Positions 1 to 59,757 of a DNA stretch of 59,757 nucleotides are shown in pieces. Each line of letters begins with the position of its first letter. Within the stretch, counting starts at the first letter, position 1. Position numbers and translations under genes: made by a program. The notes below the pieces were generated by a model. The model searched no databases and was not told where the DNA came from. It saw only the letters and a list, made by a program, of their open reading frames with translations. This DNA is from Chloroflexota bacterium (GTDB lineage: Bacteria; Chloroflexota; Dormibacteria; Dormibacterales; Dormibacteraceae), in contig VBHJ01000003.1 in assembly GCA_005887685.1 (NCBI GenBank), positions 1-59,757 of the forward strand, written 5' to 3'.

Positions 1-1
1 G

Positions 2-319
2 GGAACCTACAACGCCGGCTCGGGCATATGGGACGTCGGAGCGCTCGCGGTGGGGTCCTCGGCCACGCTCCAGCTCGTGGTGACGGTTAACGGCACCACC
101 CCCGTCGTGAACACCGCGACACGGACCACCAGCTCGCCGGTCGATCCAAATCCGGCGAATGACTCGGCCTCCTCGACGGTTACAGGTAGCACCGTGCCGG
201 GACTCCCCAACAATGGCGTGCCGCCTGTCGCCGCGATATGGCCGGACGTGCTGGCGGTGATCCTGCTGGTGCTGGTGACGGCGGGCGTACGCCTGCGAAT
301 CTCGCGGCGCCGGGCTTGA
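2..319 (+). CDS. C-terminal end of a DUF11-type cell-surface protein (5' truncated)
   Basis: The reading frame is open from the window edge, so the start lies upstream. The visible 105 residues contain the end of a DUF11/Ig-like repeat: a glycine/alanine-rich GSGIWDVGAL segment, then VDPNPANDSAS, a hallmark of these repeats. A short linker, a hydrophobic helix (about VAAIWPDVLAVILLVLVTAG) and a basic RISRRRA tail follow, as in a sortase-independent membrane anchor. It is probably exported and surface exposed. Its stop TGA overlaps the TTG start of the next gene, suggesting coupling. Confidence 0.75.
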   Translation, partial: GTYNAGSGIWDVGALAVGSSATLQLVVTVNGTTPVVNTATRTTSSPVDPNPANDSASSTVTGSTVPGLPNNGVPPVAAIWPDVLAVILLVLVTAGVRLRISRRRA

Positions 320-1884
320 CCACCAAGCGCTGGATCCTCGCCGCGGCGGTCCTCGGGTCAGGGATCGTCTTCCTGGACTCGACCGTGGTCAACGTCGCGC
401 TGCCGAGAATCGGCCGCGACCTCCCGCGCACGTTCCTCGGCGTGCTCGAGGGACAGTCGTACGTCTACAACGCGTACCTGCTGACCCTGAGCGCGCTGCT
501 CATCCTGGCCGGGGCGGTCACCGATTTCTATGGGCGCAAGCGAACCTTCCTGCTTGGCCTGCTCGGGTTCGGCGTCACCTCCGCTCTTTGTGGCTTTGCT
601 CCGAGCATGGAGCTGCTCGTCCTGTTCCGAGTGCTGCAGGGTGCGGCGGGCGCACTGCTGGTTCCCGGCTCGCTGGCGCTCCTCACCGCCAACTTCGAAG
701 GCGAGGAGCAGGGACGCGCCTTTGGAACATGGGCCGGAGCGTCCGGTGCGACGACGATCCTCGGACCCCTGCTCGGCGGCCTGCTCGTCGACACGATCTC
801 GTGGCGCGCCGCGTTTTTCATCAACATCCCCCTGGTCGCGCTGGCGGCATGGGCGACGTGGAAGCACGTGCCGGAAAGCCGGGATGAAAACGCGACCCGC
901 CATTTCGACTGGATCGGCGCCGCCATCGTCGGTCTCGCGGTGGGCGGGCTGGCGTTCGGCACGATCTACGGCCAGCAGCGCGCCTGGCGGGACCCGCTGG
1001 GTTTTGTCGCCCTTGCCATCGGCGTCGTGGCGACGATCGTTCTCCCAGTCTGGATGAGCCGGGCGAAGCACCCCCTGATCCCGCTGGAGCTGTTCCGCTC
1101 GCGCAACTTCACGGTCGTGAACATCTCGACACTGCTGATCTACGGCGCCCTGTACGTGACCTTCTATTACGTCGGCCTGTTCCAGCAGGGCACGCTCGGC
1201 TACGCCGCGGCGGCCGCCGGTGCGGCGGGGATTCCCGGGTCGCTTTTCTTGATCTTCCTATCACGTCGTTTCGGAAGCCTGGCGACCAAGTACGGTCCGC
1301 GAATCTTCATGGCCGTCGGGCCGGTGATCATGGCGCTGGGCGTGCTGTGGTTTGCGCGCGTTCCGGCGACGAGCACACCGTGGAAGCTCCTGCCGAACAA
1401 CCCGAGCACTTACTGGCCGCCGCTCTCTTACTTCACCGACTTCCTGCCGGGCTCGATCATCTTCGGGATCGGCATCTGCATCCTGGTCGCTCCTCTGACG
1501 ACCGCGCTCATGACGTCGGTCCCGGTGCGTAACTCCGGTCTCGGGTCGGCGATCAACAACGCCATCTCCCGAGTTGGGCCGCAGCTGGCCGGCGCCCTGA
1601 TCTTCGTATTCCTCACTGCCAACTTCTACAGCTCGCTGGCCGGCCGGCTGAGTGGTGTCGACGTCTCTTCTGAGTCTTTTCGCAACCAGGTCAGCCCACT
1701 GAACACGCCGTTCGACCAGCATCTGATCGCGGTGGTGCGCGACGCATCGACCTCGTCGTTCCACCTCGCCATGCTCATAGGCGCTGGATTGCTCCTGGCG
1801 GGAGCGATCGTCAACGCAGTAGGGATTCGCAACCCTAAGGCGCGGCAGCCGGCGACGGCGGAGAAGGAACCGGTCGCGGCGTAG
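316..1884 (+). CDS. MFS drug exporter, DHA2 (EmrB/QacA-like) family
   Basis: Predicted 522-residue, multi-helix inner-membrane proton antiporter, the usual size for 14-helix DHA2 exporters. LDSTVVNVALP in helix 1 is the DHA2 signature (motif D1), and GAVTDFYGRKR near residues 66-76 is MFS motif A. I chose TTG at 316, which overlaps the preceding TGA (TTGA), because the conserved N-terminus begins there; an upstream ATG at 238 would add 26 low-complexity residues read out of the previous gene. Substrate unknown; multidrug export is the family role. Confidence 0.88.
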   Translation: MTTKRWILAAAVLGSGIVFLDSTVVNVALPRIGRDLPRTFLGVLEGQSYVYNAYLLTLSALLILAGAVTDFYGRKRTFLLGLLGFGVTSALCGFAPSMELLVLFRVLQGAAGALLVPGSLALLTANFEGEEQGRAFGTWAGASGATTILGPLLGGLLVDTISWRAAFFINIPLVALAAWATWKHVPESRDENATRHFDWIGAAIVGLAVGGLAFGTIYGQQRAWRDPLGFVALAIGVVATIVLPVWMSRAKHPLIPLELFRSRNFTVVNISTLLIYGALYVTFYYVGLFQQGTLGYAAAAAGAAGIPGSLFLIFLSRRFGSLATKYGPRIFMAVGPVIMALGVLWFARVPATSTPWKLLPNNPSTYWPPLSYFTDFLPGSIIFGIGICILVAPLTTALMTSVPVRNSGLGSAINNAISRVGPQLAGALIFVFLTANFYSSLAGRLSGVDVSSESFRNQVSPLNTPFDQHLIAVVRDASTSSFHLAMLIGAGLLLAGAIVNAVGIRNPKARQPATAEKEPVAA

Positions 1885-1891
1885 CCCTACG

Positions 1892-2590
1892 ATGGGTTTC
1901 GTGGGCTCGCTGATCGATCGGGATCAGCTCCAAGAGCTGGTGGCGCGCGGCGCACAGCTCGTCGAGGTTCTGCCGGCAGACGAGTACAGGGAAGATCACC
2001 TGCCCGGCGCAACGAGCATTCCACTCCGCCAGCTCAATCGCGAGACCGCGGCGACACTCGATGCCCAGCGCGCGGTGATCGTCTACTGCTGGGACATGGC
2101 TTGAGACATGGCGCCCAGGGCCGCGGCGCGGCTCGAGACCCTCGGCTTCGGCGAAGTCCATGAGTACAAGGCGGGCAAGCTCGACTGGATGGCCGCCGGG
2201 CTTCCGACCGAGGGCACGAACTCGCTTCACCCGCGCGCAGGGGACGCTGCGCGCAAAGACGTGCCCGTCTGCAGCCTGACCGAGCGGCTCGGTGACGTCC
2301 GCGATCGCGTCAAGGCCGCCGGATGGGACGCAGCGCTGGTCGTGGACGGCGACCGCGTCGTGCTTGGTCTCTTGCGCTCGAAGGAGCTGGCCAAGGATGC
2401 GGACATGCGGATCGAGCAGGCCATGCGACCTGCTCCAAGCACCTTTCGGCCTTACGTCTCGCTGCACGAGATGGCCCACTTCATGGAGGAGCACAACCTG
2501 GAGAGCTCGCCAGTGACGACGTCTGACGGGAAGCTCGTCGGTTTGCTCTACAGGGCCGATGCGGTGCGCTTGGGGATGCCGCCGAAATGA
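1892..2590 (+). CDS. Rhodanese-CBS protein with an in-frame TGA codon
   Basis: Two open segments (1892-2101 and 2105-2590) lie in the same frame, separated only by TGA at 2102-2104 (codon 71). Before it is the first part of a rhodanese domain (LVEVLPADEYREDHLPGA, then VIVYCWDMA); after it the domain continues (DMAPRAAARLETLGFGEV...) and is followed by a CBS-like region from about residue 110. From memory, homologues carry Cys in the position occupied by TGA (YCWDxxC-DxSPRAA), so TGC to TGA, a selenocysteine codon or a sequencing error are all possible. The usual catalytic Cys of the YC motif is still present. The 3' end overlaps the next start (ATGA). Confidence 0.7.
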
Positions 2591-2742
2591 TCTCGTTGGA
2601 CGTCAAGTGCGAGAAGTGCGACAAAGCGGTCGACGTCTGCGACCTTTGCGAAGAGCCTGAATGCAAGCACGTCGTCTGCCACGACTGCCTCAGCGTCGCC
2701 CTCGACGAGCGCAAGCACCAGCCGCACGAGCACGGCGGCTAG
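2587..2742 (+). CDS. Small Cys-rich zinc-binding-type protein (51 aa)
   Basis: The start ATG overlaps the stop of the rhodanese-CBS gene (ATGA), so translation is probably coupled. The 51 residues hold KCEKCDK, VCDLCEEPEC and VCHDC: three CxxC-type pairs plus an extra Cys and nearby His, compatible with one or two zinc sites. The C-terminus is His-rich (KHQPHEHGG). No catalytic domain is visible; a partner or metal-binding role for the rhodanese is an inference from coupling. Its TAG stop lies in a CTAG shared with the convergent methyltransferase. Confidence 0.7.
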   Translation: MISLDVKCEKCDKAVDVCDLCEEPECKHVVCHDCLSVALDERKHQPHEHGG

Positions 2743-3422
2743 CTTTCGACCCGGAGCGTCAACAGCTCGTGCGGTGGATCCAGCGGACCGAAGAACTCGT
2801 CGATCCAGGCCGGATGATCGGGCGCGGGGATGGCCGGCGCGGTCATCCGCTGCCAGCCGTGCGCCTCGAACCAGTCCGGGCTCTCCGGGCTGATCAACGC
2901 GATCAGCCCGCCTGGCGCGGTCACGCGGCGGAGCTCCGCGAGCACCGCCGGGTCCGGCCCGAAAGCGGCGCACGAAGCCGTCAGCTGCGCCCAGTGGTCT
3001 CCGACCGGCAGCGCCTCGGCCCACCCGGCGACCGGCGAGACCTGGGGCAAACGCCGGGCGAGCAGCGCGAGGAGGCCCCATGACGGCTCGATCGCGGTCA
3101 CGCGCCTGCACCGCGCGGCGAGATGGGCGGTCAACCGGCCGCTACCCGCCCCGACGTCAACGGCGGTGTCGAGGCCGGAAGGAAGGGCCTCGACGAGGGA
3201 TGGGTGGATGGGCTCGAACCGCGCCAGCTCGCCCCACTTCTCAGGCTCGAGGTGGTACACGAGCGTCCAGAACAATGCGCGGACCACGCGATCCTCTCTT
3301 TCATCGGGTGGAACTCGCGCCATCTCGCGCCGCCGCACGGCATCGGGCAGCCGCGCGACGTCGCGGATGCTGAAATGACGCCAACCCGGCGGAGCCTTCG
3401 CAACCGCCTCTTCGTAATCCAA
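2739..3422 (-). CDS. Class I SAM-dependent methyltransferase
   Basis: 227-residue cytosolic protein. VDVGAGSGRLT around residue 90 is motif I (the glycine-rich SAM loop), TAIEPS is the acidic end of strand 2, and TAPGGLIALISPE matches the post-motif III region. The N-terminal 80 residues look helical and may form a substrate cap. Substrate cannot be told. It converges on the small Cys-rich gene, and both stop codons are read from one CTAG at 2739-2742. Confidence 0.75.
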   Translation of the reverse strand: MDYEEAVAKAPPGWRHFSIRDVARLPDAVRRREMARVPPDEREDRVVRALFWTLVYHLEPEKWGELARFEPIHPSLVEALPSGLDTAVDVGAGSGRLTAHLAARCRRVTAIEPSWGLLALLARRLPQVSPVAGWAEALPVGDHWAQLTASCAAFGPDPAVLAELRRVTAPGGLIALISPESPDWFEAHGWQRMTAPAIPAPDHPAWIDEFFGPLDPPHELLTLRVES

Positions 3423-3452
3423 AAGACCCGCCGATCAGACTAGGACGCTGTC

Positions 3453-4481
3453 GTGAGAATCGCGGTCGTCTCCTCGCCGGTCACAGCGCTCCGCCCGGCG
3501 CAGCTCGGCGGCGCGCAGGCGTTCATCTGCGACCTGGCCGCGGGCCTGGCGCGCCGCGGCCACGACGTCGTGCTGTACTGCGCCGAGGGTTCCGAGGTGG
3601 CCGGCGTCCGATTGGCCACGGTGCCGGTGCCGAGCGACGCCACGGAGGCACTTGTCATGCCCGGCGGTCGGGAGCCGCCCCCGGCGCCGGGTGTCGAGGC
3701 GGCGCTGGCGGCGATGTTCGAGTCGATCGCAGCCGAGGGCTTCGACATGGTCAGCCAGCACGCGTTCGATGCGCCCGCCTTCCGGCTGGCGAAAGACCTT
3801 CCGGTCCTGCACACGCTGCACCTGCCTCCCATCGTCAGGGCGGTCGTCCGGTCCGCGGCTGCCATCCCCGCGGCCCGGCTGGCCACGGTTTCGCACTCCT
3901 GCCTCGATGCGTGGCGCAGGGCCGGCGTCCAGGTGGCGCAAGTCCTGCCCAATGGAGTCGCGCCAGGTCCTGACCCGGCAGCTCCAGTGAAACGACAGGC
4001 TCTAGTCGCCGGCCGCATCTCACCTGAAAAGGGCATCGAGCATGCAATCGCAGCCGCGCTGCAGGCCGGCCTGGCGGTGCAGGTGGCGGGCGCCCACTAC
4101 GATCCGGCTTATGACGTCGACCTCACCGGGGCGGAGGTCCTCGGCCCGCTGCCGCGTGAAGAGCTTCGCCGGCTGATGGCGGGCAGCGCGGTCACGATTT
4201 GCGCGGTTCGATGGGACGAGCCGTTTGGGATGGTCGCGGCGGAGGCGCAGATGTCGGGCTGCCCAGTCGCGGCCTACCGGCGAGGCGCCATGGCCGAGGT
4301 CGTTGAGGACGGCGTAAGCGGAATGCTCGCCGAACCGGACGACGTGCCTTCGCTTGCTCGCGCCATTGAAGGCTGCATCGAGCTGGACCGCTGGTCCGTC
4401 CGCGCCAGCGCGATGCGGCGCCTCGCGCTCGACAGCACGCTCGATCGTTATGAGGTGGCGCTGGAGGGTGGATCGCGTTGA
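3453..4481 (+). CDS. Glycosyltransferase family 4 (GT-B fold)
   Basis: 342 residues. An N-terminal GGAQAFICDLAAGLARRGHDV acceptor domain is followed by a nucleotide-sugar domain with VAGRISPEKG and the EX7E pair Glu256/Glu264 in DEPFGMVAAEAQ, both typical of retaining GT4 enzymes. The start is GTG at 3453. It is first of three translationally overlapped genes (GT4, SDR, PTPS), so the acceptor may be a pterin, as in biopterin glucosyltransferases. That acceptor assignment is inference; a generic GT4 role remains possible. Confidence 0.8.
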   Translation: MRIAVVSSPVTALRPAQLGGAQAFICDLAAGLARRGHDVVLYCAEGSEVAGVRLATVPVPSDATEALVMPGGREPPPAPGVEAALAAMFESIAAEGFDMVSQHAFDAPAFRLAKDLPVLHTLHLPPIVRAVVRSAAAIPAARLATVSHSCLDAWRRAGVQVAQVLPNGVAPGPDPAAPVKRQALVAGRISPEKGIEHAIAAALQAGLAVQVAGAHYDPAYDVDLTGAEVLGPLPREELRRLMAGSAVTICAVRWDEPFGMVAAEAQMSGCPVAAYRRGAMAEVVEDGVSGMLAEPDDVPSLARAIEGCIELDRWSVRASAMRRLALDSTLDRYEVALEGGSR

Positions 4482-5098
4482 CCGCGACGGCTGTCGTGAC
4501 GGGCGGGTCGGGCGGCATCGGCTCCGAAGTCGTTCGGGAGCTACGCGCCCGCGGCTGGGACGTCGTCTCGCTCAGCCGGCGGGAGGGCTGTGACATCTCC
4601 GACGAAGACCAGGTCTCGAAGGCGTTCAGCAGGTTGAAGTCACTGGACGCGCTTGTTCACTGCGCGGCGGTGCTCATCAAGCGCCCCCTGATCGAGCTGA
4701 GCGCCGTGGAGTGGGATGTTCAGATCGACTCGGGACTGCGCGGTGCGTTTCTCTGCTCCCGCGAGGCGTTCAGGCTGATGCGGGATCGGGGCGGCTCGAT
4801 CGTGTTCGTGTCCAGCCTGTCAGGCGTGGCCGGCGCCGAGAAGTTCCCGGGCATGGCCGCGTACGTGGCGGCCAAATCGGGGTTGGCAGGGCTGACCGAG
4901 GCGCTCGCAGCGGAAGGCCGTGGGGCCGGCATCCGTGTCAACGCCATCAGCCCGGGCGCGGTCGACACTCCCATGCTGCGCATCGCGGGAGTGGAGGGAC
5001 CTGTGCTGCAGCCCGCTGATGTCGCGCGCATCATCGTCTGGCTCGCCTCCAACGAATCCGCGCCGCTCACCGGTGCTAACTTGCGAATGGACCCATGA
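4478..5098 (+). CDS. Short-chain dehydrogenase/reductase (SDR), possible pterin reductase
   Basis: 206-residue classical SDR. TGGSGGIG at residues 8-15 binds NAD(P)H, and Tyr129/Lys133 in YVAAKSG are the catalytic pair, with SSLSG supplying the Ser. INAISPGAVDTPM follows as usual. The TTG start overlaps the preceding TGA, and its own stop overlaps the PTPS start. Beside a PTPS gene, a sepiapterin-reductase-like role on a 6-pyruvoyl-pterin is attractive, but the sequence alone does not prove the substrate. Confidence 0.8.
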   Translation: MTATAVVTGGSGGIGSEVVRELRARGWDVVSLSRREGCDISDEDQVSKAFSRLKSLDALVHCAAVLIKRPLIELSAVEWDVQIDSGLRGAFLCSREAFRLMRDRGGSIVFVSSLSGVAGAEKFPGMAAYVAAKSGLAGLTEALAAEGRGAGIRVNAISPGAVDTPMLRIAGVEGPVLQPADVARIIVWLASNESAPLTGANLRMDP

Positions 5099-5505
5099 CC
5101 CCGAGCCTTCGCATCACCCGCCGCGCCACGTTCGCCGCGGCGCACATCCTGTGTCGCGACGACTGGAGCGACGAGAAGAATCGCGACGTGTTCGGCGCAT
5201 GCACGACCGACCACGGACACAATTACGTGATCGAGGTCACCGTCGGCGGCGCTCTCGATGCGGAGACCGGAATGGTCGTCAACCTCAAGCACGTGGACGC
5301 CGTTTTGCGTCGCGAGTTCGTTGATGCGGTCGATCACCGCCACCTGAACAGAGATGTGGACTTTCTGCGCGGCGTCATCCCGACCGCGGAAAACGTCGCG
5401 CTGGCCGCGTTTCAACGCCTGGAGCCGCACTTCAAACCCGCCCGACTGTTGAAGGTGCGGATCGTAGAAACAGAGAACAACGCAGCGGAGGTAGCCGCAG
5501 ACTAA
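5095..5505 (+). CDS. 6-pyruvoyl-tetrahydropterin synthase / 6-carboxy-tetrahydropterin synthase (QueD/PTPS family)
   Basis: 136 residues, family length. Zinc ligands are visible as His17 (FAAAH), His40 and His42 (HGH), and Cys36 sits in the CxxxHGH motif used by PTPS and QueD enzymes. PTAENVA and the C-terminal VETENN are the conserved pterin-anchoring segments. The substrate is 7,8-dihydroneopterin triphosphate. No queC/queE neighbours are seen; coupling to an SDR and a GT4 favours a biopterin-type pathway over queuosine, as inference. Confidence 0.85.
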   Translation: MTPSLRITRRATFAAAHILCRDDWSDEKNRDVFGACTTDHGHNYVIEVTVGGALDAETGMVVNLKHVDAVLRREFVDAVDHRHLNRDVDFLRGVIPTAENVALAAFQRLEPHFKPARLLKVRIVETENNAAEVAAD

Positions 5506-5518
5506 GGAGTCAAAGGCA

Positions 5519-5541
5519 CCCTCTCCCCACAGGGGAGAGGG
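5519..5541. repeat. GC-rich dispersed palindrome, CCCTCTCCCC type, copy 1
   Basis: CCCTCTCCCC and GGGGAGAGGG form a 10-bp stem around ACA. A further GGGGAGAGGGG follows. Nearly the same unit recurs at 35751-35773, also beginning GGCACC. It lies between the PTPS gene and the convergent Rieske gene, so it may act as a bidirectional terminator or be a REP-like repeat. Confidence 0.7.
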
Positions 5542-5566
5542 CCGGGGAGAGGGGCGCCCAAAGAAG

Positions 5567-6505
5567 TTATTTGAGCGGGTGCGCCAGCTTGACTTCGACC
5601 ACCCCGCCCCGCTCGCGTGCCACCAGCAGCGGCTGATCGAACGTCGCAGGGCCGCCGACCACCTTTCCATCCTCAAAGCGGAACCGGGACGCATGCCACG
5701 GGCAGGTGACCACCTCCTCCGCGACCTTCCCCTCGTGCAGCGGACCGCCCGCGTGCGAGCACACCGCACCCATCGCATGCAGCAATCCTTTGTTGCGCAG
5801 GATCACCACCGGAAGCCCACCCGCCTCCACGCGCCGCATCTCTCCTTCGGGGAAGTCATCGCGGGTCCCCACCTTCACGAACTCCATCGGCCCGTCGTAG
5901 AACGCGTTGTGGTTGACCGCGGTGCCGATCCCAAAGGTCAGGTGTCCGCCCACGTAGGCGCCGAAGAGCACGATCAGCCACGCGAGGGTTGAGAGCACGA
6001 CGGCGGCCGGCCGCAAACCGGTCGAGCTCAGACGCAGGCTGAGGGAGATGAGGTCGATCACGACCACGCCCGTCATCGTCAGCCCATGCACCACAGCTGT
6101 CCGCCGCTCGTGCCCTTCGGTCTCGTGAAAGTCCGTGTAACCCGTCATCGCCGCGAGCAAAGCGCCGGCCAGTCCCGCGGCCAGGGCGAAGTCTCCTGCG
6201 GCCGGCGGCACCCGACCCGTGGCGATGAAGAGCCAATCCGCGAGGACGCCCACAGTCCACGCGCCAACCGGTAGGTCGGTCAGCGCCGGGTGCAGGGGAT
6301 GCCCCAGCAGCTTCGTCCCGTACATCACGTTTTTGATGGCACGCCCGGGCGATCCGAGCACCTCGTAGAACCCGCCGACGGCCTTTTGCACGACGTCGGC
6401 CACAGGGTCGAGCCACGCTTGGGAGCGGACCACGCGGTCCAGCGTCCGCTCCCGGGTGCGGCTTTCCCGGATCAGCCTGCTGATGCGTCGGCGGTCGATT
6501 TCCAT
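5567..6505 (-). CDS. Membrane protein with DUF2231-like helices and a C-terminal Rieske [2Fe-2S] domain
   Basis: 312 residues. The middle (about 60-200) holds four hydrophobic segments with GHPLHPALTDLPVGAW, characteristic of DUF2231 membrane proteins. The C-terminal 100 residues form a Rieske domain: Cys249-x-His251 (CSHAGG) and Cys268-x-x-His271 (CPWHAS). A GAGGA ribosome site six bases before ATG 6505 fixes the start; a longer open frame upstream is antisense to gnd. It is probably an electron-transfer protein at the membrane; partner unknown. Confidence 0.82.
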   Translation of the reverse strand: MEIDRRRISRLIRESRTRERTLDRVVRSQAWLDPVADVVQKAVGGFYEVLGSPGRAIKNVMYGTKLLGHPLHPALTDLPVGAWTVGVLADWLFIATGRVPPAAGDFALAAGLAGALLAAMTGYTDFHETEGHERRTAVVHGLTMTGVVVIDLISLSLRLSSTGLRPAAVVLSTLAWLIVLFGAYVGGHLTFGIGTAVNHNAFYDGPMEFVKVGTRDDFPEGEMRRVEAGGLPVVILRNKGLLHAMGAVCSHAGGPLHEGKVAEEVVTCPWHASRFRFEDGKVVGGPATFDQPLLVARERGGVVEVKLAHPLK

Positions 6506-6562
6506 GTTTCGTCCTCGGCGTAGCGCCTCAATCCGGAAACGCATGTGAGTAAGGTTTTCACC

Positions 6563-7990
6563 ATGCCCGGAACAGAGATGGGCGTCGTGGGACTGGGCAC
6601 GATGGGGATGAACCTGGCCCGGAACCTGGCCTCCCACGGCGTTCGAGTCGGTGTTTACAACCGAACCCACCGCCGCACCGAAGAGTTCATGGCCAACTTC
6701 GGCAAGGAGGGCGACTTCGCCGCCGCGGCGACATTTGAAGAGCTGGCGTCGGTGTTGAAACCGCCCCGTGCCGTGCTCGTGATGGTGAACGCCGGCCCAC
6801 CCGTGGACGAGACGATCGACGCGCTGGCGAAGGTCCTGGACCGGGGCGACACCATCATCGACGGCGGCAACTCCTTCTTTCAGGACACGCAGCGTCGAGC
6901 GGCCGCCGTTGAAAAGATGGGCCTCGGTTACATCGGATGCGGGGTCTCCGGTGGGGAGGAGGGCGCGCTGCACGGCCCGAGCCTCATGCCCGGGGGAACT
7001 CGCGAGTCCTACACGCACGTGGAGGGGATGCTGACCGCCATCGCGGCCACGGTCGATGGCGTCCCCTGCTGCACGTACATCGGGCCCGACGGCGCGGGCC
7101 ACTTCGTGAAGATGGTCCACAACGGGATCGAGTACGCCGACATCCAGCTGATCGCGGAGTCGTACGACCTCCTGCGAAGCGCGCTCGGCATCACGCCCGA
7201 TGAGCTGGCATCGATATTTCGGGATTGGAACAACGGGCGGCTGCAGTCCTACTTGATCGAGATCACCTCGTACGTGCTGGCCAAGCACGACGGCGGGACC
7301 GGCAAATCACTGGTCGATGCGATCGAGGACGAGGCGGAGCAGAAGGGAACCGGGCGATGGACCAGCCAGTCGGCGCTTGAGCTTGGCGTCCCGCTGACCG
7401 GCATCACCGAGGCCGTCTTCGCACGCACGCTGTCGAGCCAGAAGGCGCGACGGGCCAAGGCGTCCGGCGTGCTGGCCGGACTTGCAGGCGGCAAGGCTCC
7501 GAGCAGCCTTGTCGAGGACGTGCAGGAGGCGCTCTACGCGTCGAAGATCGTCGCTTACGCGCAGGGCTTCGAGCATCTCGCCGCGGGTTCGAAGGAGTAC
7601 CACTGGAACCTCGACCTCGGCGCATTGGCGACCATCTGGCGTGGCGGATGCATCATCCGCGCGAAGTTCCTCGACCGCATCAAGGAGGCATACGAGCAGA
7701 CCTCCGACCTGCCCAGCCTGATGCTCGCGCCGTTCTTCAAGGACGCGCTGGCGGAGGCGCAGCCGGCGTGGCGCCGGGTGGTCAAGGCCGCGGTCGACCA
7801 CGGCATTGCGATCCCGGCGTTTGCGTCGTCGCTCGCTTACTACGACGGGTATCGGCGCGCCCGTGGGCCGGCCAACCTCATCCAGGGCCTGCGCGACTAT
7901 TTCGGCTCGCATACCTATCACCGCGTCGACCGCGAGGGCGCCTATCACACACGCTGGGCGCAGGACGGGAGCGAGGTCCGGGTCGATTAA
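6563..7990 (+). CDS. gnd: 6-phosphogluconate dehydrogenase, decarboxylating
   Basis: About 475 residues, close to the family norm. Oxidises and decarboxylates 6-phosphogluconate to ribulose 5-phosphate with NADP+ in the pentose phosphate pathway. GVVGLGTMGMNLARN is the Rossmann fold, GNSFFQDTQRR and GCGVSGGEEGALHGPSLMPGG the substrate-binding stretch, and FVKMVHNGIEYADIQ the catalytic region. ATG at 6563 follows an AAGG; the open frame extends to GTG 6545. Divergent from the Rieske gene. Confidence 0.95.
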   Translation: MPGTEMGVVGLGTMGMNLARNLASHGVRVGVYNRTHRRTEEFMANFGKEGDFAAAATFEELASVLKPPRAVLVMVNAGPPVDETIDALAKVLDRGDTIIDGGNSFFQDTQRRAAAVEKMGLGYIGCGVSGGEEGALHGPSLMPGGTRESYTHVEGMLTAIAATVDGVPCCTYIGPDGAGHFVKMVHNGIEYADIQLIAESYDLLRSALGITPDELASIFRDWNNGRLQSYLIEITSYVLAKHDGGTGKSLVDAIEDEAEQKGTGRWTSQSALELGVPLTGITEAVFARTLSSQKARRAKASGVLAGLAGGKAPSSLVEDVQEALYASKIVAYAQGFEHLAAGSKEYHWNLDLGALATIWRGGCIIRAKFLDRIKEAYEQTSDLPSLMLAPFFKDALAEAQPAWRRVVKAAVDHGIAIPAFASSLAYYDGYRRARGPANLIQGLRDYFGSHTYHRVDREGAYHTRWAQDGSEVRVD

Positions 7991-7991
7991 C

Positions 7992-9062
7992 CTAGGCCGC
8001 TCTGGCTTTAGGCACTCTCTTTCGCGATTGGCGCCGCAGAAGCGCCAGGACGGCTGCTTCATCTGATTTGCCATCGAGCCTGTCGAGGACTCCGTCGGTG
8101 TATGCGTCGACCACCGCCGGGTGGACGTAGGAGCGGCGGCACACCGCACGGGTATGCCCCAACTTCTGCGCCACTGTGTCGATCGCTGTGATGACCCTGC
8201 TCCTCGCCTCGGCGTCCGACTCGAATCCCGTCAGGGCGCGCAGGGCACACGTGGCGAGGACTGTGCCGGCCCACGTTCGGAAATCCTTGGCGGTGAAGTC
8301 TTCGCCTGTGACCTCTCGCAGGTACTGGTTGACATCGTCGGACGTCACGGTGCCTTGCTCACCTTCGGAATCGACGTACTGGAAGAGATGCTGCCCAGGC
8401 AGCTCTTCACATCGCTTGACCACACGTGCGACCCGACGGTCCGTGATCCCGACATGCACCTCACGCCCACTCTTGCCTTTGAATAGGAAGCGCACGCTCG
8501 AACCTTGCACCTGGACGTGGCGATCGCGCAGCGTGGTCAGTCCAAACGACTGGTTCTGCCGCGCGTACTCCTCGTTGCCGATTCGCGCATAGGTCGTTTC
8601 GAGCAAGCGAACGATTGTGGCCACGACCTTATCCTTCGGAAGGCCGTCCCGCCGTAGATCGCGTATGACGCGTCTCCTGATTCGTGGCAGCACTTTCGCG
8701 AAGCCGGCCATACGGTCGAACTTGTTCGCGTCGCGCACTTCGCGCCAGCGTGGGTGATAGCAGTGCTGCTTGCGGCCGCGGGCATCGCGGCCGGTCGCCT
8801 GCAGGTGACCCCGCGGCCTGGTCGAGATCCACACGTGCTCCCAGGCGGGCGGGATGGCCAGGGAGCGGATGCGATCCAGGGTCGCACCGTCGCGGACGGC
8901 CTTCCCATCGGGGCCGGTGTAGTCGAAGCGCTTGCCCTTCCGGACCCGATGGATACCCGGCTCGCCGTCGGTCGTATAGGTGAGACCCGCCTCCTGTGCG
9001 GCTTCGGCCGCGGGATCGGAGGTCAGGCCGCGCTCGGAGGCGTGATCCCCGGACCCCTCCAT
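7992..9062 (-). CDS. DNA topoisomerase IB (eukaryotic-like)
   Basis: About 356 residues, the usual bacterial TopIB size. It relaxes supercoils through a 3'-phosphotyrosyl bond. YTGPDGKAVRD, IPPAWEHVWI and RDANKFDRM are conserved DNA-clamp segments; RDRHVQVQGSSVRFLFKGKSG carries active-site Arg/Lys; DFRTWAGT holds a further conserved Arg; and Tyr312 in RRSYVHP is the nucleophile. ATG 9062 overlaps the end of the upstream 82-aa frame by 40 bases, so the precise start is uncertain. Confidence 0.92.
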   Translation of the reverse strand: MEGSGDHASERGLTSDPAAEAAQEAGLTYTTDGEPGIHRVRKGKRFDYTGPDGKAVRDGATLDRIRSLAIPPAWEHVWISTRPRGHLQATGRDARGRKQHCYHPRWREVRDANKFDRMAGFAKVLPRIRRRVIRDLRRDGLPKDKVVATIVRLLETTYARIGNEEYARQNQSFGLTTLRDRHVQVQGSSVRFLFKGKSGREVHVGITDRRVARVVKRCEELPGQHLFQYVDSEGEQGTVTSDDVNQYLREVTGEDFTAKDFRTWAGTVLATCALRALTGFESDAEARSRVITAIDTVAQKLGHTRAVCRRSYVHPAVVDAYTDGVLDRLDGKSDEAAVLALLRRQSRKRVPKARAA

Positions 9063-9271
9063 TCCGGCTCGATCGCCGACAGCAGGCTTCGCTTGCGCTC
9101 CCACAGGCGAGGGATCAGGTCCTCGCGCGGCGTGAGCTCGGTGCACGGAAAGCCAAGCTGCCACAGGTTCGCCTGGACCTCGACCGGCAGCACGTCGTTG
9201 CAAGGGTGCGGGCGCGAGATCAGCTCCAGCACCCTGCCCAGCCGGACCAGCATTCGCTCCTGCTCGCTCAT
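9023..9271 (-). CDS. Hypothetical 82-aa protein upstream of topoisomerase IB
   Basis: Same strand as the topoisomerase, overlapping its proposed start by 40 bases. Composition looks like a folded, mostly helical small protein (MLVRLGRVLELISR, PVEVQANLWQLGF, PRLWERKRSLLSAI). I do not recognise the family. A perfect 8-bp inverted repeat lies five bases upstream of its ATG. Co-transcription with the topoisomerase is likely from the overlap. Confidence 0.55.
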   Translation of the reverse strand: MSEQERMLVRLGRVLELISRPHPCNDVLPVEVQANLWQLGFPCTELTPREDLIPRLWERKRSLLSAIEPEWRGPGITPPSAA

Positions 9272-9275
9272 GTAT

Positions 9276-9294
9276 CCCGAAAACGCTTTTCGGG
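9276..9294. repeat. Inverted repeat CCCGAAAA-CGC-TTTTCGGG
   Basis: Perfect 8-bp arms around CGC, placed between the end of kbl (9313) and the start of the 82-aa gene (9271). No T-run follows on either strand, so it may be an operator or a hairpin affecting initiation rather than an intrinsic terminator. Confidence 0.6.
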
Positions 9295-9312
9295 CGTGGG
9301 GTACCGGGGGGT

Positions 9313-10494
9313 TTAGCCCGCCACTTCGGCGCGGGTCTCGACGAAAGCTCGAACGGCGCGGTCGAGATCGTCCTGGGAGTGCGCGGCCGAGACCTGGGCC
9401 CGAATCCGGGCCTTGCCCTGGGGCACGACCGGGTAGGAGAAGCCGACGACGTACACGCCCTTTTCCAGCATCACCGCGGCCATCCGCGAGGCGAGGGCGG
9501 CGTCCCCGATCATCACCGGGACGATCGGGTGGTCGCCGGGCAGGATCTCGAACTCTTCCTCGGTCATCCGGGCGCGGAAGAACCTGGTGTTCTCGGCCAG
9601 CCGGTCGCGGAGGTCCTTGGCACCGCGCAGCAGGTCGAGCACCTTCAGGCTTGCCGCCGCGATCGGCGGCGCGACCGAGTTGGAGAAGAGGTAGGGCCGT
9701 GAGCGCTGGCGCAGCATGGCGACCAGCTCCCTGCGTCCCGAGACGTAGCCGCCACTGGCCCCGCCCAGCGCCTTGCCGAGGGTGCCGGTGAGGGCGTCGA
9801 CCCTGCCCATCACGCCGTGGTGTTCATGCGTGCCGCGGCCGTTGGCGCCGATGAAGCCGACTGCGTGGGAGTCATCGACCATCACCATCGCGTCGTAGCG
9901 CTCGGCCAGCTCGCATATCTCGGCAAGCGGCGCCATGTAGCCGTCCATCGAGAACACGCCGTCCGTGACCACCATGCGGAAGCGCGAGTCACCGCTTTCC
10001 TTCAGCTGCCGCTCGAGGTCGCCCATGTCGCGGTTGGCGTAGCGAAAGCGCTTCGCCTTGCACAGCCGGATCCCATCGATGATGCTCGCGTGGTTCAACG
10101 CGTCCGAGATGACCGCGTCACGCTCGTCGAGCAGCGCTTCAAAGATGCCGCCATTGGCATCGAAGCAGGACGAGTAGAGGATCGTGTCCTCCGTCCCCAG
10201 GAACTCGGTCAGCGCCGCCTCGAGCTCCTTGTGCACCTCCTGCGTCCCGCAGATGAAGCGCACCGACGCCATGCCGTAGCCCCAGCGGTCGAGCGCTGCT
10301 CGGGCGGCCTCGACGACGGCCGGATGATCGGCCAGCCCAAGGTAGTTGTTGGCGCACAGGTTGAGCACGTCGCGCTCCGCAACGCCGACCATCGAGCCTT
10401 GGGGAGTCGTGATCACCCGCTCCGGCTTCTCCAGGCCGGCGCTCCGTATCTCTTCGAGCTGTTGGGCGAGGTGGGATCGCATCTTTTCGAACAT
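9313..10494 (-). CDS. kbl: Glycine C-acetyltransferase (2-amino-3-ketobutyrate CoA ligase)
   Basis: 393 residues, PLP-dependent alpha-oxoamine synthase fold. Splits 2-amino-3-ketobutyrate with CoA to glycine and acetyl-CoA. [13 protein letters not shown] near the start, [11 protein letters not shown] (Asp binding PLP nitrogen) and the PLP lysine Lys241 in GTLGKALGG are clear. ATG at 10494 overlaps the tdh stop by one base (TGATG), so it is translated after threonine dehydrogenase, the preceding enzyme of the same pathway. Confidence 0.93.
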
Positions 10495-11522
10495 CAGGAG
10501 CTCCAATCCAGAACGACTTTGCCGCATTGCCCGCTGTGCGCCACCGCAAAGGCTTCCTTGTATTCGCGATAAGGAAATCGATGGGTGATGACCGGGGAGA
10601 TGTCGAGGCCGCTCTGCACGAAGACCGACATCTGGTACCAGGTCTCGAAGATCTGGCGGCCGTACACGCCCTTCACCGTGAGCATCTTGAACACCACCTG
10701 TGTCCAGTCGATCGGAAACTCATGGTCGGGCAGCCCCAACATCGCGATGCGGCCACCGTGCGCCATGTTGTCGATCATCTCGCGCAGCGCACTGGGCACG
10801 CCTGACATCTCGAAGCCGACGTCGAATCCTTCCTTCATGCCCAGCTCTTGCTGCACCTGGGAAAGGCGCGTGCTGCGCACGTCCACGGCCATCGTGACGC
10901 CTACCTTGCGGGCCAGCTCGAGCCTGTAATCGCTGACGTCGGTGATGACGGTGAAGCGGGCCCCGTTGTGGCGCGCGACCATCGCGGCCATGATCCCGAT
11001 CGGCCCCGCGCCGGTGATGAGAACGTCCTCAGCCACCAGGCGAAACTGCGTCGCGACGTGCACCGCGTTGCCAAACGGGTCGAAGACAGAGGCGACGTCG
11101 AGGTCGATCTTTGTCAGATGGGGCCACAGGTTGCCGGCCGGCATGACGATGAACTCCGCGAACGCCCCGTCGCGCTGCACGCCGATTCCGACCGTGTTGG
11201 CGCACAGGGCGCGGCGGCCCGCCAGGCAGTTCCGGCACCGGCCGCACGTGATGTGGCCCTCCGCGCCCACGACCTCGCCGGGGAACACGGACGCGACGCC
11301 GTCGCCGAGCTCCACGACCTCGCCGACGAACTCGTGCCCCACGACAAGCGGTGGGTGGATCGTGTGCTGGGCCCACTCGTTCCAGCTCTCGATGTGCAGG
11401 TCGGTGCCGCATATCCCCGTGCGCAGGACGCGGATCAACACCTCACCGGGGCCGGGCCTGGGCTCAGGCACGTCCTGCAGCCACAAACCAGGCTCCGCTC
11501 TCGCCTTCACGAGCGCCTTCAC
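10494..11522 (-). CDS. tdh: L-threonine 3-dehydrogenase, zinc type
   Basis: 342 residues, medium-chain dehydrogenase. Oxidises threonine to 2-amino-3-ketobutyrate with NAD+. [10 protein letters not shown] holds the catalytic-zinc Cys, GHEFVGEV the His/Glu pair, and [15 protein letters not shown] the four structural-zinc cysteines. [11 protein letters not shown] is the NAD fold, and the C-terminal [13 protein letters not shown] is characteristic of Tdh. GTG 11522 is preferred because upstream residues are not conserved in character. Forms an operon with kbl. Confidence 0.92.
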
Positions 11523-11637
11523 TGAATCGTGAGGATAAGCGGAACCGGAAAGTAGAATTCCGCCAGGCGACCGCTGTAGTCGCCGAATCGGTGGTGTGCC
11601 GGGAAGTCTGGTCGGCAGGAGGTCGGCCGACGCCCAG

Positions 11638-12834
11638 GTGAGCACCGCGCAGAGCTTTCTCTTCTTCTTGATCCTCCTCGGCGCCGCGGCCACCGCCCTG
11701 CGCCTGGTGTCGCGGACCACGCCCACCGTGCCCTACCCGGTGCTGCTTGCCATCGGCGGCATCCTCATCGGGCTCATCCCCGGTCTTCACCTGCCGCCGA
11801 TCGGACCCGACCTCATCCTGCTGGCCTTTGTCCCCGGGCTCGTCTTCGAGGCGTCGCTGTCGCTCGACCTGGAGGAGGTGTGGCGGCGCATCGTCCCGAT
11901 CAGCGTGCTCGCCACGCTGGGAGTCTTCCTGACCGTCGTGTTGATCGCCGTCCTGGTTCACTTCGGCCTCGGCCTGGACTGGGCGAGCGGGTTCCTGCTG
12001 GGGGCGATCGTGGCCGCCACCGATCCCATCGCGGTGGTCGGCATGCTGCGGCGGCTTGGAGCGCCGCGAGGGCTGGAAGCGATCCTCGACGGCGAGAGCC
12101 TTTTCAACGACGGCACCGGGGTTGCCGTCTTTTCGGCCGTGCTGGGCACCATCCTGACCGGCCACCCGTCGCTGACGGATGCCGGGCTGCGCTTCATCTT
12201 CGTGAGCGCCATCGGCGCGGCGATCGGGCTTGCCGCCGGCAGCGTCGCCGTGCTTTTTCTGCGCTTCGTCAAAGACGCCGAGCTCGAGATCCTGACCACG
12301 CTGGTCGTCGCCTACGGCTCCTACCTGGGCGCCGACGTCGTCCACGCGTCGGGTGTCGTGTCGGTCGTGACCGCTGGTGTAGTGGTGGCGAGATACGGAA
12401 GCCGGACCGGCCGCCTGCAGGGCACTCAGCTGCATGGGTTCTGGAACCTGCTCGCGTTCGTGCTCAACGCCGTCCTGTTCCTGATCGTCGGCATCGCGCT
12501 GCCCGCCCATCGGCTGCTGCCGGTCGCCGGCCTGGCCCTCGGCGCGTACCTCATCATGTTCGCGGCCCGCGCGATCCCGGTTTACGGGCTGCTCGGACTA
12601 GTCGACCCTCGTGGCACCTCCGTTCCCTGGCGATGGAGGCACATGACGTTGTGGGGAGGGTTGCGAGGCGCGCTTTCGGTCGCGCTTGCCCTGTCCGTCT
12701 CGGCTTACCCCCAGGTGAATCCCGACGTGTCGGTCCTGGCCTACGCCATGGTCGTGCTCTCGCTCATTGTCCAGGGCGGTTTGCTGCTGCCGGTGGCCGA
12801 CCTGCTCCGCCTTCGCGAGCGCGCCGTCAAGTAA
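11638..12834 (+). CDS. Na+/H+ antiporter, CPA1 (NhaP-like) family
   Basis: About 398 residues with roughly 12 hydrophobic helices. ATDPIAVV and [11 protein letters not shown] are the paired ion-binding motifs of CPA1 exchangers (Asp in each), and [14 protein letters not shown] is the conserved Arg-containing helix near the C-terminus. It lacks the long cytoplasmic tail of eukaryotic NHEs. GTG 11638 follows an AGGAGG about 15 bases upstream. Function: pH and sodium homeostasis by exchange at the membrane. Confidence 0.88.
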
Positions 12835-12845
12835 GGTTTTCCGGA

Positions 12846-14039
12846 ATGCGGGTGCGCGTGGGGGCCGCGCTGCTGTTGATCATCGCTGCCGCGGCTGCCT
12901 TCAACTACTTTCGCCCGATCCCAGCGGTCGCGGCGGCGGGGAAGCTCCCGCCGACCGACGTCGTCCCGGGCACGGCGCCTGCGCTGCCGTGGCCGTCCCA
13001 GGGAGCGGCTGCCGTCGGCGTGTCAGGCCTTGGCTTCGTGGCCAGCTCGGGCAACGAGAAGACCCTCCCGGCCGCCAGCGTCACCAAGGTGATGACCGCA
13101 CTCATCGTGCTCGAGGACAAACCTCTCAAGAAGGACGAGGCCGGTCCGACGATCACGTTGACCGACGTCGACGTGCAGGCGTACCAGGCAGATTTCGCGG
13201 ACAAGCAGTCGGTGGTCAAGGTCCAAGCGGGCGAGCAGCTCAGCGAGCTGCAGGTCCTGGAGGGGATGCTCATTCCGTCGGCGAACAACTTTGCCGAGAC
13301 GATCGCCCGATGGGACGCCGGCTCCATCCCGGCCTTCGTGGACAAGATGAACGTCCGCGCGACCACGATGAAGCTCACGCACACCAAGTTCGCCGACCCC
13401 GCGGGCGCGTCGGCCGCCAGCGTCAGCACGCCCACCGACCTCCTGAGCCTGGGCATGGTGGCGATGCAGAACGCGGTGTTCGCCCAGATCGTCGCGATGG
13501 AACAGGCAAATCTGCCCGTCGAAGGCCTCGTCATCAACGTCAACGGCGCGCTGGGGAAGGATGGGATCCTCGGCATCAAAACCGGCTCCGGTTTCGACAC
13601 CGGGGCCAACTTCCTGTTTGCCGCCAATGCATCGATCGACAACCACACGATCGTTGTGTACGGATGCGTGATGGGGCCGCCTACCCTCGACCTCGCTTTC
13701 AACGGCGCCCGAGCGCTCATCGGAGCGATGTCGAGCGCGCTGCACGTGCGGCGGGTCATCTCGCGCAACCAGTCCGTCGCGACCTACACCACGCCGTGGG
13801 GAGCGCAGTCAGACCTCGTCTCGGCCGACGACGTCGACTTGACCGAATGGCCAGGCATGGTGCTGCGCCAGCGCCTCGACGCCAACCAGATCGTCATCGA
13901 CAAGCCGCTGCCGTCCAGCACCGTCGAGGGCCACGAGCACGTGGTGCTCGGCGACTATGTGCTCGACGTCCCGCTCGTCACCGCCGATCCCATGTATCCG
14001 CCGGGGCGGTTCTGGAGGTTGACCAGAGTCTCGTTCTAG
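12846..14039 (+). CDS. D-alanyl-D-alanine carboxypeptidase, peptidase S11 family
   Basis: 397 residues. A signal-like hydrophobic N-terminus precedes the penicillin-binding fold: SxxK in AASVTKVMTA, SxN in PSANNFAE and KTG in GIKTGSGF, the three catalytic motifs in order. It trims the terminal D-Ala of peptidoglycan stem peptides outside the membrane. The C-terminal 110 residues after the catalytic domain may correspond to the S11 accessory domain. Starts 11 bases after the antiporter. Its stop shares a CTAG with the convergent SRPBCC gene. Confidence 0.87.
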   Translation: MRVRVGAALLLIIAAAAAFNYFRPIPAVAAAGKLPPTDVVPGTAPALPWPSQGAAAVGVSGLGFVASSGNEKTLPAASVTKVMTALIVLEDKPLKKDEAGPTITLTDVDVQAYQADFADKQSVVKVQAGEQLSELQVLEGMLIPSANNFAETIARWDAGSIPAFVDKMNVRATTMKLTHTKFADPAGASAASVSTPTDLLSLGMVAMQNAVFAQIVAMEQANLPVEGLVINVNGALGKDGILGIKTGSGFDTGANFLFAANASIDNHTIVVYGCVMGPPTLDLAFNGARALIGAMSSALHVRRVISRNQSVATYTTPWGAQSDLVSADDVDLTEWPGMVLRQRLDANQIVIDKPLPSSTVEGHEHVVLGDYVLDVPLVTADPMYPPGRFWRLTRVSF

Positions 14040-14476
14040 CTTCGTGCCGCTTCGGCGTAAGGCGGCAGGACGCCGTCCCATCCCGCGCGGTTCGCGTCCC
14101 GCCACGCCTGGCCGATCTCGCCGAGACGGTCCCATCCGCCATGCTCGATCTCGATCCGCGTGGTGGAGCCCGGCATCTCGCGAAAGACGATCTCGACCTC
14201 GGTCGCGTTTGCCGGGTCGGTCGCTATATGCCACCGGTAGCTGAGGCCGCGAGGCGGATCCCACCTCACGATCTCACCCCACTCGAACTCCTCGCCTTGC
14301 GGAGTGCGCTCGAAGATCCGGCCACCGGGGCGGGGTTCGAACACGATCTCGGCCCCGGGCTGGTGGGACACCGTGTGCTGGGGCGGCCACCACGCGCTCG
14401 CGCGTTCCGTCCAGGTCTCGAACGCGTGGTCGGGCGGACACGCAACCTCGAACGAGATCCGAAGCGGCTCGATCAC
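14036..14476 (-). CDS. SRPBCC (AHSA1-like) domain protein
   Basis: 146 residues. ISFEVACPPDHAFETWTERASAWW begins the START/Bet v1-like fold, with GGRIFERTPQGEEFEWGEI and PPRGLSYRWHI following as in AHSA1/activator-type SRPBCC proteins. The GTG start overlaps the ArsR stop (GTGA), the common ArsR-SRPBCC gene pairing. Ligand unknown. Longer upstream starts would read into ArsR. Confidence 0.82.
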   Translation of the reverse strand: MIEPLRISFEVACPPDHAFETWTERASAWWPPQHTVSHQPGAEIVFEPRPGGRIFERTPQGEEFEWGEIVRWDPPRGLSYRWHIATDPANATEVEIVFREMPGSTTRIEIEHGGWDRLGEIGQAWRDANRAGWDGVLPPYAEAARS

Positions 14477-14862
14477 GATCCCCGCGAACTCCGAGGACCC
14501 GCCGTGCGGAGCGCCGTGAGTTCGCGGGGGCCCCTCGAACGTTTGCGGGGTCGTGTGTTCTCGGCGAAGAGCTTGAAGCGCACGCCGACGTTGCCCCACA
14601 CCTGGGCCAGGTAGCGTCGCGCCGCCTCCGCTCCAGGCTCGTCGAGCCGGTAGAGCCGCCTGGCGCCGACCTGCTCGTCCGACACCAATCCGGCGCGGTT
14701 CAGGACGCTCAGGTGGCGCGACACCGCCGGCCTGCTGATCGGGAGTTGGTCCGCGATCTCCTGCACCGAATGCGGTTTGCGGGCCAACAGCTCGACGATG
14801 TCTCGGCGGTACTGGTTGCCGAGCGCGTCGAAAGGATCTGCAATTCGACGCTTTGCTTTCAC
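14473..14862 (-). CDS. ArsR-family winged-helix repressor
   Basis: 129 residues. A compact wHTH (DALGNQYRRDIVELLARKPHSVQEIADQLPISRPAVSRHLSVLNRAGLV, residues 10-60) with a RLYRL wing is clear. No ArsR metal-binding CxC is visible, so it may sense something other than a metal, or act through its SRPBCC partner. The GTG start has no Shine-Dalgarno; a TACCAT -10-like element ends seven bases before it, suggesting a leaderless message. Two palindromes upstream are its likely operators. Confidence 0.85.
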   Translation of the reverse strand: MKAKRRIADPFDALGNQYRRDIVELLARKPHSVQEIADQLPISRPAVSRHLSVLNRAGLVSDEQVGARRLYRLDEPGAEAARRYLAQVWGNVGVRFKLFAENTRPRKRSRGPRELTALRTAGPRSSRGS

Positions 14863-14872
14863 CTGAGTTATG

Positions 14873-14888
14873 GTAACGGCGCGGTTAC
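14873..14888. promoter_or_regulatory. Palindromic operator 1, GTAAC-N6-GTTAC
   Basis: A perfect 5+5 bp palindrome with six-base spacer between divergent arsR (start 14862) and the gene at 14917. It overlaps the proposed arsR -10 element, so binding would block arsR transcription. Confidence 0.65.
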
Positions 14889-14889
14889 G

Positions 14890-14905
14890 GTAACGATTCT
14901 GTTAC
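14890..14905. promoter_or_regulatory. Palindromic operator 2, GTAAC-N6-GTTAC
   Basis: Second perfect copy with the same spacer, one base after operator 1; centres are 17 bp apart. It lies just before the GAGGGAGAG ribosome site of the 14917 gene. A degenerate third element (GTTA-TGG-TAAC) overlaps at 14867-14877. Confidence 0.65.
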
Positions 14906-14916
14906 GAGGGAGAGAG

Positions 14917-15336
14917 ATGGCCAAAGTGAACGTGAAGGGTTCGGGCACCAGGCAATCACCCTGGGAGCTCACGACTCCGAGCGGGTCGTCGCAATACCAG
15001 ATGTACAGGGACGAGACGGCCAGCCCGCCGGCGATCGTCTGCATCGTGGGCAAGACCGAGCTCCGCTACCAGCTGCGCGCGATCGATGACCTGCACACGA
15101 TGCTGAAGAAGCACGGCGACTGGATGCCCCTCGGCAGCGCGGATGAGCAGAAGCCGGCGGCCGAAGGCACGGTCGAGGCGTGGGGCAGGTCGTCCAAGAA
15201 TCCGGTCGGCGGCTGGTACGGGATGAAGAAAGGGCTGCGCGGCCGCTTTGGCATGTACATGCCGCCGCTGCTCGAAGCGCTTGGGCTGGCCGAGGTGGAG
15301 CACAACCCGAAGAACAACCGGATGCGCGCTCTTTAG
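14917..15336 (+). CDS. Conserved hypothetical protein (139 aa)
   Basis: Start ATG 14917 has a purine-rich site (GAGGGAGAG) directly upstream. The protein opens with VKGSGTRQSPWELTTPSGSS, then a mixed alpha/beta region and a basic GMKKGLRGRFGMYMPP segment, ending near VEHNPKNNRMRAL. Soluble, no signal peptide. I believe it belongs to a conserved family of unknown function but cannot assign it. Divergent from arsR across the two operators, so probably under its control. Confidence 0.7.
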   Translation: MAKVNVKGSGTRQSPWELTTPSGSSQYQMYRDETASPPAIVCIVGKTELRYQLRAIDDLHTMLKKHGDWMPLGSADEQKPAAEGTVEAWGRSSKNPVGGWYGMKKGLRGRFGMYMPPLLEALGLAEVEHNPKNNRMRAL

Positions 15337-15358
15337 ATAAGCGCGAGAATTGGGCCCG

Positions 15359-15964
15359 GTGGGGTTCATCTCTCGCGGCTTCCGAGGCAAGCGGCGCGAC
15401 GTCGCCTCCAGCTCCCGCGTTCCGCCCGGGCAGTACGTGGTGACGGACTTTCCCGTCCTATCGGCGGGGCCGACGCCGCGCGTGAATCTCGACAAGTGGA
15501 CCTTCACCATCGAGGGCGAGATCGACGAGCCGAAGCGATGGACCTGGAAGGAGCTCATCGCGCTGCCGTCGGAGACCGTGACCAAGGACATCCACTGCGT
15601 GACCAAGTGGTCGAAGCTCGACACCATATGGAAGGGCGTCTCCGTCGACAAGCTGATGGACGGCGTCGATACCGCCGCGGAGTTCACGACGATCTTCTCC
15701 GACGGCGGCTACACGACCAACCTTCCACTCGATGACATCACCGGCAACAAGGCGTGGGTTGTCTATGAGTTCGACGGTCAGCCGCTGCCTCCGGAGCACG
15801 GAGGCCCAGTGCGATTTCTGGTTCCGCACCTCTACTTCTGGAAGAGCGCCAAGTGGGTGCGCGGCATCAGGCTCGAGAAGGAAGACCATCCTGGCTTCTG
15901 GGAATCGAACGGATACAACATGTATGGGGATCCCTGGCGAGAGCAGCGGTACTGGGGCGACTGA
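15359..15964 (+). CDS. Sulfite-oxidase-like molybdopterin-dependent oxidoreductase
   Basis: 201 residues. FPVLSAGPTPRV, WTFTIEGEIDEPKRWTWKEL and IHCVTKWSKLDTIWKGV form a compact SUOX/YedY-type molybdopterin domain; the Cys in DIHCVTKWS is the molybdenum ligand. GGPVRFLVPHLYFWKSAKWV is also typical. No Tat signal is seen, so the enzyme looks cytoplasmic. GTG 15359 matches the usual family start (VGFISRGF); TTG 15350 is the alternative. It precedes a flavoprotein reductase, its likely electron partner. Confidence 0.87.
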   Translation: MGFISRGFRGKRRDVASSSRVPPGQYVVTDFPVLSAGPTPRVNLDKWTFTIEGEIDEPKRWTWKELIALPSETVTKDIHCVTKWSKLDTIWKGVSVDKLMDGVDTAAEFTTIFSDGGYTTNLPLDDITGNKAWVVYEFDGQPLPPEHGGPVRFLVPHLYFWKSAKWVRGIRLEKEDHPGFWESNGYNMYGDPWREQRYWGD

Positions 15965-15991
15965 ATCCCCACGAAATCTGAGGCTTCGCCT

Positions 15992-16741
15992 GTGATTTCG
16001 GGGGGACCCCGCTTGCTTGCGTGGACCCTGGGCGAGGTGGTCGAGCTCGTCCAGGAGACCCCTCGGGTCGCGAGTCTCTACCTCAACATTCCTGACTGGC
16101 CCGGGCATCTCGCAGGCCAGCACGTCGACGTTCGGCTGACGGCCGAAGACGGATACGTGGCCGAACGCAGCTACTCGATCGCGTCTCCCCCAGAGGACCG
16201 CTGGGTGGCGCTGACCGTCGAACGCCTGGACGACGGCGAGGTGTCGCCTTATCTGGTCGGTGAGCTGAGGGTGGGGGACAGGGTCGAGCTGCGCGGTCCG
16301 ATCGGCGGGTACTTCGTGTGGCGCGCCGGCCAGGACCTGCCGCTGCTGCTGGTCGGTGGAGGGTCAGGCGTGGTCCCGCTCATGGCGATGCTTCGTCACC
16401 GCGCCAAGGCGGCGCACAAGGCGCCGGCGCGACTCCTTTACTCGTCGCGGACGCTGGACGACGTGATCTACCGCGAAGAGCTGGAACGGCTGGGCTCAGC
16501 CGGCGATGGCCTGACCGTCTTCCACACCTTGACTCGCGAAAAGCCGGCACGCTGGACCGGCTACACGCGGCGGCTCGACGAATCGATGATGAAAGAGGTG
16601 GCCTGGCCAACGGAGCAGATGCCGGCTGTTTTCGTCTGCGGCCCGACATCGTTCGTCGAGGCGGCGGCGACACTGCTGGTGGCGATGGGTTACGCGCCGC
16701 AGACGATCAAGACCGAGAGATTTGGCGCGACAGGAGGATGA
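15992..16741 (+). CDS. FAD-dependent ferredoxin-reductase-type oxidoreductase
   Basis: 249 residues. RSYSIASPPE is the FAD-binding RxYS motif, GPIGGYFVW closes the flavin domain, and LLLVGGGSGVVPLMAML is the NAD(P)H pyrophosphate loop; VCGPTSFVEAA is the nicotinamide-side motif. No iron-sulfur domain is fused. It likely feeds electrons to the adjacent molybdenum protein. An AGGAGG inside its 3' end serves the next gene. Confidence 0.87.
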   Translation: MISGGPRLLAWTLGEVVELVQETPRVASLYLNIPDWPGHLAGQHVDVRLTAEDGYVAERSYSIASPPEDRWVALTVERLDDGEVSPYLVGELRVGDRVELRGPIGGYFVWRAGQDLPLLLVGGGSGVVPLMAMLRHRAKAAHKAPARLLYSSRTLDDVIYREELERLGSAGDGLTVFHTLTREKPARWTGYTRRLDESMMKEVAWPTEQMPAVFVCGPTSFVEAAATLLVAMGYAPQTIKTERFGATGG

Positions 16742-16742
16742 G

Positions 16743-17012
16743 GTGACGGTCGAAGAGAGAAGGCTCGATGGAAACGCGATCGGTGGGCTGCTGCGCGAGA
16801 TCTTCACCATGGAGATGACCGCCGCCCAGGCCACGTGCGCCGGCTGCGGCGCGATCAACGCGGTCGGACGGGTGATCGTCTACGTCGACGCGCCCGGAAC
16901 CGTGGTGCGGTGTCCCGAATGCGAGTCGGTGCTCATGCGCATCGTGCATGGACGTGGGCGGTACTGGGTGGACATGAGCGGGACGCGCTCCCTGGAGTTC
17001 GCCGAGGGCTAG
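16743..17012 (+). CDS. DUF6510-like small zinc-ribbon protein
   Basis: 89 residues from GTG 16743, six bases after an AGGAGG. LDGNAIGGLLREIF, then CAGCG and CPECESVLMRIV give a four-cysteine ribbon. The pattern matches what I recall as the DUF6510 family, often beside this oxidoreductase pair in actinobacteria. Role unknown; a scaffold or metal-site role for the trio is inference. Its stop shares a CTAG with the convergent membrane protein. Confidence 0.78.
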   Translation: MTVEERRLDGNAIGGLLREIFTMEMTAAQATCAGCGAINAVGRVIVYVDAPGTVVRCPECESVLMRIVHGRGRYWVDMSGTRSLEFAEG

Positions 17013-17596
17013 GTTCCGGGTCGCTTCATGGCCCAGGGGCCGAACCTGATCACACCGATCAAAAGCCAGACGAACATCGCGACGCTGACGATCGCGAACA
17101 GCTCACTGATGGCGACCGCCCCGACCGGGATGGGCGAGGTATCCGGATGCGCAAACGTGCCGAGGTTGGTGAGGGCGCCGATTCCGCCGAGCGCGAACAG
17201 CACCAGCGCAACCCAGAACATCCAGCGCCAGCCCAGGTAGCTTCCGAGCGCCGCCACCAGCTCGAGGATCGCGATCACGATCACAAAGGCGAGGGCGATG
17301 AAGATGGAGATGTTGAGCACCGTGTCGAAGTCGCTGCCCTGCGGGATCGTCGTTCCCTGGGCCCTCATCACTCGCAGCATGCTGTCGCGGTTGATGAAGA
17401 TCACCGACACGATCACTGAATACAGGGCCTGGACGGTGAAAAACGCGGCCGCGGCGAGCTGCATCGGGCGGGTCCAGGGGGTCGGCTCGCGTGAGCCCCT
17501 GGGAATCGGCACCCACTGCTGTCCGTCCCACCGGAACTGGCCGTCGGCGGAAACCTGCCCCACCGCAGCGGTCGGGTTCTCGGTCAAAGCGGCCAT
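17009..17596 (-). CDS. Four-helix membrane protein with a WDGQQW N-terminal motif
   Basis: 195 residues. The N-terminal 35 residues (DGQFRWDGQQWVPIPRG) resemble the short DUF2510-type Trp motif placed before membrane domains in actinobacteria. Four hydrophobic segments follow, at about 45-70, 92-118, 122-145 and 160-185. No catalytic residues are evident. Function unknown. Confidence 0.65.
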   Translation of the reverse strand: MAALTENPTAAVGQVSADGQFRWDGQQWVPIPRGSREPTPWTRPMQLAAAAFFTVQALYSVIVSVIFINRDSMLRVMRAQGTTIPQGSDFDTVLNISIFIALAFVIVIAILELVAALGSYLGWRWMFWVALVLFALGGIGALTNLGTFAHPDTSPIPVGAVAISELFAIVSVAMFVWLLIGVIRFGPWAMKRPGT

Positions 17597-17739
17597 AGAT
17601 TAACTCGCTTTTCGCAGAGCTACGAAAGGTAGCCGTGTGGCGCCGTTTTTGGCGCGACCACCAGGGGACTTCCGACCGTTGAGGTAGCGAGCGTTTGATA
17701 GAGACGCGACTACACGCGACCACCTGGGAGGTAGGCCCG

Positions 17740-18366
17740 TTGCCTGTACACCCGCCGGTACAGCTGCAGATAAAGGGATGGTTCGACGCCGTCCTGGCGC
17801 TCGGCCTCAAGGTCAAAGACCGCGAGGCGCGAACCCACAACCTGCGGGTGGCGCGGCTCTGCGTTCACATCGGCCGGCAGATGTCGATGAGCGCGTCGGA
17901 GCTGCGCGTGCTGGCCCGGGCCGGCCTGATGCACGACATCGGCAAGCTCGGCATACCGGAGGCGGTCCTGGAGAAGCACTCGCCCCTGGACGAGTCGGAG
18001 TGGATCCTGATGCGCACGCACCCGGAGATGGGGCTGACGCTGCTCGACCGGGCGGGGCAGTCGAGCCGCGAGGTGCTTGCTGTCCTCTACCACCACGAGC
18101 GCCTGGACGGGAGCGGGTATCCCTACGGCCTCAAGGCGGAGGCGATCCCGATCGAAGCCCGGATCGTCGCGGTCGCGGACACTTACGACGCGCTCACGTC
18201 CGACCGCCCGTATCGCCAGGCCTGTTCACCGGCGGAGGCCAGGCGCGTGCTGGTCGAGGAAGCCGGCTCACGCCTGGACTCGAACGCGGTCGCGGCGCTC
18301 TTCGGCGCCCTCGATCGCGACGTCCCTGCCTGGGAGCCGTTGCCGAGGACCGCCCTCGCGTTCTAG
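17740..18366 (+). CDS. HD-GYP domain phosphodiesterase
   Basis: 208 residues from TTG 17740, chosen for the GGGAGGT seven bases upstream; TTG 17695 is the longer option. HDIGKLGIPEAVLEK and HHERLDGSGYPYGL are the HD and GYP signatures, with RIVAVADTYDAL and SDRPYR completing the set. Predicted to hydrolyse cyclic di-GMP. There is no sensory domain, so it may be constitutively active or partner-regulated. Confidence 0.87.
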   Translation: MPVHPPVQLQIKGWFDAVLALGLKVKDREARTHNLRVARLCVHIGRQMSMSASELRVLARAGLMHDIGKLGIPEAVLEKHSPLDESEWILMRTHPEMGLTLLDRAGQSSREVLAVLYHHERLDGSGYPYGLKAEAIPIEARIVAVADTYDALTSDRPYRQACSPAEARRVLVEEAGSRLDSNAVAALFGALDRDVPAWEPLPRTALAF

Positions 18367-18384
18367 ATCCTTCACCATGAACAG

Positions 18385-19218
18385 GTGAAGTTCGGAGTCG
18401 CCGTCTTCCCAACCGAGTACGCGATCTCCCTCACCGAGCTCGCGCCGGCGGCCGAACAGCTTGGATTCGAATCACTGTGGGTGGCCGAGCACACTCATAT
18501 CCCGACCAGCCGCGAGTCGCCATGGGCAGGCGGCCCCGAGCTCCCGAAGCACTACTGGCACACGCTCGACCCATTCGTCGCCCTCACCGCGGCGGCGCTG
18601 GCCAGCAAGACGATCCGCATCGCCACGGGCATCTGCCTCCTCATCGAGCGAGACCCCATCCACACGGCCAAGGAGACGGCGAGCCTCGACCTCATCTCGA
18701 ACGGCAGGTTCATCTTCGGCGTGGGCGGGGGTTGGAACCGCGAAGAGATGGCCGATCACGGCACCGATTTCAAAACGCGATGGAAGCTGCTGCGAGAGCG
18801 GGTCGAGGCGGTCAAGGCGATCTGGACGCAGGACGTGGCCGAGTACCACGGCGAGCTGGTCGACTTTGGTCCCATGTGGTGCTGGCCCAAGCCGGTCCAG
18901 AAACCGCATCCTCCGGTGATCCTCGGCGGCAGCGGGCCGAAGATCCTCGAGCGGGTGGTCCGATACGCCGACGGCTGGATGCCCAACCGCGGCGACGTCA
19001 TCGAGCGAATCCCCGAGCTCCAGCGGATGGCGAAGGACGCTGGTCGCGACAGGATTCCGGTGACGTACTACCCGAAAGCCAGCTCCGAAGAGATCGAGCG
19101 GCTCGACAAGGCCGGTGTCGACCGGTGCATCTGGTACGTGCCGGCAGACGGCCGCGATGCCGCGCTGAAGAAGCTGGACGAGCTGGGCGCGATGATCCGC
19201 CCCTACCTGAAGGACTAG
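18385..19218 (+). CDS. LLM-class (F420-type) flavin-dependent oxidoreductase
   Basis: 277 residues, luciferase-like TIM barrel. FGVAVFPTEYAISLTELAPAAEQLGFESLWVAEHTHIP at the start, IRIATGICLLIERDPI and GVGGGWNREEM are characteristic of F420-dependent subgroups. Cytosolic. Substrate not predictable. GTG 18385 is the first start consistent with the conserved N-terminus; no strong ribosome site is seen. Confidence 0.83.
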   Translation: MKFGVAVFPTEYAISLTELAPAAEQLGFESLWVAEHTHIPTSRESPWAGGPELPKHYWHTLDPFVALTAAALASKTIRIATGICLLIERDPIHTAKETASLDLISNGRFIFGVGGGWNREEMADHGTDFKTRWKLLRERVEAVKAIWTQDVAEYHGELVDFGPMWCWPKPVQKPHPPVILGGSGPKILERVVRYADGWMPNRGDVIERIPELQRMAKDAGRDRIPVTYYPKASSEEIERLDKAGVDRCIWYVPADGRDAALKKLDELGAMIRPYLKD

Positions 19219-19244
19219 CGGCCAGACCTAAGCCGCAGGTCCCC

Positions 19245-21425
19245 TTAGCTCTTGGCTGCCACCAGGGGCAGCGTGAAGTGAAAGTCCGACCCGGCGCCAA
19301 GCTCGCTGTTGACCCAGATCTTTCCGCTGTGCATCTCGACGATCTGTCGCGTGATGGCAAGTCCCAGGCCGGTGCCGATGATCTTGTTGCTCGTCTTCTC
19401 GTATCGCTCGTAACGGCTGAACAACCGCTGCAGAAAGTCTGGCGCGATCCCTAAGCCGTGGTCGCGAACGCTGACATCGACGTGACCGTCTCGCGCGACG
19501 CTGCCGACGACGATCTCGCCGCCGTCGGGTGAGTATTTGATCGCGTTGCTGAGCAGGTTGGCCACGACCTGGGCGATCCGGTCCGGGTCCGCCAGGACGC
19601 TCGGCTGAAGCGGATCGAGGGTGCTCTTGAAGACATGACGCGCGCTCGAGGCGCGTGCTCGATCGACCGCGTCCTGGAGCAGGCTGTTCAGATCGACGGG
19701 CTGGGGGTGCAGGGTCAGGTGCCCGGCCTCGATGCGATCGAGGTCGAGCATGTCGTTGATCATTCGGTTGAGGCGGTCGGCGTCCTTGTTGATGTCGCCC
19801 GCGTAGGTCTTGGCCTCCTCGAGCGAAACGTCTTCATCGCGGATCATCTCGCTGAAGCCGGAGATCCCGACCAGCGCGGTGCGGAACTCGTGGCTCACGA
19901 GCGAGACGAACTCGCTCTTCAGGCGATTGAGGCGTTCGAGCCCGGCCAGGTGCGCGGCAGCGGCCTCGTTGGCGGCGTGCTCCGCATCCGTGTCCTCATA
20001 CATGGCGAGGAAGTATTCGAGCCGCCCGGCGGCGTTGCGCACACCGGTTGCGCTCCAGTGCAGCCAGACGTCGGTGTTGTCGGCGCGGATCGCCCGGCTA
20101 TCGGACTCGATCGTGTCCACAACTCCACGCCAGAGCGGCTGAAAGACCTCGAAAACGCGCGTGAACTCATCGGGGTGGAGGTATTTCGCGACTGCCTCAC
20201 CCGTCATCTTCGGCGGAGACGTGCGCAGCAGTGCCGCCATGCGCGGATTGACGTCGATGATGTTCATGTCGACGCCCACGCGGGCAATCCCAAGCGGCGC
20301 GTGGGAAACGATCTCGTCGAGCAGGTTGTTGCGGTGCTCGAGCTGTGCTTCCGCGCGCTGGCTCTTGACCAACAGCGAGAGCGAGTCGCGGTGCGAAAGC
20401 ACGTGGCTCGCCACAAAGAGGATGCCGATGCTTCCCGCCAGCACGGTGGCAAAGCGGTCGAGGTTCTGGTTGGTCGCCGCCTGGTTGACGGCCGCGATCG
20501 CCGCGCCCAGCACCGCCACCCAGGGCAGCGCCAGCTGCCACAGCTCGAGCGGCCCCTCGGCCTTGAGCTCGTTTCGATCCCGAGCGGGCCATATGGGCGC
20601 CAGCGCGATCAGCAGGTAGCCCACGACCCACCCTGCGTCCAGCACGCTGCCGAGTGCGCCGTATGAACCGTTGGCGGTCATGTATGCAAACGCGCTGTCG
20701 GCCAGCGCGGCGAACGCAAGCCCACCCAGGAGGAGCAGCATCCGGCCGATCTCGGCCCGGCGCGCTCGACGCAGTGCGACGACGAGCACCGTCGCGACGA
20801 TGATGTCGCCCACCGGATAGGCGAGGCCTATCGCCTGGGCCTCGGGTGTCGTGGGCGAGCTTTCGTAGACCTTGCCGAGCCCGAACGTCCACGCGATGAA
20901 GAGCAAGGACAAGGCGACGATGGTTCCCGACAGCACCGTTTCACCGCGCGTGGCGATCCGGCTCGGCGCCGAGGTAAAAGCAAACACACCGATCACCGCG
21001 AGCGGGACGGCGAGCAGGAAACCCGCGTCAGCAGCGGAGGGGAAGGGCACCGCGATGCCAAACCCGACCTGGTAGACGCTCCAGATGACTTCCCCGACGC
21101 CCCAGCTGAGGGCGGAAGCGGCGAAGAACGACCATGCAAATCGGGTGCGGCCGGTGTTGCGGGCGGCGGCCAGCGCGCAGCTGAAGGCCGCGATGAACGC
21201 GGCCGCGGCCTCTCCGATGTCGTCGACGTCGATCGTGGCCTGGTCGCTGATCCAGTGGTAGGCGGTCCAGCCGGTGAAAAGGATCGCGACTACGCCGCTG
21301 GCGGTCGCGGCGATGGCGAAAGGGCGCCATCCGTGGATGCCTAGACCGGTGACGACAATCGGCCGGCGCAGCTGAAGGGCGGCGGACGCATTCTGCACGG
21401 GTCGAGCGTAGGCGGAGGTGCTCAC
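19245..21425 (-). CDS. Multi-pass membrane PAS histidine kinase
   Basis: 726 residues. The first 340 contain about nine hydrophobic helices in a putative sensor domain. A PAS domain (about 365-480: LGIARVGVDMNIIDVNPRMA) follows, then the H-box SLVSHEFRTALVGISGF near 515, an N-box SNAIKYSP, G1 VRDHGLGI and G2 GTGLGLAI. It autophosphorylates on His. No cognate regulator adjoins on the same strand; the REC-HD-GYP protein 2.1 kb away is a candidate partner. Start GTG 21425. Confidence 0.88.
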   Translation of the reverse strand: MSTSAYARPVQNASAALQLRRPIVVTGLGIHGWRPFAIAATASGVVAILFTGWTAYHWISDQATIDVDDIGEAAAAFIAAFSCALAAARNTGRTRFAWSFFAASALSWGVGEVIWSVYQVGFGIAVPFPSAADAGFLLAVPLAVIGVFAFTSAPSRIATRGETVLSGTIVALSLLFIAWTFGLGKVYESSPTTPEAQAIGLAYPVGDIIVATVLVVALRRARRAEIGRMLLLLGGLAFAALADSAFAYMTANGSYGALGSVLDAGWVVGYLLIALAPIWPARDRNELKAEGPLELWQLALPWVAVLGAAIAAVNQAATNQNLDRFATVLAGSIGILFVASHVLSHRDSLSLLVKSQRAEAQLEHRNNLLDEIVSHAPLGIARVGVDMNIIDVNPRMAALLRTSPPKMTGEAVAKYLHPDEFTRVFEVFQPLWRGVVDTIESDSRAIRADNTDVWLHWSATGVRNAAGRLEYFLAMYEDTDAEHAANEAAAAHLAGLERLNRLKSEFVSLVSHEFRTALVGISGFSEMIRDEDVSLEEAKTYAGDINKDADRLNRMINDMLDLDRIEAGHLTLHPQPVDLNSLLQDAVDRARASSARHVFKSTLDPLQPSVLADPDRIAQVVANLLSNAIKYSPDGGEIVVGSVARDGHVDVSVRDHGLGIAPDFLQRLFSRYERYEKTSNKIIGTGLGLAITRQIVEMHSGKIWVNSELGAGSDFHFTLPLVAAKS

Positions 21426-21897
21426 TTCAGAACCGGCATACCGAAAAGTCGAACGCGTCCGTTAAGTCAAGCCAATTTTCATTTAACATGGCGGGGCAGT
21501 TACTTGTAGCACAGCCGCGTGGGTGTGGATCACGGCTAAGTGGAGGACTGCGATTTCGGCGCGATGGAGCCTCGACGTGGACGCGGACGCGGAAGTCGCA
21601 CCCGTCGGTTCAGGTCGAGCAATCGGAGTGATCGTGTTGTGGGATTGGCCGTCGCACCGGCTGGGCTGCCGGTTTTGATCGGGTTCGGGTTGGCTCCTCG
21701 TCCCGCCGGTCAGGTTGCTGCAGGTGTCCGGAGCTTGGTTGCTGTCGTAGGTGCGGTGAACCTGGCGACGGTGTGCTCGGGCCTGGTTCCTCGCGCCGAG
21801 ACTCCGGCCCAACTGACCGCCGCCGCGTCCATCGATTGATCGCCTGGTTTGTCGACGGGGCTCGCACCGGTCCGTGCGGGGAAGGAGGTGATATTTG
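21426..21897. other. 472-bp intergenic region with no convincing gene
   Basis: Lies between the divergent histidine kinase and the small peptide gene. The only plus-strand frame of size (21540-21839) has many T-ending codons, unlike neighbouring genes, so I did not call it. Visible elements: GTTAA...TTAAC arms around 21461-21487, AAGTCAA at 21464-21470, a long G/T-rich tract at about 21630-21790, and a hairpin just before the peptide's ribosome site. It may be a long leader, a regulatory region or decayed DNA. Confidence 0.6.
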
Positions 21898-21900
21898 ATG
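21861..21900 (+). promoter_or_regulatory. Hairpin followed by a strong Shine-Dalgarno before the peptide start
   Basis: CGCAC and GTGCG pair around CGGTCC (21863-21878), extended by flanking pairs. Next comes GGAAGGAGGTGAT (from 21880), an almost ideal anti-16S sequence, seven bases before ATG 21898. The strength of this site is the main reason for calling the 31-codon frame a gene. Confidence 0.65.
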
Positions 21901-21993
21901 CGCAAGTTGCTGTTTGCCGCCATCCTGGCGACCTCAGCTCTCTTGGCCGTTTCGGCCACCGTTTCGGCCGCAATCGTCCCTCCCTGCTGCTGA
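21898..21993 (+). CDS. Small secreted peptide (31 aa), candidate signalling pheromone precursor
   Basis: 31 codons, preceded by a near-perfect Shine-Dalgarno. Residues 1-3 (MRK) are basic, 4-20 hydrophobic (LLFAAILATSALLAVSA), and V22-S23-A24 is an AxA-like signal peptidase site. Cleavage there would release the heptapeptide AIVPPCC from the C-terminus. The gene for an XRE-TPR regulator begins 61 bases downstream on the same strand, the arrangement of RRNPP peptide/receptor pairs. Alternatives: a small toxin-like peptide or a translational leader. No homologue recognised. Confidence 0.6.
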   Translation: MRKLLFAAILATSALLAVSATVSAAIVPPCC

Positions 21994-22018
21994 GAGCCTT
22001 ATAAATCATGTAAGAGTT

Positions 22019-22047
22019 TTGTCAAGTCAATGGAGCCGGCGTTAAGC
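22019..22047 (+). promoter_or_regulatory. Candidate promoter for the XRE-TPR regulator
   Basis: TTGTCA (22019-22024) and TTAAGC (22042-22047) are spaced by 17 bases; the -10 is weak. The GTG start is seven bases further on, so the message would be essentially leaderless, consistent with the absence of a ribosome site. It lies in the peptide-regulator gap, so the regulator could be transcribed independently. Confidence 0.4.
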
Positions 22048-22054
22048 TGACCTC

Positions 22055-23446
22055 GTGACGGAGTCCGCGCGCGCGCACGAGACGGAAGACTCGAGAGGGC
22101 AAGGGAAGGCCTCCTCGGGCCGCCGTCGCGGGCGCCGCCGGGGGCTCGAGATCAGGCCCGGTTCGGTCAAGCAGGCGCGCGCGATGGCGGGGCTGAGCCT
22201 GGGCCAGGTGGCCCGCGAGGACATCAGCCGCACAGCCATCTACTTCGTCGAGACCGGCAAGGCCAAGCCTTCGAGGGAGACCCTGGAGCTCATCGCGCAG
22301 CGGACGGGGCAGCCACTCGACTTCTTCTTGACCGGCGCGGATGGCTCGGACCAGCACCCGGCGGCGAGGATCGCCGAGCTGGAGCGGCTGCTCGTGACGG
22401 GCGACAACGCCGGGGTGGTCGCGGCGGCGGAAGCGGCGCAGGGCCACAAGTACGACGGCGAGAGCGAGGCGCGAATCAAGCTGCTGGCATCGATGGCCTA
22501 CCTCAGGCTTGCCCAGCCGGTCCTTGGTCGCAGGCTCGCAGTGGCGGCTCGGACCTATTTCGAGCAAGTGTCCGATCTCCACATGACAGCCGAGGCGCTC
22601 GGCAACGAAGCTCAGGCCGCCGGCCTGATGCAGGATCCGGCCGCGGTCCAGATCGCCGAGGGCGCCCTCGCCACGTGTCGCAGCGTCAGACCGGTGCCCC
22701 AGGTCCTGGAGGCGCGTCTGCTCAGAGTGCTCGGGCACATGCTGGTGGCCAGCCAGCGCTGGACCGAGGCGATCGCCTGCTACGAGGAAGCGGTAGCGGT
22801 CGGTGATGTCATACAGGATCTCCAGCAGCTGTCCTTGCTTTACAGCGGGATGAGCGCGGCTCATCACGAGATCGGCCAGATCACGGAGGCGGCGCGCTAC
22901 GCGCAGAAGGCTCTGACGATTCATGAGGCCCTCCACGACCGCCTGTCGCAGGCCCGATCGCTCAACAACCTGGGCTGGATGCTGGTGCAACTCGGGGAGT
23001 TCGACTCGGCACGAATCCACCTCGACCGCGCGATCCGAATCTTCGAAGAGCAGGGCGTCGAAACCGCGTTGGGCGAGTTCCTGATGAGCCAGGCCGAGCT
23101 GGAGTTCGCCCAGGGCGACCTCGCCAGCGCCTCGGCCGTGGCCACGCGATCCCTCGAGCTGGCGATTCGGCACGGCGAGATGGCGACGGCCTCCGAAGCT
23201 CACACGCTCCTCGGACGCATCGCGGCCAGGAAGGGATTCGAAGCAGACGCCGATCAAGCCTTCTCAGCCGCCCTGCGCGCCGCCGAGACCTTGGGTCCTG
23301 GACCTCGCCTTACCGCGGTACACGAGGCGTACGCCGAGATCCTGGAGGCCAGGGGCGACCTGGTCGCCGCGAACCGCCACCTCAGGCACGCCATCGCCGC
23401 CCACCGGCCGGCGGCCCCGATCGAATCGCGGATCGCGATCGCCTGA
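22055..23446 (+). CDS. XRE helix-turn-helix regulator with TPR domain (RRNPP-like)
   Basis: 463 residues. A basic N-terminal tail is followed by an XRE HTH (about 36-92: VKQARAMAGLSLGQVAREDISR..., ending ELIAQRTGQPLDFFL). From about 105 to 455 are helical tetratricopeptide-like repeats, e.g. RLLRVLGHMLVASQRWTEAI, ARSLNNLGWMLVQLGEFDSA, AYAEILEARGDLVAANRHL. HTH plus C-terminal TPRs is the architecture of PlcR, NprR, PrgX and Rgg, which bind imported peptides. The gene just upstream encodes a tiny secreted peptide. Peptide dependence is inference. Confidence 0.83.
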   Translation: MTESARAHETEDSRGQGKASSGRRRGRRRGLEIRPGSVKQARAMAGLSLGQVAREDISRTAIYFVETGKAKPSRETLELIAQRTGQPLDFFLTGADGSDQHPAARIAELERLLVTGDNAGVVAAAEAAQGHKYDGESEARIKLLASMAYLRLAQPVLGRRLAVAARTYFEQVSDLHMTAEALGNEAQAAGLMQDPAAVQIAEGALATCRSVRPVPQVLEARLLRVLGHMLVASQRWTEAIACYEEAVAVGDVIQDLQQLSLLYSGMSAAHHEIGQITEAARYAQKALTIHEALHDRLSQARSLNNLGWMLVQLGEFDSARIHLDRAIRIFEEQGVETALGEFLMSQAELEFAQGDLASASAVATRSLELAIRHGEMATASEAHTLLGRIAARKGFEADADQAFSAALRAAETLGPGPRLTAVHEAYAEILEARGDLVAANRHLRHAIAAHRPAAPIESRIAIA

Positions 23447-23460
23447 CGGTTTCGGTTGGC

Positions 23461-23477
23461 ACGCCCTATCCGGGCGT
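23461..23477. terminator. Hairpin after the XRE-TPR gene
   Basis: ACGCCC and GGGCGT pair around TATCC, 15 bases after the stop, followed by a C-rich TTCCCCCTT. Weak as an intrinsic terminator, but the position fits. Confidence 0.4.
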
Positions 23478-23554
23478 TCCCCCTTGCAAGCCTCGACCAA
23501 ACTGGGTTGAAATAGAGCAGGCAACTCTCAGGCTGAAGGGGGCGTTTTGAGCTG

Positions 23555-24514
23555 ATGCCGGTCGTGCTGGTCGTCGACGATGGGGCCGCCAACCGCGAGT
23601 TGATCCGCCTCTACCTCTCGAGCATCGATTGTGAGGTGCGCCTGGCCGCCGACGGGGTCACCGCGCTGGCGATGATCGAAACCGATCCCCCGGACCTCGT
23701 CCTGCTTGACGTGCGGATGCCGCGGATGGACGGCTATGAGGTGTGCCGGCGAATCAAAGCCATGCCGCGAGGCAGGCTGCTTCCGGTGGTCATGATCACC
23801 GGGCTGAGCCAGACCGCGCACCGGGTCGCCGCGCTGGAAGCAGGCGCCGACGACTTCATGGCCAAGCCGGTGGAGGGCGCCGAGCTCATCGCGCGCGTGC
23901 GGTCGGCATTGCGCCTCAAGGAGCTGTACAACACGCTCGACGGCGCCGAGCACGTGATCTTCTCGCTGGCCACGGCGGTGGAGGCGAAGGACTCTTTCAC
24001 CGAACGGCACACACAGCGTGTCGGCGAATCCGCGCGTTTCATAGGGGAGCGGCTCGGCCTCTCCGGGCCTGCGCTCGACATGCTGTACCGGGGAGGCATC
24101 ATTCACGACATCGGCAAGATCGGCGTGTCGGATTCGATCCTGCACAAGCCGGGCCCGCTCGACGCGAGTGAGGTGCCGATCATGCAGGCGCACGTCGCGA
24201 TCGGCGAGAGCATTGTCCGGCCGTTGCGGTCGACGTCGGAACTCTTGCCGATCATCCGCCACCACCACGAGCGGTTTGACGGGCTCGGTTATCCCGACGG
24301 ACTCCGCGGCCGCGAGATTCCACGCGTCGCCCGCATCGTCTCCGTTTGTGACGCATTCGACGCGCTGGTCAACGACCGGCCCTACCGCTTGCGGCGCTCG
24401 ACCGCAGAAGCCGTCGCGGTCTTGCGCGCCGGCGCCGGGACCCAGTGGGACCCGGAAACCGTCGCCCTGCTCGCCAGCGAGCTGCCGGCGATCCAGCACC
24501 TGGGAGCTGCCTAG
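23555..24514 (+). CDS. Response regulator with REC and HD-GYP output domain (RpfG-like)
   Basis: 319 residues. The REC domain (1-120) has VLVVDDGA, phospho-acceptor Asp in LVLLDVRMPRMDGYEV, and MAKPVEG with the conserved Lys. HD-GYP follows from about 130: ERHTQRVGESAR, IHDIGKIGVSDSIL, HHHERFDGLGYPDGL, RIVSVCDAFDAL. Predicted phosphorylation-controlled cyclic di-GMP phosphodiesterase. It is the second HD-GYP protein in the window. The histidine kinase 2.1 kb upstream is a possible partner. Confidence 0.88.
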   Translation: MPVVLVVDDGAANRELIRLYLSSIDCEVRLAADGVTALAMIETDPPDLVLLDVRMPRMDGYEVCRRIKAMPRGRLLPVVMITGLSQTAHRVAALEAGADDFMAKPVEGAELIARVRSALRLKELYNTLDGAEHVIFSLATAVEAKDSFTERHTQRVGESARFIGERLGLSGPALDMLYRGGIIHDIGKIGVSDSILHKPGPLDASEVPIMQAHVAIGESIVRPLRSTSELLPIIRHHHERFDGLGYPDGLRGREIPRVARIVSVCDAFDALVNDRPYRLRRSTAEAVAVLRAGAGTQWDPETVALLASELPAIQHLGAA

Positions 24515-24552
24515 CCAAGCCGTAGCCGGACGAGCTCCAGGTTACGCCTGGA

Positions 24553-24574
24553 AGGCCTGCCTCCCCGCGCTCTA
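24553..24574. repeat. Direct repeat copy A (22 nt)
   Basis: AGGCCTGCCTCCCCGCGCTC followed by TA. It recurs at 24676-24698 with one extra C. The two copies flank the palindromic element at 24579-24616. Confidence 0.65.
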
Positions 24575-24578
24575 GACG

Positions 24579-24616
24579 AAGTGGAGCTGTAGGCCGGATT
24601 CATTCCGGCCGTCTCC
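24579..24616. repeat. Dispersed palindromic element, copy 1 (38 nt)
   Basis: GGCCGGA and TCCGGCC pair around TTCAT (24592-24610), preceded by AAGTGGAGCTGTA. The reverse complement of 55185-55222 matches 33 of 38 positions, and a stem pair differs in a compensating way (G:C here, C:G there). Lies between the HD-GYP regulator and the 3' end of ppc. Confidence 0.7.
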
Positions 24617-24675
24617 AGACGGCGATGACCAAGCGTCGCCATACCTTGCGAGTGGAAGGAGGGGTCCCGCGGGGG

Positions 24676-24698
24676 AGGCCTGCCTCCCCCGCGCTCTA
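24676..24698. repeat. Direct repeat copy B, overlapping the ppc stop codon
   Basis: Near-identical to 24553-24574. Its terminal CTA is the ppc TAG stop on the minus strand, so the repeat either invaded the gene end or was duplicated from it. Confidence 0.65.
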
Positions 24699-27236
24699 AC
24701 CCGTGTTCTGAAGCCCGGCCGCCACTCCGTTCACCGTGAGCTGAAACACGCGCTCGGCCCGCTTCCGATCCGGCCGTGACGTCTTCGGATGCCGCAGCGC
24801 GCGCAGCGCCCTCAGCTGGAGATGCGAGAGCGCGTCGACGTACGGGTTGCGCAGCTCGATCGCCCACGAGAGCACGCGGCGGTCCTCCAGCAACCTGCGA
24901 TGTCCGGTCACCGCGAGGACCGTTTCCATGGTGAGGTCGTACTCGTCGAGCACCATCGCCGCCAGGTCTGGCCTGTCGCCGAGCGCCAGGTAGCGCTCCG
25001 CGATACGCCGGTCGGTCTTGGCCAGGCTCATCTCGGAGTTGTCGATCATCGCGTTGAACAATGGCCAGTCGGCGTAGGCCCGCCGCAGCTCCCGCAGCGG
25101 CGCGGCCGAGAGTCCGCTGCCCATCCCATACCAGCCGGGCAGGTTCAGTCGCATCTGCGACCAGGCGAACACCCACGGGATCGCGCGCAGGTCCTCCAGG
25201 CGCCGGCCGCCTGCGCGGCGAGTGGGCCGTGACGCTATGCGCAGCCGGCCAAGCTCGTCGATCGGGCTGACCTGCAAGAACCAGTGCTCGAAGCCCGGCG
25301 CCTCGACGAGCCTCCGATACGCCGCGCGAGAGGGGCCGTCGATCTGAGACGCGAGCTCGCTGAATGCCAGTGCCGGGTCGGTGCGCGGCGGGCGCGGCAC
25401 CGATGCTTCGAGCACCGCCGACGTGACCTGCTCGACGTGGCGGCGCGCGATCGCCCGGTTTCCGTACCGGGCGAAGATCACCTCGCCCTGCTCGGTCACC
25501 TTGAAGTGGCCGTTCACCGAGCCGGGGGCCTGCGCGCGGACCGCCCGATTGGCTGGTCCCCCTCCGCGACCCAGCGCCCCGCCCCGCCCGTGGAACAGCG
25601 TCAGCTGCACGCGATTCTTCGCCGCCCACGCGGTCAGTGCCGCCTGCGCGTCGTGCAGGGCCAGCGTCGCGGAAAGCGGACCTGCCTCTTTCGCGGAGTC
25701 CGAGTAGCCGAGCATGACCTCGAGCCGGCGCTCGACCCCCAGCCGCTTGCGGACCGGCGCGAGCTCGAGCATCTGGTCGAGGACCTGCGTTGCGTGCGCG
25801 AGGTCGTCCAGTGTCTCGAAGAGCGGGACGACGTCGATCACCGGAGCCTTCTTGCCCCGCGCGTGGCGTGCCAGCTGATAGACGGCGGCGACGTCGGCCG
25901 CGGTCCGCGTGAAGCTGACCACGTACCGGCGGCAGCAGTCGACGCCAAATCGAGCCTGCAGCGAGGCCATGACGTCGAGCGTGTCGAGCACGTCACGGGA
26001 GAGGTCAGACAGCGGAGTCCCCGCGCGAATCTCTGCCAGCGCCCGCTCATGCACCTTGCTGTGCTGGCGTATCTCGAGCTCGGCCAGGTGAAAGCCGAAT
26101 GTCTCGGCCTGCCACAACAGGCGCTGGATCTCGCCCATCGCCAAACGGGTGGCGCCCGCTGCGGCGAGCGAGTCGCGGACCGCGCGCAAGTCGTCCACCA
26201 GCTCGGCCGCCGAGGCGTAGGCGAGGGGCTGCTCGAGCAGTCGGGTCGCCCGCAGCCGTCGCGCCACCTGGAGGAGAAACTGGCGATGCGGTTCCGTCGT
26301 CGGTTCCGCGATTCGCCGGCGCACCGCGCGCGAGGGAGGAGTTGTCTCGGAATCGACTGTCAGGGCGCGGCCGACGCGATTCGCCACCGTCTCGAGGGCG
26401 AGCAGCGCGTGCTCGGAGTGGATCGCCATCGTGTCTGACGTCACCTGCGCTGTGACCGCGGGGTTTCCATCGCGGTCGCCGCCGATCCAGCTCCCAAAGC
26501 GGAGGAATGGGGGCGCGGGCGTTCCGAGCGCGGTGTCGAGCGAACGCATCAGCTCTGGGACGACGCGGAACAGCGTCTCGTCGAACACCGCCATGAAAGA
26601 CCGCACCTCGTCGAGCGGCTGCACGTGCGAGGAGCGCAGCAGCGCTGTGCGCCACAGGCCGTCGACCTCTTCGGCCAGGCGATGCTCCGCGTCGCTGCGC
26701 TCGAAGTCGGAAATTCTCGGATCTTCGAGCCGCTCCAGCTGCTCGCCCACGCGACGGATCGCGGTCACGACCGCGCGCCGCCTCGCCTCGGTGGGATGCG
26801 CGGTGAAAACGGGATGGATCTCGAGATTCGCGACCAGTTTGGCGAGTCGCTTGCGTCCGAGCTTCGGCCGCAGCTCGTTGATCGTCGCGGCCAACGACTC
26901 CGGCTGCGGCGCCGGCCCGCGGTCCCGCTCGCGAAGCACCCGCGCGCGGTGGTGCTCCTCGGCGAGGTTCGCCAGGTGGAAGTAGCACGCAAACGCGCGC
27001 GCGACCAGCTCGGCCCGTTCGAGCTGCCACGAAGCCGCGAGCTTTTCCGCGGCACGTTCATAACGCCCGTCGTCGCGTGCGCGGATGACGAGCGCGCGCA
27101 GCTTCTCGACGTCGCGGAGAAGACTCGCTCCGCCGTAGTCCGCAATCACGTTGCCCAGGAGTCCACCGAGAAGGCGGATGTCACGCCGCAGCGGCTCGGG
27201 GATCTCCTGGCGGGCGGCTTCCCGAGTCTTATTCAA
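24696..27236 (-). CDS. ppc: Phosphoenolpyruvate carboxylase
   Basis: 846 residues, slightly shorter than the E. coli enzyme. Converts PEP and bicarbonate to oxaloacetate. VFTAHPTEARRR (catalytic His), GGDRDGNPAVT, MLGYSDSAKEAG, FHGRGGALGRGGGP and the invariant C-terminal QNTG are all present. The TTG start overlaps the cimA end by eight bases, so it sits in the same transcript behind the isoleucine-rich leader. Oxaloacetate feeds aspartate-family amino acids. Confidence 0.95.
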   Translation of the reverse strand: MNKTREAARQEIPEPLRRDIRLLGGLLGNVIADYGGASLLRDVEKLRALVIRARDDGRYERAAEKLAASWQLERAELVARAFACYFHLANLAEEHHRARVLRERDRGPAPQPESLAATINELRPKLGRKRLAKLVANLEIHPVFTAHPTEARRRAVVTAIRRVGEQLERLEDPRISDFERSDAEHRLAEEVDGLWRTALLRSSHVQPLDEVRSFMAVFDETLFRVVPELMRSLDTALGTPAPPFLRFGSWIGGDRDGNPAVTAQVTSDTMAIHSEHALLALETVANRVGRALTVDSETTPPSRAVRRRIAEPTTEPHRQFLLQVARRLRATRLLEQPLAYASAAELVDDLRAVRDSLAAAGATRLAMGEIQRLLWQAETFGFHLAELEIRQHSKVHERALAEIRAGTPLSDLSRDVLDTLDVMASLQARFGVDCCRRYVVSFTRTAADVAAVYQLARHARGKKAPVIDVVPLFETLDDLAHATQVLDQMLELAPVRKRLGVERRLEVMLGYSDSAKEAGPLSATLALHDAQAALTAWAAKNRVQLTLFHGRGGALGRGGGPANRAVRAQAPGSVNGHFKVTEQGEVIFARYGNRAIARRHVEQVTSAVLEASVPRPPRTDPALAFSELASQIDGPSRAAYRRLVEAPGFEHWFLQVSPIDELGRLRIASRPTRRAGGRRLEDLRAIPWVFAWSQMRLNLPGWYGMGSGLSAAPLRELRRAYADWPLFNAMIDNSEMSLAKTDRRIAERYLALGDRPDLAAMVLDEYDLTMETVLAVTGHRRLLEDRRVLSWAIELRNPYVDALSHLQLRALRALRHPKTSRPDRKRAERVFQLTVNGVAAGLQNTG

Positions 27237-28812
27237 CCGGTCTGGAGACGATGTACTCCAGGGAGTCGACCAGCGCGAGCAGGGACGCCTCGATGATGTT
27301 GCTCGAGCATCCCACCGTGGTCCAGCGCCGGGTCCCCTTGCCCGATTCGACGAGCACCCGCGTGGTGGCCGCCGTTCCCGCGTCGCCGTTCAGGATGCGC
27401 ACCTTGTAATCGTGCAGGCTCACATCCTCGAGCGCTGGAAAGCGCGGGCTGAGCGCCTTGCGCAGCGCCGCGTCAAGCGCGTTGACTGGACCGTTGCCTG
27501 ACGCCGCCGTGTGATAGACGGTTCCGCCGACGTCCACTTTGACCGTCGCTTCCGCGTGGACTGAGCCGCCGTTCTTGCGCACCTGCGTCGTGAAGTCGGC
27601 GACGGTCCATGGCGCGGCGTAGTCGGGCTGCAGGCGTCGCACCAGCATCTCGAAGGATGCATCCGCCGCCTCGTACGAGTACCCCTGGTGCTCGAGCTCC
27701 TTCAGGTGATTCACGAGCCAGCGTGTCTGCGGGTCGTCGCGGTCGAGCTCGAGACCGAACTCGCGCGCCTTGGCCAGCACGTTGCCTCGGCCCGAAAGCT
27801 CCGAGACGAGGACGCGTGCTTCGTTTCCGACCACGCCGGGATCGATGTGCTGGTAGGCGTCCTTGTGCCGAAGAACGGCGGCGACGTGCTGCCCGCCCTT
27901 GTGGGCGAACGCGCCGTAACCGACAAACGGCTGCTGGAGGGGAAGCGCGAGGTTGGCGATCTCGGCCACGGTGCGCGACAGCTCGGTGAACTGAGCGAGC
28001 GAGGTGTCAGGAAGCGCCTCGATGCCTAGCTTCAGCGCCAGGTTGGAGACGACGGAGACGAGGTTCGCATTGCCGCACCGCTCGCCGTATCCGTTGATGG
28101 TTCCCTGCACCATGTCGGCGCCGGCCACCACCCCCTCGAGCGTGTTGGCGACGGCGAGCTCGCAGTCATTGTGGGTGTGGATTCCGACCCTGGCCGAGCT
28201 GCCCATCTCACGCAGCGCGTCGCGGATCGCCTCCACGCCGGCTCTGATCGCCGACGGCATGCTGCCTCCGTTGGTGTCGCAGAGAACCACCCAGGATGCG
28301 CCGGCCCGGGCGGCAGAAAGACAGACTTCGGTCGCGTACTCGGCGTCGCGCGCGAAGCCGTCGAAGAAATGCTCGGCGTCGAAGATCACCTCCCGATCGA
28401 GACCCACCGCGTAAGCGACCGAGTCCTCGACCATCGCGAGGTTTTCGTTGTTCGTGGTCTGCAGCACGGTCGCGACCTGCCATGCGTCGCTCTTGCCGAC
28501 GAGCGTCCACACCGGAGCGTTGCTCTGCGCGAGCGCCTTCAGGTTGGCGTCGTCCTCGCAGCTTCCGCCCGCGCGCCGGGTCGCGCCGAAAGCCGCCAGG
28601 CGTGCGTGTTCGAGAGGTTCCTCGGCCAGCCGCGCGAAGAGCTCTTCGTCCTTGGGGTTGGAGCCGGGGAACCCGCCCTCGACATAGTCGAAGCCGAGCC
28701 CGTCGAGCAGTCGCGCGATCCTCTCCTTGTCGGCGGCCGAGAATGAGACGGCCGGACCCTGCGCGCCGTCGCGCAGGGTGGTGTCGTACACCACTATCTT
28801 TCTGGCGGACAT
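27229..28812 (-). CDS. cimA: (R)-citramalate synthase
   Basis: 527 residues, the long CimA type. Condenses pyruvate and acetyl-CoA to citramalate, the threonine-independent entry to isoleucine. YDTTLRDGAQGPAVSF (metal and substrate Asp/Arg), GIHTHNDCELAVANT (metal His pair) and GYGERCGNANL are the catalytic segments; a C-terminal regulatory domain begins near 400. The preceding terminator's 3' arm contains GGGAGG, seven bases before ATG, so hairpin formation would also hide the ribosome site. Downstream ppc is in the same operon. Confidence 0.9.
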   Translation of the reverse strand: MSARKIVVYDTTLRDGAQGPAVSFSAADKERIARLLDGLGFDYVEGGFPGSNPKDEELFARLAEEPLEHARLAAFGATRRAGGSCEDDANLKALAQSNAPVWTLVGKSDAWQVATVLQTTNNENLAMVEDSVAYAVGLDREVIFDAEHFFDGFARDAEYATEVCLSAARAGASWVVLCDTNGGSMPSAIRAGVEAIRDALREMGSSARVGIHTHNDCELAVANTLEGVVAGADMVQGTINGYGERCGNANLVSVVSNLALKLGIEALPDTSLAQFTELSRTVAEIANLALPLQQPFVGYGAFAHKGGQHVAAVLRHKDAYQHIDPGVVGNEARVLVSELSGRGNVLAKAREFGLELDRDDPQTRWLVNHLKELEHQGYSYEAADASFEMLVRRLQPDYAAPWTVADFTTQVRKNGGSVHAEATVKVDVGGTVYHTAASGNGPVNALDAALRKALSPRFPALEDVSLHDYKVRILNGDAGTAATTRVLVESGKGTRRWTTVGCSSNIIEASLLALVDSLEYIVSRPVE

Positions 28813-28849
28813 AAAAAAACCTCCCGACCCTTTCTAGGCCGGGAGGTCC
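28813..28849 (-). terminator. Intrinsic terminator / attenuator of cimA
   Basis: On the minus strand CCTCCCGGCC pairs with GGTCGGGAGG (10 bp, one G-U) around a 7-base loop, then seven T residues run directly into the cimA ATG. A terminator between promoter and start codon, with the ribosome site in its 3' arm, indicates attenuation rather than the end of another gene. Confidence 0.8.
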
Positions 28850-28891
28850 ACCGAATCAGCGACGCGCGCTAAGTCGGGGGACCTCCCCGGC
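28837..28891 (-). promoter_or_regulatory. Antiterminator arms of the cimA leader
   Basis: Upstream arm GCCGGGGAGGTCC (28891-28879, minus strand) is complementary over 12 bp, with one bulged G, to GGACCTCCCGGC (28849-28838), which is the 5' arm of the terminator. The two structures exclude each other. The upstream arm lies inside the last codons of the leader peptide, so a ribosome reaching the stop would mask it and let the terminator form. Confidence 0.75.
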
Positions 28892-28925
28892 TAATCTCGA
28901 TCCCGATGGCAATCCGGTTACGCAC
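28869..28925 (-). CDS. Isoleucine-rich leader peptide of the cimA-ppc operon (18 aa)
   Basis: GTG at 28925 opens MRNRIAIGIEISRGGPPT and a TAG. Four of residues 5-11 are Ile, the end product of the CimA pathway. The final codons cover the antiterminator arm. No Shine-Dalgarno is visible, but a TAGTCT -10-like element ends ten bases before GTG, so the transcript may be nearly leaderless. Classical ribosome-mediated attenuation is inferred from this layout. Confidence 0.7.
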   Translation of the reverse strand: MRNRIAIGIEISRGGPPT

Positions 28926-29047
28926 CGTGCGGGGAAGACTACGCCTTGGGGCCGCCGGCGGATATGGTCTTCGCCGCCAATTCGAACCGAGGTGTTTAGT
29001 GTTGCGTCGACAGCCGGCCATCCTGGATCGATAGGAGCTACCTGCGC

Positions 29048-29818
29048 ATGTACACGCTGCCGCGGCGGGCCTTGGCAGAAGGACTGGGCACGGCAGTCCT
29101 TTGTTTCATCGGTCCCGGGGCGGTGGTCGGAACGCGTACGCTGCTGGGCCCGGAGGGTCCGGTGTTCGGCGCATCCAACCTGCTGGAGGTCGCCCTCGCG
29201 TTCGGCTTCGTCGTCACGATGCTCGTCTACTCCATCGGCAAGGTATCCGGGTGCCATATCAACCCGGCGGTGACGTTCGCGTTCGCCGCGACTCGCCGGT
29301 TTCCGTGGCGCGAAGTCCCCGTTTACTGGGGCGCCCAGGCGGTGGGAGCCATCGTAGGAGCGCTCGCGATATGGGCCGTTTTCGGGCCGCTCGCGGCCAC
29401 GCTCGGCATGGGCCAGACGCACATCGCAGCCTTTGCCTCGGCCGAGGAGTATGCCCGGGCCGCGGTCGCTGAGGCGATTGGGACCGGTCTGCTCGTGCTC
29501 GCGATTCTCGGAATCACCGACACAAGGTCGCCGCAACACCTGACCGGCATCGTCATCGGCCTCGCGCTGGCGTCCCTCATCCTCGCGCTCGGGCCGGCCA
29601 CGGGCGCCTCTTTGAATCCCGCTCGGGCGTTCGGGCCCGAGCTCGTCGAAGCATTGGCCGGTGGCACTTCGTACTGGGCTCAACTCATCCCGATATACGT
29701 CGTGCCGGGAATCGTCGGTGCCGCGGCCGCTGCCTTCGCGTACGACTACCTCGCTGATCCCCGGCATGCCGAGATGCCGATTCAGGCGGCGGTCTCTCAC
29801 GAGGAGCCCGAGGTCTGA
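29048..29818 (+). CDS. Aquaporin / MIP-family channel
   Basis: 256 residues, six membrane helices. The two NPA boxes are present, in SGCHINPAVTFAF and GASLNPARAFGPELV, with Arg after the second NPA as in selectivity filters. Water or small neutral solutes; specificity not certain. AGGAG lies eleven bases before the ATG. Divergent from the cimA leader. Confidence 0.9.
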   Translation: MYTLPRRALAEGLGTAVLCFIGPGAVVGTRTLLGPEGPVFGASNLLEVALAFGFVVTMLVYSIGKVSGCHINPAVTFAFAATRRFPWREVPVYWGAQAVGAIVGALAIWAVFGPLAATLGMGQTHIAAFASAEEYARAAVAEAIGTGLLVLAILGITDTRSPQHLTGIVIGLALASLILALGPATGASLNPARAFGPELVEALAGGTSYWAQLIPIYVVPGIVGAAAAAFAYDYLADPRHAEMPIQAAVSHEEPEV

Positions 29819-29842
29819 CCGACACCGGGTATCTTCTCGGCC

Positions 29843-30505
29843 ATGGCAGGCCCCGACACCACAGGACTCCTGGTCGAATGCCGCGACGAACCGGGCATCC
29901 TGCACCGGATCACGGACGTGATCCTTCGTCACAACGCAAACATCAGCTACGTCGCCGGCGGCGCGCGGCGCGAAACGGTGGCCGAGCTGCAGCTCGAGGT
30001 GTCCGGAGCGGCCGACCAGGCTCGGCTGATCGCCGACATCGAAGCTGTGTCAGGGGTCATGCATGTCGGCGTGGTGCCGACATTCCAGATGATCTACGGC
30101 AAGCGCGTGATCGTGATCGGCGGTGGCGCGCAGGTCGGAATGGTGGCCCAGGGCGCGATCTCGGAGGCCGACCGCCATAACATCCGCGGTGAGCGCATCT
30201 CCGTGGACACGATCCCGCTCGTCGGTGAGGAGCAGCTGGCCGATGCGGTGCGGGCGGTGGCGCGACTGCATCGCGCGCGGGCGCTCGTGCTGGCGGGTGC
30301 GCTGATGGGCGGCGACATCAGCAATGCGGTGCGTGAGATCCGCGAGGCGGGGATCCTGGTCCTGTGCACGAGCATGGCCGGCTCTGTGCCCGATGCGGCC
30401 GACGTCGTGGTGAGCGACCCCGTGGAGGCCGGCGTCATGGCCGTGATGCTGATCGCCGACACGGCGAAGTTCTCGATCGAGCACGTCCGCGGCAAGCGCT
30501 TCTGA
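29843..30505 (+). CDS. ACT-domain protein with a C-terminal conserved domain (DUF5612-like)
   Basis: 220 residues. Residues 8-75 form an ACT-type ligand domain (LVECRDEPGILHRITDVILRHNANISYV). The rest (GKRVIVIGGGAQVGMVAQGAISEADRHN..., ending ADTAKFSIEHVRGKRF) resembles the family I recall as DUF5612; the name is tentative. ACT domains sense amino acids, so a regulatory role is plausible. It follows aquaporin by 24 bases and ends five bases before a long palindrome. Confidence 0.72.
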   Translation: MAGPDTTGLLVECRDEPGILHRITDVILRHNANISYVAGGARRETVAELQLEVSGAADQARLIADIEAVSGVMHVGVVPTFQMIYGKRVIVIGGGAQVGMVAQGAISEADRHNIRGERISVDTIPLVGEEQLADAVRAVARLHRARALVLAGALMGGDISNAVREIREAGILVLCTSMAGSVPDAADVVVSDPVEAGVMAVMLIADTAKFSIEHVRGKRF

Positions 30506-30509
30506 ATTC

Positions 30510-30533
30510 CCCGGATAGTCCGGACTATCCGGG
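30510..30533. repeat. Perfect 24-bp palindrome with half-site CCCGGATAGTCC
   Basis: The half-site and its reverse complement abut exactly with no loop. Located between two convergent genes. A related, less perfect copy is 19 bases away. There is no T-run, so it may be a protein-binding site or mobile palindromic repeat as well as a terminator. Confidence 0.7.
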
Positions 30534-30551
30534 AAGCAGATCGTCGCGCGT

Positions 30552-30576
30552 CCGGGGTTAGTCCGGACTATCCGGA
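30552..30576. repeat. Second, imperfect copy of the palindrome (core TAGTCCGGACTA)
   Basis: The inner 12 bp are perfectly palindromic and flanked by CCGG on both sides, but the outer arms mismatch. It supplies the final codons and TAG stop of the minus-strand transglutaminase gene. Confidence 0.6.
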
Positions 30577-31380
30577 CACGTCACGGGTCTTGACGCTGAT
30601 CGCCATCGTCCCCGTCGCAGAGCCGACATACACGCCACGCGTCGGCGCGGCATCCGTGTAGTCGCGTCCCACTGCAAGCCGCACGTGATGCGGCGTAGTC
30701 CGGATCGGATGCGTTGCGTCGAACCCGATCCAACCGCGACCCGCGACCCAGGCCTCGGCCCACGCGTGCGACGCGGTCGCGACTTTCTCACCTGGCGAGT
30801 GGATGTATCCGCTGACGTAGCGCGCGGGCACGCCCATGTCGCGCGCGACTGCGATGAATAGATGCGCGAAGTCCTGGCACACACCGGCGCGAAGGTTGAG
30901 CACGTCATCGACCGCGCTGTAGACGTTCGTCACCGTGCGGTCGTACGTGAAGTCGCGGCTGATGGTGGTCGTGAGCTCGTCGAGCGCTTGCTCGACCGCG
31001 GCGGGTGAGGTGGGGTCCGAGATCGCGTGCCTGAGCGCGAGCTCGCGCACGCCTTCGACATCTTTGACCGGTGACCTGAAGCGCAGGAAGTCCTGCACCA
31101 GCTCCTCGCCCTGCTCCCGGTCTGGAGCGGCGCCGGTCTCGACCGTCGAACGGCTGATCACGCTCAGGCCTGAATGTGGACGGACCAGGTTGAAGTAGTG
31201 AACGTGGTTGCCGAATCCGTCCACGTAGCTCCGTGGCTTGACGCCGTGGCTCACCTCGAGAGTGAAATCAGTGCAGCGCTGTCCGTTGCCGTCCATCGGC
31301 TGCAGCCGCACCTCCATCACGGTCTCGGCGATGGGACCCGAGTAGCGATATCGCGTGCTGTGAACGATCTCCAGCTTCAT
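30568..31380 (-). CDS. Transglutaminase-like cysteine protease-fold protein (1 of 3)
   Basis: 270 residues. An N-terminal beta domain (IVHSTRYRYSGPIAETVMEVRLQP) precedes the papain-like core: catalytic Cys in RAGVCQDFAHL, His in ASHAWAEAW, Asp in IGFDATHPI. The start overlaps the alpha-E stop (ATGA), so it is third in the ATP-grasp/alpha-E/transglutaminase operon. Families of this cluster are predicted to make or remove peptide or amide tags. Confidence 0.85.
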   Translation of the reverse strand: MKLEIVHSTRYRYSGPIAETVMEVRLQPMDGNGQRCTDFTLEVSHGVKPRSYVDGFGNHVHYFNLVRPHSGLSVISRSTVETGAAPDREQGEELVQDFLRFRSPVKDVEGVRELALRHAISDPTSPAAVEQALDELTTTISRDFTYDRTVTNVYSAVDDVLNLRAGVCQDFAHLFIAVARDMGVPARYVSGYIHSPGEKVATASHAWAEAWVAGRGWIGFDATHPIRTTPHHVRLAVGRDYTDAAPTRGVYVGSATGTMAISVKTRDVSG

Positions 31381-32570
31381 GCCATGACCTGTTGCTGCTG
31401 CTGCGGCATGCCGCGTCCCTCTTCTCCAGTGACGGCGGCCGGCACCTTGCTGGGATGGAAGTACGTCTCGCGCAGTGCCAGCTCGAGCTGGCGCAGCAGG
31501 CCCCGGCACTCGGCGTCGAACTCGAGGGGGCTTTGCAAGATCGACTGGGTGTTGGCGTCGCGGTAGAGGCCGTTGAGCTGGACCAGCAGTCGCAGAGGTT
31601 TCGAGCGGCGAGCCTTGCCCTCAATGCGGGCCACCGCCTCGAGCGCGGTAGAGGTCGCAAACCGGGCGGAACGTGGCAGCGAGTCCTCGAGCAGGAGGCA
31701 TTCGATCACGCGGTCCGCCGTCACGCCCCCGCCGTATCGAGCCTGGTAGGACTCGAACGCGAAGCAGCACTTCAACACCGCGGTCCACTCGAGGGCGTCC
31801 TCCGGGGAGTCCGCGAGCTCAGCGGATTTCTGAGTTACGACGCGGGTCACGTTCGCCGCGCGCTCGATGAACTTGCCGAGGCGAACGAAATCGCGCGCCT
31901 CATCGTGGAACATCGTGTCCTCGAGCAGGCCGCATTCGATCACGCGGTCCGCCGTCACGCCCCCGCCGTATCGAGCCTGGTAGGACTCGAACGCGAAGCA
32001 GCACTTCAACACCGCGGTCCACTCGAGGGCGTCCTCCGGGGAGTCCGCGAGCTCAGCGGATTTCTGAGTTACGACGCGGGTCACGTTCGCCGCGCGCTCG
32101 ATGAACTTGCCGAGGCGAACGAAATCGCGCGCCTCATCGTGGAACATCGTGTCCTCGAGCAGGCCGTCCACCAGCCGGATGCTCATCTGCACGTCCATCA
32201 GAAAGGGATAGAGGTCAGGTTGCGCGACCGCTTCCTGGACGCGCCAATGCAGCGCGTTGACCTGTTCGTAAAGCTCGGTCGGAAGGGACGGGCGCACGGC
32301 CTGCGCGGCCAGCCGGGCCGACGCGACGCTGGCCCGCACCGATGGTCCCAGCGTGCCCGCCACCACCATCTCGATCGCCTGCTCGCGTCTACCGGTGTCG
32401 CTGTTGGGCCAACCCGCGAGCTCCATGAATCGAACCCAGAAGTCGGGTCCAGGCTCGTCGGTGCGGTCGAGCGCCAGGGCGACGTGCACGCCCAGGATGC
32501 GCGCGAGATGGTCGGCCCGCTCGAGATGGCGACCCAGCAATGCGAGCGAGGTCGCGGCGCGGCTAAGCAT
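31377..32570 (-). CDS. Alpha-E domain protein with internal 78-residue duplication
   Basis: 397 residues, against roughly 310-330 usual. MLSRAATSLALLGRHLERADHLARIL is the conserved start. The segment from GLLEDTMFHDEARDF to TADRVIEC occurs twice in tandem without a single difference, which accounts for the surplus 78 residues. Removing one copy restores family length. Alpha-E domains are all-helical and accompany ATP-grasp ligases. Start overlaps the upstream ATP-grasp gene by eight bases. Confidence 0.85.
   Translation of the reverse strand: MLSRAATSLALLGRHLERADHLARILGVHVALALDRTDEPGPDFWVRFMELAGWPNSDTGRREQAIEMVVAGTLGPSVRASVASARLAAQAVRPSLPTELYEQVNALHWRVQEAVAQPDLYPFLMDVQMSIRLVDGLLEDTMFHDEARDFVRLGKFIERAANVTRVVTQKSAELADSPEDALEWTAVLKCCFAFESYQARYGGGVTADRVIECGLLEDTMFHDEARDFVRLGKFIERAANVTRVVTQKSAELADSPEDALEWTAVLKCCFAFESYQARYGGGVTADRVIECLLLEDSLPRSARFATSTALEAVARIEGKARRSKPLRLLVQLNGLYRDANTQSILQSPLEFDAECRGLLRQLELALRETYFHPSKVPAAVTGEEGRGMPQQQQQVMA
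31684..32151. repeat. Perfect 234-bp tandem duplication inside the alpha-E gene
   Basis: Period 234 bp, bounded by three copies of CCTCGAGCAGG at 31685, 31919 and 32153. By eye the two units match base for base. In frame (78 codons). Consistent with a very recent duplication through the short boundary repeat, or with an assembly artefact. Confidence 0.9.
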
Positions 32571-34035
32571 CCGGGCCCGGGAACTCGTCGTCGTCGGCCA
32601 TTACCCACGTGTCGCGGCTGCCGCCGCCCTGCGAGCTGTTGACGACCAGCGAACCGGGCCGCAGCGCGACGCGCGTCAGGCCACCCGCGGTGACGTAGAT
32701 GTCCGGCCCGGTGAGCACGAATGGTCGCAGGTCCTGGTGGCCCGGCCGCAGCCTGCCGCCGTCGAGCACCGGCTGGATCGACAGCGCGACGACGGGCTGG
32801 GCGATGAAGGCGCGCGGCGCGGCGATGATCCGGCGGCGAAACTCTTCGCGTTCCTCCGCTGTCGACGCGGTGCCGATGAGCATCCCGTAACCACCGGAAG
32901 CGTCGACCGTCTTCACGACCATCCGGTCGAGGTGCTCGAGCACGTACTTGCGGTCGGAATCATTTGCGCAGAGGTAGGTCTCGACGTTGGGCAGGATCGG
33001 ATCCTCGTTGAGGTAGTAGCGGATGATCTTCGGCACCATCGCGTACACCGCCTTGTCGTCCGCCACGCCGTTGCCGAGAGCGTTGGCGATCGCGACGTTG
33101 CGGGCGCGATAGGCGTTGACGAGGCCAGCCACCCCGACGAGCGACTCCTGCCGGCCGAAAATCGGGTCGAGCCACTCATCGTCGATACGTCGATAGATCA
33201 CGTGAACGGGGCGCAGTCCTCGTGTGGTCCGCATGAAGACGTGGTCGTCGTCGACCACCAGGTCGGTGCCCTCCACGAGCTCGATCCCCATCTGCTTGGC
33301 CAGGTACAGGTGCTCGTAGTACGCGGAGTTGTTGATGCCCGGCGTCAGCAGAACGACAGTCGGGTCGTCTACGCCGCCAGGTGCAAGCCATCGGAGGTGG
33401 CGGAGCAGCTCGTGGATGTAGCCCTCGACCGGACGCACGGGGTAGCCCGCGAAGAGGTCGGGCAGGATCCGCTTCATCACGTACCGGTTGGCCTGGACGT
33501 AAGACGCGCCCGAGGGGGTGCGCAGGTTGTCTTCGAGGACGAAGAAGTCGCCCTTTTCATTCCGGATCAGGTCGATACCCGCGATGTTGCAGTGGATCCC
33601 GTGAGGTACCTCGAGCCCTTCGACCTCGCGCAGGTAGAGCGAGCTGCTCAATACGATCTCGGGCGGGATCGCGCGCTGCCTCAGGATCAATTTGCGCCCG
33701 TAGACGTCGTCCAGGAACAGGTTCAGGGCGCGCAGCCGCTGGGCCAGCCCGGCCTCGAGGCGCTCCCAGGTGCGGGCTTCGATGACTCGCGGGATGACGT
33801 CGAACGGAAACACCTTCTCGGTGCCCTGCGCGTCGGGATAGACGGCGAAGGTGATGCCGTGGTTGCGGAACATCTCCATCGCGAGCTGGTGCCGGCGCTG
33901 GAGCTCGTCCGGGCCCAGGCGATTCAGCTGCTCGTAAAGTCGACGGTACGCGGGTCGCGGCTGACCGGCGGCCGCAAGCATCTCGTCATAGAACCCGTTG
34001 AACTGGTAGTTGGCATCGAGATTCACGAAACCCAC
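32563..34035 (-). CDS. Circularly permuted type-2 ATP-grasp protein
   Basis: About 490 residues. FYDEML near the start, LNLFLDDVYG, HCNIAGIDLIRNEKGDFFVLEDNLRTPSG, LTPGINNSAYYEHLYLAKQMGIELVEG and VVKTVDASGGYGMLIG are the characteristic segments of the family linked to alpha-E and transglutaminase genes. Expected to form amide bonds using ATP. GTG 34035 is preferred; TTG 34062 extends it. First gene of its operon. Confidence 0.87.
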   Translation of the reverse strand: MGFVNLDANYQFNGFYDEMLAAAGQPRPAYRRLYEQLNRLGPDELQRRHQLAMEMFRNHGITFAVYPDAQGTEKVFPFDVIPRVIEARTWERLEAGLAQRLRALNLFLDDVYGRKLILRQRAIPPEIVLSSSLYLREVEGLEVPHGIHCNIAGIDLIRNEKGDFFVLEDNLRTPSGASYVQANRYVMKRILPDLFAGYPVRPVEGYIHELLRHLRWLAPGGVDDPTVVLLTPGINNSAYYEHLYLAKQMGIELVEGTDLVVDDDHVFMRTTRGLRPVHVIYRRIDDEWLDPIFGRQESLVGVAGLVNAYRARNVAIANALGNGVADDKAVYAMVPKIIRYYLNEDPILPNVETYLCANDSDRKYVLEHLDRMVVKTVDASGGYGMLIGTASTAEEREEFRRRIIAAPRAFIAQPVVALSIQPVLDGGRLRPGHQDLRPFVLTGPDIYVTAGGLTRVALRPGSLVVNSSQGGGSRDTWVMADDDEFPGPDA

Positions 34036-34036
34036 C

Positions 34037-34044
34037 GCTATAGT
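34037..34044. promoter_or_regulatory. Bidirectional -10-like element GCTATAGT
   Basis: Reads TATAGT on the plus strand (34039-34044) and TATAGC on the minus strand. It lies between the divergent ATP-grasp and transglutaminase genes. With the eight-base spacing seen at 36216-36230, plus-strand initiation would begin near 34053. Confidence 0.4.
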
Positions 34045-34110
34045 GTCTGCGCCATCCCGCAATCTGCGAAAACGCTCAATTTACGGGTCGGCTGCGAGTT
34101 CAAATACGAC

Positions 34111-34884
34111 GTGAGCGCCCCGACTGTCGCCACCGTTCAGGTGCGCCCTCGCTCCGACGCCGGCCACCAGCTGGTCAGCGAGAGCTGGTCCACCCAGCCA
34201 CCTGTCCCGATCGACGAGTACGCCGACTTCTATGGCAACCCGGTCAAGCGCCTGGTCATGCCGCAGGGCGCGCTGGATCTGCGTTATGACGCTGTGGTGG
34301 CAGTGCCCGACGAGCCCGACCTGGACGCCACCGGGGCGCCCCAGCTCCCCGTCGACGAGATCCCGGGCGAGCTGCTCCACTTCACGCTACCGAGCCGCTA
34401 CTGCCTTTCCGACCAGCTGATGGGCATGGCCTGGGAGCTCTTCGGACAGACCGACCCAAGCGCCGCGAGGGTGAAGGCGATCTGCGACTGGGTCCATGAC
34501 AACATCCAGTTCCAGTACGGGACCAGCAACCCACTCACCACCGCGGTGGATGTGCTCGAGCAGCGCAAGGGCGTCTGCCGCGACCTGGCCCACCTCGCCA
34601 TCACGTTCTGCCGGGCCCTCAACATCCCGGCCCGGTATGTTTTTGGATACCTGCCCGACATCTACGTGCCGCCCGACCCCGCGCCGATGGACTTCGCCGC
34701 CTGGATGGAGGTCTACCTCGGGGATCGCTGGTGGACGTTCGACCCGCGCAACAACGTCCGCCGGGTCGGCCGCGTCTTGATCGGCCGCGGCCGCGATGCG
34801 CTCGACGTGGCGATGATGACCACATTCGGTCCTGCCGCGTTCAAGTCCATGGTGGTATGGGCGGACCTGGACAAGGCAAGCTGA
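34111..34884 (+). CDS. Transglutaminase-like protein (2 of 3), start uncertain
   Basis: 257 residues from GTG 34111. The core has Cys in RKGVCRDLAHLAI, His replaced in the usual place by PMDFAAWMEVYL (no obvious His), and Asp in WWTFDPRNN. In-frame sequence upstream of the GTG reads LNLRVGCEFKYD, which matches the normal first strand of this family, yet no ATG/GTG/TTG precedes it; ACG at 34072 or ATC at 34053 would be needed. Coupled to the next gene by TGATG. Confidence 0.75.
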   Translation: MSAPTVATVQVRPRSDAGHQLVSESWSTQPPVPIDEYADFYGNPVKRLVMPQGALDLRYDAVVAVPDEPDLDATGAPQLPVDEIPGELLHFTLPSRYCLSDQLMGMAWELFGQTDPSAARVKAICDWVHDNIQFQYGTSNPLTTAVDVLEQRKGVCRDLAHLAITFCRALNIPARYVFGYLPDIYVPPDPAPMDFAAWMEVYLGDRWWTFDPRNNVRRVGRVLIGRGRDALDVAMMTTFGPAAFKSMVVWADLDKAS

Positions 34885-35747
34885 TGGCGATCGACCCGGC
34901 CTCTGTCGACTGGAGCACCGCGAGGCGCGCGGCCTATCTCGTCCGGCAGAGCTTCCGGTACGAATACCCCCAGCCCATCCGCGACTTGAGCCACCGGCTC
35001 GTGGTGATCCCACCGGAGCGGTTCGGCGACCAGACACGGCTCTGGCACGAGGTTTCGGTGGGACTTGATGGGGCGCGGTTGGAGAATCGCAACGATCGCT
35101 TCGGCAACGTGGTCTTCGACGTCTTCGCGCGGCAGGTGCCGGCCGCGATCGAGTTCGTCGCCGAGGTTTCCGTCGAGCGCAGCGCTGCCGAGCCGAACCG
35201 TCTTGCCGACGGCTGGCTCGCCGAGGGCTACCTTCTCGAGCCGTCCGCCCTCACCGCGGCGGACGATGCGATCATGCGCGCCGCCGACGACCTGGCGACC
35301 GCATCGGAGTGGGGTTTGCCGCTTGCGGACCGGATCAACGACTGGGTCTACCAATCGATGACCTACCGCTACGGCGTCACAGGCGTGCGCACGACGGCGG
35401 CCGAGGCGCTCGCATGCGGCGCCGGGGTTTGCCAGGACTACGCGCACCTGATGCTGGCCCTCTGCCGCGCCTGCGGCCTTCCGTCGAGGTACGTCTCGGG
35501 GCACCTGCTCGGCCAGGGCGGCACCCACGCCTGGGTCGAGGTGATCCTGCCGACGCGTGACGGCACGGGGGACGCCATCGCCCACGCGTTCGACCCGACC
35601 CACGCCAGCCGGGGTGGGCTCGGCTACGTGAAGGTGGCCGTCGGCGGCGATTACTCGGACGTGGCGCCGACCTCGGGCACCTACGTTTCGGGCGCCCAAG
35701 GCCGGCTGACGGCAACAAAAAGGGTCTCCTTGGTCGACGTCGGGTAG
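34884..35747 (+). CDS. Transglutaminase-like protein (3 of 3)
   Basis: 287 residues. N-terminal beta domain (AAYLVRQSFRYEYPQPIRDLSHRLVVIPP), then Cys in CGAGVCQDYAHLML, His in GGTHAWVEVIL and Asp in HAFDPTHAS: a complete triad. ATG shares a base with the upstream TGA. With three paralogues, one ATP-grasp and one alpha-E, the locus has the full gene set of the predicted peptide-tagging system. Confidence 0.86.
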   Translation: MAIDPASVDWSTARRAAYLVRQSFRYEYPQPIRDLSHRLVVIPPERFGDQTRLWHEVSVGLDGARLENRNDRFGNVVFDVFARQVPAAIEFVAEVSVERSAAEPNRLADGWLAEGYLLEPSALTAADDAIMRAADDLATASEWGLPLADRINDWVYQSMTYRYGVTGVRTTAAEALACGAGVCQDYAHLMLALCRACGLPSRYVSGHLLGQGGTHAWVEVILPTRDGTGDAIAHAFDPTHASRGGLGYVKVAVGGDYSDVAPTSGTYVSGAQGRLTATKRVSLVDVG

Positions 35748-35750
35748 GCA

Positions 35751-35773
35751 CCCTCTCCCCCCAGGGGAGAGGG
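35751..35773. repeat. GC-rich dispersed palindrome, CCCTCTCCCC type, copy 2
   Basis: CCCTCTCCCC / GGGGAGAGGG around CCA, followed by CGGGGAGAGGGG. Same unit as 5519-5541. Sits between convergent genes. Confidence 0.7.
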
Positions 35774-35797
35774 CGGGGAGAGGGGGGATCGCCCCCG

Positions 35798-36118
35798 CTA
35801 CATCGCCGGCGTGATCTCGTACACCGTGATCTTGCCGCCCGACTGCAGCACCGGGCAGCCCTTCGCGAGCTCAGCCGCGGCGTTCAGCGAGTCGGCCTTG
35901 AGGATCGAGTAGCCGGTCGCCGGCGGGTTGCCGACCGCACCGTCGTGGACGGCTCCGTTGGAAACGTTCTTGGCGTGCTCGGCGAACGGGTTGCCGGCGT
36001 CGACGATCTTGTCGCCGAGCTTGCCGAACCAACCGCCCCAGGCCTGCATCGCCTTTTCCCGCTCCGCGGGGGTCGTTCCTGCGCTGCCTCCGCTGTACAG
36101 AAGCACGAAATTCGCCAT
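35798..36118 (-). CDS. YciI-like (DGPF/YCII) domain protein
   Basis: 106 residues. FVLLYSGGSAGTTPAEREKAMQAWGGWFGKLGDKIVDAGNPF and the end ADSLNAAAELAKGCPVL...GGKITVYEI fit the YCII-related fold. Small cytosolic protein, activity unknown. No DGPF tetrapeptide is seen. Divergent from the response regulator at 36230. Confidence 0.8.
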   Translation of the reverse strand: MANFVLLYSGGSAGTTPAEREKAMQAWGGWFGKLGDKIVDAGNPFAEHAKNVSNGAVHDGAVGNPPATGYSILKADSLNAAAELAKGCPVLQSGGKITVYEITPAM

Positions 36119-36215
36119 GCCGATCTCCTCCTGAATGATCTCCGTGGACTCATCTCAGTCGACGATCGGACGATGCCGAAATCGACAGTTCTTATGAAAT
36201 CCACACGCACCGGGC

Positions 36216-36221
36216 TATAAA
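36216..36221 (+). promoter_or_regulatory. -10 element TATAAA for the two-component operon
   Basis: TATAAA ends eight bases before ATG 36230, placing the transcript start at or next to the ATG. No ribosome site exists, consistent with leaderless initiation. A matching -35 is not obvious. Confidence 0.5.
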
Positions 36222-36229
36222 TCGCTCGG

Positions 36230-36886
36230 ATGGCAGGCTCCCGGATCCTCGTGGTCGAGGACGACCCCAGGCTGGCGGCGACGGTCGAGCGTGTTCTCGC
36301 CGCGGAGGACCACGACGTCGAGGTCGCGGCCGACGGCAACGAGGCGCTGCGCCGAGCCCGGGGGCGGCCCTTCGACCTCGTCGTCCTTGACATCATGCTG
36401 CCGGGTCTCGACGGAATCGCCGTCTGCAGGCGGCTGCGCGCCGCGGGCCCCGTTCCGATCCTGCTCCTGACCGCGCTCGGGGGCACCGAAGAACGGGTGC
36501 GGGGGCTGGACTCGGGCGCGGACGACTACCTGGTCAAGCCATTCGCCTACGAGGAGCTGCTCGCACGGGTACGGGCGCTGCTGCGGCGCACAGCGCCGGC
36601 AGACCACCTGCGCTTCGGCGACCTCCGCCTCGAACCCGCCGGCCGCAGCGCATGGCGCGGCGACCACGCGCTCGAGCTGACCGCCACGGAATTTGACCTG
36701 CTGCAGCACTTTCTGCGCCACCCGAGGCAGGTCCTTTCGCGCGAGCAGCTCATCGATGCCGTGTGGAAAGGCGAGGCCGAGTCCGACAACGTCGTCGCTG
36801 TCTACGTCGGATACCTGCGCCATAAGCTTGGCGAGCCGCGTCTGCTCCACACAGTCCGCGGCGCGGGCTACGCGCTGCACGAGTAG
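36230..36886 (+). CDS. OmpR/PhoB-family response regulator
   Basis: 218 residues. REC domain (1-115): VVEDDPRL, phospho-acceptor Asp in DLVVLDIMLPGLDG, YLVKPFAYEEL. The winged helix (125-218) has ELTATEFDLLQHFLRHPRQVLSREQLIDAVW and RYLRHKLG-type sequence ending in VRGAGYALHE. Its TAG overlaps the kinase GTG (TAGTG), so the pair is co-translated. Confidence 0.93.
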   Translation: MAGSRILVVEDDPRLAATVERVLAAEDHDVEVAADGNEALRRARGRPFDLVVLDIMLPGLDGIAVCRRLRAAGPVPILLLTALGGTEERVRGLDSGADDYLVKPFAYEELLARVRALLRRTAPADHLRFGDLRLEPAGRSAWRGDHALELTATEFDLLQHFLRHPRQVLSREQLIDAVWKGEAESDNVVAVYVGYLRHKLGEPRLLHTVRGAGYALHE

Positions 36887-38232
36887 TGTCCCTGCGCCTC
36901 AGGCTCGCCCTTTTCGGCGCGGCCGTCGTCGCTCTCGCGTTGGTGGTCTTCGGGTCGCTGCTCTACGCGCTGCTTTCACGCGGTGTGGTGACGAATCAGG
37001 ACGACGCACTTCGATCCCGGGCTCACGACGCGGTCGCGGCCCTCAACACAACCAATGACTTGTCACCCCGACAGGTGCTTGTGCCTTCCGACTTGCGCAC
37101 GAGCACGGACATCTTTGTCGAAGTGTTCGATCCGAGGTGGATGCTCATCTACTCAACGGCTCAGCTGAACGGCACAGCACCAGAACCGTCGGCGCGGCTC
37201 CGGGTCGCGAGCGCCGAGCTGTTGGTCGGTGGCTATTTCGACACCGACGGCGGCTTCCGTTACTACGGCCTGCCGTTTGACCGCGGTTTCGTGGTCACCG
37301 GACAGTCGACCAAGGTCCCGCAGTCCAGCTTGTCCGGGATCGTGGTCTTCCTAGTCGTCTCGGCCGTGCCCGCGCTGGTCGCCGCACTCATCGCGTCGTG
37401 GCTTGTCGCGGGGCGTGCCCTGGCGCCTCTGCAGGCGGTCGCCGTCGAGGCTGAGGAAATCGGCCGCAAGCGCGATTTTGGGCGGCGGCTCCCTCCGTCG
37501 CCCAGCCGCGACGAGGTGGCCAGGCTGACCGCAAGCTTCAACCAGATGCTGAGCCGGCTGCAGGACGCGTTCGAGTCCCAGCGCCGGTTCGTGGCCGACG
37601 CCTCGCATGAGCTGCGTACGCCGCTGACCACGATCCAGGGCAACGCCGGCCTGCTCGCCTCACGCTCGGTTGGGGATGACGTCAGGCAGGCGGCGGTCAC
37701 CGACATCGTCCAGGAGAGCGGGCGCATGGCCAGGCTCGTCGACCGCCTGCTGACGCTGGCGCGAGCCGACTCAGGACTGCAGCTCCACCTCGTGGCCATC
37801 GATCTCAAGCCGGTCGTCGACGAGGTTTGCCGCCAGGCGGTCGCCGCGCATCCCGGCCGGAAGCTGAGGGCCGAGACCGCGGGCGCCTCAGTTGATGGCG
37901 ACGAAGACGCGCTCCGGCAGCTTATGTGGATCCTTCTCGACAACGCGTTTCGGTACGCATCGTCGGCGGTCGAGGTCCGTCTGTATGTCGAGCCTGGCTG
38001 GGCCCGATTGCTCGTGAGCGACGACGGGCCAGGCGTGGCGCTCGAGGAGCGCGATCGAATCTTCGAGCGGTTTTATCGCGCCGATGCATCGCGCACCGGC
38101 TCTCACTCGGGCCTGGGCCTGTCCATCGCAAGCTGGATCGTCGCTCAACATCGCGGCCGTATCGTCGCGATCACGTCCGGCCTCGGCGGGGCGTCGTTTG
38201 TGGTGGACCTTCCTCTCTTACCCGGTTCTTAA
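36886..38232 (+). CDS. Sensor histidine kinase
   Basis: 448 residues. Two membrane helices (about 5-30 and 145-170) flank an extracytoplasmic sensor. A HAMP region follows (WLVAGRALAPLQAVAVEAEEIG), then H-box FVADASHELRTPLTTIQGN, N-box LMWILLDNAFRYA, and G1/G2 SDDGPGVALEERDRIFERFYR and GLGLSIASWIV. GTG start directly on the regulator's stop. Signal unknown. Confidence 0.92.
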   Translation: MSLRLRLALFGAAVVALALVVFGSLLYALLSRGVVTNQDDALRSRAHDAVAALNTTNDLSPRQVLVPSDLRTSTDIFVEVFDPRWMLIYSTAQLNGTAPEPSARLRVASAELLVGGYFDTDGGFRYYGLPFDRGFVVTGQSTKVPQSSLSGIVVFLVVSAVPALVAALIASWLVAGRALAPLQAVAVEAEEIGRKRDFGRRLPPSPSRDEVARLTASFNQMLSRLQDAFESQRRFVADASHELRTPLTTIQGNAGLLASRSVGDDVRQAAVTDIVQESGRMARLVDRLLTLARADSGLQLHLVAIDLKPVVDEVCRQAVAAHPGRKLRAETAGASVDGDEDALRQLMWILLDNAFRYASSAVEVRLYVEPGWARLLVSDDGPGVALEERDRIFERFYRADASRTGSHSGLGLSIASWIVAQHRGRIVAITSGLGGASFVVDLPLLPGS

Positions 38233-38254
38233 GTGCGGCGGCCACGATCGTGGC

Positions 38255-39325
38255 ATGTTCGACATTGCGCCTGATCACGCGATAGGTCTCTACGCCGGTG
38301 TGCTCGCGCTGCCCTTTGCGTTGCTTGCGATTCGCCTCCGCTCCGCGGCTCGAGCGGTGCCGGGAACGGTTCTCGCTGCGTCAGTCCTGATGGCGATCGC
38401 GGGCGCGATCCACCTCGGCCTGGTGTGGACGCATCGCGACGAGACCATCACCGCGTTGCTTTTCGCGTTGAACGGCGTCTCCTACATCGTTCTGTCGCAG
38501 CTCTACACGAGGCGGTGGTGGCGACCCGCGTCGGTCGGGCTCATCACGGCGACGCTCTTCGGTTACCTCGGCTACATCGTGCTGAACTTCGACACCCCGG
38601 ACCAGGTGGCGGTGGCGACCAAGCTCCTCGAGCTGACCACTCTTGGCATGGTCCTCGTGCCCACTCAAGGCGAGACGCGTAAGCGCAGATCGCGGTGGAC
38701 CATGCTCGGGGTCGCTGTACCGCTCCTCACCGTGGTGACGGTCGCAGTCGTGTGGATCGACGACCTGGCTCGGCCCGACGCTCTCCACGCGCACGCCGGC
38801 GCGGTACTCCAGGCAGCCAACGACACGGCGACGCCAGAGCAGGTCGCGGCGGCCAAGAAGCTCTACGACGAAACCGCCGCCGCGATCACGCCGTACCGCG
38901 ACTGGCATGCCGCGTGGGCCGCGGGATACCGCCCCGGCCCGCAGAACACCCCGTCGACGCACTGGATGAACCAGCGCTACGTCGACGCGGGATACGTGAT
39001 GGATCCGCGCCATCCGCAGGGGCTTGTCTACGCCAACACGAAGCACGGGCCGGTCCTGCTCGGTGCGATGTTCCAGATGCGGCACATCGGCCAGTTCGGT
39101 CCCGACCCGGGCGGCCCGCTCACGGCCTGGCATCAGCATGAAAACATCTGCTTCACGCCGTTCGGCTTCGAGTTCAGCCTCATGACACCAACGGCGACCT
39201 GCCCCCTCGGGTCGATCGACCTTAGCGTGCCGCCCATGCTGCATGTGTGGATCGTCGACAACCCCGGCGGTCCATTCGCAGTCGACATCGACTCCAAGGT
39301 GGTGAAACAAATTGATCAGAGCTGA
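38255..39325 (+). CDS. Membrane protein with a conserved extracytoplasmic C-terminal domain
   Basis: 356 residues. Six hydrophobic segments occupy residues 8-180; the remainder is soluble (AAAKKLYDETAAAITPYRDW, THWMNQRYVDAGYVMDPRHPQGLVY, LTAWHQHENICFTPFG), rich in His, Asp and Trp, and could bind metal or a ligand outside the membrane. I do not recognise the family. The next gene overlaps its 3' end by 14 bases. Confidence 0.65.
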   Translation: MFDIAPDHAIGLYAGVLALPFALLAIRLRSAARAVPGTVLAASVLMAIAGAIHLGLVWTHRDETITALLFALNGVSYIVLSQLYTRRWWRPASVGLITATLFGYLGYIVLNFDTPDQVAVATKLLELTTLGMVLVPTQGETRKRRSRWTMLGVAVPLLTVVTVAVVWIDDLARPDALHAHAGAVLQAANDTATPEQVAAAKKLYDETAAAITPYRDWHAAWAAGYRPGPQNTPSTHWMNQRYVDAGYVMDPRHPQGLVYANTKHGPVLLGAMFQMRHIGQFGPDPGGPLTAWHQHENICFTPFGFEFSLMTPTATCPLGSIDLSVPPMLHVWIVDNPGGPFAVDIDSKVVKQIDQS

Positions 39326-39698
39326 CGCGTCGAGCAGGCCCGAGGCGGCATTCGTGCTGCTCCTCATGCAGAGCGTCTTCTGGCTCATCGCCGGAATCTC
39401 GGCCGCGCCGTTCGTACTGGGTGGTGAGGTTTTCATGGCCGGCCTGGCTGTCGCGACGTTGCTTCTCGCCCTCGGAACATGCATGGGCGCGATCGGCGTC
39501 CTGTGGCGCCGGACCTGGGCCAGGGTCGCGGTGATCGCGCTCGAGGTCACCTGCCTCTTCGGCTCGGCGGTGCTGCTGTTGGTCCCGCTCGGATTCAATC
39601 GCGGGCTCGTGTCCGTGCTCGTCAACGTGGCCGTCCCGGTGGCCGTGATCGTGTTGTTACGGAAGGATCGAGAAGCTAGCCCGTCGCGCGTGCCTTGA
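39312..39698 (+). CDS. Small four-helix membrane protein
   Basis: 128 residues from TTG 39312, after an AAGGTGG. Hydrophobic stretches near 14-35, 40-62, 70-92 and 97-118. No motif. Overlaps the preceding gene, suggesting a shared function, and overlaps the convergent gene at 39676 by 23 bases. Confidence 0.6.
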   Translation: MIRADASSRPEAAFVLLLMQSVFWLIAGISAAPFVLGGEVFMAGLAVATLLLALGTCMGAIGVLWRRTWARVAVIALEVTCLFGSAVLLLVPLGFNRGLVSVLVNVAVPVAVIVLLRKDREASPSRVP

Positions 39699-40152
39699 GC
39701 GAACGCCGCTTGAGGGCTGCGTCCGCGTCGTCAGTCGTCACATAGCGACGGCGAAAGTTGCGAAGCGCGAAGCGGTCGCAGGCGGTCTCGGCCGACGATC
39801 CTTTGCCGAGGACTTCGTACAGGTACCAGTGCAGCCACTCGTGGCAGTAGAGGAACCGCAGCACGTCCCGCCTGCCCCTGAAGGACACGGTCTCTGAGGC
39901 CCAGGCAAAACGCATGCCCTCGCCGCGCTTGCGCCGCGCGGCGTAGATCACCGGCTCGCGGAATGGCTTGAACGGGATCGGCACCTGGAGCACGATGCGC
40001 CTCTCCTCGAACTCGCATCGGGCCGCCAGGTGGGGCGCCCAGCGATAGCGAAGCGGCCTCACCACGACCTCGTAATCGCAGCGCGGCAGCCCCTCCAGGG
40101 CGCGCCTTGCCTGGGCGGTGCTGAAGCCGGCAAGCTCGGACCGGATCGCCAT
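39676..40152 (-). CDS. HExxH-containing putative metallopeptidase-like protein
   Basis: 158 residues. HEWLHWYLYE is a zinc-protease-type HExxH, preceded by a basic region with QVPIPFKPFREPVIYAARRKRG. A third metal ligand is not clear; the later Glu in SSAETACDRFALRNF is a candidate. Resembles SprT-like proteins in layout only. ATG 40152 chosen; GTG 40194 is longer. Confidence 0.6.
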   Translation of the reverse strand: MAIRSELAGFSTAQARRALEGLPRCDYEVVVRPLRYRWAPHLAARCEFEERRIVLQVPIPFKPFREPVIYAARRKRGEGMRFAWASETVSFRGRRDVLRFLYCHEWLHWYLYEVLGKGSSAETACDRFALRNFRRRYVTTDDADAALKRRSLKARATG

Positions 40153-40197
40153 GGCCGACCAAGGATATGCGTTACCTCTACGTAGGAGGAACACCTA

Positions 40198-40698
40198 ATG
40201 CCAGATACCGTGGTCGGCCTTTTCGGGACCCGTTCGGAGGCTGAAGAAGCCCTTCGAAAACTCAAGGATTCGGGCTTTGGAGACGGCCAGTTGGCCCTTT
40301 CCACGCCGCGGATAGGCCGCCATGGCCACTATGGCCTGAAAGTGCTGATCGGCATCGTCGTGGGCGCCCTCCTGGGAGCCCTCGCGGGTGCGGTCGCGAC
40401 CGGGATGGTACCCGGCGTGCACCCGCTGGTGCCGGGCAACCTGGGGGCCACGTTCCTGTTCGGGGCGGTGGCAGGCGCCGCGACCGGCGGCGTGGCAGGG
40501 GCCCTCCTCAGCATGGCGGCGTCGGGCGACCGTGCCCTCTACTACGAGCAGGAGGTGGAGTCCGGCCGGTTCCTGGTCAGCGTGGCTGGGCCGCGTCTGG
40601 CGGAGGCGCGGGACTTGCTCCGCGCCGCGGGAGCGATGGAGGCCGCCCCGGTCGAGGCGCCCGTGGACGCGAGCCGGCCCCGACCGGAAAGCGGGTGA
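40198..40698 (+). CDS. Stress-protein-like membrane protein with glycine-rich helices
   Basis: 166 residues with an ideal AGGAGG upstream. TVVGLFGTRSEAEEALRKLKDSGF is the N-terminal fold found in general stress protein 17M/YflT-type proteins. Two glycine/alanine-rich helices (about 48-75, 82-108) follow, then ESGRFLVSVAGPRLAEARDLLRAAGA, which resembles a second copy of the fold. Role unknown. Confidence 0.68.
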   Translation: MPDTVVGLFGTRSEAEEALRKLKDSGFGDGQLALSTPRIGRHGHYGLKVLIGIVVGALLGALAGAVATGMVPGVHPLVPGNLGATFLFGAVAGAATGGVAGALLSMAASGDRALYYEQEVESGRFLVSVAGPRLAEARDLLRAAGAMEAAPVEAPVDASRPRPESG

Positions 40699-40784
40699 AT
40701 CAAGAAGTCCTCGGTACCAGGCTGACCTGACTCGTTAAGAGATTGGGGGAGCTTGGCCAGCAATGGCCGAGCCCTCCACTGTTT

Positions 40785-41342
40785 TTAGATTGCTTTGGGG
40801 GTCTTGACCAGCCAGGCCACGAAGGTTCCGGTGGCGACCCCGATCAGCGCCCCGACGCCCACGTCGCTCGGGAAGTGGTGCCCGAGGTGGACCCTCGACG
40901 CGCCAACTCCTGCCGCGAGCGCGAAGACGAGCGGCGAGGCTTTCGGGTAGAACACCGACACCGCCGTCGCGGCCGCGAACGACGACGCGGAGTGGCCCGA
41001 TGGAAAGGACGCGTCCGTCGTGCGGATGCCGACGACCAGCACATTGCGCCCGACATGGGGCCGGTTGCGCTTGAAGACCGGCTTCACGATGCGCTGGACG
41101 AGGTAGGTCGTGCCCAACGACGCGATCGCCGTGGCCAGCCCCGCCCGCCGGCCTCGAGACCCTCCAAGCCAGGCCATCGCGACGCCGGCGCCTACCCAGC
41201 CAAGCCCCTCGCCGAGGTCGGACAGCAGCGTCACGTAGCGGTCGCCCACGGGGGAGTGGGGCAGACCGTGAATCATCAGGTAAAGCCGGCGGTCGAGGCT
41301 CTCCGGCAGGATCCGTGGCGGCTCGAGGTGTGGCGTCTGCAT
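40785..41342 (-). CDS. PAP2-superfamily membrane phosphatase
   Basis: 185 residues, several helices. The three phosphatase motifs are in order: KPVFKRNRP (KxxxxxxRP), FPSGHSAS (PSGH), SRVHLGHHFPSD (SRxxxxxHxxxD). Acts on lipid phosphates such as undecaprenyl pyrophosphate or phosphatidate; which one is not clear. Confidence 0.88.
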   Translation of the reverse strand: MQTPHLEPPRILPESLDRRLYLMIHGLPHSPVGDRYVTLLSDLGEGLGWVGAGVAMAWLGGSRGRRAGLATAIASLGTTYLVQRIVKPVFKRNRPHVGRNVLVVGIRTTDASFPSGHSASSFAAATAVSVFYPKASPLVFALAAGVGASRVHLGHHFPSDVGVGALIGVATGTFVAWLVKTPKAI

Positions 41343-41398
41343 CTAGGTAGGAAACGCGCGAAGGCCGGTCGGCGTTGCGCAGACGTTCTGGTTCTGGG

Positions 41399-41995
41399 AT
41401 GAGGCGCAGCACGACACGGGCTCGGCAGGGTGGCGGATCTCGGATCGCGGCCTGGTGGGATGCCGTGCTGGCCGGGGAGAGCGACGAGCCGCATCCGATT
41501 TTTGGCGAACGTATTTCGGTGCGGGTTACCGGCGAGCGCCTCGTCATCTCCGGCGAGCTCGAGCGGGACGAGGACCGGGACGCGCTTCTGCAACAGGCCC
41601 GCGCGCGCATCGGCCATGGCATCCGAGAGCTCGACGCGGCGCGCCTCAGGATTGCACATGGCCACGAAAGACCCGGCCTGCTGGACCAGACGCTGGTGGC
41701 CGCATTTCCGGATCGCGAGACGGCCGACTTGGCCCGCAAGTTCGTCCTCGAGCACAGCCGCGTAACGCCGAAGAGCGAGTCGGTCATCGACGGGACGAAC
41801 ACCGGTTACCTGCGCAAGATGCTTCCTGAAGAATTTCTCGAGGACCTGCGCCGACGCATCGAGAGAGGCGACGTCCTGCTCGTGTTGCGAGTCGATGAGA
41901 CGGAAGCATTCCGTGTGCGTGAGCTCCTGGATGAGGACACTCGAACCAGCTGGACGATCGCCGCACCGCCCACCTTGATCGCCCCGGGAAAGTGA
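41399..41995 (+). CDS. Hypothetical protein with a BON-like region
   Basis: 198 residues. A basic N-terminus precedes [28 protein letters not shown], reminiscent of a BON or small beta-alpha domain. The C-terminal half ([24 protein letters not shown]..., [23 protein letters not shown]) repeats the pattern of stress-response alpha/beta domains. ATG 41399 chosen. The next gene starts within two bases. Confidence 0.6.
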
Positions 41996-41996
41996 T

Positions 41997-43295
41997 GTGG
42001 GCGAAGTAGCGCGTCGCGTTCCGCGCAAGTCAGATGCGAGATCGGCTCGCGACGCCGTCAAAGAGAAGCTCACCGCCGCCGACGTTCTCAAGGTCGCCGG
42101 TCCCGGGGTCATCAGCGGCGGCGCCGACAACGACCCGGCCGGGATTGCCACCTATTCGGTCGTCGGGGCCACCGCGGGCCTTGCCCAGAACTGGCTGCTG
42201 TTCCTCTCGACGCCGATGTTGATCGTTGTGATGCAGATGTCGGCCAAGGTCGCCAGCGTGACGAAGACCGATCTCGCCACCGTTCTCCGCACGGTGTATG
42301 GCGGGCGGGTCGCCACGCCGGCGGTGCTGCTCATGGTGATCGCCAATGTGATCACGATGGGCGCCGACCTGCTCGCGATGGGAGCCGCGATCCAGCTCAT
42401 GACGGGTATCAGGTTCATCTACTGGATCGTTCCACTCGCCGCCGCGATGGCCTGCATCACGATCTTTCTCGACTACCGGGTGATCAGCAAATACATGCTG
42501 TGGCTTGTCGCGGTCTTCGCCACCTACATACTTGCCGCGATACTCGCGCGGCCGAACTGGGGCGAGGTGCTCCGGAGCACGGTCGTGCCACACGTGCAGA
42601 TGAACGCAAGTTTTCTCCTCGGGGCGGTAGGCATGCTCGGCACGACGATCACTCCATATCTCTTCTTCTGGCAGACGAGCGGAGAGGTGGAGGAAAAGCG
42701 CGGCGTCCAGCAGCTGACCCGCACCAACCTCGACATCGCGATCGGGATGGTCTGGTCGAACCTGACGGCGTTCTTCATCATCGTTGCCACCGGCGCGGTG
42801 CTGTTCTCACATCACGCACAGATCAAAACCGCTGCGGACGCGGCTCGTGCCCTCGAGCCTTTCGCCGGCCACTACGCGACGGCGCTCTTCGCGGTCGGAA
42901 TCATCGGAGCCGGATTGCTCGCGATCCCGGTGCTCGCGGCTTCGGCCGCGTTTGGCGTGGCCGGTCTGGCCGGATGGCGCCGCGGGCTCGGCCATAAAGC
43001 GCGCAACGCGCCGCAGTTCTATGTCGTGATCGGGCTTTCGTTCCTGGTTGCGATGGAGCTCGCGATCTCTGCGATCGACCCGATCAAGGCTCTCTTCTAC
43101 TCGCAGGTCCTCGACGGCCTAATCGCTCCGATCCTGATCGTGCTCATGCTGCTGATCACGTCCAGCCGCAAGGTGATGGGCGACTTCACCAACGGAGTCC
43201 TTACGAATGTGACCGGCTGGGCCGCCGCAGGCGTGATGGTGCTGGCCGACGTGGCGCTCGCCTACCAGGTCGCGAGGAACGGGTTACCGAGCTAG
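41997..43295 (+). CDS. Nramp-related divalent metal transporter
   Basis: 432 residues, about 11 helices. Helix 1 reads [19 protein letters not shown], where classical Mn/Fe Nramps have DPGN; helix 6 reads [15 protein letters not shown] rather than the MPH motif. These substitutions place it among the Nramp-related branches, so manganese transport should not be assumed; Mg2+ or other substrates are possible. GTG 41997 is two bases after the previous stop. Confidence 0.82.
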
Positions 43296-43351
43296 AGCCG
43301 ACCCCTTGCGCGTAAGGCCAATACGCGGAGCGTTCAAGCAGTGAGGCACGA

Positions 43352-43765
43352 GTGGGACCGCCAGCAGTCGAGACGACCGGCGCCGACCGGACCGCGAAAC
43401 CGCGCGGCTTGATCGCGTCGGTGGTCAGCGACGCGCAGCGCCTGGTGTCACTCGAGATCGCCCTGGCCAAGCAAGAGCTCAAGGAGCTCGCCACCGGCAA
43501 CGCGATCGCGGCCGGGCTCATTGGATTGGGTGGCCTGTTGTTGGTCCTCGGTCTGCTCGTCGCCCTGCCCTCGCTGGTGGTGATCCTCGTGCCGTGGCAC
43601 TGGCAGGCAGCGGCCGCGTGGCTGGGCGCCTACATCGTGCTCGGCCTCGTCCTGATCAGCATCGGAAAGGCACGACTCAAGCTTCGCTTGCCCCCGCGGA
43701 CGATCGAGAGCCTGAAGGAGAACAAGGAATGGGCGCTTCGGCGCGTGAAATCGAACGGCAGATAA
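43352..43765 (+). CDS. Phage holin family (Holin-X-like) membrane protein
   Basis: 137 residues. LIASVVSDAQRLVSLEIALAKQELKE is the family N-terminal helix, then two membrane helices (about 50-80, 85-110) and a basic tail. Despite the name these are chromosomal envelope proteins in actinobacteria. The following DUF3618 gene overlaps it by 37 bases. Confidence 0.78.
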   Translation: MGPPAVETTGADRTAKPRGLIASVVSDAQRLVSLEIALAKQELKELATGNAIAAGLIGLGGLLLVLGLLVALPSLVVILVPWHWQAAAAWLGAYIVLGLVLISIGKARLKLRLPPRTIESLKENKEWALRRVKSNGR

Positions 43766-44181
43766 AAGAGACGCGCGACCGGATGGATGGCAACCTGACC
43801 GAGCTCGAGGGACGCGCCGTCTCGAACGCCGCACGCTACGGTCGCCTTGCAGCGATCGGTCTCGGTGTCTTCGTCGTGGGCGGCGGAGTGTTCCTGATCT
43901 ACCGGCGAATGCGAAAGCCGACTCTGCGAGATCGCCTCGACGGCCTTTCGATCGAGAAGCTGCGCTCACTCGCCGGAGGGCTGTCAGGGCGGCTGAAGGA
44001 TGAGCTGCCTTCGGTGACCGTCACGGTCAACGAGAAGATTGAGCGCGAGCCCGGGACTTTCGAGAGCATTCTGCGCAAGGTCGCGCCTGCGCTCGTGGGC
44101 ACGGCTTCGACCGCGGTGCTCGAGAGGGTCTCGCGGCCGGCGGCCGAGACAGACGTGGGCTCGCCGCACCAGGCGGACTGA
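43729..44181 (+). CDS. DUF3618-like membrane-associated protein
   Basis: 150 residues. REIERQIKETRDRMDGNLTELEGR is the coiled DUF3618 signature, followed by one membrane helix (about 38-60) and RRMRKPTLRDRL. The rest is soluble. Encoded in the same overlapping run as the holin-X-like protein, a common pairing. Function unknown. Confidence 0.78.
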   Translation: MGASAREIERQIKETRDRMDGNLTELEGRAVSNAARYGRLAAIGLGVFVVGGGVFLIYRRMRKPTLRDRLDGLSIEKLRSLAGGLSGRLKDELPSVTVTVNEKIEREPGTFESILRKVAPALVGTASTAVLERVSRPAAETDVGSPHQAD

Positions 44182-44237
44182 TCATCCCGTCCCTCCGGGC
44201 TCGGGGTCAGGCGCTCGTCGAGCGCGCGCAGAAGACG

Positions 44238-45203
44238 GTGCCCGCGCGCGTCCTGACTGCTTACGGCGAGAGCCAGGCCACCAACTACGCGCTCGCCCTT
44301 GCCTTCGCCGGATTCATGTCCATGTTCCCCATGATCGCCGGCGCCCTGGCGATCATCGGGCTCGCCATCCGCGACCCTTCGACCAACCTTCACTTCCAGC
44401 TCCTGGTCCTCCAGGTGTTTCCGGCCAGCGCTCAGCCCGAGCTCCAGAAGGCGCTGCAGGGGGTGAAGGAATCGGCCGGATGGTTGGGGTTGGTCTCCAT
44501 CGCCGGCCTGATCTGGAGCGCGAGCAGCATCTTCGCGACCATGGAGTTTGCCCTCACGCAGATCTTTGGCTCGCGGCAGCGCGACATGCTGCGCCAGCGT
44601 TTGATGGGCCTGGTGATGATGGTCGTGCTCGTCCTGGCGATCGTTGTGACGGTCGGCGTCAACGCGATGGCCAGCTTCGTCCCCGTCCCCTGGGTGGGGG
44701 CCGTCATCAGCTTTGTCATCGGCTCGGTCGTGATGGTGTCCCTCCTGATCGCCCTCTACCGGTTCGTTCCCAACCGGACGTTCCGGCTGCGGGACGTCGT
44801 CCCCGGGGCGCTGCTCGCGGGCGTTCTGATTGAAGTCCTGTCGCTCGCCTTTCCGCTGTATGCGCGCGTGGCCGGCGGCTTCAACACCTACGGCGCGCAG
44901 TTCGCGCTGTTTTTCGTGCTCGCCACATGGTTCTACCTGCTCAGCCAGCTGCTCCTGCTGGGCGCCGTTTTCAACCGGTTCCGGCTGGGCGACCCGGCCC
45001 ACCGGGGCATCATCGCGAGCCCGCTGCTCGAGTCGAGGGAGAAGCCAGCGCCGGTCGAGTCGATCGAGCAGAAAAAGATTGAAGCGCAGCCAGCCACGTC
45101 GCCGAGGCGCTCCATTTTCCAGCGCATCGCGCTCGGGATCGTTGTTGTCGTAGGGGTCGCCGGGGGCCTGGTCCGGCGCCGCCGCTCCCGTACCGCGTCC
45201 TAG
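44238..45203 (+). CDS. YihY/BrkB-family membrane protein
   Basis: 321 residues. AYGESQATNYALALAFAGFMSMFPM opens the family, with about six helices and VAGGFNTYGAQFALFFVLATWFYLLSQLLLLGAVFN near the end, both diagnostic. GTG 44238 fits the conserved start; no good ribosome site. Once annotated as RNase BN, now regarded as a membrane protein of unknown transport role. Confidence 0.85.
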   Translation: MPARVLTAYGESQATNYALALAFAGFMSMFPMIAGALAIIGLAIRDPSTNLHFQLLVLQVFPASAQPELQKALQGVKESAGWLGLVSIAGLIWSASSIFATMEFALTQIFGSRQRDMLRQRLMGLVMMVVLVLAIVVTVGVNAMASFVPVPWVGAVISFVIGSVVMVSLLIALYRFVPNRTFRLRDVVPGALLAGVLIEVLSLAFPLYARVAGGFNTYGAQFALFFVLATWFYLLSQLLLLGAVFNRFRLGDPAHRGIIASPLLESREKPAPVESIEQKKIEAQPATSPRRSIFQRIALGIVVVVGVAGGLVRRRRSRTAS

Positions 45204-45316
45204 TTCGGCCCGAGTTCAACCGAAGGTAGTCGCCCCGCCGTCGGGCGTTACCGAGATGAGCGGCCCAGGCGGCGACTCGAGGAAGCAAGGGTCGTAGTTG
45301 ATCTCAAAGGAGGTTC

Positions 45317-45661
45317 GTGCGTTTGGGAACTCTGCTTTTCGTACTGCTGATCATCCTGGTGCTCGCCGTGCTCCTGGGAGCGGGTGGGTACAGCGTCCGC
45401 CGCTACTGGAGCCCTGCCGGCTCCGAGGTGGTGGAGACGAGCGATTCGGTTGGTGGAGCGGGTGCGGGCGTCGCCGCGGCGATCCTCGCGCTGCTGGTGC
45501 TGATTCTCCTGTTCTTCGGCTTCACGCAGTGGAACTGGTTCGGCACCCGGTCCGTCTCACCGTCGACAATCAACAACCCATCCGTCGCGTCGCCGATGCC
45601 CAGCAGCGGCGGCGGCGGGGCCAGCGCATCGCCTAGCGCCCAAGCGTCTCCGTCGAAGTAG
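45317..45661 (+). CDS. Small two-helix membrane protein
   Basis: 114 residues. AAAGGAGG precedes GTG 45317. Helices at about 4-24 and 50-70, joined by YSVRRYWSPAGSEVV, then a Ser/Pro/Gly-rich tail (GGGGASASPSAQASPSK) likely outside the membrane. Followed by a strong terminator. Family not recognised. Confidence 0.65.
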   Translation: MRLGTLLFVLLIILVLAVLLGAGGYSVRRYWSPAGSEVVETSDSVGGAGAGVAAAILALLVLILLFFGFTQWNWFGTRSVSPSTINNPSVASPMPSSGGGGASASPSAQASPSK

Positions 45662-45689
45662 TCTCCCTGACCCTCCTCAGGGGAGCTGC

Positions 45690-45721
45690 GGGGCCGCGTC
45701 CGTGAGGACCGGCCCCTTTTT
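45690..45721 (+). terminator. Intrinsic terminator
   Basis: GGGGCCG pairs with CGGCCCC (inner GTCC/GGAC can extend the stem) and is followed by TTTTT. It ends the 45317 gene. Confidence 0.85.
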
Positions 45722-45866
45722 CTGGAGAGCGGTTCGGACTCCCAAAACCCCGAGTAACGCGCCTCCGCACAGGCGTTCTCCTAATAGAGGCATGAATCAC
45801 GGCTGGCGCCCGTGCGCGCGTGGCGCACCTGTGAGGGATCCAGCCGCAAAGGAGGTGTAATCAAGG

Positions 45867-46034
45867 GTGATTGCGTTGATCGTCTTGATCCTGCTGCTGC
45901 TGCTTCTCGGCGGGGGCGGTCTGCTGGCACCGGCGCTTCACATCCTCTGGATTCTGCTCGTCATCGGGCTGATCCTCTGGCTGCTCGGCTTCTTCGTGCG
46001 CGCCGCCGAAGGCACTCGCTGGTACTACTGGTAA
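45867..46034 (+). CDS. Small hydrophobic membrane protein (55 aa)
   Basis: GTG 45867 lies downstream of AAAGGAGG. One Leu-rich helix (LIVLILLLLLLGGGG) and a second (ILWILLVIGLILWLLGFFV), then RAAEGTRWYYW. It resembles the short hydrophobic proteins common in actinobacteria. A terminator follows within 25 bases, so it is a single-gene unit. Confidence 0.7.
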   Translation: MIALIVLILLLLLLGGGGLLAPALHILWILLVIGLILWLLGFFVRAAEGTRWYYW

Positions 46035-46056
46035 GGCCCGCCGCAGCGGTGGCCGG

Positions 46057-46085
46057 GGTGCCTGCCGGGAAGCGGGCACCTTTTT
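46057..46085 (+). terminator. Intrinsic terminator
   Basis: GGTGCCTGC pairs with GCGGGCACC (one G-U) around CGGGAA, followed by TTTTTCTTT. Ends the 55-aa gene. Confidence 0.85.
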
Positions 46086-46204
46086 CTTTACAAGAACTTA
46101 CGACGTGTACGAGCCTTGTCTCCTACACCCGTACGGTGACAGAATTGCCAGGGGATCGATACTTGCCCTGTCAGCCGCGGGTTGCGTTGGTGGAGAGGAC
46201 AGGA

Positions 46205-46441
46205 ATGAGCATCGTGCAGCTTCCAATCGACAGGCTGTCGGGCAGGGCCGAGCGCATCGCCCTTCGCCGGGGCCTGGCGGCAAGCCGGTTTGGCGCCGCA
46301 CTTCAGCTCGTGCAGCGTCAGACGCCGGCGCCGACTTACTGCGCGAGCTGCGCCGCGCCGATCGATTTCGGCGCAGTGTGGCGGGGGGAAGAGGCCTTCT
46401 GCAGCGTCGAGTGTTCGCTGGGGGGCAATCGGCCTGCGTAG
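46205..46441 (+). CDS. Small zinc-ribbon-like protein (78 aa)
   Basis: ATG 46205 follows GGAGAGGACAGGA. The helical first half (LSGRAERIALRRGLAASRFGAALQL) precedes YCASCAAPIDFG and AFCSVECS, a four-cysteine ribbon (CxxC, CxxxC). Soluble. A strong hairpin follows the stop. Function unknown. Confidence 0.65.
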   Translation: MSIVQLPIDRLSGRAERIALRRGLAASRFGAALQLVQRQTPAPTYCASCAAPIDFGAVWRGEEAFCSVECSLGGNRPA

Positions 46442-46446
46442 GGACT

Positions 46447-46475
46447 GAGCGGGAGCCTTCGCGTGGCTCCCGCTC
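46447..46475 (+). terminator. Stem-loop after the 78-aa gene
   Basis: GAGCGGGAGCC and GGCTCCCGCTC form an 11-bp perfect stem around TTCGCGT, then ATTAGTCTTT. Likely terminator with a poor T-run. Confidence 0.6.
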
Positions 46476-46495
46476 ATTAGTCTTTGGGGAGCCTG

Positions 46496-47407
46496 ATGCG
46501 ACGGCTCCTGCTGTGGTGCGCGCGGAATCCCTGGCTCGCCGCGCATGTGCCGCGCTGGCGCTTTGCCCGGCGCGCCGTCAGGCGCTTCCTTCCCGGCGAG
46601 GGTTTTGACGCCGCTCTGAAGGCTGCGGCCGACTTCAAGGCCCAGGGCATCGGAGCGCTGTTCACGCTGCTCGGGGAGAACATCACCGACCTCGAAGACG
46701 CAAATCGCGTCGTTGCCCACTACGAGGAGGTGCTCGCTGCCTCGGCTGGTCTGGTCGCCGAGGTCTCGGTCAAGCCGACTCAGCTCGGCCTCGACATCGA
46801 TCCCGTCGCCGCCTTCGCCAACCTCGAGCGGCTTGCGCGCGCAGCCGCCACGGCCAAGAGCTTTCTATGGATCGACATGGAGGGCAGCGCGTACACCGAG
46901 CGGACGATCGACCTCTACCGCCGCTTGCGCTCAGCGCACCCACAAGTCGGCATTGCCCTCCAGGCGTACCTCCACCGCACCGTCGGTGACGTGGTCGACC
47001 TGATGGCGCTCAAGCCCGCGATAAGGCTGGTCAAGGGTGCGTATGCCGAACCTTCGACGATCGCATTCGCGGCGAAAAAGGAAGTCGATGCCAATTACCT
47101 GGCTCTCTGCGTCTTGATGCTGCCGGAGGTCAAGCTGCGGCGACTTCGCCTGGTGCTCGCCACGCACGACACCGACATGGTCGCCAGGGCCTGGCGCTTC
47201 GCGCAGGCGCTCGGGATGGAGCGCAAGGAGCTCGAGGTTGCGATGCTCTACGGAATCCGCACCGACGAACAGGTTCGGCTCGCGCGGGAGGGGTTTGCGG
47301 TGCGTGACCTTATCGCCTACGGCGATGCCTGGTACGCCTGGTACCTCCGCCGCCTGGCAGAGCGCCCCGCCAACGTTTGGTTCGTGGCGAGGCAGCTCCT
47401 TCCGTAA
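46496..47407 (+). CDS. Proline dehydrogenase family protein
   Basis: 303 residues, monofunctional PutA-like TIM barrel. VSVKPTQLGLDID, FLWIDMEGSAYTERTIDLYR, ALQAYLHRT, IRLVKGAYAEP and LATHD are the FAD- and proline-binding segments. GGGGAG five bases before ATG 46496 supports the start. No pyrroline-5-carboxylate dehydrogenase is adjacent. Oxidises proline to P5C, passing electrons to quinones. Confidence 0.86.
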   Translation: MRRLLLWCARNPWLAAHVPRWRFARRAVRRFLPGEGFDAALKAAADFKAQGIGALFTLLGENITDLEDANRVVAHYEEVLAASAGLVAEVSVKPTQLGLDIDPVAAFANLERLARAAATAKSFLWIDMEGSAYTERTIDLYRRLRSAHPQVGIALQAYLHRTVGDVVDLMALKPAIRLVKGAYAEPSTIAFAAKKEVDANYLALCVLMLPEVKLRRLRLVLATHDTDMVARAWRFAQALGMERKELEVAMLYGIRTDEQVRLAREGFAVRDLIAYGDAWYAWYLRRLAERPANVWFVARQLLP

Positions 47408-47427
47408 CGCGTTGCAAGGCGCCGCGT

Positions 47428-47453
47428 GCCCCTCTCCCCGCGGGGAGAGGGGC
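47428..47453. terminator. 26-bp perfect palindrome after proline dehydrogenase
   Basis: Half-site GCCCCTCTCCCCG with an abutting complement, in the gap between convergent genes. Related in sequence to the CCCTCTCCCC repeats at 5519 and 35751, so it may be a third copy with different arms. Confidence 0.6.
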
Positions 47454-47490
47454 TTACCTCTGCAGGGAGCGGGGGAGCCCCGCCGTCCCG

Positions 47491-47739
47491 CTAGGGAACC
47501 GTCGGCACCTGACCCGCGTTCTCCTGCGCCTCGCGCGCGGCGCTTTCACCGGCCTCATGCGTCGCATCCTCGTTGGGCACGAACTTGCCCGGCGTGGTGG
47601 TTGACGCGGGGCTCGGCGACGGCGACGCCGCCTGGGCGGCGAGCGTGGTCGCGCCGTAGAGGACCGCGCCTGCCACACCTCCTACGAGCATCGACCCCGC
47701 GATGGCAGCCGCGGCGATTGTCTTGCGAACTCCGATCAT
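47491..47739 (-). CDS. Small secreted protein (82 aa)
   Basis: AAGGAGG eight bases before ATG. Signal peptide (VRKTIAAAAIAGSMLVGGVAGAVLYGA), then ASPSPSPASTTTPG and an acidic end (NEDATHEAGESAAREAQENAG). Probably exported and disordered. No family recognised. Confidence 0.65.
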   Translation of the reverse strand: MIGVRKTIAAAAIAGSMLVGGVAGAVLYGATTLAAQAASPSPSPASTTTPGKFVPNEDATHEAGESAAREAQENAGQVPTVP

Positions 47740-47882
47740 CTGCTTGCCTCCTTGCTTTGATCGCCCGTTCGTCGAGCGTCGAGACCTAGACTGGCGGCGG
47801 CCGCTCAGCGCGCCGTGTGAGGAGGCTGGGATTTGGCCAAGACCTGATGATCCGTTCGGGCACGAATTTCGTAGGGGTTGAC

Positions 47883-48803
47883 ATGAGCTTCAGCATCGAG
47901 CGCTACAAGGAAGAGTCGAAGAAGGTCGACATCACCGGGATCGCGTGGGACGAAGTCGCAGCGCATTCCCTGTCGAAGGGCGACCTGTTCAGCCTGCACT
48001 ACATGATGGACATCGAGAACCACGTTCCTCTCTACCTGTCCCATCTGCTGGTGACGCGGGCGTGCATGGACCCGATCCTCACAGCGTTCCTCGCATGCTG
48101 GAACTACGAAGAGCTGTGGCACGGCGAGAACATCGGCCGCCTGCTCAACCTCTACGGGATCGAGTTCGACACCCAGGACCGCATCGCCAACGTGCGCGCC
48201 AACCTCGGTGTGCAGAACAGCTTGAGCATCCTGACCACAATGGCCGGTTCGTGGCTGCTCAAGAACTTCTCCGCCGTCTACCTCTCGATCGGCGCGATCA
48301 ACGAGCTGACGACCCTCACCGGCTACAACGCCTTGATCCGCAAGTCTGGACATCCCGTTTTGAAAGACCTGCTGAGCCGGATCATCAAGGACGAACGCCG
48401 CCACTACGCCTTCTACTTCAACTCCGCCAAAGAATGGCTCAGTGGCAACGAGCGAGCGCAGAAGCTCGACCGGTGGATGCTGGACCGCGTCTGGGTACCG
48501 GTCGGCCAGGGCGTGAAGACGCAGGAGGAGGTCGACGCGCTCGCGATCTACCTGTTCGACGATGAGCAGGGCGAGGAGGAGCTGCTCGACCTGGACGCGA
48601 AGATCGGGAAGCTGCCCGGGCTCGCCGGCATCAAGCTGATGTCCAGGTCGCTGTACGCGGCAAGGGAGCGCGCTCGACGCAATCCCAGGTGGGGACAGCG
48701 CCTGATCGAGAACGAGGAGTGGGCGATCAAGCCGCCCAAGAAATCGCCGGTCGGCCAGCTCACCGGGCGCCGCGGAGTGCCGCAGGAGGCGGGCACGTCG
48801 TAG
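47883..48803 (+). CDS. Ferritin-like diiron protein (desaturase/AurF-like)
   Basis: 306 residues, mostly helical. Two ExxH-type iron motifs: EELWHGEN near 78 and KDERRHYAFY near 180, with a further Glu/His set including ENHVPLYLSH. This four-helix arrangement is that of acyl-ACP desaturase and related diiron oxygenases. Substrate unknown. ATG 47883 follows GGGG; ATG 47847 is longer. Just upstream of an ECF sigma gene. Confidence 0.72.
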   Translation: MSFSIERYKEESKKVDITGIAWDEVAAHSLSKGDLFSLHYMMDIENHVPLYLSHLLVTRACMDPILTAFLACWNYEELWHGENIGRLLNLYGIEFDTQDRIANVRANLGVQNSLSILTTMAGSWLLKNFSAVYLSIGAINELTTLTGYNALIRKSGHPVLKDLLSRIIKDERRHYAFYFNSAKEWLSGNERAQKLDRWMLDRVWVPVGQGVKTQEEVDALAIYLFDDEQGEEELLDLDAKIGKLPGLAGIKLMSRSLYAARERARRNPRWGQRLIENEEWAIKPPKKSPVGQLTGRRGVPQEAGTS

Positions 48804-49366
48804 CGACAAGCGGCGACCGGGAGATCGCCGCGGGGCTTGCGGCAGGCAACCATGAGGCGCTCGCCGAGCTCTACGACCGTTATGGGGGGCTTGCCTATGG
48901 GATCGCCATGCGTGTGCTGGGCGACCCCGGCCGCGCCGAAGACGCAGTCCAGGACGCGTTCATGAACATCTGGAATCGCGCGACAACCTTCGACCGTGAA
49001 CGCGGCTCGCTGCGTGCGTGGCTGCTGACGTCCGTGCGCAACCGGTGCATCGACTACCTGCGCGGGCGTGGTGCCCACGAGCGGCAGGAGCGCGAGCTGC
49101 AGCCCGAGCTCGCATACGCGGTGTCTCCATCAGACCCGTGGCGAGAGGTGGCCCTGTCCCTGGAGCGCGCGGCCGTGCGCGACGCGATGGCGAGCCTGCC
49201 TGCCGAGCAGCGCCAGGTCGTCGAGATGGCCTACTTCGGCGGCTACACGCACACCGAGATCGCCGACATGACGCAAGTGCCGCTCGGCACCGTCAAGGGC
49301 CGCATGCGGCTGGCGCTCGAGAAGTTGGGTTCGTATCTCCGCGGTCGAGGCACGGTCGATGTCTGA
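48719..49366 (+). CDS. ECF RNA polymerase sigma factor (start uncertain)
   Basis: Core region: GNHEALAELYDRYGGLAYGIAMRVL (sigma2), AEDAVQDAFMNIWNRATTF, LTSVRNRCIDYLRGR, then sigma4 MASLPAEQRQVVEMAYFGGYTHTEIADMTQVPLGTVKGRMR. The natural start should be near SGDREIAAGLAAG, but no ATG/GTG/TTG lies there; AGGAGG at 48783 points at a GTC at 48797. GTG 48719 is the nearest standard start and would overlap the diiron gene. Coupled to its anti-sigma gene. Confidence 0.85.
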   Translation: MGDQAAQEIAGRPAHRAPRSAAGGGHVVATSGDREIAAGLAAGNHEALAELYDRYGGLAYGIAMRVLGDPGRAEDAVQDAFMNIWNRATTFDRERGSLRAWLLTSVRNRCIDYLRGRGAHERQERELQPELAYAVSPSDPWREVALSLERAAVRDAMASLPAEQRQVVEMAYFGGYTHTEIADMTQVPLGTVKGRMRLALEKLGSYLRGRGTVDV

Positions 49367-50108
49367 CCACGAAGAGCTCGAGAGCTCCGTCGCGGCGTGG
49401 GTTCTGGGCGCCCTCACACCTGAAGACGCCGAGGCGATCCGCTCGCACGTGGAAGGCTGTCCGACATGTCGCGAGGTGGCTGCCCGGCTGCGCCGCGTGG
49501 TCGGCGCCATTCCGCTCGCAGTCGAGGAATCGGTCCCGCCGCCGCGCTTGCGTGAGCGCGTGCTCGCGGCTGCGGCGGCGTCCAGCCGTCCCTCGACCAC
49601 GCCCGTCGCCGTCGTGCCCCCGCGTCCACGGCTCCAAGCACCCGGGCCTTCGCCCTTGGTTCGTCTCGGACGCAGGGTTCCCGTTTACGCCGCGGCCGCG
49701 ATTGGGGTGGTGGCCCTGCTGGCCGGCGTCCTGGTCGGTGATGTTGCATTCCACGGAACGCAAAAGCCCGCTCCAAGCCAGGTCTCCCGCTTCACGATGT
49801 CCGGTCACCAGGACATGTCGGGCGCGCAGGCCAGCGTCATCGACCTCAAAGCCGACGCCCTCACGCTGGTCGATTTCACAGGTTTGCCTCAGCCCGGCGC
49901 CGGCCGCGTGTATGAGGTCTGGCTGATCCCGAAGGGCGGCAACCCGGAATCCGTGGCGGTGTTCGTCCCCGACAGCAACGGCGGCAAGGTTGTGCTGGTC
50001 AATCGCTCCCTCACCGGCTACGCCGTCATGGCGATCACCAACGAGCCTGGGCCGGACGGGTCGGCGGCGCCCACACAGCAACCGCAGCTCTACGGGAACG
50101 TGGCATAA
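49359..50108 (+). CDS. Anti-sigma factor with RskA-type C-terminal domain
   Basis: 249 residues. ZAS-like HVEGCPTCREV (HxxxCxxC) near residue 28, one membrane helix (about 108-130), and an extracytoplasmic RskA domain (VDFTGLPQPGAGRVYEVWLIPKGG, GYAVMAITNEPGPDGSAAP). It should sequester the adjacent ECF sigma factor. The start overlaps the sigma stop by eight bases. Confidence 0.87.
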   Translation: MSDHEELESSVAAWVLGALTPEDAEAIRSHVEGCPTCREVAARLRRVVGAIPLAVEESVPPPRLRERVLAAAAASSRPSTTPVAVVPPRPRLQAPGPSPLVRLGRRVPVYAAAAIGVVALLAGVLVGDVAFHGTQKPAPSQVSRFTMSGHQDMSGAQASVIDLKADALTLVDFTGLPQPGAGRVYEVWLIPKGGNPESVAVFVPDSNGGKVVLVNRSLTGYAVMAITNEPGPDGSAAPTQQPQLYGNVA

Positions 50109-50110
50109 AG

Positions 50111-50140
50111 AAAAACCGGCGACGCAACGTGCGTCGCCGG
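50111..50140. terminator. Bidirectional intrinsic terminator
   Basis: CCGGCGACGC and GCGTCGCCGG pair around AACGT. AAAAA on the left gives a T-run for the minus-strand gene at 50163; CTTT on the right serves the anti-sigma gene more weakly. Confidence 0.8.
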
Positions 50141-50162
50141 CTTTGGAATTCGAGACGCGGAG

Positions 50163-50324
50163 CTAGTTCTTGCCCGGAACGATGGGCGCGGGCAGCTCCT
50201 GGTCCTGAAGCATGTCGGGCTTCTCCAGGTTGTCGTCGTCGTCGCCCAACGGGTGCTCCCGTTCCTTGTGCTTGTCGAGCTCGATCGAGTTGGCGAACTC
50301 CTCGTTGCAGATGTCACACTTCAC
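50163..50324 (-). CDS. Small C2H2 zinc-finger protein (53 aa)
   Basis: GTG 50324 follows GGAGGG. KCDICNEEFANSIELDKHKE plus REH gives a C2H2 finger (CxxC-x12-HxxxxH). The remainder is acidic (GDDDDNLEKPDMLQDQELP) and ends in IVPGKN. A single finger in a free-standing bacterial protein; DNA or protein binding cannot be told. Its terminator is well formed. Confidence 0.72.
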   Translation of the reverse strand: MKCDICNEEFANSIELDKHKEREHPLGDDDDNLEKPDMLQDQELPAPIVPGKN

Positions 50325-50489
50325 GGTTTCTACCCTCCGCACGCGAGGTATGAGGCGCTCGAACCTTGCGGCCCAAGCGCCTCAATTAGGAAAACGCGGG
50401 TGGGATCGCCGGTACTGGCCTGGAGTTCGTTCTCACTTCGAGAAAGGTTCGCGGAGGGAGAATGAATCCGGATGACTGAGGAGGCCGAG

Positions 50490-50774
50490 ATGAGCACGCT
50501 TGCGGACGACATCAACAAGCAGATAGGCGCCGGGCGGAAGTCCATCGAGCGCTCGCTGGACGAAATGAAAGAAATGGAGATGCCCAAGCTGCCGCCCGCC
50601 GGGCTGGTGGCCGCCGGGCTGGTTACGGCGGTTGTCGCGGTCGGGATCGTGGGCTGGCTGGTTTATCGGAGCCGGCGCCGGCGCACCCTGGTGCAGCGAT
50701 TGCAGGCCGCGCTGCCGGATTCGGTCCGCGACCTGCCCCAAGGCGTACGAGCCCAGGTGAAGCGGGCACTCTAG
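50490..50774 (+). CDS. Single-helix membrane protein (94 aa)
   Basis: ATG 50490 chosen because TGAGGAGG ends five bases upstream; ATG 50472 is longer. The N-terminal helix (INKQIGAGRKSIERSLDEMKEMEM) is amphipathic, then a membrane helix (AGLVAAGLVTAVVAVGIVGWLVY) and a basic RSRRRR end. Resembles the DUF3618-type layout. Function unknown. Confidence 0.6.
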   Translation: MSTLADDINKQIGAGRKSIERSLDEMKEMEMPKLPPAGLVAAGLVTAVVAVGIVGWLVYRSRRRRTLVQRLQAALPDSVRDLPQGVRAQVKRAL

Positions 50775-50789
50775 GTATACGGTTGGGAT

Positions 50790-50803
50790 TGTCTAATTAG
50801 ACA
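50790..50803. promoter_or_regulatory. Perfect AT-rich palindrome TGTCTAATTAGACA
   Basis: 14 bp between two convergent gene ends, unusually AT-rich for the region. Looks like a protein-binding site, but no gene start lies nearby. Confidence 0.4.
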
Positions 50804-50838
50804 CTCGTAGCCGCGTTTGGGTGGCTGGAGAGACAAGC

Positions 50839-50863
50839 CGCGGCCGGGATGAACCCGGCCGCG
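50839..50863. repeat. Dispersed palindromic element with ATGAA loop (third copy, stem only)
   Basis: CGCGGCCGGG and CCCGGCCGCG form a 10-bp stem around ATGAA, the same loop as 55185-55222 and (reverse complement) 24579-24616. The flanking tail differs. It could terminate the patatin gene. Confidence 0.6.
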
Positions 50864-50883
50864 AGAGCAATGCTGGTATCTCG

Positions 50884-51789
50884 TCACGCCGCCTCGGCCG
50901 GGCTGAGGCGGAGCGTCTTCTTGGCCTTTTCGGGCAGCACCGTGCGGCCGTTGCCCGCGCTGAGCGCGCGCTTGGCCGACCGATATCCCCAGTCGATCAG
51001 CTCCCTGGTCCGGCTGAAGTCCGCGGGCGAGACGTCGGCGAGGTCTAGGGCGGGCATGACGTGGATGCTGGTCGAGTCCCTGTGCGCGGCAACCTCGGCG
51101 TCCAGCTTCTGCTCGACGATGCGCGCGAGCGCGTGGAGGGCCATTCCCAACGCGTTGGTCGGCTCGCGGTTGAGCCACGGATAACCCACCGGCAAGACAT
51201 AGATCTCGTCTGCGCCGAGCTCGATGGCGACGGTGATGGGCGTGTGGTTCGCGACGCCGCCATCCACGTACTCGCGCCGGCCGATCGTCACGGGCGGGAA
51301 CACACCGGGGATAGCGCAGCTCGCCAGCAGCGCCGGGATTGCCGGCCCCGACGCGAGTACGGCGGCCCGTCCGCTTTTCAGGTCGGTGGCCACGACGTGC
51401 AGGGGCAGGGAGGCCTCTTCGATCCGCTCGAACGGAACGTGCTTCTCGAGGACCCTGCGCAAGCTTTCATTGGAGATGAAGTGGTTGCTGCGGCCAAGTA
51501 GACCCGCGGCGCTGGTCAGGGGACTGATCGGAAACACGTCCTGGCGTCGCAGGCCGAGCCAGATGTCCTGGAGTTCGAGGGTGCCGTCGTGGTCTGGCCT
51601 GCCGGCGATCCAGGACGCGTTGACCGCACCCACCGAGGTGCCGACGAGGAAATCGGGGCGGATCCCGTTTTCGAAGAGCGCTCGCAGCATTCCAATCTGG
51701 ACCGCGCCCAGGCTTCCGCCGCCGGAGAGGACGAAAGCGACACGTCGGTTCCCCCCGCCCTGAACATGGCGAGGGGAAGGCCGGATCAT
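50884..51789 (-). CDS. Patatin-like phospholipase
   Basis: 301 residues. The oxyanion hole GGGSLGAVQIG and nucleophile GTSVGAVN are followed by the catalytic Asp in YVDGGVANHTP, a complete Ser/Asp dyad. Acts on acyl ester bonds of lipids. ATG 51789 lies just before RRVAFVLSGGGS; longer upstream frames are not conserved in character. Confidence 0.88.
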   Translation of the reverse strand: MIRPSPRHVQGGGNRRVAFVLSGGGSLGAVQIGMLRALFENGIRPDFLVGTSVGAVNASWIAGRPDHDGTLELQDIWLGLRRQDVFPISPLTSAAGLLGRSNHFISNESLRRVLEKHVPFERIEEASLPLHVVATDLKSGRAAVLASGPAIPALLASCAIPGVFPPVTIGRREYVDGGVANHTPITVAIELGADEIYVLPVGYPWLNREPTNALGMALHALARIVEQKLDAEVAAHRDSTSIHVMPALDLADVSPADFSRTRELIDWGYRSAKRALSAGNGRTVLPEKAKKTLRLSPAEAA

Positions 51790-51814
51790 CGCGACTGGCA
51801 GGTGGGTCCCATCG

Positions 51815-51997
51815 TCAGGCCGCCTTGTTGGCGTCGTGGTCTCTGCGCCGCTTCTCCCGTTGGGTCTCGAGCATATCCGCGGCGTCCAGGCGATCCCACA
51901 GCCGCCAATCACTTTCCGACCGCCATACCTGGTCGAGCAGCGACTCGAACTGGCTGTGGAGGTCGGGTGCGTCGGACTTTGTTCTGAACCTCACCAT
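51815..51997 (-). CDS. Hypothetical 60-aa protein
   Basis: ATG 51997 with AGGAGA just before it. Helical, charged: HSQFESLLDQVWRSESDWRLWDRLDAADMLETQREKRRRD. No motif. 25 bases upstream of patatin on the same strand, so probably co-transcribed. Confidence 0.55.
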   Translation of the reverse strand: MVRFRTKSDAPDLHSQFESLLDQVWRSESDWRLWDRLDAADMLETQREKRRRDHDANKAA

Positions 51998-52076
51998 TCG
52001 TCTCCTACTTCCAAAACGCGCACGGAGCCATCGAGCAACTACCACTATTGGACGGTTCTGGAATTCCACCGTTGAT

Positions 52077-52949
52077 CTACCCCCCCAACCACACAGGCGC
52101 CGACGTGGCGTCGAGTCCGAGATCCGAGGTGATGCCGCGCACGGAGGCAGGGCCCGAGGAGTTGACGGTCCACAGCTGAAAATTGCCGCCAGGCGCTGAC
52201 GGCGCGAGGTAGGCGATCGTCTTGCCGTCCGGCGAGAAAACCGGCGCGGTCACCAGCTGCCGGCTGACGAGCGTCGCCGGCGAGCCCATCGTCAGCGTCG
52301 TCGGGTCAAACGTCGCGACGTCGAGCTCGGCGGACTGATTTGACCCCTTGTTGCAGACCATCGCGATCAGCTTCTCGTCGGCTGACAGGGCGGGCTGGCC
52401 GCAACCGAGCTCGGGGGCGGTCAGCGCCTGGCCTGCGCTGCGCGCCCGCTTCTGAACCCAGACCTGCGCATGGACCTGGGAGGCGTCGTCGATCGAATAC
52501 TTGGTGTAGACGATGCCGCCTTCGCGCAGTGGCACTGGGTATACGTCACCGCCCGTGTATTCGTTTGGATCGGTCCACTGCAGAGAGCTGCGCGAGGCAG
52601 GGCTGGACGGGCTGGAGAAGATGGTCAGGTCGACGCGGTACGGGTTGTATGGATCCTTCGGGTCGTAGTCGTAGAAGACTGTGGCTCCGTCCGCGCTGAA
52701 CCGCGGATAGAACGACCAGTGATTGTTCTCCACCACGGGTCCCGGTACTGAGTTGTGGGTCAGCTGCGCCGTCACCCGGCCGGTCGTCGAGAGAAGGTAG
52801 AGGTCGGAGTAGTTGGCCTCCCGGCGCACCACCGCAAGCTGGCTTCCCCCGGGCGCCGCCGCCGGCTGCGTCCATCCATCGTCAGCGGTGACCTGGGTGA
52901 ACGATCCATGCTGAAAGCGATAGATCGCGCCGGCCTGGACCACGTACAT
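52077..52949 (-). CDS. TolB-like beta-propeller protein (5' end displaced by a frameshift)
   Basis: 290 residues in this frame, with repeated strand motifs (AAAPGGSQLAVVRREANYSDLYLL, YPRFSADGATVFYDYD, APVFSPDGKTIAYLA) typical of TolB/WD-type propellers. The expected N-terminal anchor is in another frame directly upstream (52882-53076); dropping one C near 52946 would join ...RPTQITD to MYVVQAGAIYRF. As it stands the propeller lacks its export signal. Confidence 0.72.
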   Translation of the reverse strand: MYVVQAGAIYRFQHGSFTQVTADDGWTQPAAAPGGSQLAVVRREANYSDLYLLSTTGRVTAQLTHNSVPGPVVENNHWSFYPRFSADGATVFYDYDPKDPYNPYRVDLTIFSSPSSPASRSSLQWTDPNEYTGGDVYPVPLREGGIVYTKYSIDDASQVHAQVWVQKRARSAGQALTAPELGCGQPALSADEKLIAMVCNKGSNQSAELDVATFDPTTLTMGSPATLVSRQLVTAPVFSPDGKTIAYLAPSAPGGNFQLWTVNSSGPASVRGITSDLGLDATSAPVWLGG

Positions 52950-53076
52950 GGTCCGTGATCTGCGTCGGCCGCTGGACGACGGGCCGCTCGCCTTTCAGAT
53001 AACCAGCTGCGTGATACACGCCGATGCCGAAGGCCAGCATTGCGATCACGAGAGTGGCGCCGATCAGCCAGCGCAT
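52882..53076 (-). pseudogene. Displaced N-terminal signal segment of the beta-propeller
   Basis: 64 codons: MRWLIGATLVIAMLAFGIGVYH is a membrane or signal anchor, then YLKGERPVVQRPTQITD. The remaining codons run out of frame over the propeller. ATG shares a base with the stop of the LCP gene (TGATG), so the broken gene was translated directly after it. Could be a real mutation, a sequencing error or programmed frameshifting. Confidence 0.6.
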
Positions 53077-54008
53077 CAGGGGAAGGTCTGGTGAACGACG
53101 GGCAGGATCTGGCCCCAGTCAGCGAAAACCACGCTCTGTCCGGCGGCCCAGCCTTCCGACGTGTAAGGCGGTACGAGCACCACGCGATGGATGTTCGAGC
53201 CGTTGAAGTCATTGGCAATCTCGATGAGGGCGCGCATGCGATCCAGCCCGATGCTGGTCTTGATCTCGCCGTTCAAGGAGCTGGCGAGGGATGGGAGGTC
53301 GGCGATGTTCAGGTGGGACGCCTGCGACTTGATCGCCAGCAGGAGCTGCTGCTGCCGCTCTGACCGGGCGAAGTCGCCTCGCACGTCGCCGTGCCGGGAG
53401 CGCACGTACTGCAGCGCATGCACCCCGTCCATGTGCGTTGCACCCGGAAGCACCGCGACGCGGTAATACCCATAAGGGTCATCACCGCTGTTGAGGTCTG
53501 CAGGGTAGAAGTCGTCCATGACTGGGTTTGTGACTTGAATGTCCACGCCGCCGAGCTTGTTGATGAGGTGGACGAGGCCGTTGAGGCCTATCCACACGTA
53601 GTCGTCGATGTGGACTTTGAAGTTGCTCTCGACCGCGCCCATCGCCGCCTGGGCGCCGCCGAGCTGGTAGGCCGTGCTGATCTTGCCGACGCCCTGGCCT
53701 GGGATGGGCACCCAGAGGTCACGCGGTATAGACAGCATGGTGGCTTGCTTGGTGGTCGGATCGACCCGCACCAGGATCATCGACTGGGTGTTGAGGCGGT
53801 CCGGGACGAACTTGGAATCGTCATCCGAACCCAGCAGCAGGACGGTGAACGGTTGGCTCGGAGTGCTGACCGGGTTCAGGTTGGGGAGAGCCGCCGGGCC
53901 GGCCGACGACGAACTGGCGGCCGTCTGGAAAAGGGGCAGGAAATAGGCGCCCAACCCTCCAGCTCCAGCCAGTACGAATCCCAGCACGACGATCCACGCA
54001 CGTGGCAT
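53076..54008 (-). CDS. LytR-CpsA-Psr (LCP) family protein
   Basis: 310 residues. One N-terminal helix (WIVVLGFVLAGAGGLGAYF), then VLLLGSDDDS, MLSIPRDLWVPIPG, DDYVWIGLNGLVHLINKLGGV and QYVRSRHGDVRGDFARSERQQQL, the polyprenyl-phosphate site of LCP enzymes. Attaches glycopolymers to the cell wall outside the membrane. ATG 54008 chosen; TTG 54053 is longer. Confidence 0.87.
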   Translation of the reverse strand: MPRAWIVVLGFVLAGAGGLGAYFLPLFQTAASSSSAGPAALPNLNPVSTPSQPFTVLLLGSDDDSKFVPDRLNTQSMILVRVDPTTKQATMLSIPRDLWVPIPGQGVGKISTAYQLGGAQAAMGAVESNFKVHIDDYVWIGLNGLVHLINKLGGVDIQVTNPVMDDFYPADLNSGDDPYGYYRVAVLPGATHMDGVHALQYVRSRHGDVRGDFARSERQQQLLLAIKSQASHLNIADLPSLASSLNGEIKTSIGLDRMRALIEIANDFNGSNIHRVVLVPPYTSEGWAAGQSVVFADWGQILPVVHQTFP

Positions 54009-54091
54009 CACAGCGTCCGACCCTCCACCCGGGGAACGTCTGAAACCAGCCAAAAACCCGCCCCTGGCACTGACGCTACGTTGTTAAGGAG

Positions 54092-55144
54092 ATGAAGGGC
54101 CTCTTCCTGATGATCGTGGCCGCCCTCCTGCTGGGAAGCGAATCCTGGCCGCATGCGGCACCCGCGGCGCCCCTCGCCGGCTTCAGCTACAGCCCGCTCA
54201 TCTCGGAATCCGCGGGGCGCGATCCCGCCCAGGACCTAGGCCGATTGCTGGACGCGACCAACCCCGACCTGGTCCGACTGCCCGTGTACTGGCAGTTGGT
54301 GGAGCCGGAGCGCGACGTCCTGGATTTCAGCTCTGTGGACCAGCTGCTGGACGTGGTCGGGGCGCACAACGCCAAATCCACCGTCCAGACGCGCGTCGTG
54401 CTCACGATCGGCGCACGCAATTTTCTCTATCCAGAGCTCCACGAACCCGCATGGGCCGGCGCGCGGCAGCAGCCTGACCTCGCGGAGGCCCAAACCGGGA
54501 TGGCGTACCGCGCCTACTTCGACGCGAGCATCACGCGTTATCGCGACTCCCCTTTGCTCTACGCCTGGCAGGTGGAGAATGAGCCGCTTGACTACGTCGG
54601 CAATGATCTGACGGGAGCCGACCAGATCACGCCTGAGCAGCTCGCCTGGGAGGTCGACGAGGTACATCTGATCGACCCCAACCACCAGGTGGTAATCACG
54701 ACTTACAACGGCATGAACGTCGGCGTCGACATGCTGCAGATCCTTCTTCCACAAGCGGTGCGAGGAGTTGGTCCGAGCGGACACCCCGAAGGCGCGCTCG
54801 CGGCAGGCGATGCGCTGGGCCTCGACCTCTACGTCGACGGGCCGAACGTGTCGTTTCGCCACCTGACGACGATGGCCCTGCGCATGGAATGGAAGGAGGA
54901 GACGATTTCGTTCTGGGCGGATCGCGCGAGCAAGCGGGGAAAGAGCCTCTGGCTGGCCGAGATGCAGGCCCAACCGTGGGGTGATTCGACCACCTTCAGG
55001 CCGCAGGACCTCGTCGCCAGCGCGGTCGACTACCGCCAGGAACCGCTGCAAGTCGTGCTCATGTGGGGGGTCGACACCTGGCTCGACGACCCGGCCTGGA
55101 TGTCCGCCGGGAGCCGGGCCATCGATATCCTGCGAGCCGGCTAA
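54092..55144 (+). CDS. Secreted TIM-barrel glycoside hydrolase-like protein
   Basis: 350 residues. Signal peptide, then FSYSPLISESAGRDPAQDLGRLLDATNPDLVRLPVYWQLVEP. The acid/base Glu is in AWQVENEPLD, and LWLAEMQAQPW places the second Glu at the end of a later strand, as in clan A glycosidases (GH5/GH42-like). Substrate unknown. AAGGAG abuts the ATG. Confidence 0.75.
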   Translation: MKGLFLMIVAALLLGSESWPHAAPAAPLAGFSYSPLISESAGRDPAQDLGRLLDATNPDLVRLPVYWQLVEPERDVLDFSSVDQLLDVVGAHNAKSTVQTRVVLTIGARNFLYPELHEPAWAGARQQPDLAEAQTGMAYRAYFDASITRYRDSPLLYAWQVENEPLDYVGNDLTGADQITPEQLAWEVDEVHLIDPNHQVVITTYNGMNVGVDMLQILLPQAVRGVGPSGHPEGALAAGDALGLDLYVDGPNVSFRHLTTMALRMEWKEETISFWADRASKRGKSLWLAEMQAQPWGDSTTFRPQDLVASAVDYRQEPLQVVLMWGVDTWLDDPAWMSAGSRAIDILRAG

Positions 55145-55184
55145 CCGGCGCGGGGGGGATCAGGGAGTGGTTACAGTGCCGCCA

Positions 55185-55222
55185 GGGGACGCCCGGAATG
55201 AATCCGGGCTTCAACTCCACTT
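55185..55222. repeat. Dispersed palindromic element, copy 2 (38 nt)
   Basis: GCCCGGA / TCCGGGC around ATGAA, followed by TTCAACTCCACTT. Reverse complement of 24579-24616 with five differences, two of them compensatory in the stem. Lies between convergent genes. Confidence 0.7.
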
Positions 55223-55229
55223 AGGGCTG

Positions 55230-55703
55230 CTACGCGGCCAAAATCTCGTGCTTGTTGCTGGCGATGATCGTGAACGGGCCGGTGGAGGTAACCACGCGCA
55301 TCGTCACCTGGTAGGCCGCTGAGCTCGAGCCTTCGCCCGCGTACTTGCCGCTGGTGCAGGCGCTCGGGATAGTGATCTTGAGCGTGGTGCTCGAGCCGGG
55401 CGCCACGGTCTCCGGCGAGAAGCGCACGCTGCCGGCGTCGTACTGGTCGCCGACACGCTCGAGCCAGCTGCCGTGGATCGAGGCCAACGTCATGAGCGCG
55501 GTCACCGATTGAATCGTCACCGGATTGGCGGTCCCGTTGTGCGCGGCGATCGTCGCGTGCAGATCGTATTTGGCGTCGTGTGCGCCGCCCGGGCACCAAT
55601 AGGTCGGATCGACCGATGCCTGGGTCAGTGCAAACGTGGGATTGCCGGACGAGCAAGCCGCCAGGCAGCCGGTGGCGGCGAGCGCCGCGAGGAGCCGCAA
55701 CAT
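55230..55703 (-). CDS. Hypothetical lipoprotein
   Basis: 157 residues. LRLLAALAATGCLAACSSG ends in a lipobox with the Cys to be acylated. The mature part is beta-rich (ATIAAHNGTANPVTIQSVTALM, APGSSTTLKITIPSACTSG) and may be an Ig-like fold. ATG 55703 gives a compact signal; ATG 55736 adds 11 residues. Family not recognised. Confidence 0.7.
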   Translation of the reverse strand: MLRLLAALAATGCLAACSSGNPTFALTQASVDPTYWCPGGAHDAKYDLHATIAAHNGTANPVTIQSVTALMTLASIHGSWLERVGDQYDAGSVRFSPETVAPGSSTTLKITIPSACTSGKYAGEGSSSAAYQVTMRVVTSTGPFTIIASNKHEILAA

Positions 55704-55801
55704 CGCCGCGGATGATATTCGCTCCGCCGCAACCATCTCGCGGTCATACCTTTAATGTGCTGAGCGTGGGGCACCTGGACTCGCAGCGCTCGTTGCCCGT
55801 G

Positions 55802-56224
55802 ATGGGAGGGGACAAGAGCGGGTTCAGCCCCCTGGCGAAGAAACTTCGACTTGCCGCACCGCATAGCGTCGCCGTCTTGAACGCGCCCGAGGGCTATCTC
55901 GGCCAGCTCAATCCGGGACCTGCCGACATCAGGACCGAGCTGCAGCCAGACCAGTCGTATGACGCCGTCCTGCTCTTTGTGAAGGACGCCGACGAGCTGA
56001 AGCGTCTCGGGCCCGCGGCGATCCACGCCGCCAAGCCCAACGGCCTGCTCTGGATCACCTACCCGAAGGGCGGCCAGACGCGCGGCGCCACGGACCTTCC
56101 CGCGACGCCATGGTGGGTCCAACGCGACGTCCTCGGGGAGATCACCTCGGAGACCGGCTACAAGCCGGTCGCCTTCGTGGCCATCGACAGCGTCTGGACC
56201 GCGCTCCGGTTCAAGCGTTTGTAA
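55802..56224 (+). CDS. DUF3052-like protein
   Basis: 140 residues. SGFSPLAKKLRLAAPHSVAVLNAPEGY and YDAVLLFVKDADELKRLGPAAIHAAKPNGLLWITYPKG, ending GYKPVAFVAIDSVWTALRFKR, match the DUF3052 pattern. Cytosolic. GTG 55766 is an alternative, ten bases after a TTTAAT. Followed closely by a metallophosphoesterase. Confidence 0.8.
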   Translation: MGGDKSGFSPLAKKLRLAAPHSVAVLNAPEGYLGQLNPGPADIRTELQPDQSYDAVLLFVKDADELKRLGPAAIHAAKPNGLLWITYPKGGQTRGATDLPATPWWVQRDVLGEITSETGYKPVAFVAIDSVWTALRFKRL

Positions 56225-56242
56225 CCCACGCGCATACTCGCC

Positions 56243-56863
56243 GTGGCGGACGAGGTCGACGAGGCCCTCTATGGCGACAGGCTGGACAGCATCAAGCCCG
56301 ACATCGTGCTGGCTTGTGGCGACCTGCCCTTCGACTACCTCGAGTACCTGGTCAGCCGGCTCGACGTGCCGCTTCTCTACGTGCCGGGCAACCACGACGC
56401 GAGCCTCAAGCCGCGAGACATGACGTGGATGCCGCTCCGCTCAGAGTTGCCGATTCCGGGCCCCGAGGGATGCATCAACATCGACGGGCGCCTGGTCGAC
56501 GAGAACGGACTTCGCATCGCCGGCCTCGGCGGCAGCATTCGCTACAAGGAGGGGCCCAACCAGTACTCGCAGGGTCAGATGGGAAGGCGGGCGATCAGGC
56601 TCGAGCTCAGCATCCGGCTGAAGCGGGTACAGCGCGGGCGCAAGCTGGACATCCTGGTCACACACGCGCCGCCCTTCGGCGCGGCCGAGGCCAAGGACTC
56701 GGCGCACGTCGGGTTCGTTGCGTTTCTGCGATTGATCCGCAACTTCAGGCCGGCGCTCGCCGTCCACGGCCACGTGCATCCATACGGGCGGATTCTTCCG
56801 GAGCGCAAGGTCGGCCCGACGCGCGTGGTCAACGTCGTCCCGTCGCGCGTGATTGAAATCTGA
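56243..56863 (+). CDS. Metallophosphoesterase (start uncertain)
   Basis: 206 residues. VLACGDLPFDYLEYL, VPGNHDAS, VTHAPPFG and HGHVHPYG are the metal-binding blocks (GD, GNHD, THxP, GHxH). The expected first strand RILAVADEVD lies in frame upstream, preceded by ACG (56228) rather than ATG; the stop TAA is six bases before that. GTG 56243 is the first standard start and trims five residues. Confidence 0.85.
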   Translation: MADEVDEALYGDRLDSIKPDIVLACGDLPFDYLEYLVSRLDVPLLYVPGNHDASLKPRDMTWMPLRSELPIPGPEGCINIDGRLVDENGLRIAGLGGSIRYKEGPNQYSQGQMGRRAIRLELSIRLKRVQRGRKLDILVTHAPPFGAAEAKDSAHVGFVAFLRLIRNFRPALAVHGHVHPYGRILPERKVGPTRVVNVVPSRVIEI

Positions 56864-56872
56864 GGTGGCCCT

Positions 56873-57823
56873 CTAGAGCGGCAGCCGGACTCCCGCCCCG
56901 AGCTGTCGGGCGCGGTCGTACACGAGGCGGGCCGTGGCCGCATCCTCGACGGCGTGGCCGGTCGACTTGTAGAGCGTGATCTCGTCAGCGGTCTGCCGGC
57001 CGGGCTTGGCCTTCGCCAGGACCTCGCCCACCTCGGTGACCGATTCCTCATCCATTCCCTGCAGCTCGTGCGCGCCGGCGGGCGGCCGGTTGGTCACCGC
57101 TCCACGCCACTCGACAAACACCCGACTTACCTCGACCGTGTCACGGTCGACCTCGGGTCCGAACGTACCGCCCACAGAGCTGACATGTACGCCGGGCTTG
57201 AGCCACTCACGCCGGAGGATCGGATCGCGGGCGTCGGTGCAGCACGCGACCACATCCGCGCCGCGGACCGCGTCCTCAAAAGATTCCACCACGCGGGCCA
57301 GCGGGCTATGCCCCACCAATTCCCTCGCGCGGTCCAGGTTGCGCGATGCGATCCGGATTTCTCCGAAATTGCGCACGCGCGGAAACGTCTCGAGGTGCGA
57401 TCGGCCCTGGACGCCCGCGCCCAGGATCGCGAGCACACGCGCGTCTTCGCGGGCTAGCACCCGAGCGGCCACCGCGGCCGTGCCGCCGGTGCGAATCGCG
57501 GTGATGTAGGTCCCGTCCATGAGAGCAACGGGCGTGCCCGTGGCTTCGTCGAACAGGGCGATCAGCGCCTGGTGCGATGGAATCCCGTGGTGCTCGTTGT
57601 CGGGAAATACGGAGACGAGCTTGCTCTCGAGCGCAACCCCCGGCACGTATCCCGTCATGACTCCGAGGAGGTTGCGGTCGCCGACCCTCGCCGCTGTCCG
57701 CGGCGGCACCGACGTGACACCGGAGGAATAGATGACGAGCGCGTCCGCAAGCGCGTCGAGCATCGCGTCCAGGTCGAGCAGGCTCTCGACGTCGGCGCGG
57801 CTGAGGTACAGGAGGTCGCCCAT
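56873..57823 (-). CDS. Ornithine cyclodeaminase / mu-crystallin family protein
   Basis: 316 residues. LYLSRADVESLLDLDAMLDALADAL opens the family; AILGAGVQGRSHLETF is the NAD(P) fold and GGTAAVAARVLAR precedes it. DITLYKSTGHAVEDAATA-type C-terminus is typical. May be a cyclodeaminase, imine reductase or alanine dehydrogenase-like enzyme. ATG 57823 or 57835; divergent from the MFS gene. Confidence 0.85.
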   Translation of the reverse strand: MGDLLYLSRADVESLLDLDAMLDALADALVIYSSGVTSVPPRTAARVGDRNLLGVMTGYVPGVALESKLVSVFPDNEHHGIPSHQALIALFDEATGTPVALMDGTYITAIRTGGTAAVAARVLAREDARVLAILGAGVQGRSHLETFPRVRNFGEIRIASRNLDRARELVGHSPLARVVESFEDAVRGADVVACCTDARDPILRREWLKPGVHVSSVGGTFGPEVDRDTVEVSRVFVEWRGAVTNRPPAGAHELQGMDEESVTEVGEVLAKAKPGRQTADEITLYKSTGHAVEDAATARLVYDRARQLGAGVRLPL

Positions 57824-57844
57824 CGCCGCGATCATAGAGATGTC

Positions 57845-59047
57845 GTGAGGGAGTACTTGAGGAACGGCAAGCTGCTGACGCTCATGCTCGGTCACCTCAC
57901 GGTCGACAGCTACGTCGGAGTCATCCCGATCCTGTATCCGCTGCTGATCGGGCGGTTCAAGCTCAGCCTGGCCACCGTGGGCCTCGTCAGCCTCGCGTAC
58001 AGCGGCATGGCCGCGATCTCCCAACCGCTGTTCGGGCTGATCGCCGATCGCTTCGGCACGCGTCTCACCGGTCTCGCCCTCGCATGGACCGCGATCACGT
58101 TTTCCGTCGTCGGCTTCGTCAACAGCTTTCCGCTCCTGCTCGGGCTCGCTCTCGCATCTGGCCTCGGCTCGGGCGCATTCCATCCCCTCGGCGCGCTCGA
58201 CGTGCGGGGGTTGCTCCCCACCTGGCGGCGGAGCTTTGGCATGTCCATCTACGTGACAGCCGGAACGGTCGGGGTCGCCATCGGACCTCTCATCGGCATC
58301 GTGCTCTTCGGCGTGTTCGGGATGCACGGCACCGGTCTGCTGGTGATTCCCGGCCTGGTGACGGGTGGCTACCTGCTGTGGCGGATGAGAGACCGCGCGG
58401 GGGTGACGACGGCGGCGATCCGGCAGGCGGCCGCGTCATCACAGGCCGTGCCTCTTTTTGCTCTGGCCGCGGTCATCGGCGTGATGATGTCGCGCAGCTG
58501 GACGGTCAACGTCTTCCAGGCCTTCACGCCCACGTGGTACCGCGAGCTTGGCTACGGGCCGGAGTTCTACGGGCCGCTTGCAACGACGCTGGTGCTCGCG
58601 AGCGCGGTCGGCACCGTGGGGTGCGGCTCGCTCGCCGACCGCTATGGGCGGCGCACCGTGATCCTCGCGACGCTCGTCCTCAGCGTGCCGGCCATCCTTC
58701 TGTTCACGCTGTATCCCGGTCCATGGGCGTTTGGCAGCGCGATCCTGATCGGCGTCCTTGCCGCGTCCACCGCACCCTTGATGCTGCTGATGGCGCAGCA
58801 GCTCATGGCCGCCCGCGCCGGCCTCGCCTCGGGGTTGGTGATGGGACTGGGTTTCGTGACCGGTGCGATCGGGGTTCCCATCAACGGGGCGATCGCTGAT
58901 GCGGTCGGGCTGCAGAGATCGTTGATGTCCCATGTGATCCTGGTCATCGTCACGATCGGGATCGCCTGGTTCCTGCCGCGCGAAAACGAGATCGAGCGCT
59001 ACGCCGTCCGCCAGGAGCCGCTGGTCGCGGCAAGCGAGCGGATATAG
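57845..59047 (+). CDS. MFS transporter, fosmidomycin-resistance-like
   Basis: 400 residues, 12 helices. LMLGHLTVDSYVGVIPILYPLLI and LVSLAYSGMAAISQPLFGLIADRFG resemble Fsr-type carriers, with motif A in GLIADRFGTR and again GSLADRYGRRT. The GTG start is ten bases from the divergent gene, so the promoters must overlap. Substrate unknown. Confidence 0.85.
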   Translation: MREYLRNGKLLTLMLGHLTVDSYVGVIPILYPLLIGRFKLSLATVGLVSLAYSGMAAISQPLFGLIADRFGTRLTGLALAWTAITFSVVGFVNSFPLLLGLALASGLGSGAFHPLGALDVRGLLPTWRRSFGMSIYVTAGTVGVAIGPLIGIVLFGVFGMHGTGLLVIPGLVTGGYLLWRMRDRAGVTTAAIRQAAASSQAVPLFALAAVIGVMMSRSWTVNVFQAFTPTWYRELGYGPEFYGPLATTLVLASAVGTVGCGSLADRYGRRTVILATLVLSVPAILLFTLYPGPWAFGSAILIGVLAASTAPLMLLMAQQLMAARAGLASGLVMGLGFVTGAIGVPINGAIADAVGLQRSLMSHVILVIVTIGIAWFLPRENEIERYAVRQEPLVAASERI

Positions 59048-59057
59048 CCGCGTGGCC

Positions 59058-59757
59058 ATGACCACCGACGACCAGATCGAGATCAATGTCCACGACGACG
59101 CGGCGGCGCTCGCCCGGATCCTTGCTCTGCCGCCGCAGGCGCGTCTCGCCGCACTGGCCGAGATGCACGGCATTTCCACCTTCGACCAGGTCGCGATGGC
59201 GCGCCTGCAGCAGACGCATGAGAGCGGCGACGGCCTTCGCGTCACCGCCGACGATCGGCGCTATGCGCCCGCTCTCCAGCGCCTGGTCGAAGCCGGCGCG
59301 TGGGGACAGTTGCGACGCGACCTCGCGCGAGCCTGGGAGTACCAGCGCTCGGTGCTGCCTGGCATCCGCCACCCCGACCGGATCGACGTCACGCTCACGC
59401 TCGGCAACCCCGACGACCCGGTGTTCGTCGAGCGCACCCACGGCTACTACGGCATGGGCGCCGTGCCCGGCACCATCTTTCTCGTCGCCTGGCCGACCGA
59501 CTACAACCTCACCCGCATCGGAGCCTGCGCCGTGCATGAGCTCGCGCACAACCTGCGCACCCCGAACATCGAAACCGGATTCAACCTGGCCGAGTGGGTG
59601 ATCCACGAAGGGCTTGCGGAGGTCTTCACGGTCGAGGTGTGTGGTCCCGAGTCGACTGGCGCGTGGTACGCCGACGTGACCGGCCCGGTGCTCGATGCCG
59701 CGTTTGAGAAGGTGACGGGCGCCTTCGACACGGGCAGCGGTTTTCGCGAGTGGACGC
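59058..59757 (+). CDS. DUF2268-like zinc-dependent protease (3' truncated)
   Basis: 233 residues to the window edge, no stop. GACAVHELAHNLRTP contains HExxH, and WVIHEGLAEVF carries the third ligand region, as in DUF2268 predicted Zn-proteases. A glycine-rich middle (ERTHGYYGMGAVPGTIF) precedes it. ATG 59058 follows the MFS stop by ten bases. Resembles MerR-linked DUF2268 proteins, but no HTH is seen here. Confidence 0.72.
   Translation, partial: MTTDDQIEINVHDDAAALARILALPPQARLAALAEMHGISTFDQVAMARLQQTHESGDGLRVTADDRRYAPALQRLVEAGAWGQLRRDLARAWEYQRSVLPGIRHPDRIDVTLTLGNPDDPVFVERTHGYYGMGAVPGTIFLVAWPTDYNLTRIGACAVHELAHNLRTPNIETGFNLAEWVIHEGLAEVFTVEVCGPESTGAWYADVTGPVLDAAFEKVTGAFDTGSGFREWT

Follow-up and report, generated by a model that had tools for sequence, protein, structure and literature searches.

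A probable isoleucine-sensing, ribosome-mediated attenuator upstream of the citramalate synthase gene cimA in Dormibacteria

The window, that is, the whole stretch of 59,757 nucleotides analysed here, carries on its minus strand, directly upstream of cimA, a short leader that very probably works as a ribosome-mediated attenuator. It would sense charged isoleucyl-tRNA and control cimA, probably along with the adjoining gene ppc. One argument for this reading is that the presence of the leader follows that of cimA within the family: it is found in all 29 genomes with a close cimA match and in none of the 13 without. The mechanism is classical and well supported; no earlier description of an attenuator at cimA, or in Dormibacteria or their phylum, was found among the titles listed in the literature, mostly open-access papers, and the design is compact and fused. 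For a phylum represented largely by genomes of uncultured members, the leader is a direct indication of how amino-acid metabolism is regulated, and it would equip the committed step of the citramalate route with a sensor of isoleucine.

The leader ORF and its reading frame

The leader is an open reading frame of 18 residues, listed here with the genes that follow it.

28869–28925, minus strand: leader ORF encoding VRNRIAIGIEISRGGPPT; GTG start, without Shine-Dalgarno sequence, probably leaderless
28820–28825, minus strand: GGGAGG, Shine-Dalgarno sequence of cimA, within the terminator 3' arm (region 3), 7 nt before the ATG
27229–28812, minus strand: cimA, citramalate synthase, 527 aa; TIGR00977, 642.4 bits, cut-off 450
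24696–27236, minus strand: phosphoenolpyruvate carboxylase gene (ppc); NF000584 is the best family match, 768.7 bits, below the cut-off of 815

Re-reading of the ORF, from the GTG at 28925 to the TAG at 28869, confirms the minus-strand peptide of the first-pass annotation, with its four isoleucines at residues 5, 7, 9 and 11. The distance from the leader start to cimA is only 113 nt. For the window leader taken alone, four or more Ile among 17 codons would arise by chance with a probability of 0.0045. Ile accounts for 20.9% of the codons in the 26 aligned leaders (96 of 459) but for only 4.1% of the residues in six genes of the window (110 of 2661; Fisher p 3e-30, with the caveat that related leaders are not independent). 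The choice of codon is also skewed, ATT accounting for 40 of the 96 leader Ile codons against 7 of 110 in the same six genes (Fisher p 1e-9, under the same caveat of relatedness). Twenty of the 29 leaders have 18 codons and could be compared position by position; in these, codon 9 is ATC and codon 11 is ATT without exception.

Between relatives the leader peptides vary but retain their Ile codons and the place of the stop codon. Among 111 leader pairs with 1–9 differences, 146 of 270 single-base codon differences are synonymous in the true frame, compared with 75 of 346 and 70 of 404 in the two shifted frames; the 124 differences that alter a residue count against constraint on the frame. Differences in these pairs number 178, 252 and 315 at the three codon positions, and the frame is preserved across two long insertions, in L024 and L080. 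Taken as a pattern of substitution, this points to a reading frame that is under selection. The end of the peptide, RGGPPT before the stop codon, is strongly conserved, with Pro-Pro in most leaders; variants are RGGSPT, RGGFPT, LGGPAT and WGGRET.

cimA, ppc and the route to isoleucine

The score of the TIGR00977 match bears out the earlier call of the downstream gene as cimA. Citramalate leads to isoleucine. On the same strand ppc follows, overlapping cimA by 8 nt; it adjoins cimA in 23 of 27 loci and was not found in L017, L020, L021 and L022. It is probably part of the same transcript, and the isoleucine leader may govern phosphoenolpyruvate carboxylase too, in which case an anaplerotic enzyme would be coupled to the supply of isoleucine.

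The distribution of threonine deaminase was compared in 42 genomes. Among the matches listed, one over the full span of TIGR01127 was found for 6 of the 18 genomes lacking a cimA orthologue, split into two pieces in one of them, and for none of the 24 that possess an orthologue. TIGR01127 was discarded as a clean test, since its curated cut-off is passed in none of the 42 genomes among the matches listed and shorter paralogues occur in all 42; only full-length matches were compared. The distribution agrees with, and does not prove, citramalate as the route to isoleucine in these genomes.

Distribution of the leader

cimA was searched for in 81 genomes, and the leader, by means of a covariance model with strict filters, in 110 genomes of the class. 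Within the window's family (42 genomes), close cimA matches were found in 29, in separate pieces in G010, G012 and G031, and the leader is present in all 29. The remaining 13 genomes have neither cimA nor leader; some of them are incomplete (59–96%).

The alignment comprises 26 rows (L001, L006–L015 and L017–L031). Left out were L002–L005 (other matches in the own genome), L016 (whose contig starts inside cimA) and L032–L034 (from other families, with no terminator found). Three extra leaders, L080–L082, were used only in the −10 and codon tests, and their pairings were judged by eye. The first-pass annotation had proposed a comparison of relatives as a check on its reading, and the outcome supports that reading: the Ile-rich frame is kept in 29 of 29 leaders (26 aligned and three more) and both pairings are kept (26 counted, three by eye). 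Covariation in the strict sense did not rise above shuffles.

The covariance model built from the 26 leaders, the window's included, found no further leader copy in the window's genome; its matches there are the cimA leader site and a weak match on the opposite strand of that site. The cimA genes of families f2 and f4 are 51–66% identical, and the leader model has no match before them; in L032 and L034 cimA is located after a gene that by eye resembles leuB. In 400 sampled genomes of the phylum the model matched 19 (13 of family f1 and six of f2) and none elsewhere, with strict filters that lose weak matches.

Two alternative folds

The leader is predicted to fold in two mutually exclusive ways, built from the following elements.

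28879–28887, minus strand: region 1, GGGAGGTCC, lies within the leader ORF and forms the antiterminator's 5' arm
28874–28877, minus strand: CCGA, extends the antiterminator inward by pairing with TCGG at 28854–28851
28856–28872, minus strand: hairpin TTAGCG...CGCTGA at the inner end of the antiterminator; overlaps the stop codon of the leader
28841–28849, minus strand: region 2, GGACCTCCC, common to antiterminator and terminator, beginning 19 nt after the leader stop codon
28813–28849, minus strand: intrinsic terminator; the stem, 28849–28817, includes the first three T of the T7 tract at 28819–28813

Region 1 (28887–28879) is the exact reverse complement of region 2 (28849–28841). In the window the antiterminator consists of these 9 pairs, then the 4 pairs of CCGA with TCGG, then the inner hairpin of 6. 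Here the first-pass annotation was right in part: its core pairing, GGGAGGTCC with GGACCTCCC, is exact, whereas the longer arm that it proposed, GCCGGGGAGGTCC with GGACCTCCCGGC, needs one bulged G. The outer GCC:GGC extension of that longer arm is absent from the predicted fold and was dropped; the predicted extension runs inward.

The terminator stem, reported by a terminator scan, has 14 pairs, with region 2 as its 5' arm. Its T7 tract abuts the cimA ATG (28812–28810), in agreement with the earlier description of a terminator ending in seven T directly before cimA, and forms the spacer between the Shine-Dalgarno sequence and the ATG. Against dinucleotide shuffles, the predicted energies are −34.5 kcal/mol for the antiterminator (z −4.4), −25 kcal/mol for the terminator (z −4.8) and −51.2 kcal/mol for the whole leader fold (z −2.4).

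The pairs of both folds are kept among the relatives. In the 26-row alignment the antiterminator pairs are formed in 89.7% of cells (36–53% when the partner is slid) and the terminator pairs in 95.1% (28–64% when slid). Covariation in the same alignment is not above shuffles, with two-sided changes at 2 antiterminator pairs and 1 terminator pair, and does not prove either fold; weak covariation is expected because one arm serves two partners. The argument rests, therefore, on conservation, on the reading frame and on the slid controls. The T7 tract is invariant, at exactly 7, in 26 of 26 rows, which argues for termination. The GAGG of the cimA ribosome site is likewise invariant in 26 of 26 rows. 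The position of GGGAGG (28825–28820) inside the 3' arm would hide the ribosome site in the stem, as the first-pass annotation had it, and argues that transcripts escaping termination are shut too.

The consensus fold shows in addition that region 1 can fold on itself with five pairs, each formed in 24–25 of the 26 rows. This self-fold is likely an anti-antiterminator, by analogy with the one proposed for Corynebacterium glutamicum ilvBNC (PMC11857589).

Modelled dependence of the folds on ribosome position

The effect of a translating ribosome was modelled for the 26 leaders. In the co-transcriptional model the RNA is cut off immediately downstream of region 2, and the ribosome occupies 10, 13 or 16 nt. 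When the first Ile codon is in the A site, the predicted probability of the antiterminator is at least 0.5 in 25 of 26 leaders; the exception, at the 13 nt footprint, is L028, where it is 0.31 at the first Ile codon and 0.98 at the second. With the stop codon in the A site the value is 0.00 in 26 of 26 leaders with all three footprints. The last Ile codon gives, for the median leader, 0.00 at 13 and 16 nt and 0.80 at 10 nt, so that, with the two larger footprints, not every Ile codon would be able to act. The ribosome-free short RNA favours the antiterminator (median 0.87), and an untranslated leader is therefore predicted to read through.

The picture is different when the full leader is folded at equilibrium. 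With the ribosome at the stop codon the terminator is close to 1.0 in 25 of 26 leaders (0.75 in L008), but with the ribosome at the first Ile codon the antiterminator reaches 0.5 in only 14 of 26. Low values at the first Ile codon are found in L012 (0.03), L017 (0.10) and L022 (0.00), and L010 reaches 0.5 at no codon. The window leader itself gives 0.83 at Ile5, 0.45 at Ile7, 0.08 at Ile9 and 0.03 at Ile11. Because the antiterminator wins at equilibrium in only 14 of 26 leaders, the mechanism would depend on which of the arms is made first. The earlier proposal, that stalling at early Ile codons frees the antiterminator arm and that reaching the stop codon covers it, is thus reproduced by the co-transcriptional model and only in part by the equilibrium one.

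Promoter-like elements and the start of the leader

Two elements are located upstream of the leader ORF.

28936–28941, minus strand: TAGTCT, −10-like element (TANNNT), 10 nt 5' of the leader start codon
28962–28981, minus strand: conserved block ATTGG-N9-CCATAT, 5' of the −10-like site, candidate promoter or regulator element

A TANNNT hexamer lies 7–12 nt 5' of the start codon in 29 of 29 leaders, where shuffled sequence would give 7.1% (4–14 nt range). No Shine-Dalgarno match of 4 bases was found in the 20 nt before the leader start in 28 of the 29 leaders. With the usual spacing from a −10 element, the transcript would start at the start codon or no more than a few bases from it. Given this position of the hexamer and the lack of a Shine-Dalgarno sequence, we regard the ORF as probably leaderless; transcription would begin at the GTG or a few bases before it. 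A sigma-70 consensus scan upstream of the leader recognised no promoter or consensus pair.

The ATTGG-N9-CCATAT block lies 37–56 nt 5' of the leader start. Variants of it occur throughout the 26 rows, with five invariant columns, namely TTG and, further on, one C and one A. The window's upstream neighbour gene encodes an aquaporin, which is found upstream in only 14 of 27 loci (of the other 13, L016 has no upstream sequence), and the block is present also where the neighbour differs. Judged by this conservation, ATTGG-N9-CCAT is possibly a regulator site or a promoter element.

Proposed mechanism

In the mechanism that we propose, transcription starts at or a few bases before the GTG and the leader is read as a leaderless ORF. 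When charged isoleucyl-tRNA is scarce, the ribosome would stall at the first Ile codons and leave region 1 free to pair with region 2 as soon as the latter is made; the terminator would be blocked, RNA polymerase would run on and the cimA ribosome site would be open. When it is plentiful, the ribosome would reach the stop codon and cover region 1, region 2 would pair with region 3, and transcription would end in the U7 tract. In a transcript that escaped termination, the cimA ribosome site would be locked in the stem. Control would then be dual, transcriptional and translational. The compact fusion of terminator and ribosome site makes the leader easy to rebuild as a reporter.

Alternative explanations

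The same elements could act on translation only, with the ribosome position opening or closing the hairpin over the cimA ribosome site and the U tract as a mere spacer. The placing of GGGAGG in the 3' arm, 7 nt from the ATG, is what this would require, and a tract of exactly 7 in 26 of 26 rows would suit a spacer of fixed length; a spacer need not, however, be all T, yet the T7 is invariant, and the stem is strong (−25 kcal/mol) and was reported by the terminator scan, and we consider control of translation alone unlikely. It is also conceivable that the conserved peptide end, RGGPPT before the stop codon with its Pro-Pro in most leaders, stalls the ribosome on a ligand, rather than starvation at Ile codons doing so. 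The bases under the peptide end are, however, constrained by the pairing of region 1, the end residues vary as listed above, and a ribosome arrested there is predicted by the model to cover region 1 and turn the gene off; nascent-peptide arrest therefore appears very unlikely.

A terminator right before a gene can serve as a fixed brake, giving a low basal level or stopping read-through without any sensing of isoleucine, and the ORF would then be a leftover. Such a brake would have no need of an antiterminator arm, of Ile codons or of a constant stop position, all of which are kept (26 aligned leaders and three by eye), and we give this explanation hardly any credence. A T-box or other tRNA- or ligand-sensing leader, with a coincidental small ORF, would share the layout of terminator and antiterminator, and T-boxes are present in Chloroflexi according to PMC3766115. 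The window has, on the other hand, no Rfam family at its gathering score, and nine weak Rfam matches (E up to 10), all below gathering scores, include no T-box; no known Rfam family fits, the distance from leader start to cimA is only 113 nt, and the Ile frame is conserved, which together make a leader of this kind extremely improbable.

Relation to known attenuators

Attenuation dependent on isoleucyl-tRNA, as proposed here for cimA, has classical counterparts. In E. coli, ilvGMEDA is controlled by transcription attenuation in a multivalent manner by Ile, Val and Leu; Ile is among the regulatory codons there, as in the cimA leader, in a different operon. In C. glutamicum, the ilvBNC leader controls acetohydroxy acid synthase genes and carries mixed branched-chain codons; in the present leader Ile is the enriched branched-chain residue, the gene is cimA, the phylum is another one, and the terminator stem takes in the ribosome site. 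In mycobacteria, short Cys-rich ORFs that are leaderless reportedly act as amino-acid-responsive attenuators (Canestrari 2020); they are likewise leaderless short ORF sensors, but for cysteine, whereas the cimA leader would sense isoleucine. A wide comparative survey reportedly made by Lopatovskaya in 2010 could include related cases.

According to PMC11857589, the C. glutamicum ilvBNC leader has a terminator, an antiterminator and an anti-antiterminator, to which the self-fold of region 1 would correspond. The ilvB1 gene of Mycobacterium tuberculosis is preceded by a translated uORF with the regulatory codons LVVI and then by an intrinsic terminator (PMC13236596). In ilvB1 the antiterminator is blocked when the ribosome sits at the stop codon, as is predicted for cimA; the two differ in that in ilvB1 the end of the U tract (+126) is separated from the gene start (+168), whereas the cimA U tract touches the start codon, and in that the codons are mixed in ilvB1 and mainly Ile in the cimA leader (PMC13236596). 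PMC1262725 describes ilvB and leuS leaders in Actinobacteria, nowhere mentions cimA in its text, and reports that no conserved terminator hairpins were found for the mycobacterial cys leaders. Comparable uORF leaders appear in PMC8632094, and as of 2013 Ile/Val attenuators were, according to PMC3766115, not in Rfam.

The same layout with other codons

In family f2 the leader model matched 14 genomes, with E values of 2e-8 to 7e-4. In one of these, G044 (L066:572-683), a leader encoding MCSTRIRGIVGPGGSRT and a terminator are followed by an 85-residue ORF and then by the large subunit of acetolactate synthase (TIGR00118, 627.9 bits). In the other 13 f2 loci (L067–L079), inspection by eye shows two to four Met codons immediately ahead of the Gly-Gly codons, as in SSITMMMRRGGFRT, VVLATMIMPRGGFRT, TMMMRRGGFRT and ATMIMPRGGFRT, each ending at a stop codon; the terminator layout is the same, and these leaders stand before the start of a threonine-synthase homologue. 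This homology was scored for two of the Met-leader loci (TIGR00260, 264.7 and 265.5 bits), and TIGR00260 matches at Met-leader sites were also found in G052, G060, G072 and G098, and in two pieces in G082; the remaining gene calls were made by eye, and in G062 the contig ends inside the gene.

A second, better TIGR00260 match is located elsewhere in G052, G060, G072 and G098 (282–291 bits). The window's genome and G044 each hold two threonine-synthase homologues as well, and inspection by eye of the sequence upstream, at the second homologue, revealed no Met leader; the presence of two homologues alone does not, therefore, point to methionine. A leader with Met codons at one of two homologues suggests that the gene behind it may have a role in the methionine pathway. 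The papers listed in the literature yielded nothing useful bearing on this idea.

It is possible, although we hold the idea only tentatively and think it rather less than probable, that the Dormibacteria leader is a re-codable module that has moved between genes by a swap of its sensor codons: Ile for cimA, Ile and Val for the acetolactate synthase operon, and Met for the threonine-synthase homologue. The module is defined as a leaderless ORF ending in ...GG..., with the stop codon 15 nt after the start of region 1 (GGAGGT), followed by a terminator in which the gene's own ribosome site serves as the 3' arm and the U tract as the spacer to the start codon. If this were true, the Met codons would predict that the homologue works in the synthesis of methionine or homocysteine, not of threonine, and the Met-coded sibling leader would offer a testable re-annotation. 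The Gly-Gly end was given up as a sign of common ancestry; it is weak in that respect because region 1 must copy GGAGG and so tends to encode Gly-Gly, and Microgenomates leaders with LGG or RGG and the same stop distance exist.

An exact-pattern scan of species genomes, for GGAGGT, CCTCC and GGAGG with T6 before NNTG, returned at least 114 stretches, with 80 loci among the matches listed. Beyond Dormibacteria, these listed matches include many Microgenomates and pheA-like genes of Alishewanella, and some look like chance. The general layout is widespread, and the novelty of the design is therefore modest.

Many Microgenomates loci among the matches listed (e.g. L105, L113, L127, L137, L149 and L151) have leaders that by eye fit the next gene. 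We take the pairs to be aromatic leaders with DAHP-synthase-like and pheS-like genes, a Thr leader with a thrS-like gene and a Met leader with a metE-like gene, and the Alishewanella gene to be pheA-like. Leu-rich leaders before small ORFs were also seen by eye in Microgenomates among the matches listed. A literature search brought up no paper on attenuation by leader peptide in Patescibacteria. A Chloroflexi MAG (L152:168-247) has a Thr-rich leader encoding ITVGTTTTTTEVEAS, followed by a terminator, before a start that by eye is aspartokinase-like.

A tandem repeat in the window

Elsewhere in the window, at 31677–32144, two tandem copies of 234 nt, 98% identical, lie inside an ORF at 31377–32570. 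They may be either a true in-frame duplication of 78 residues or an assembly artefact.
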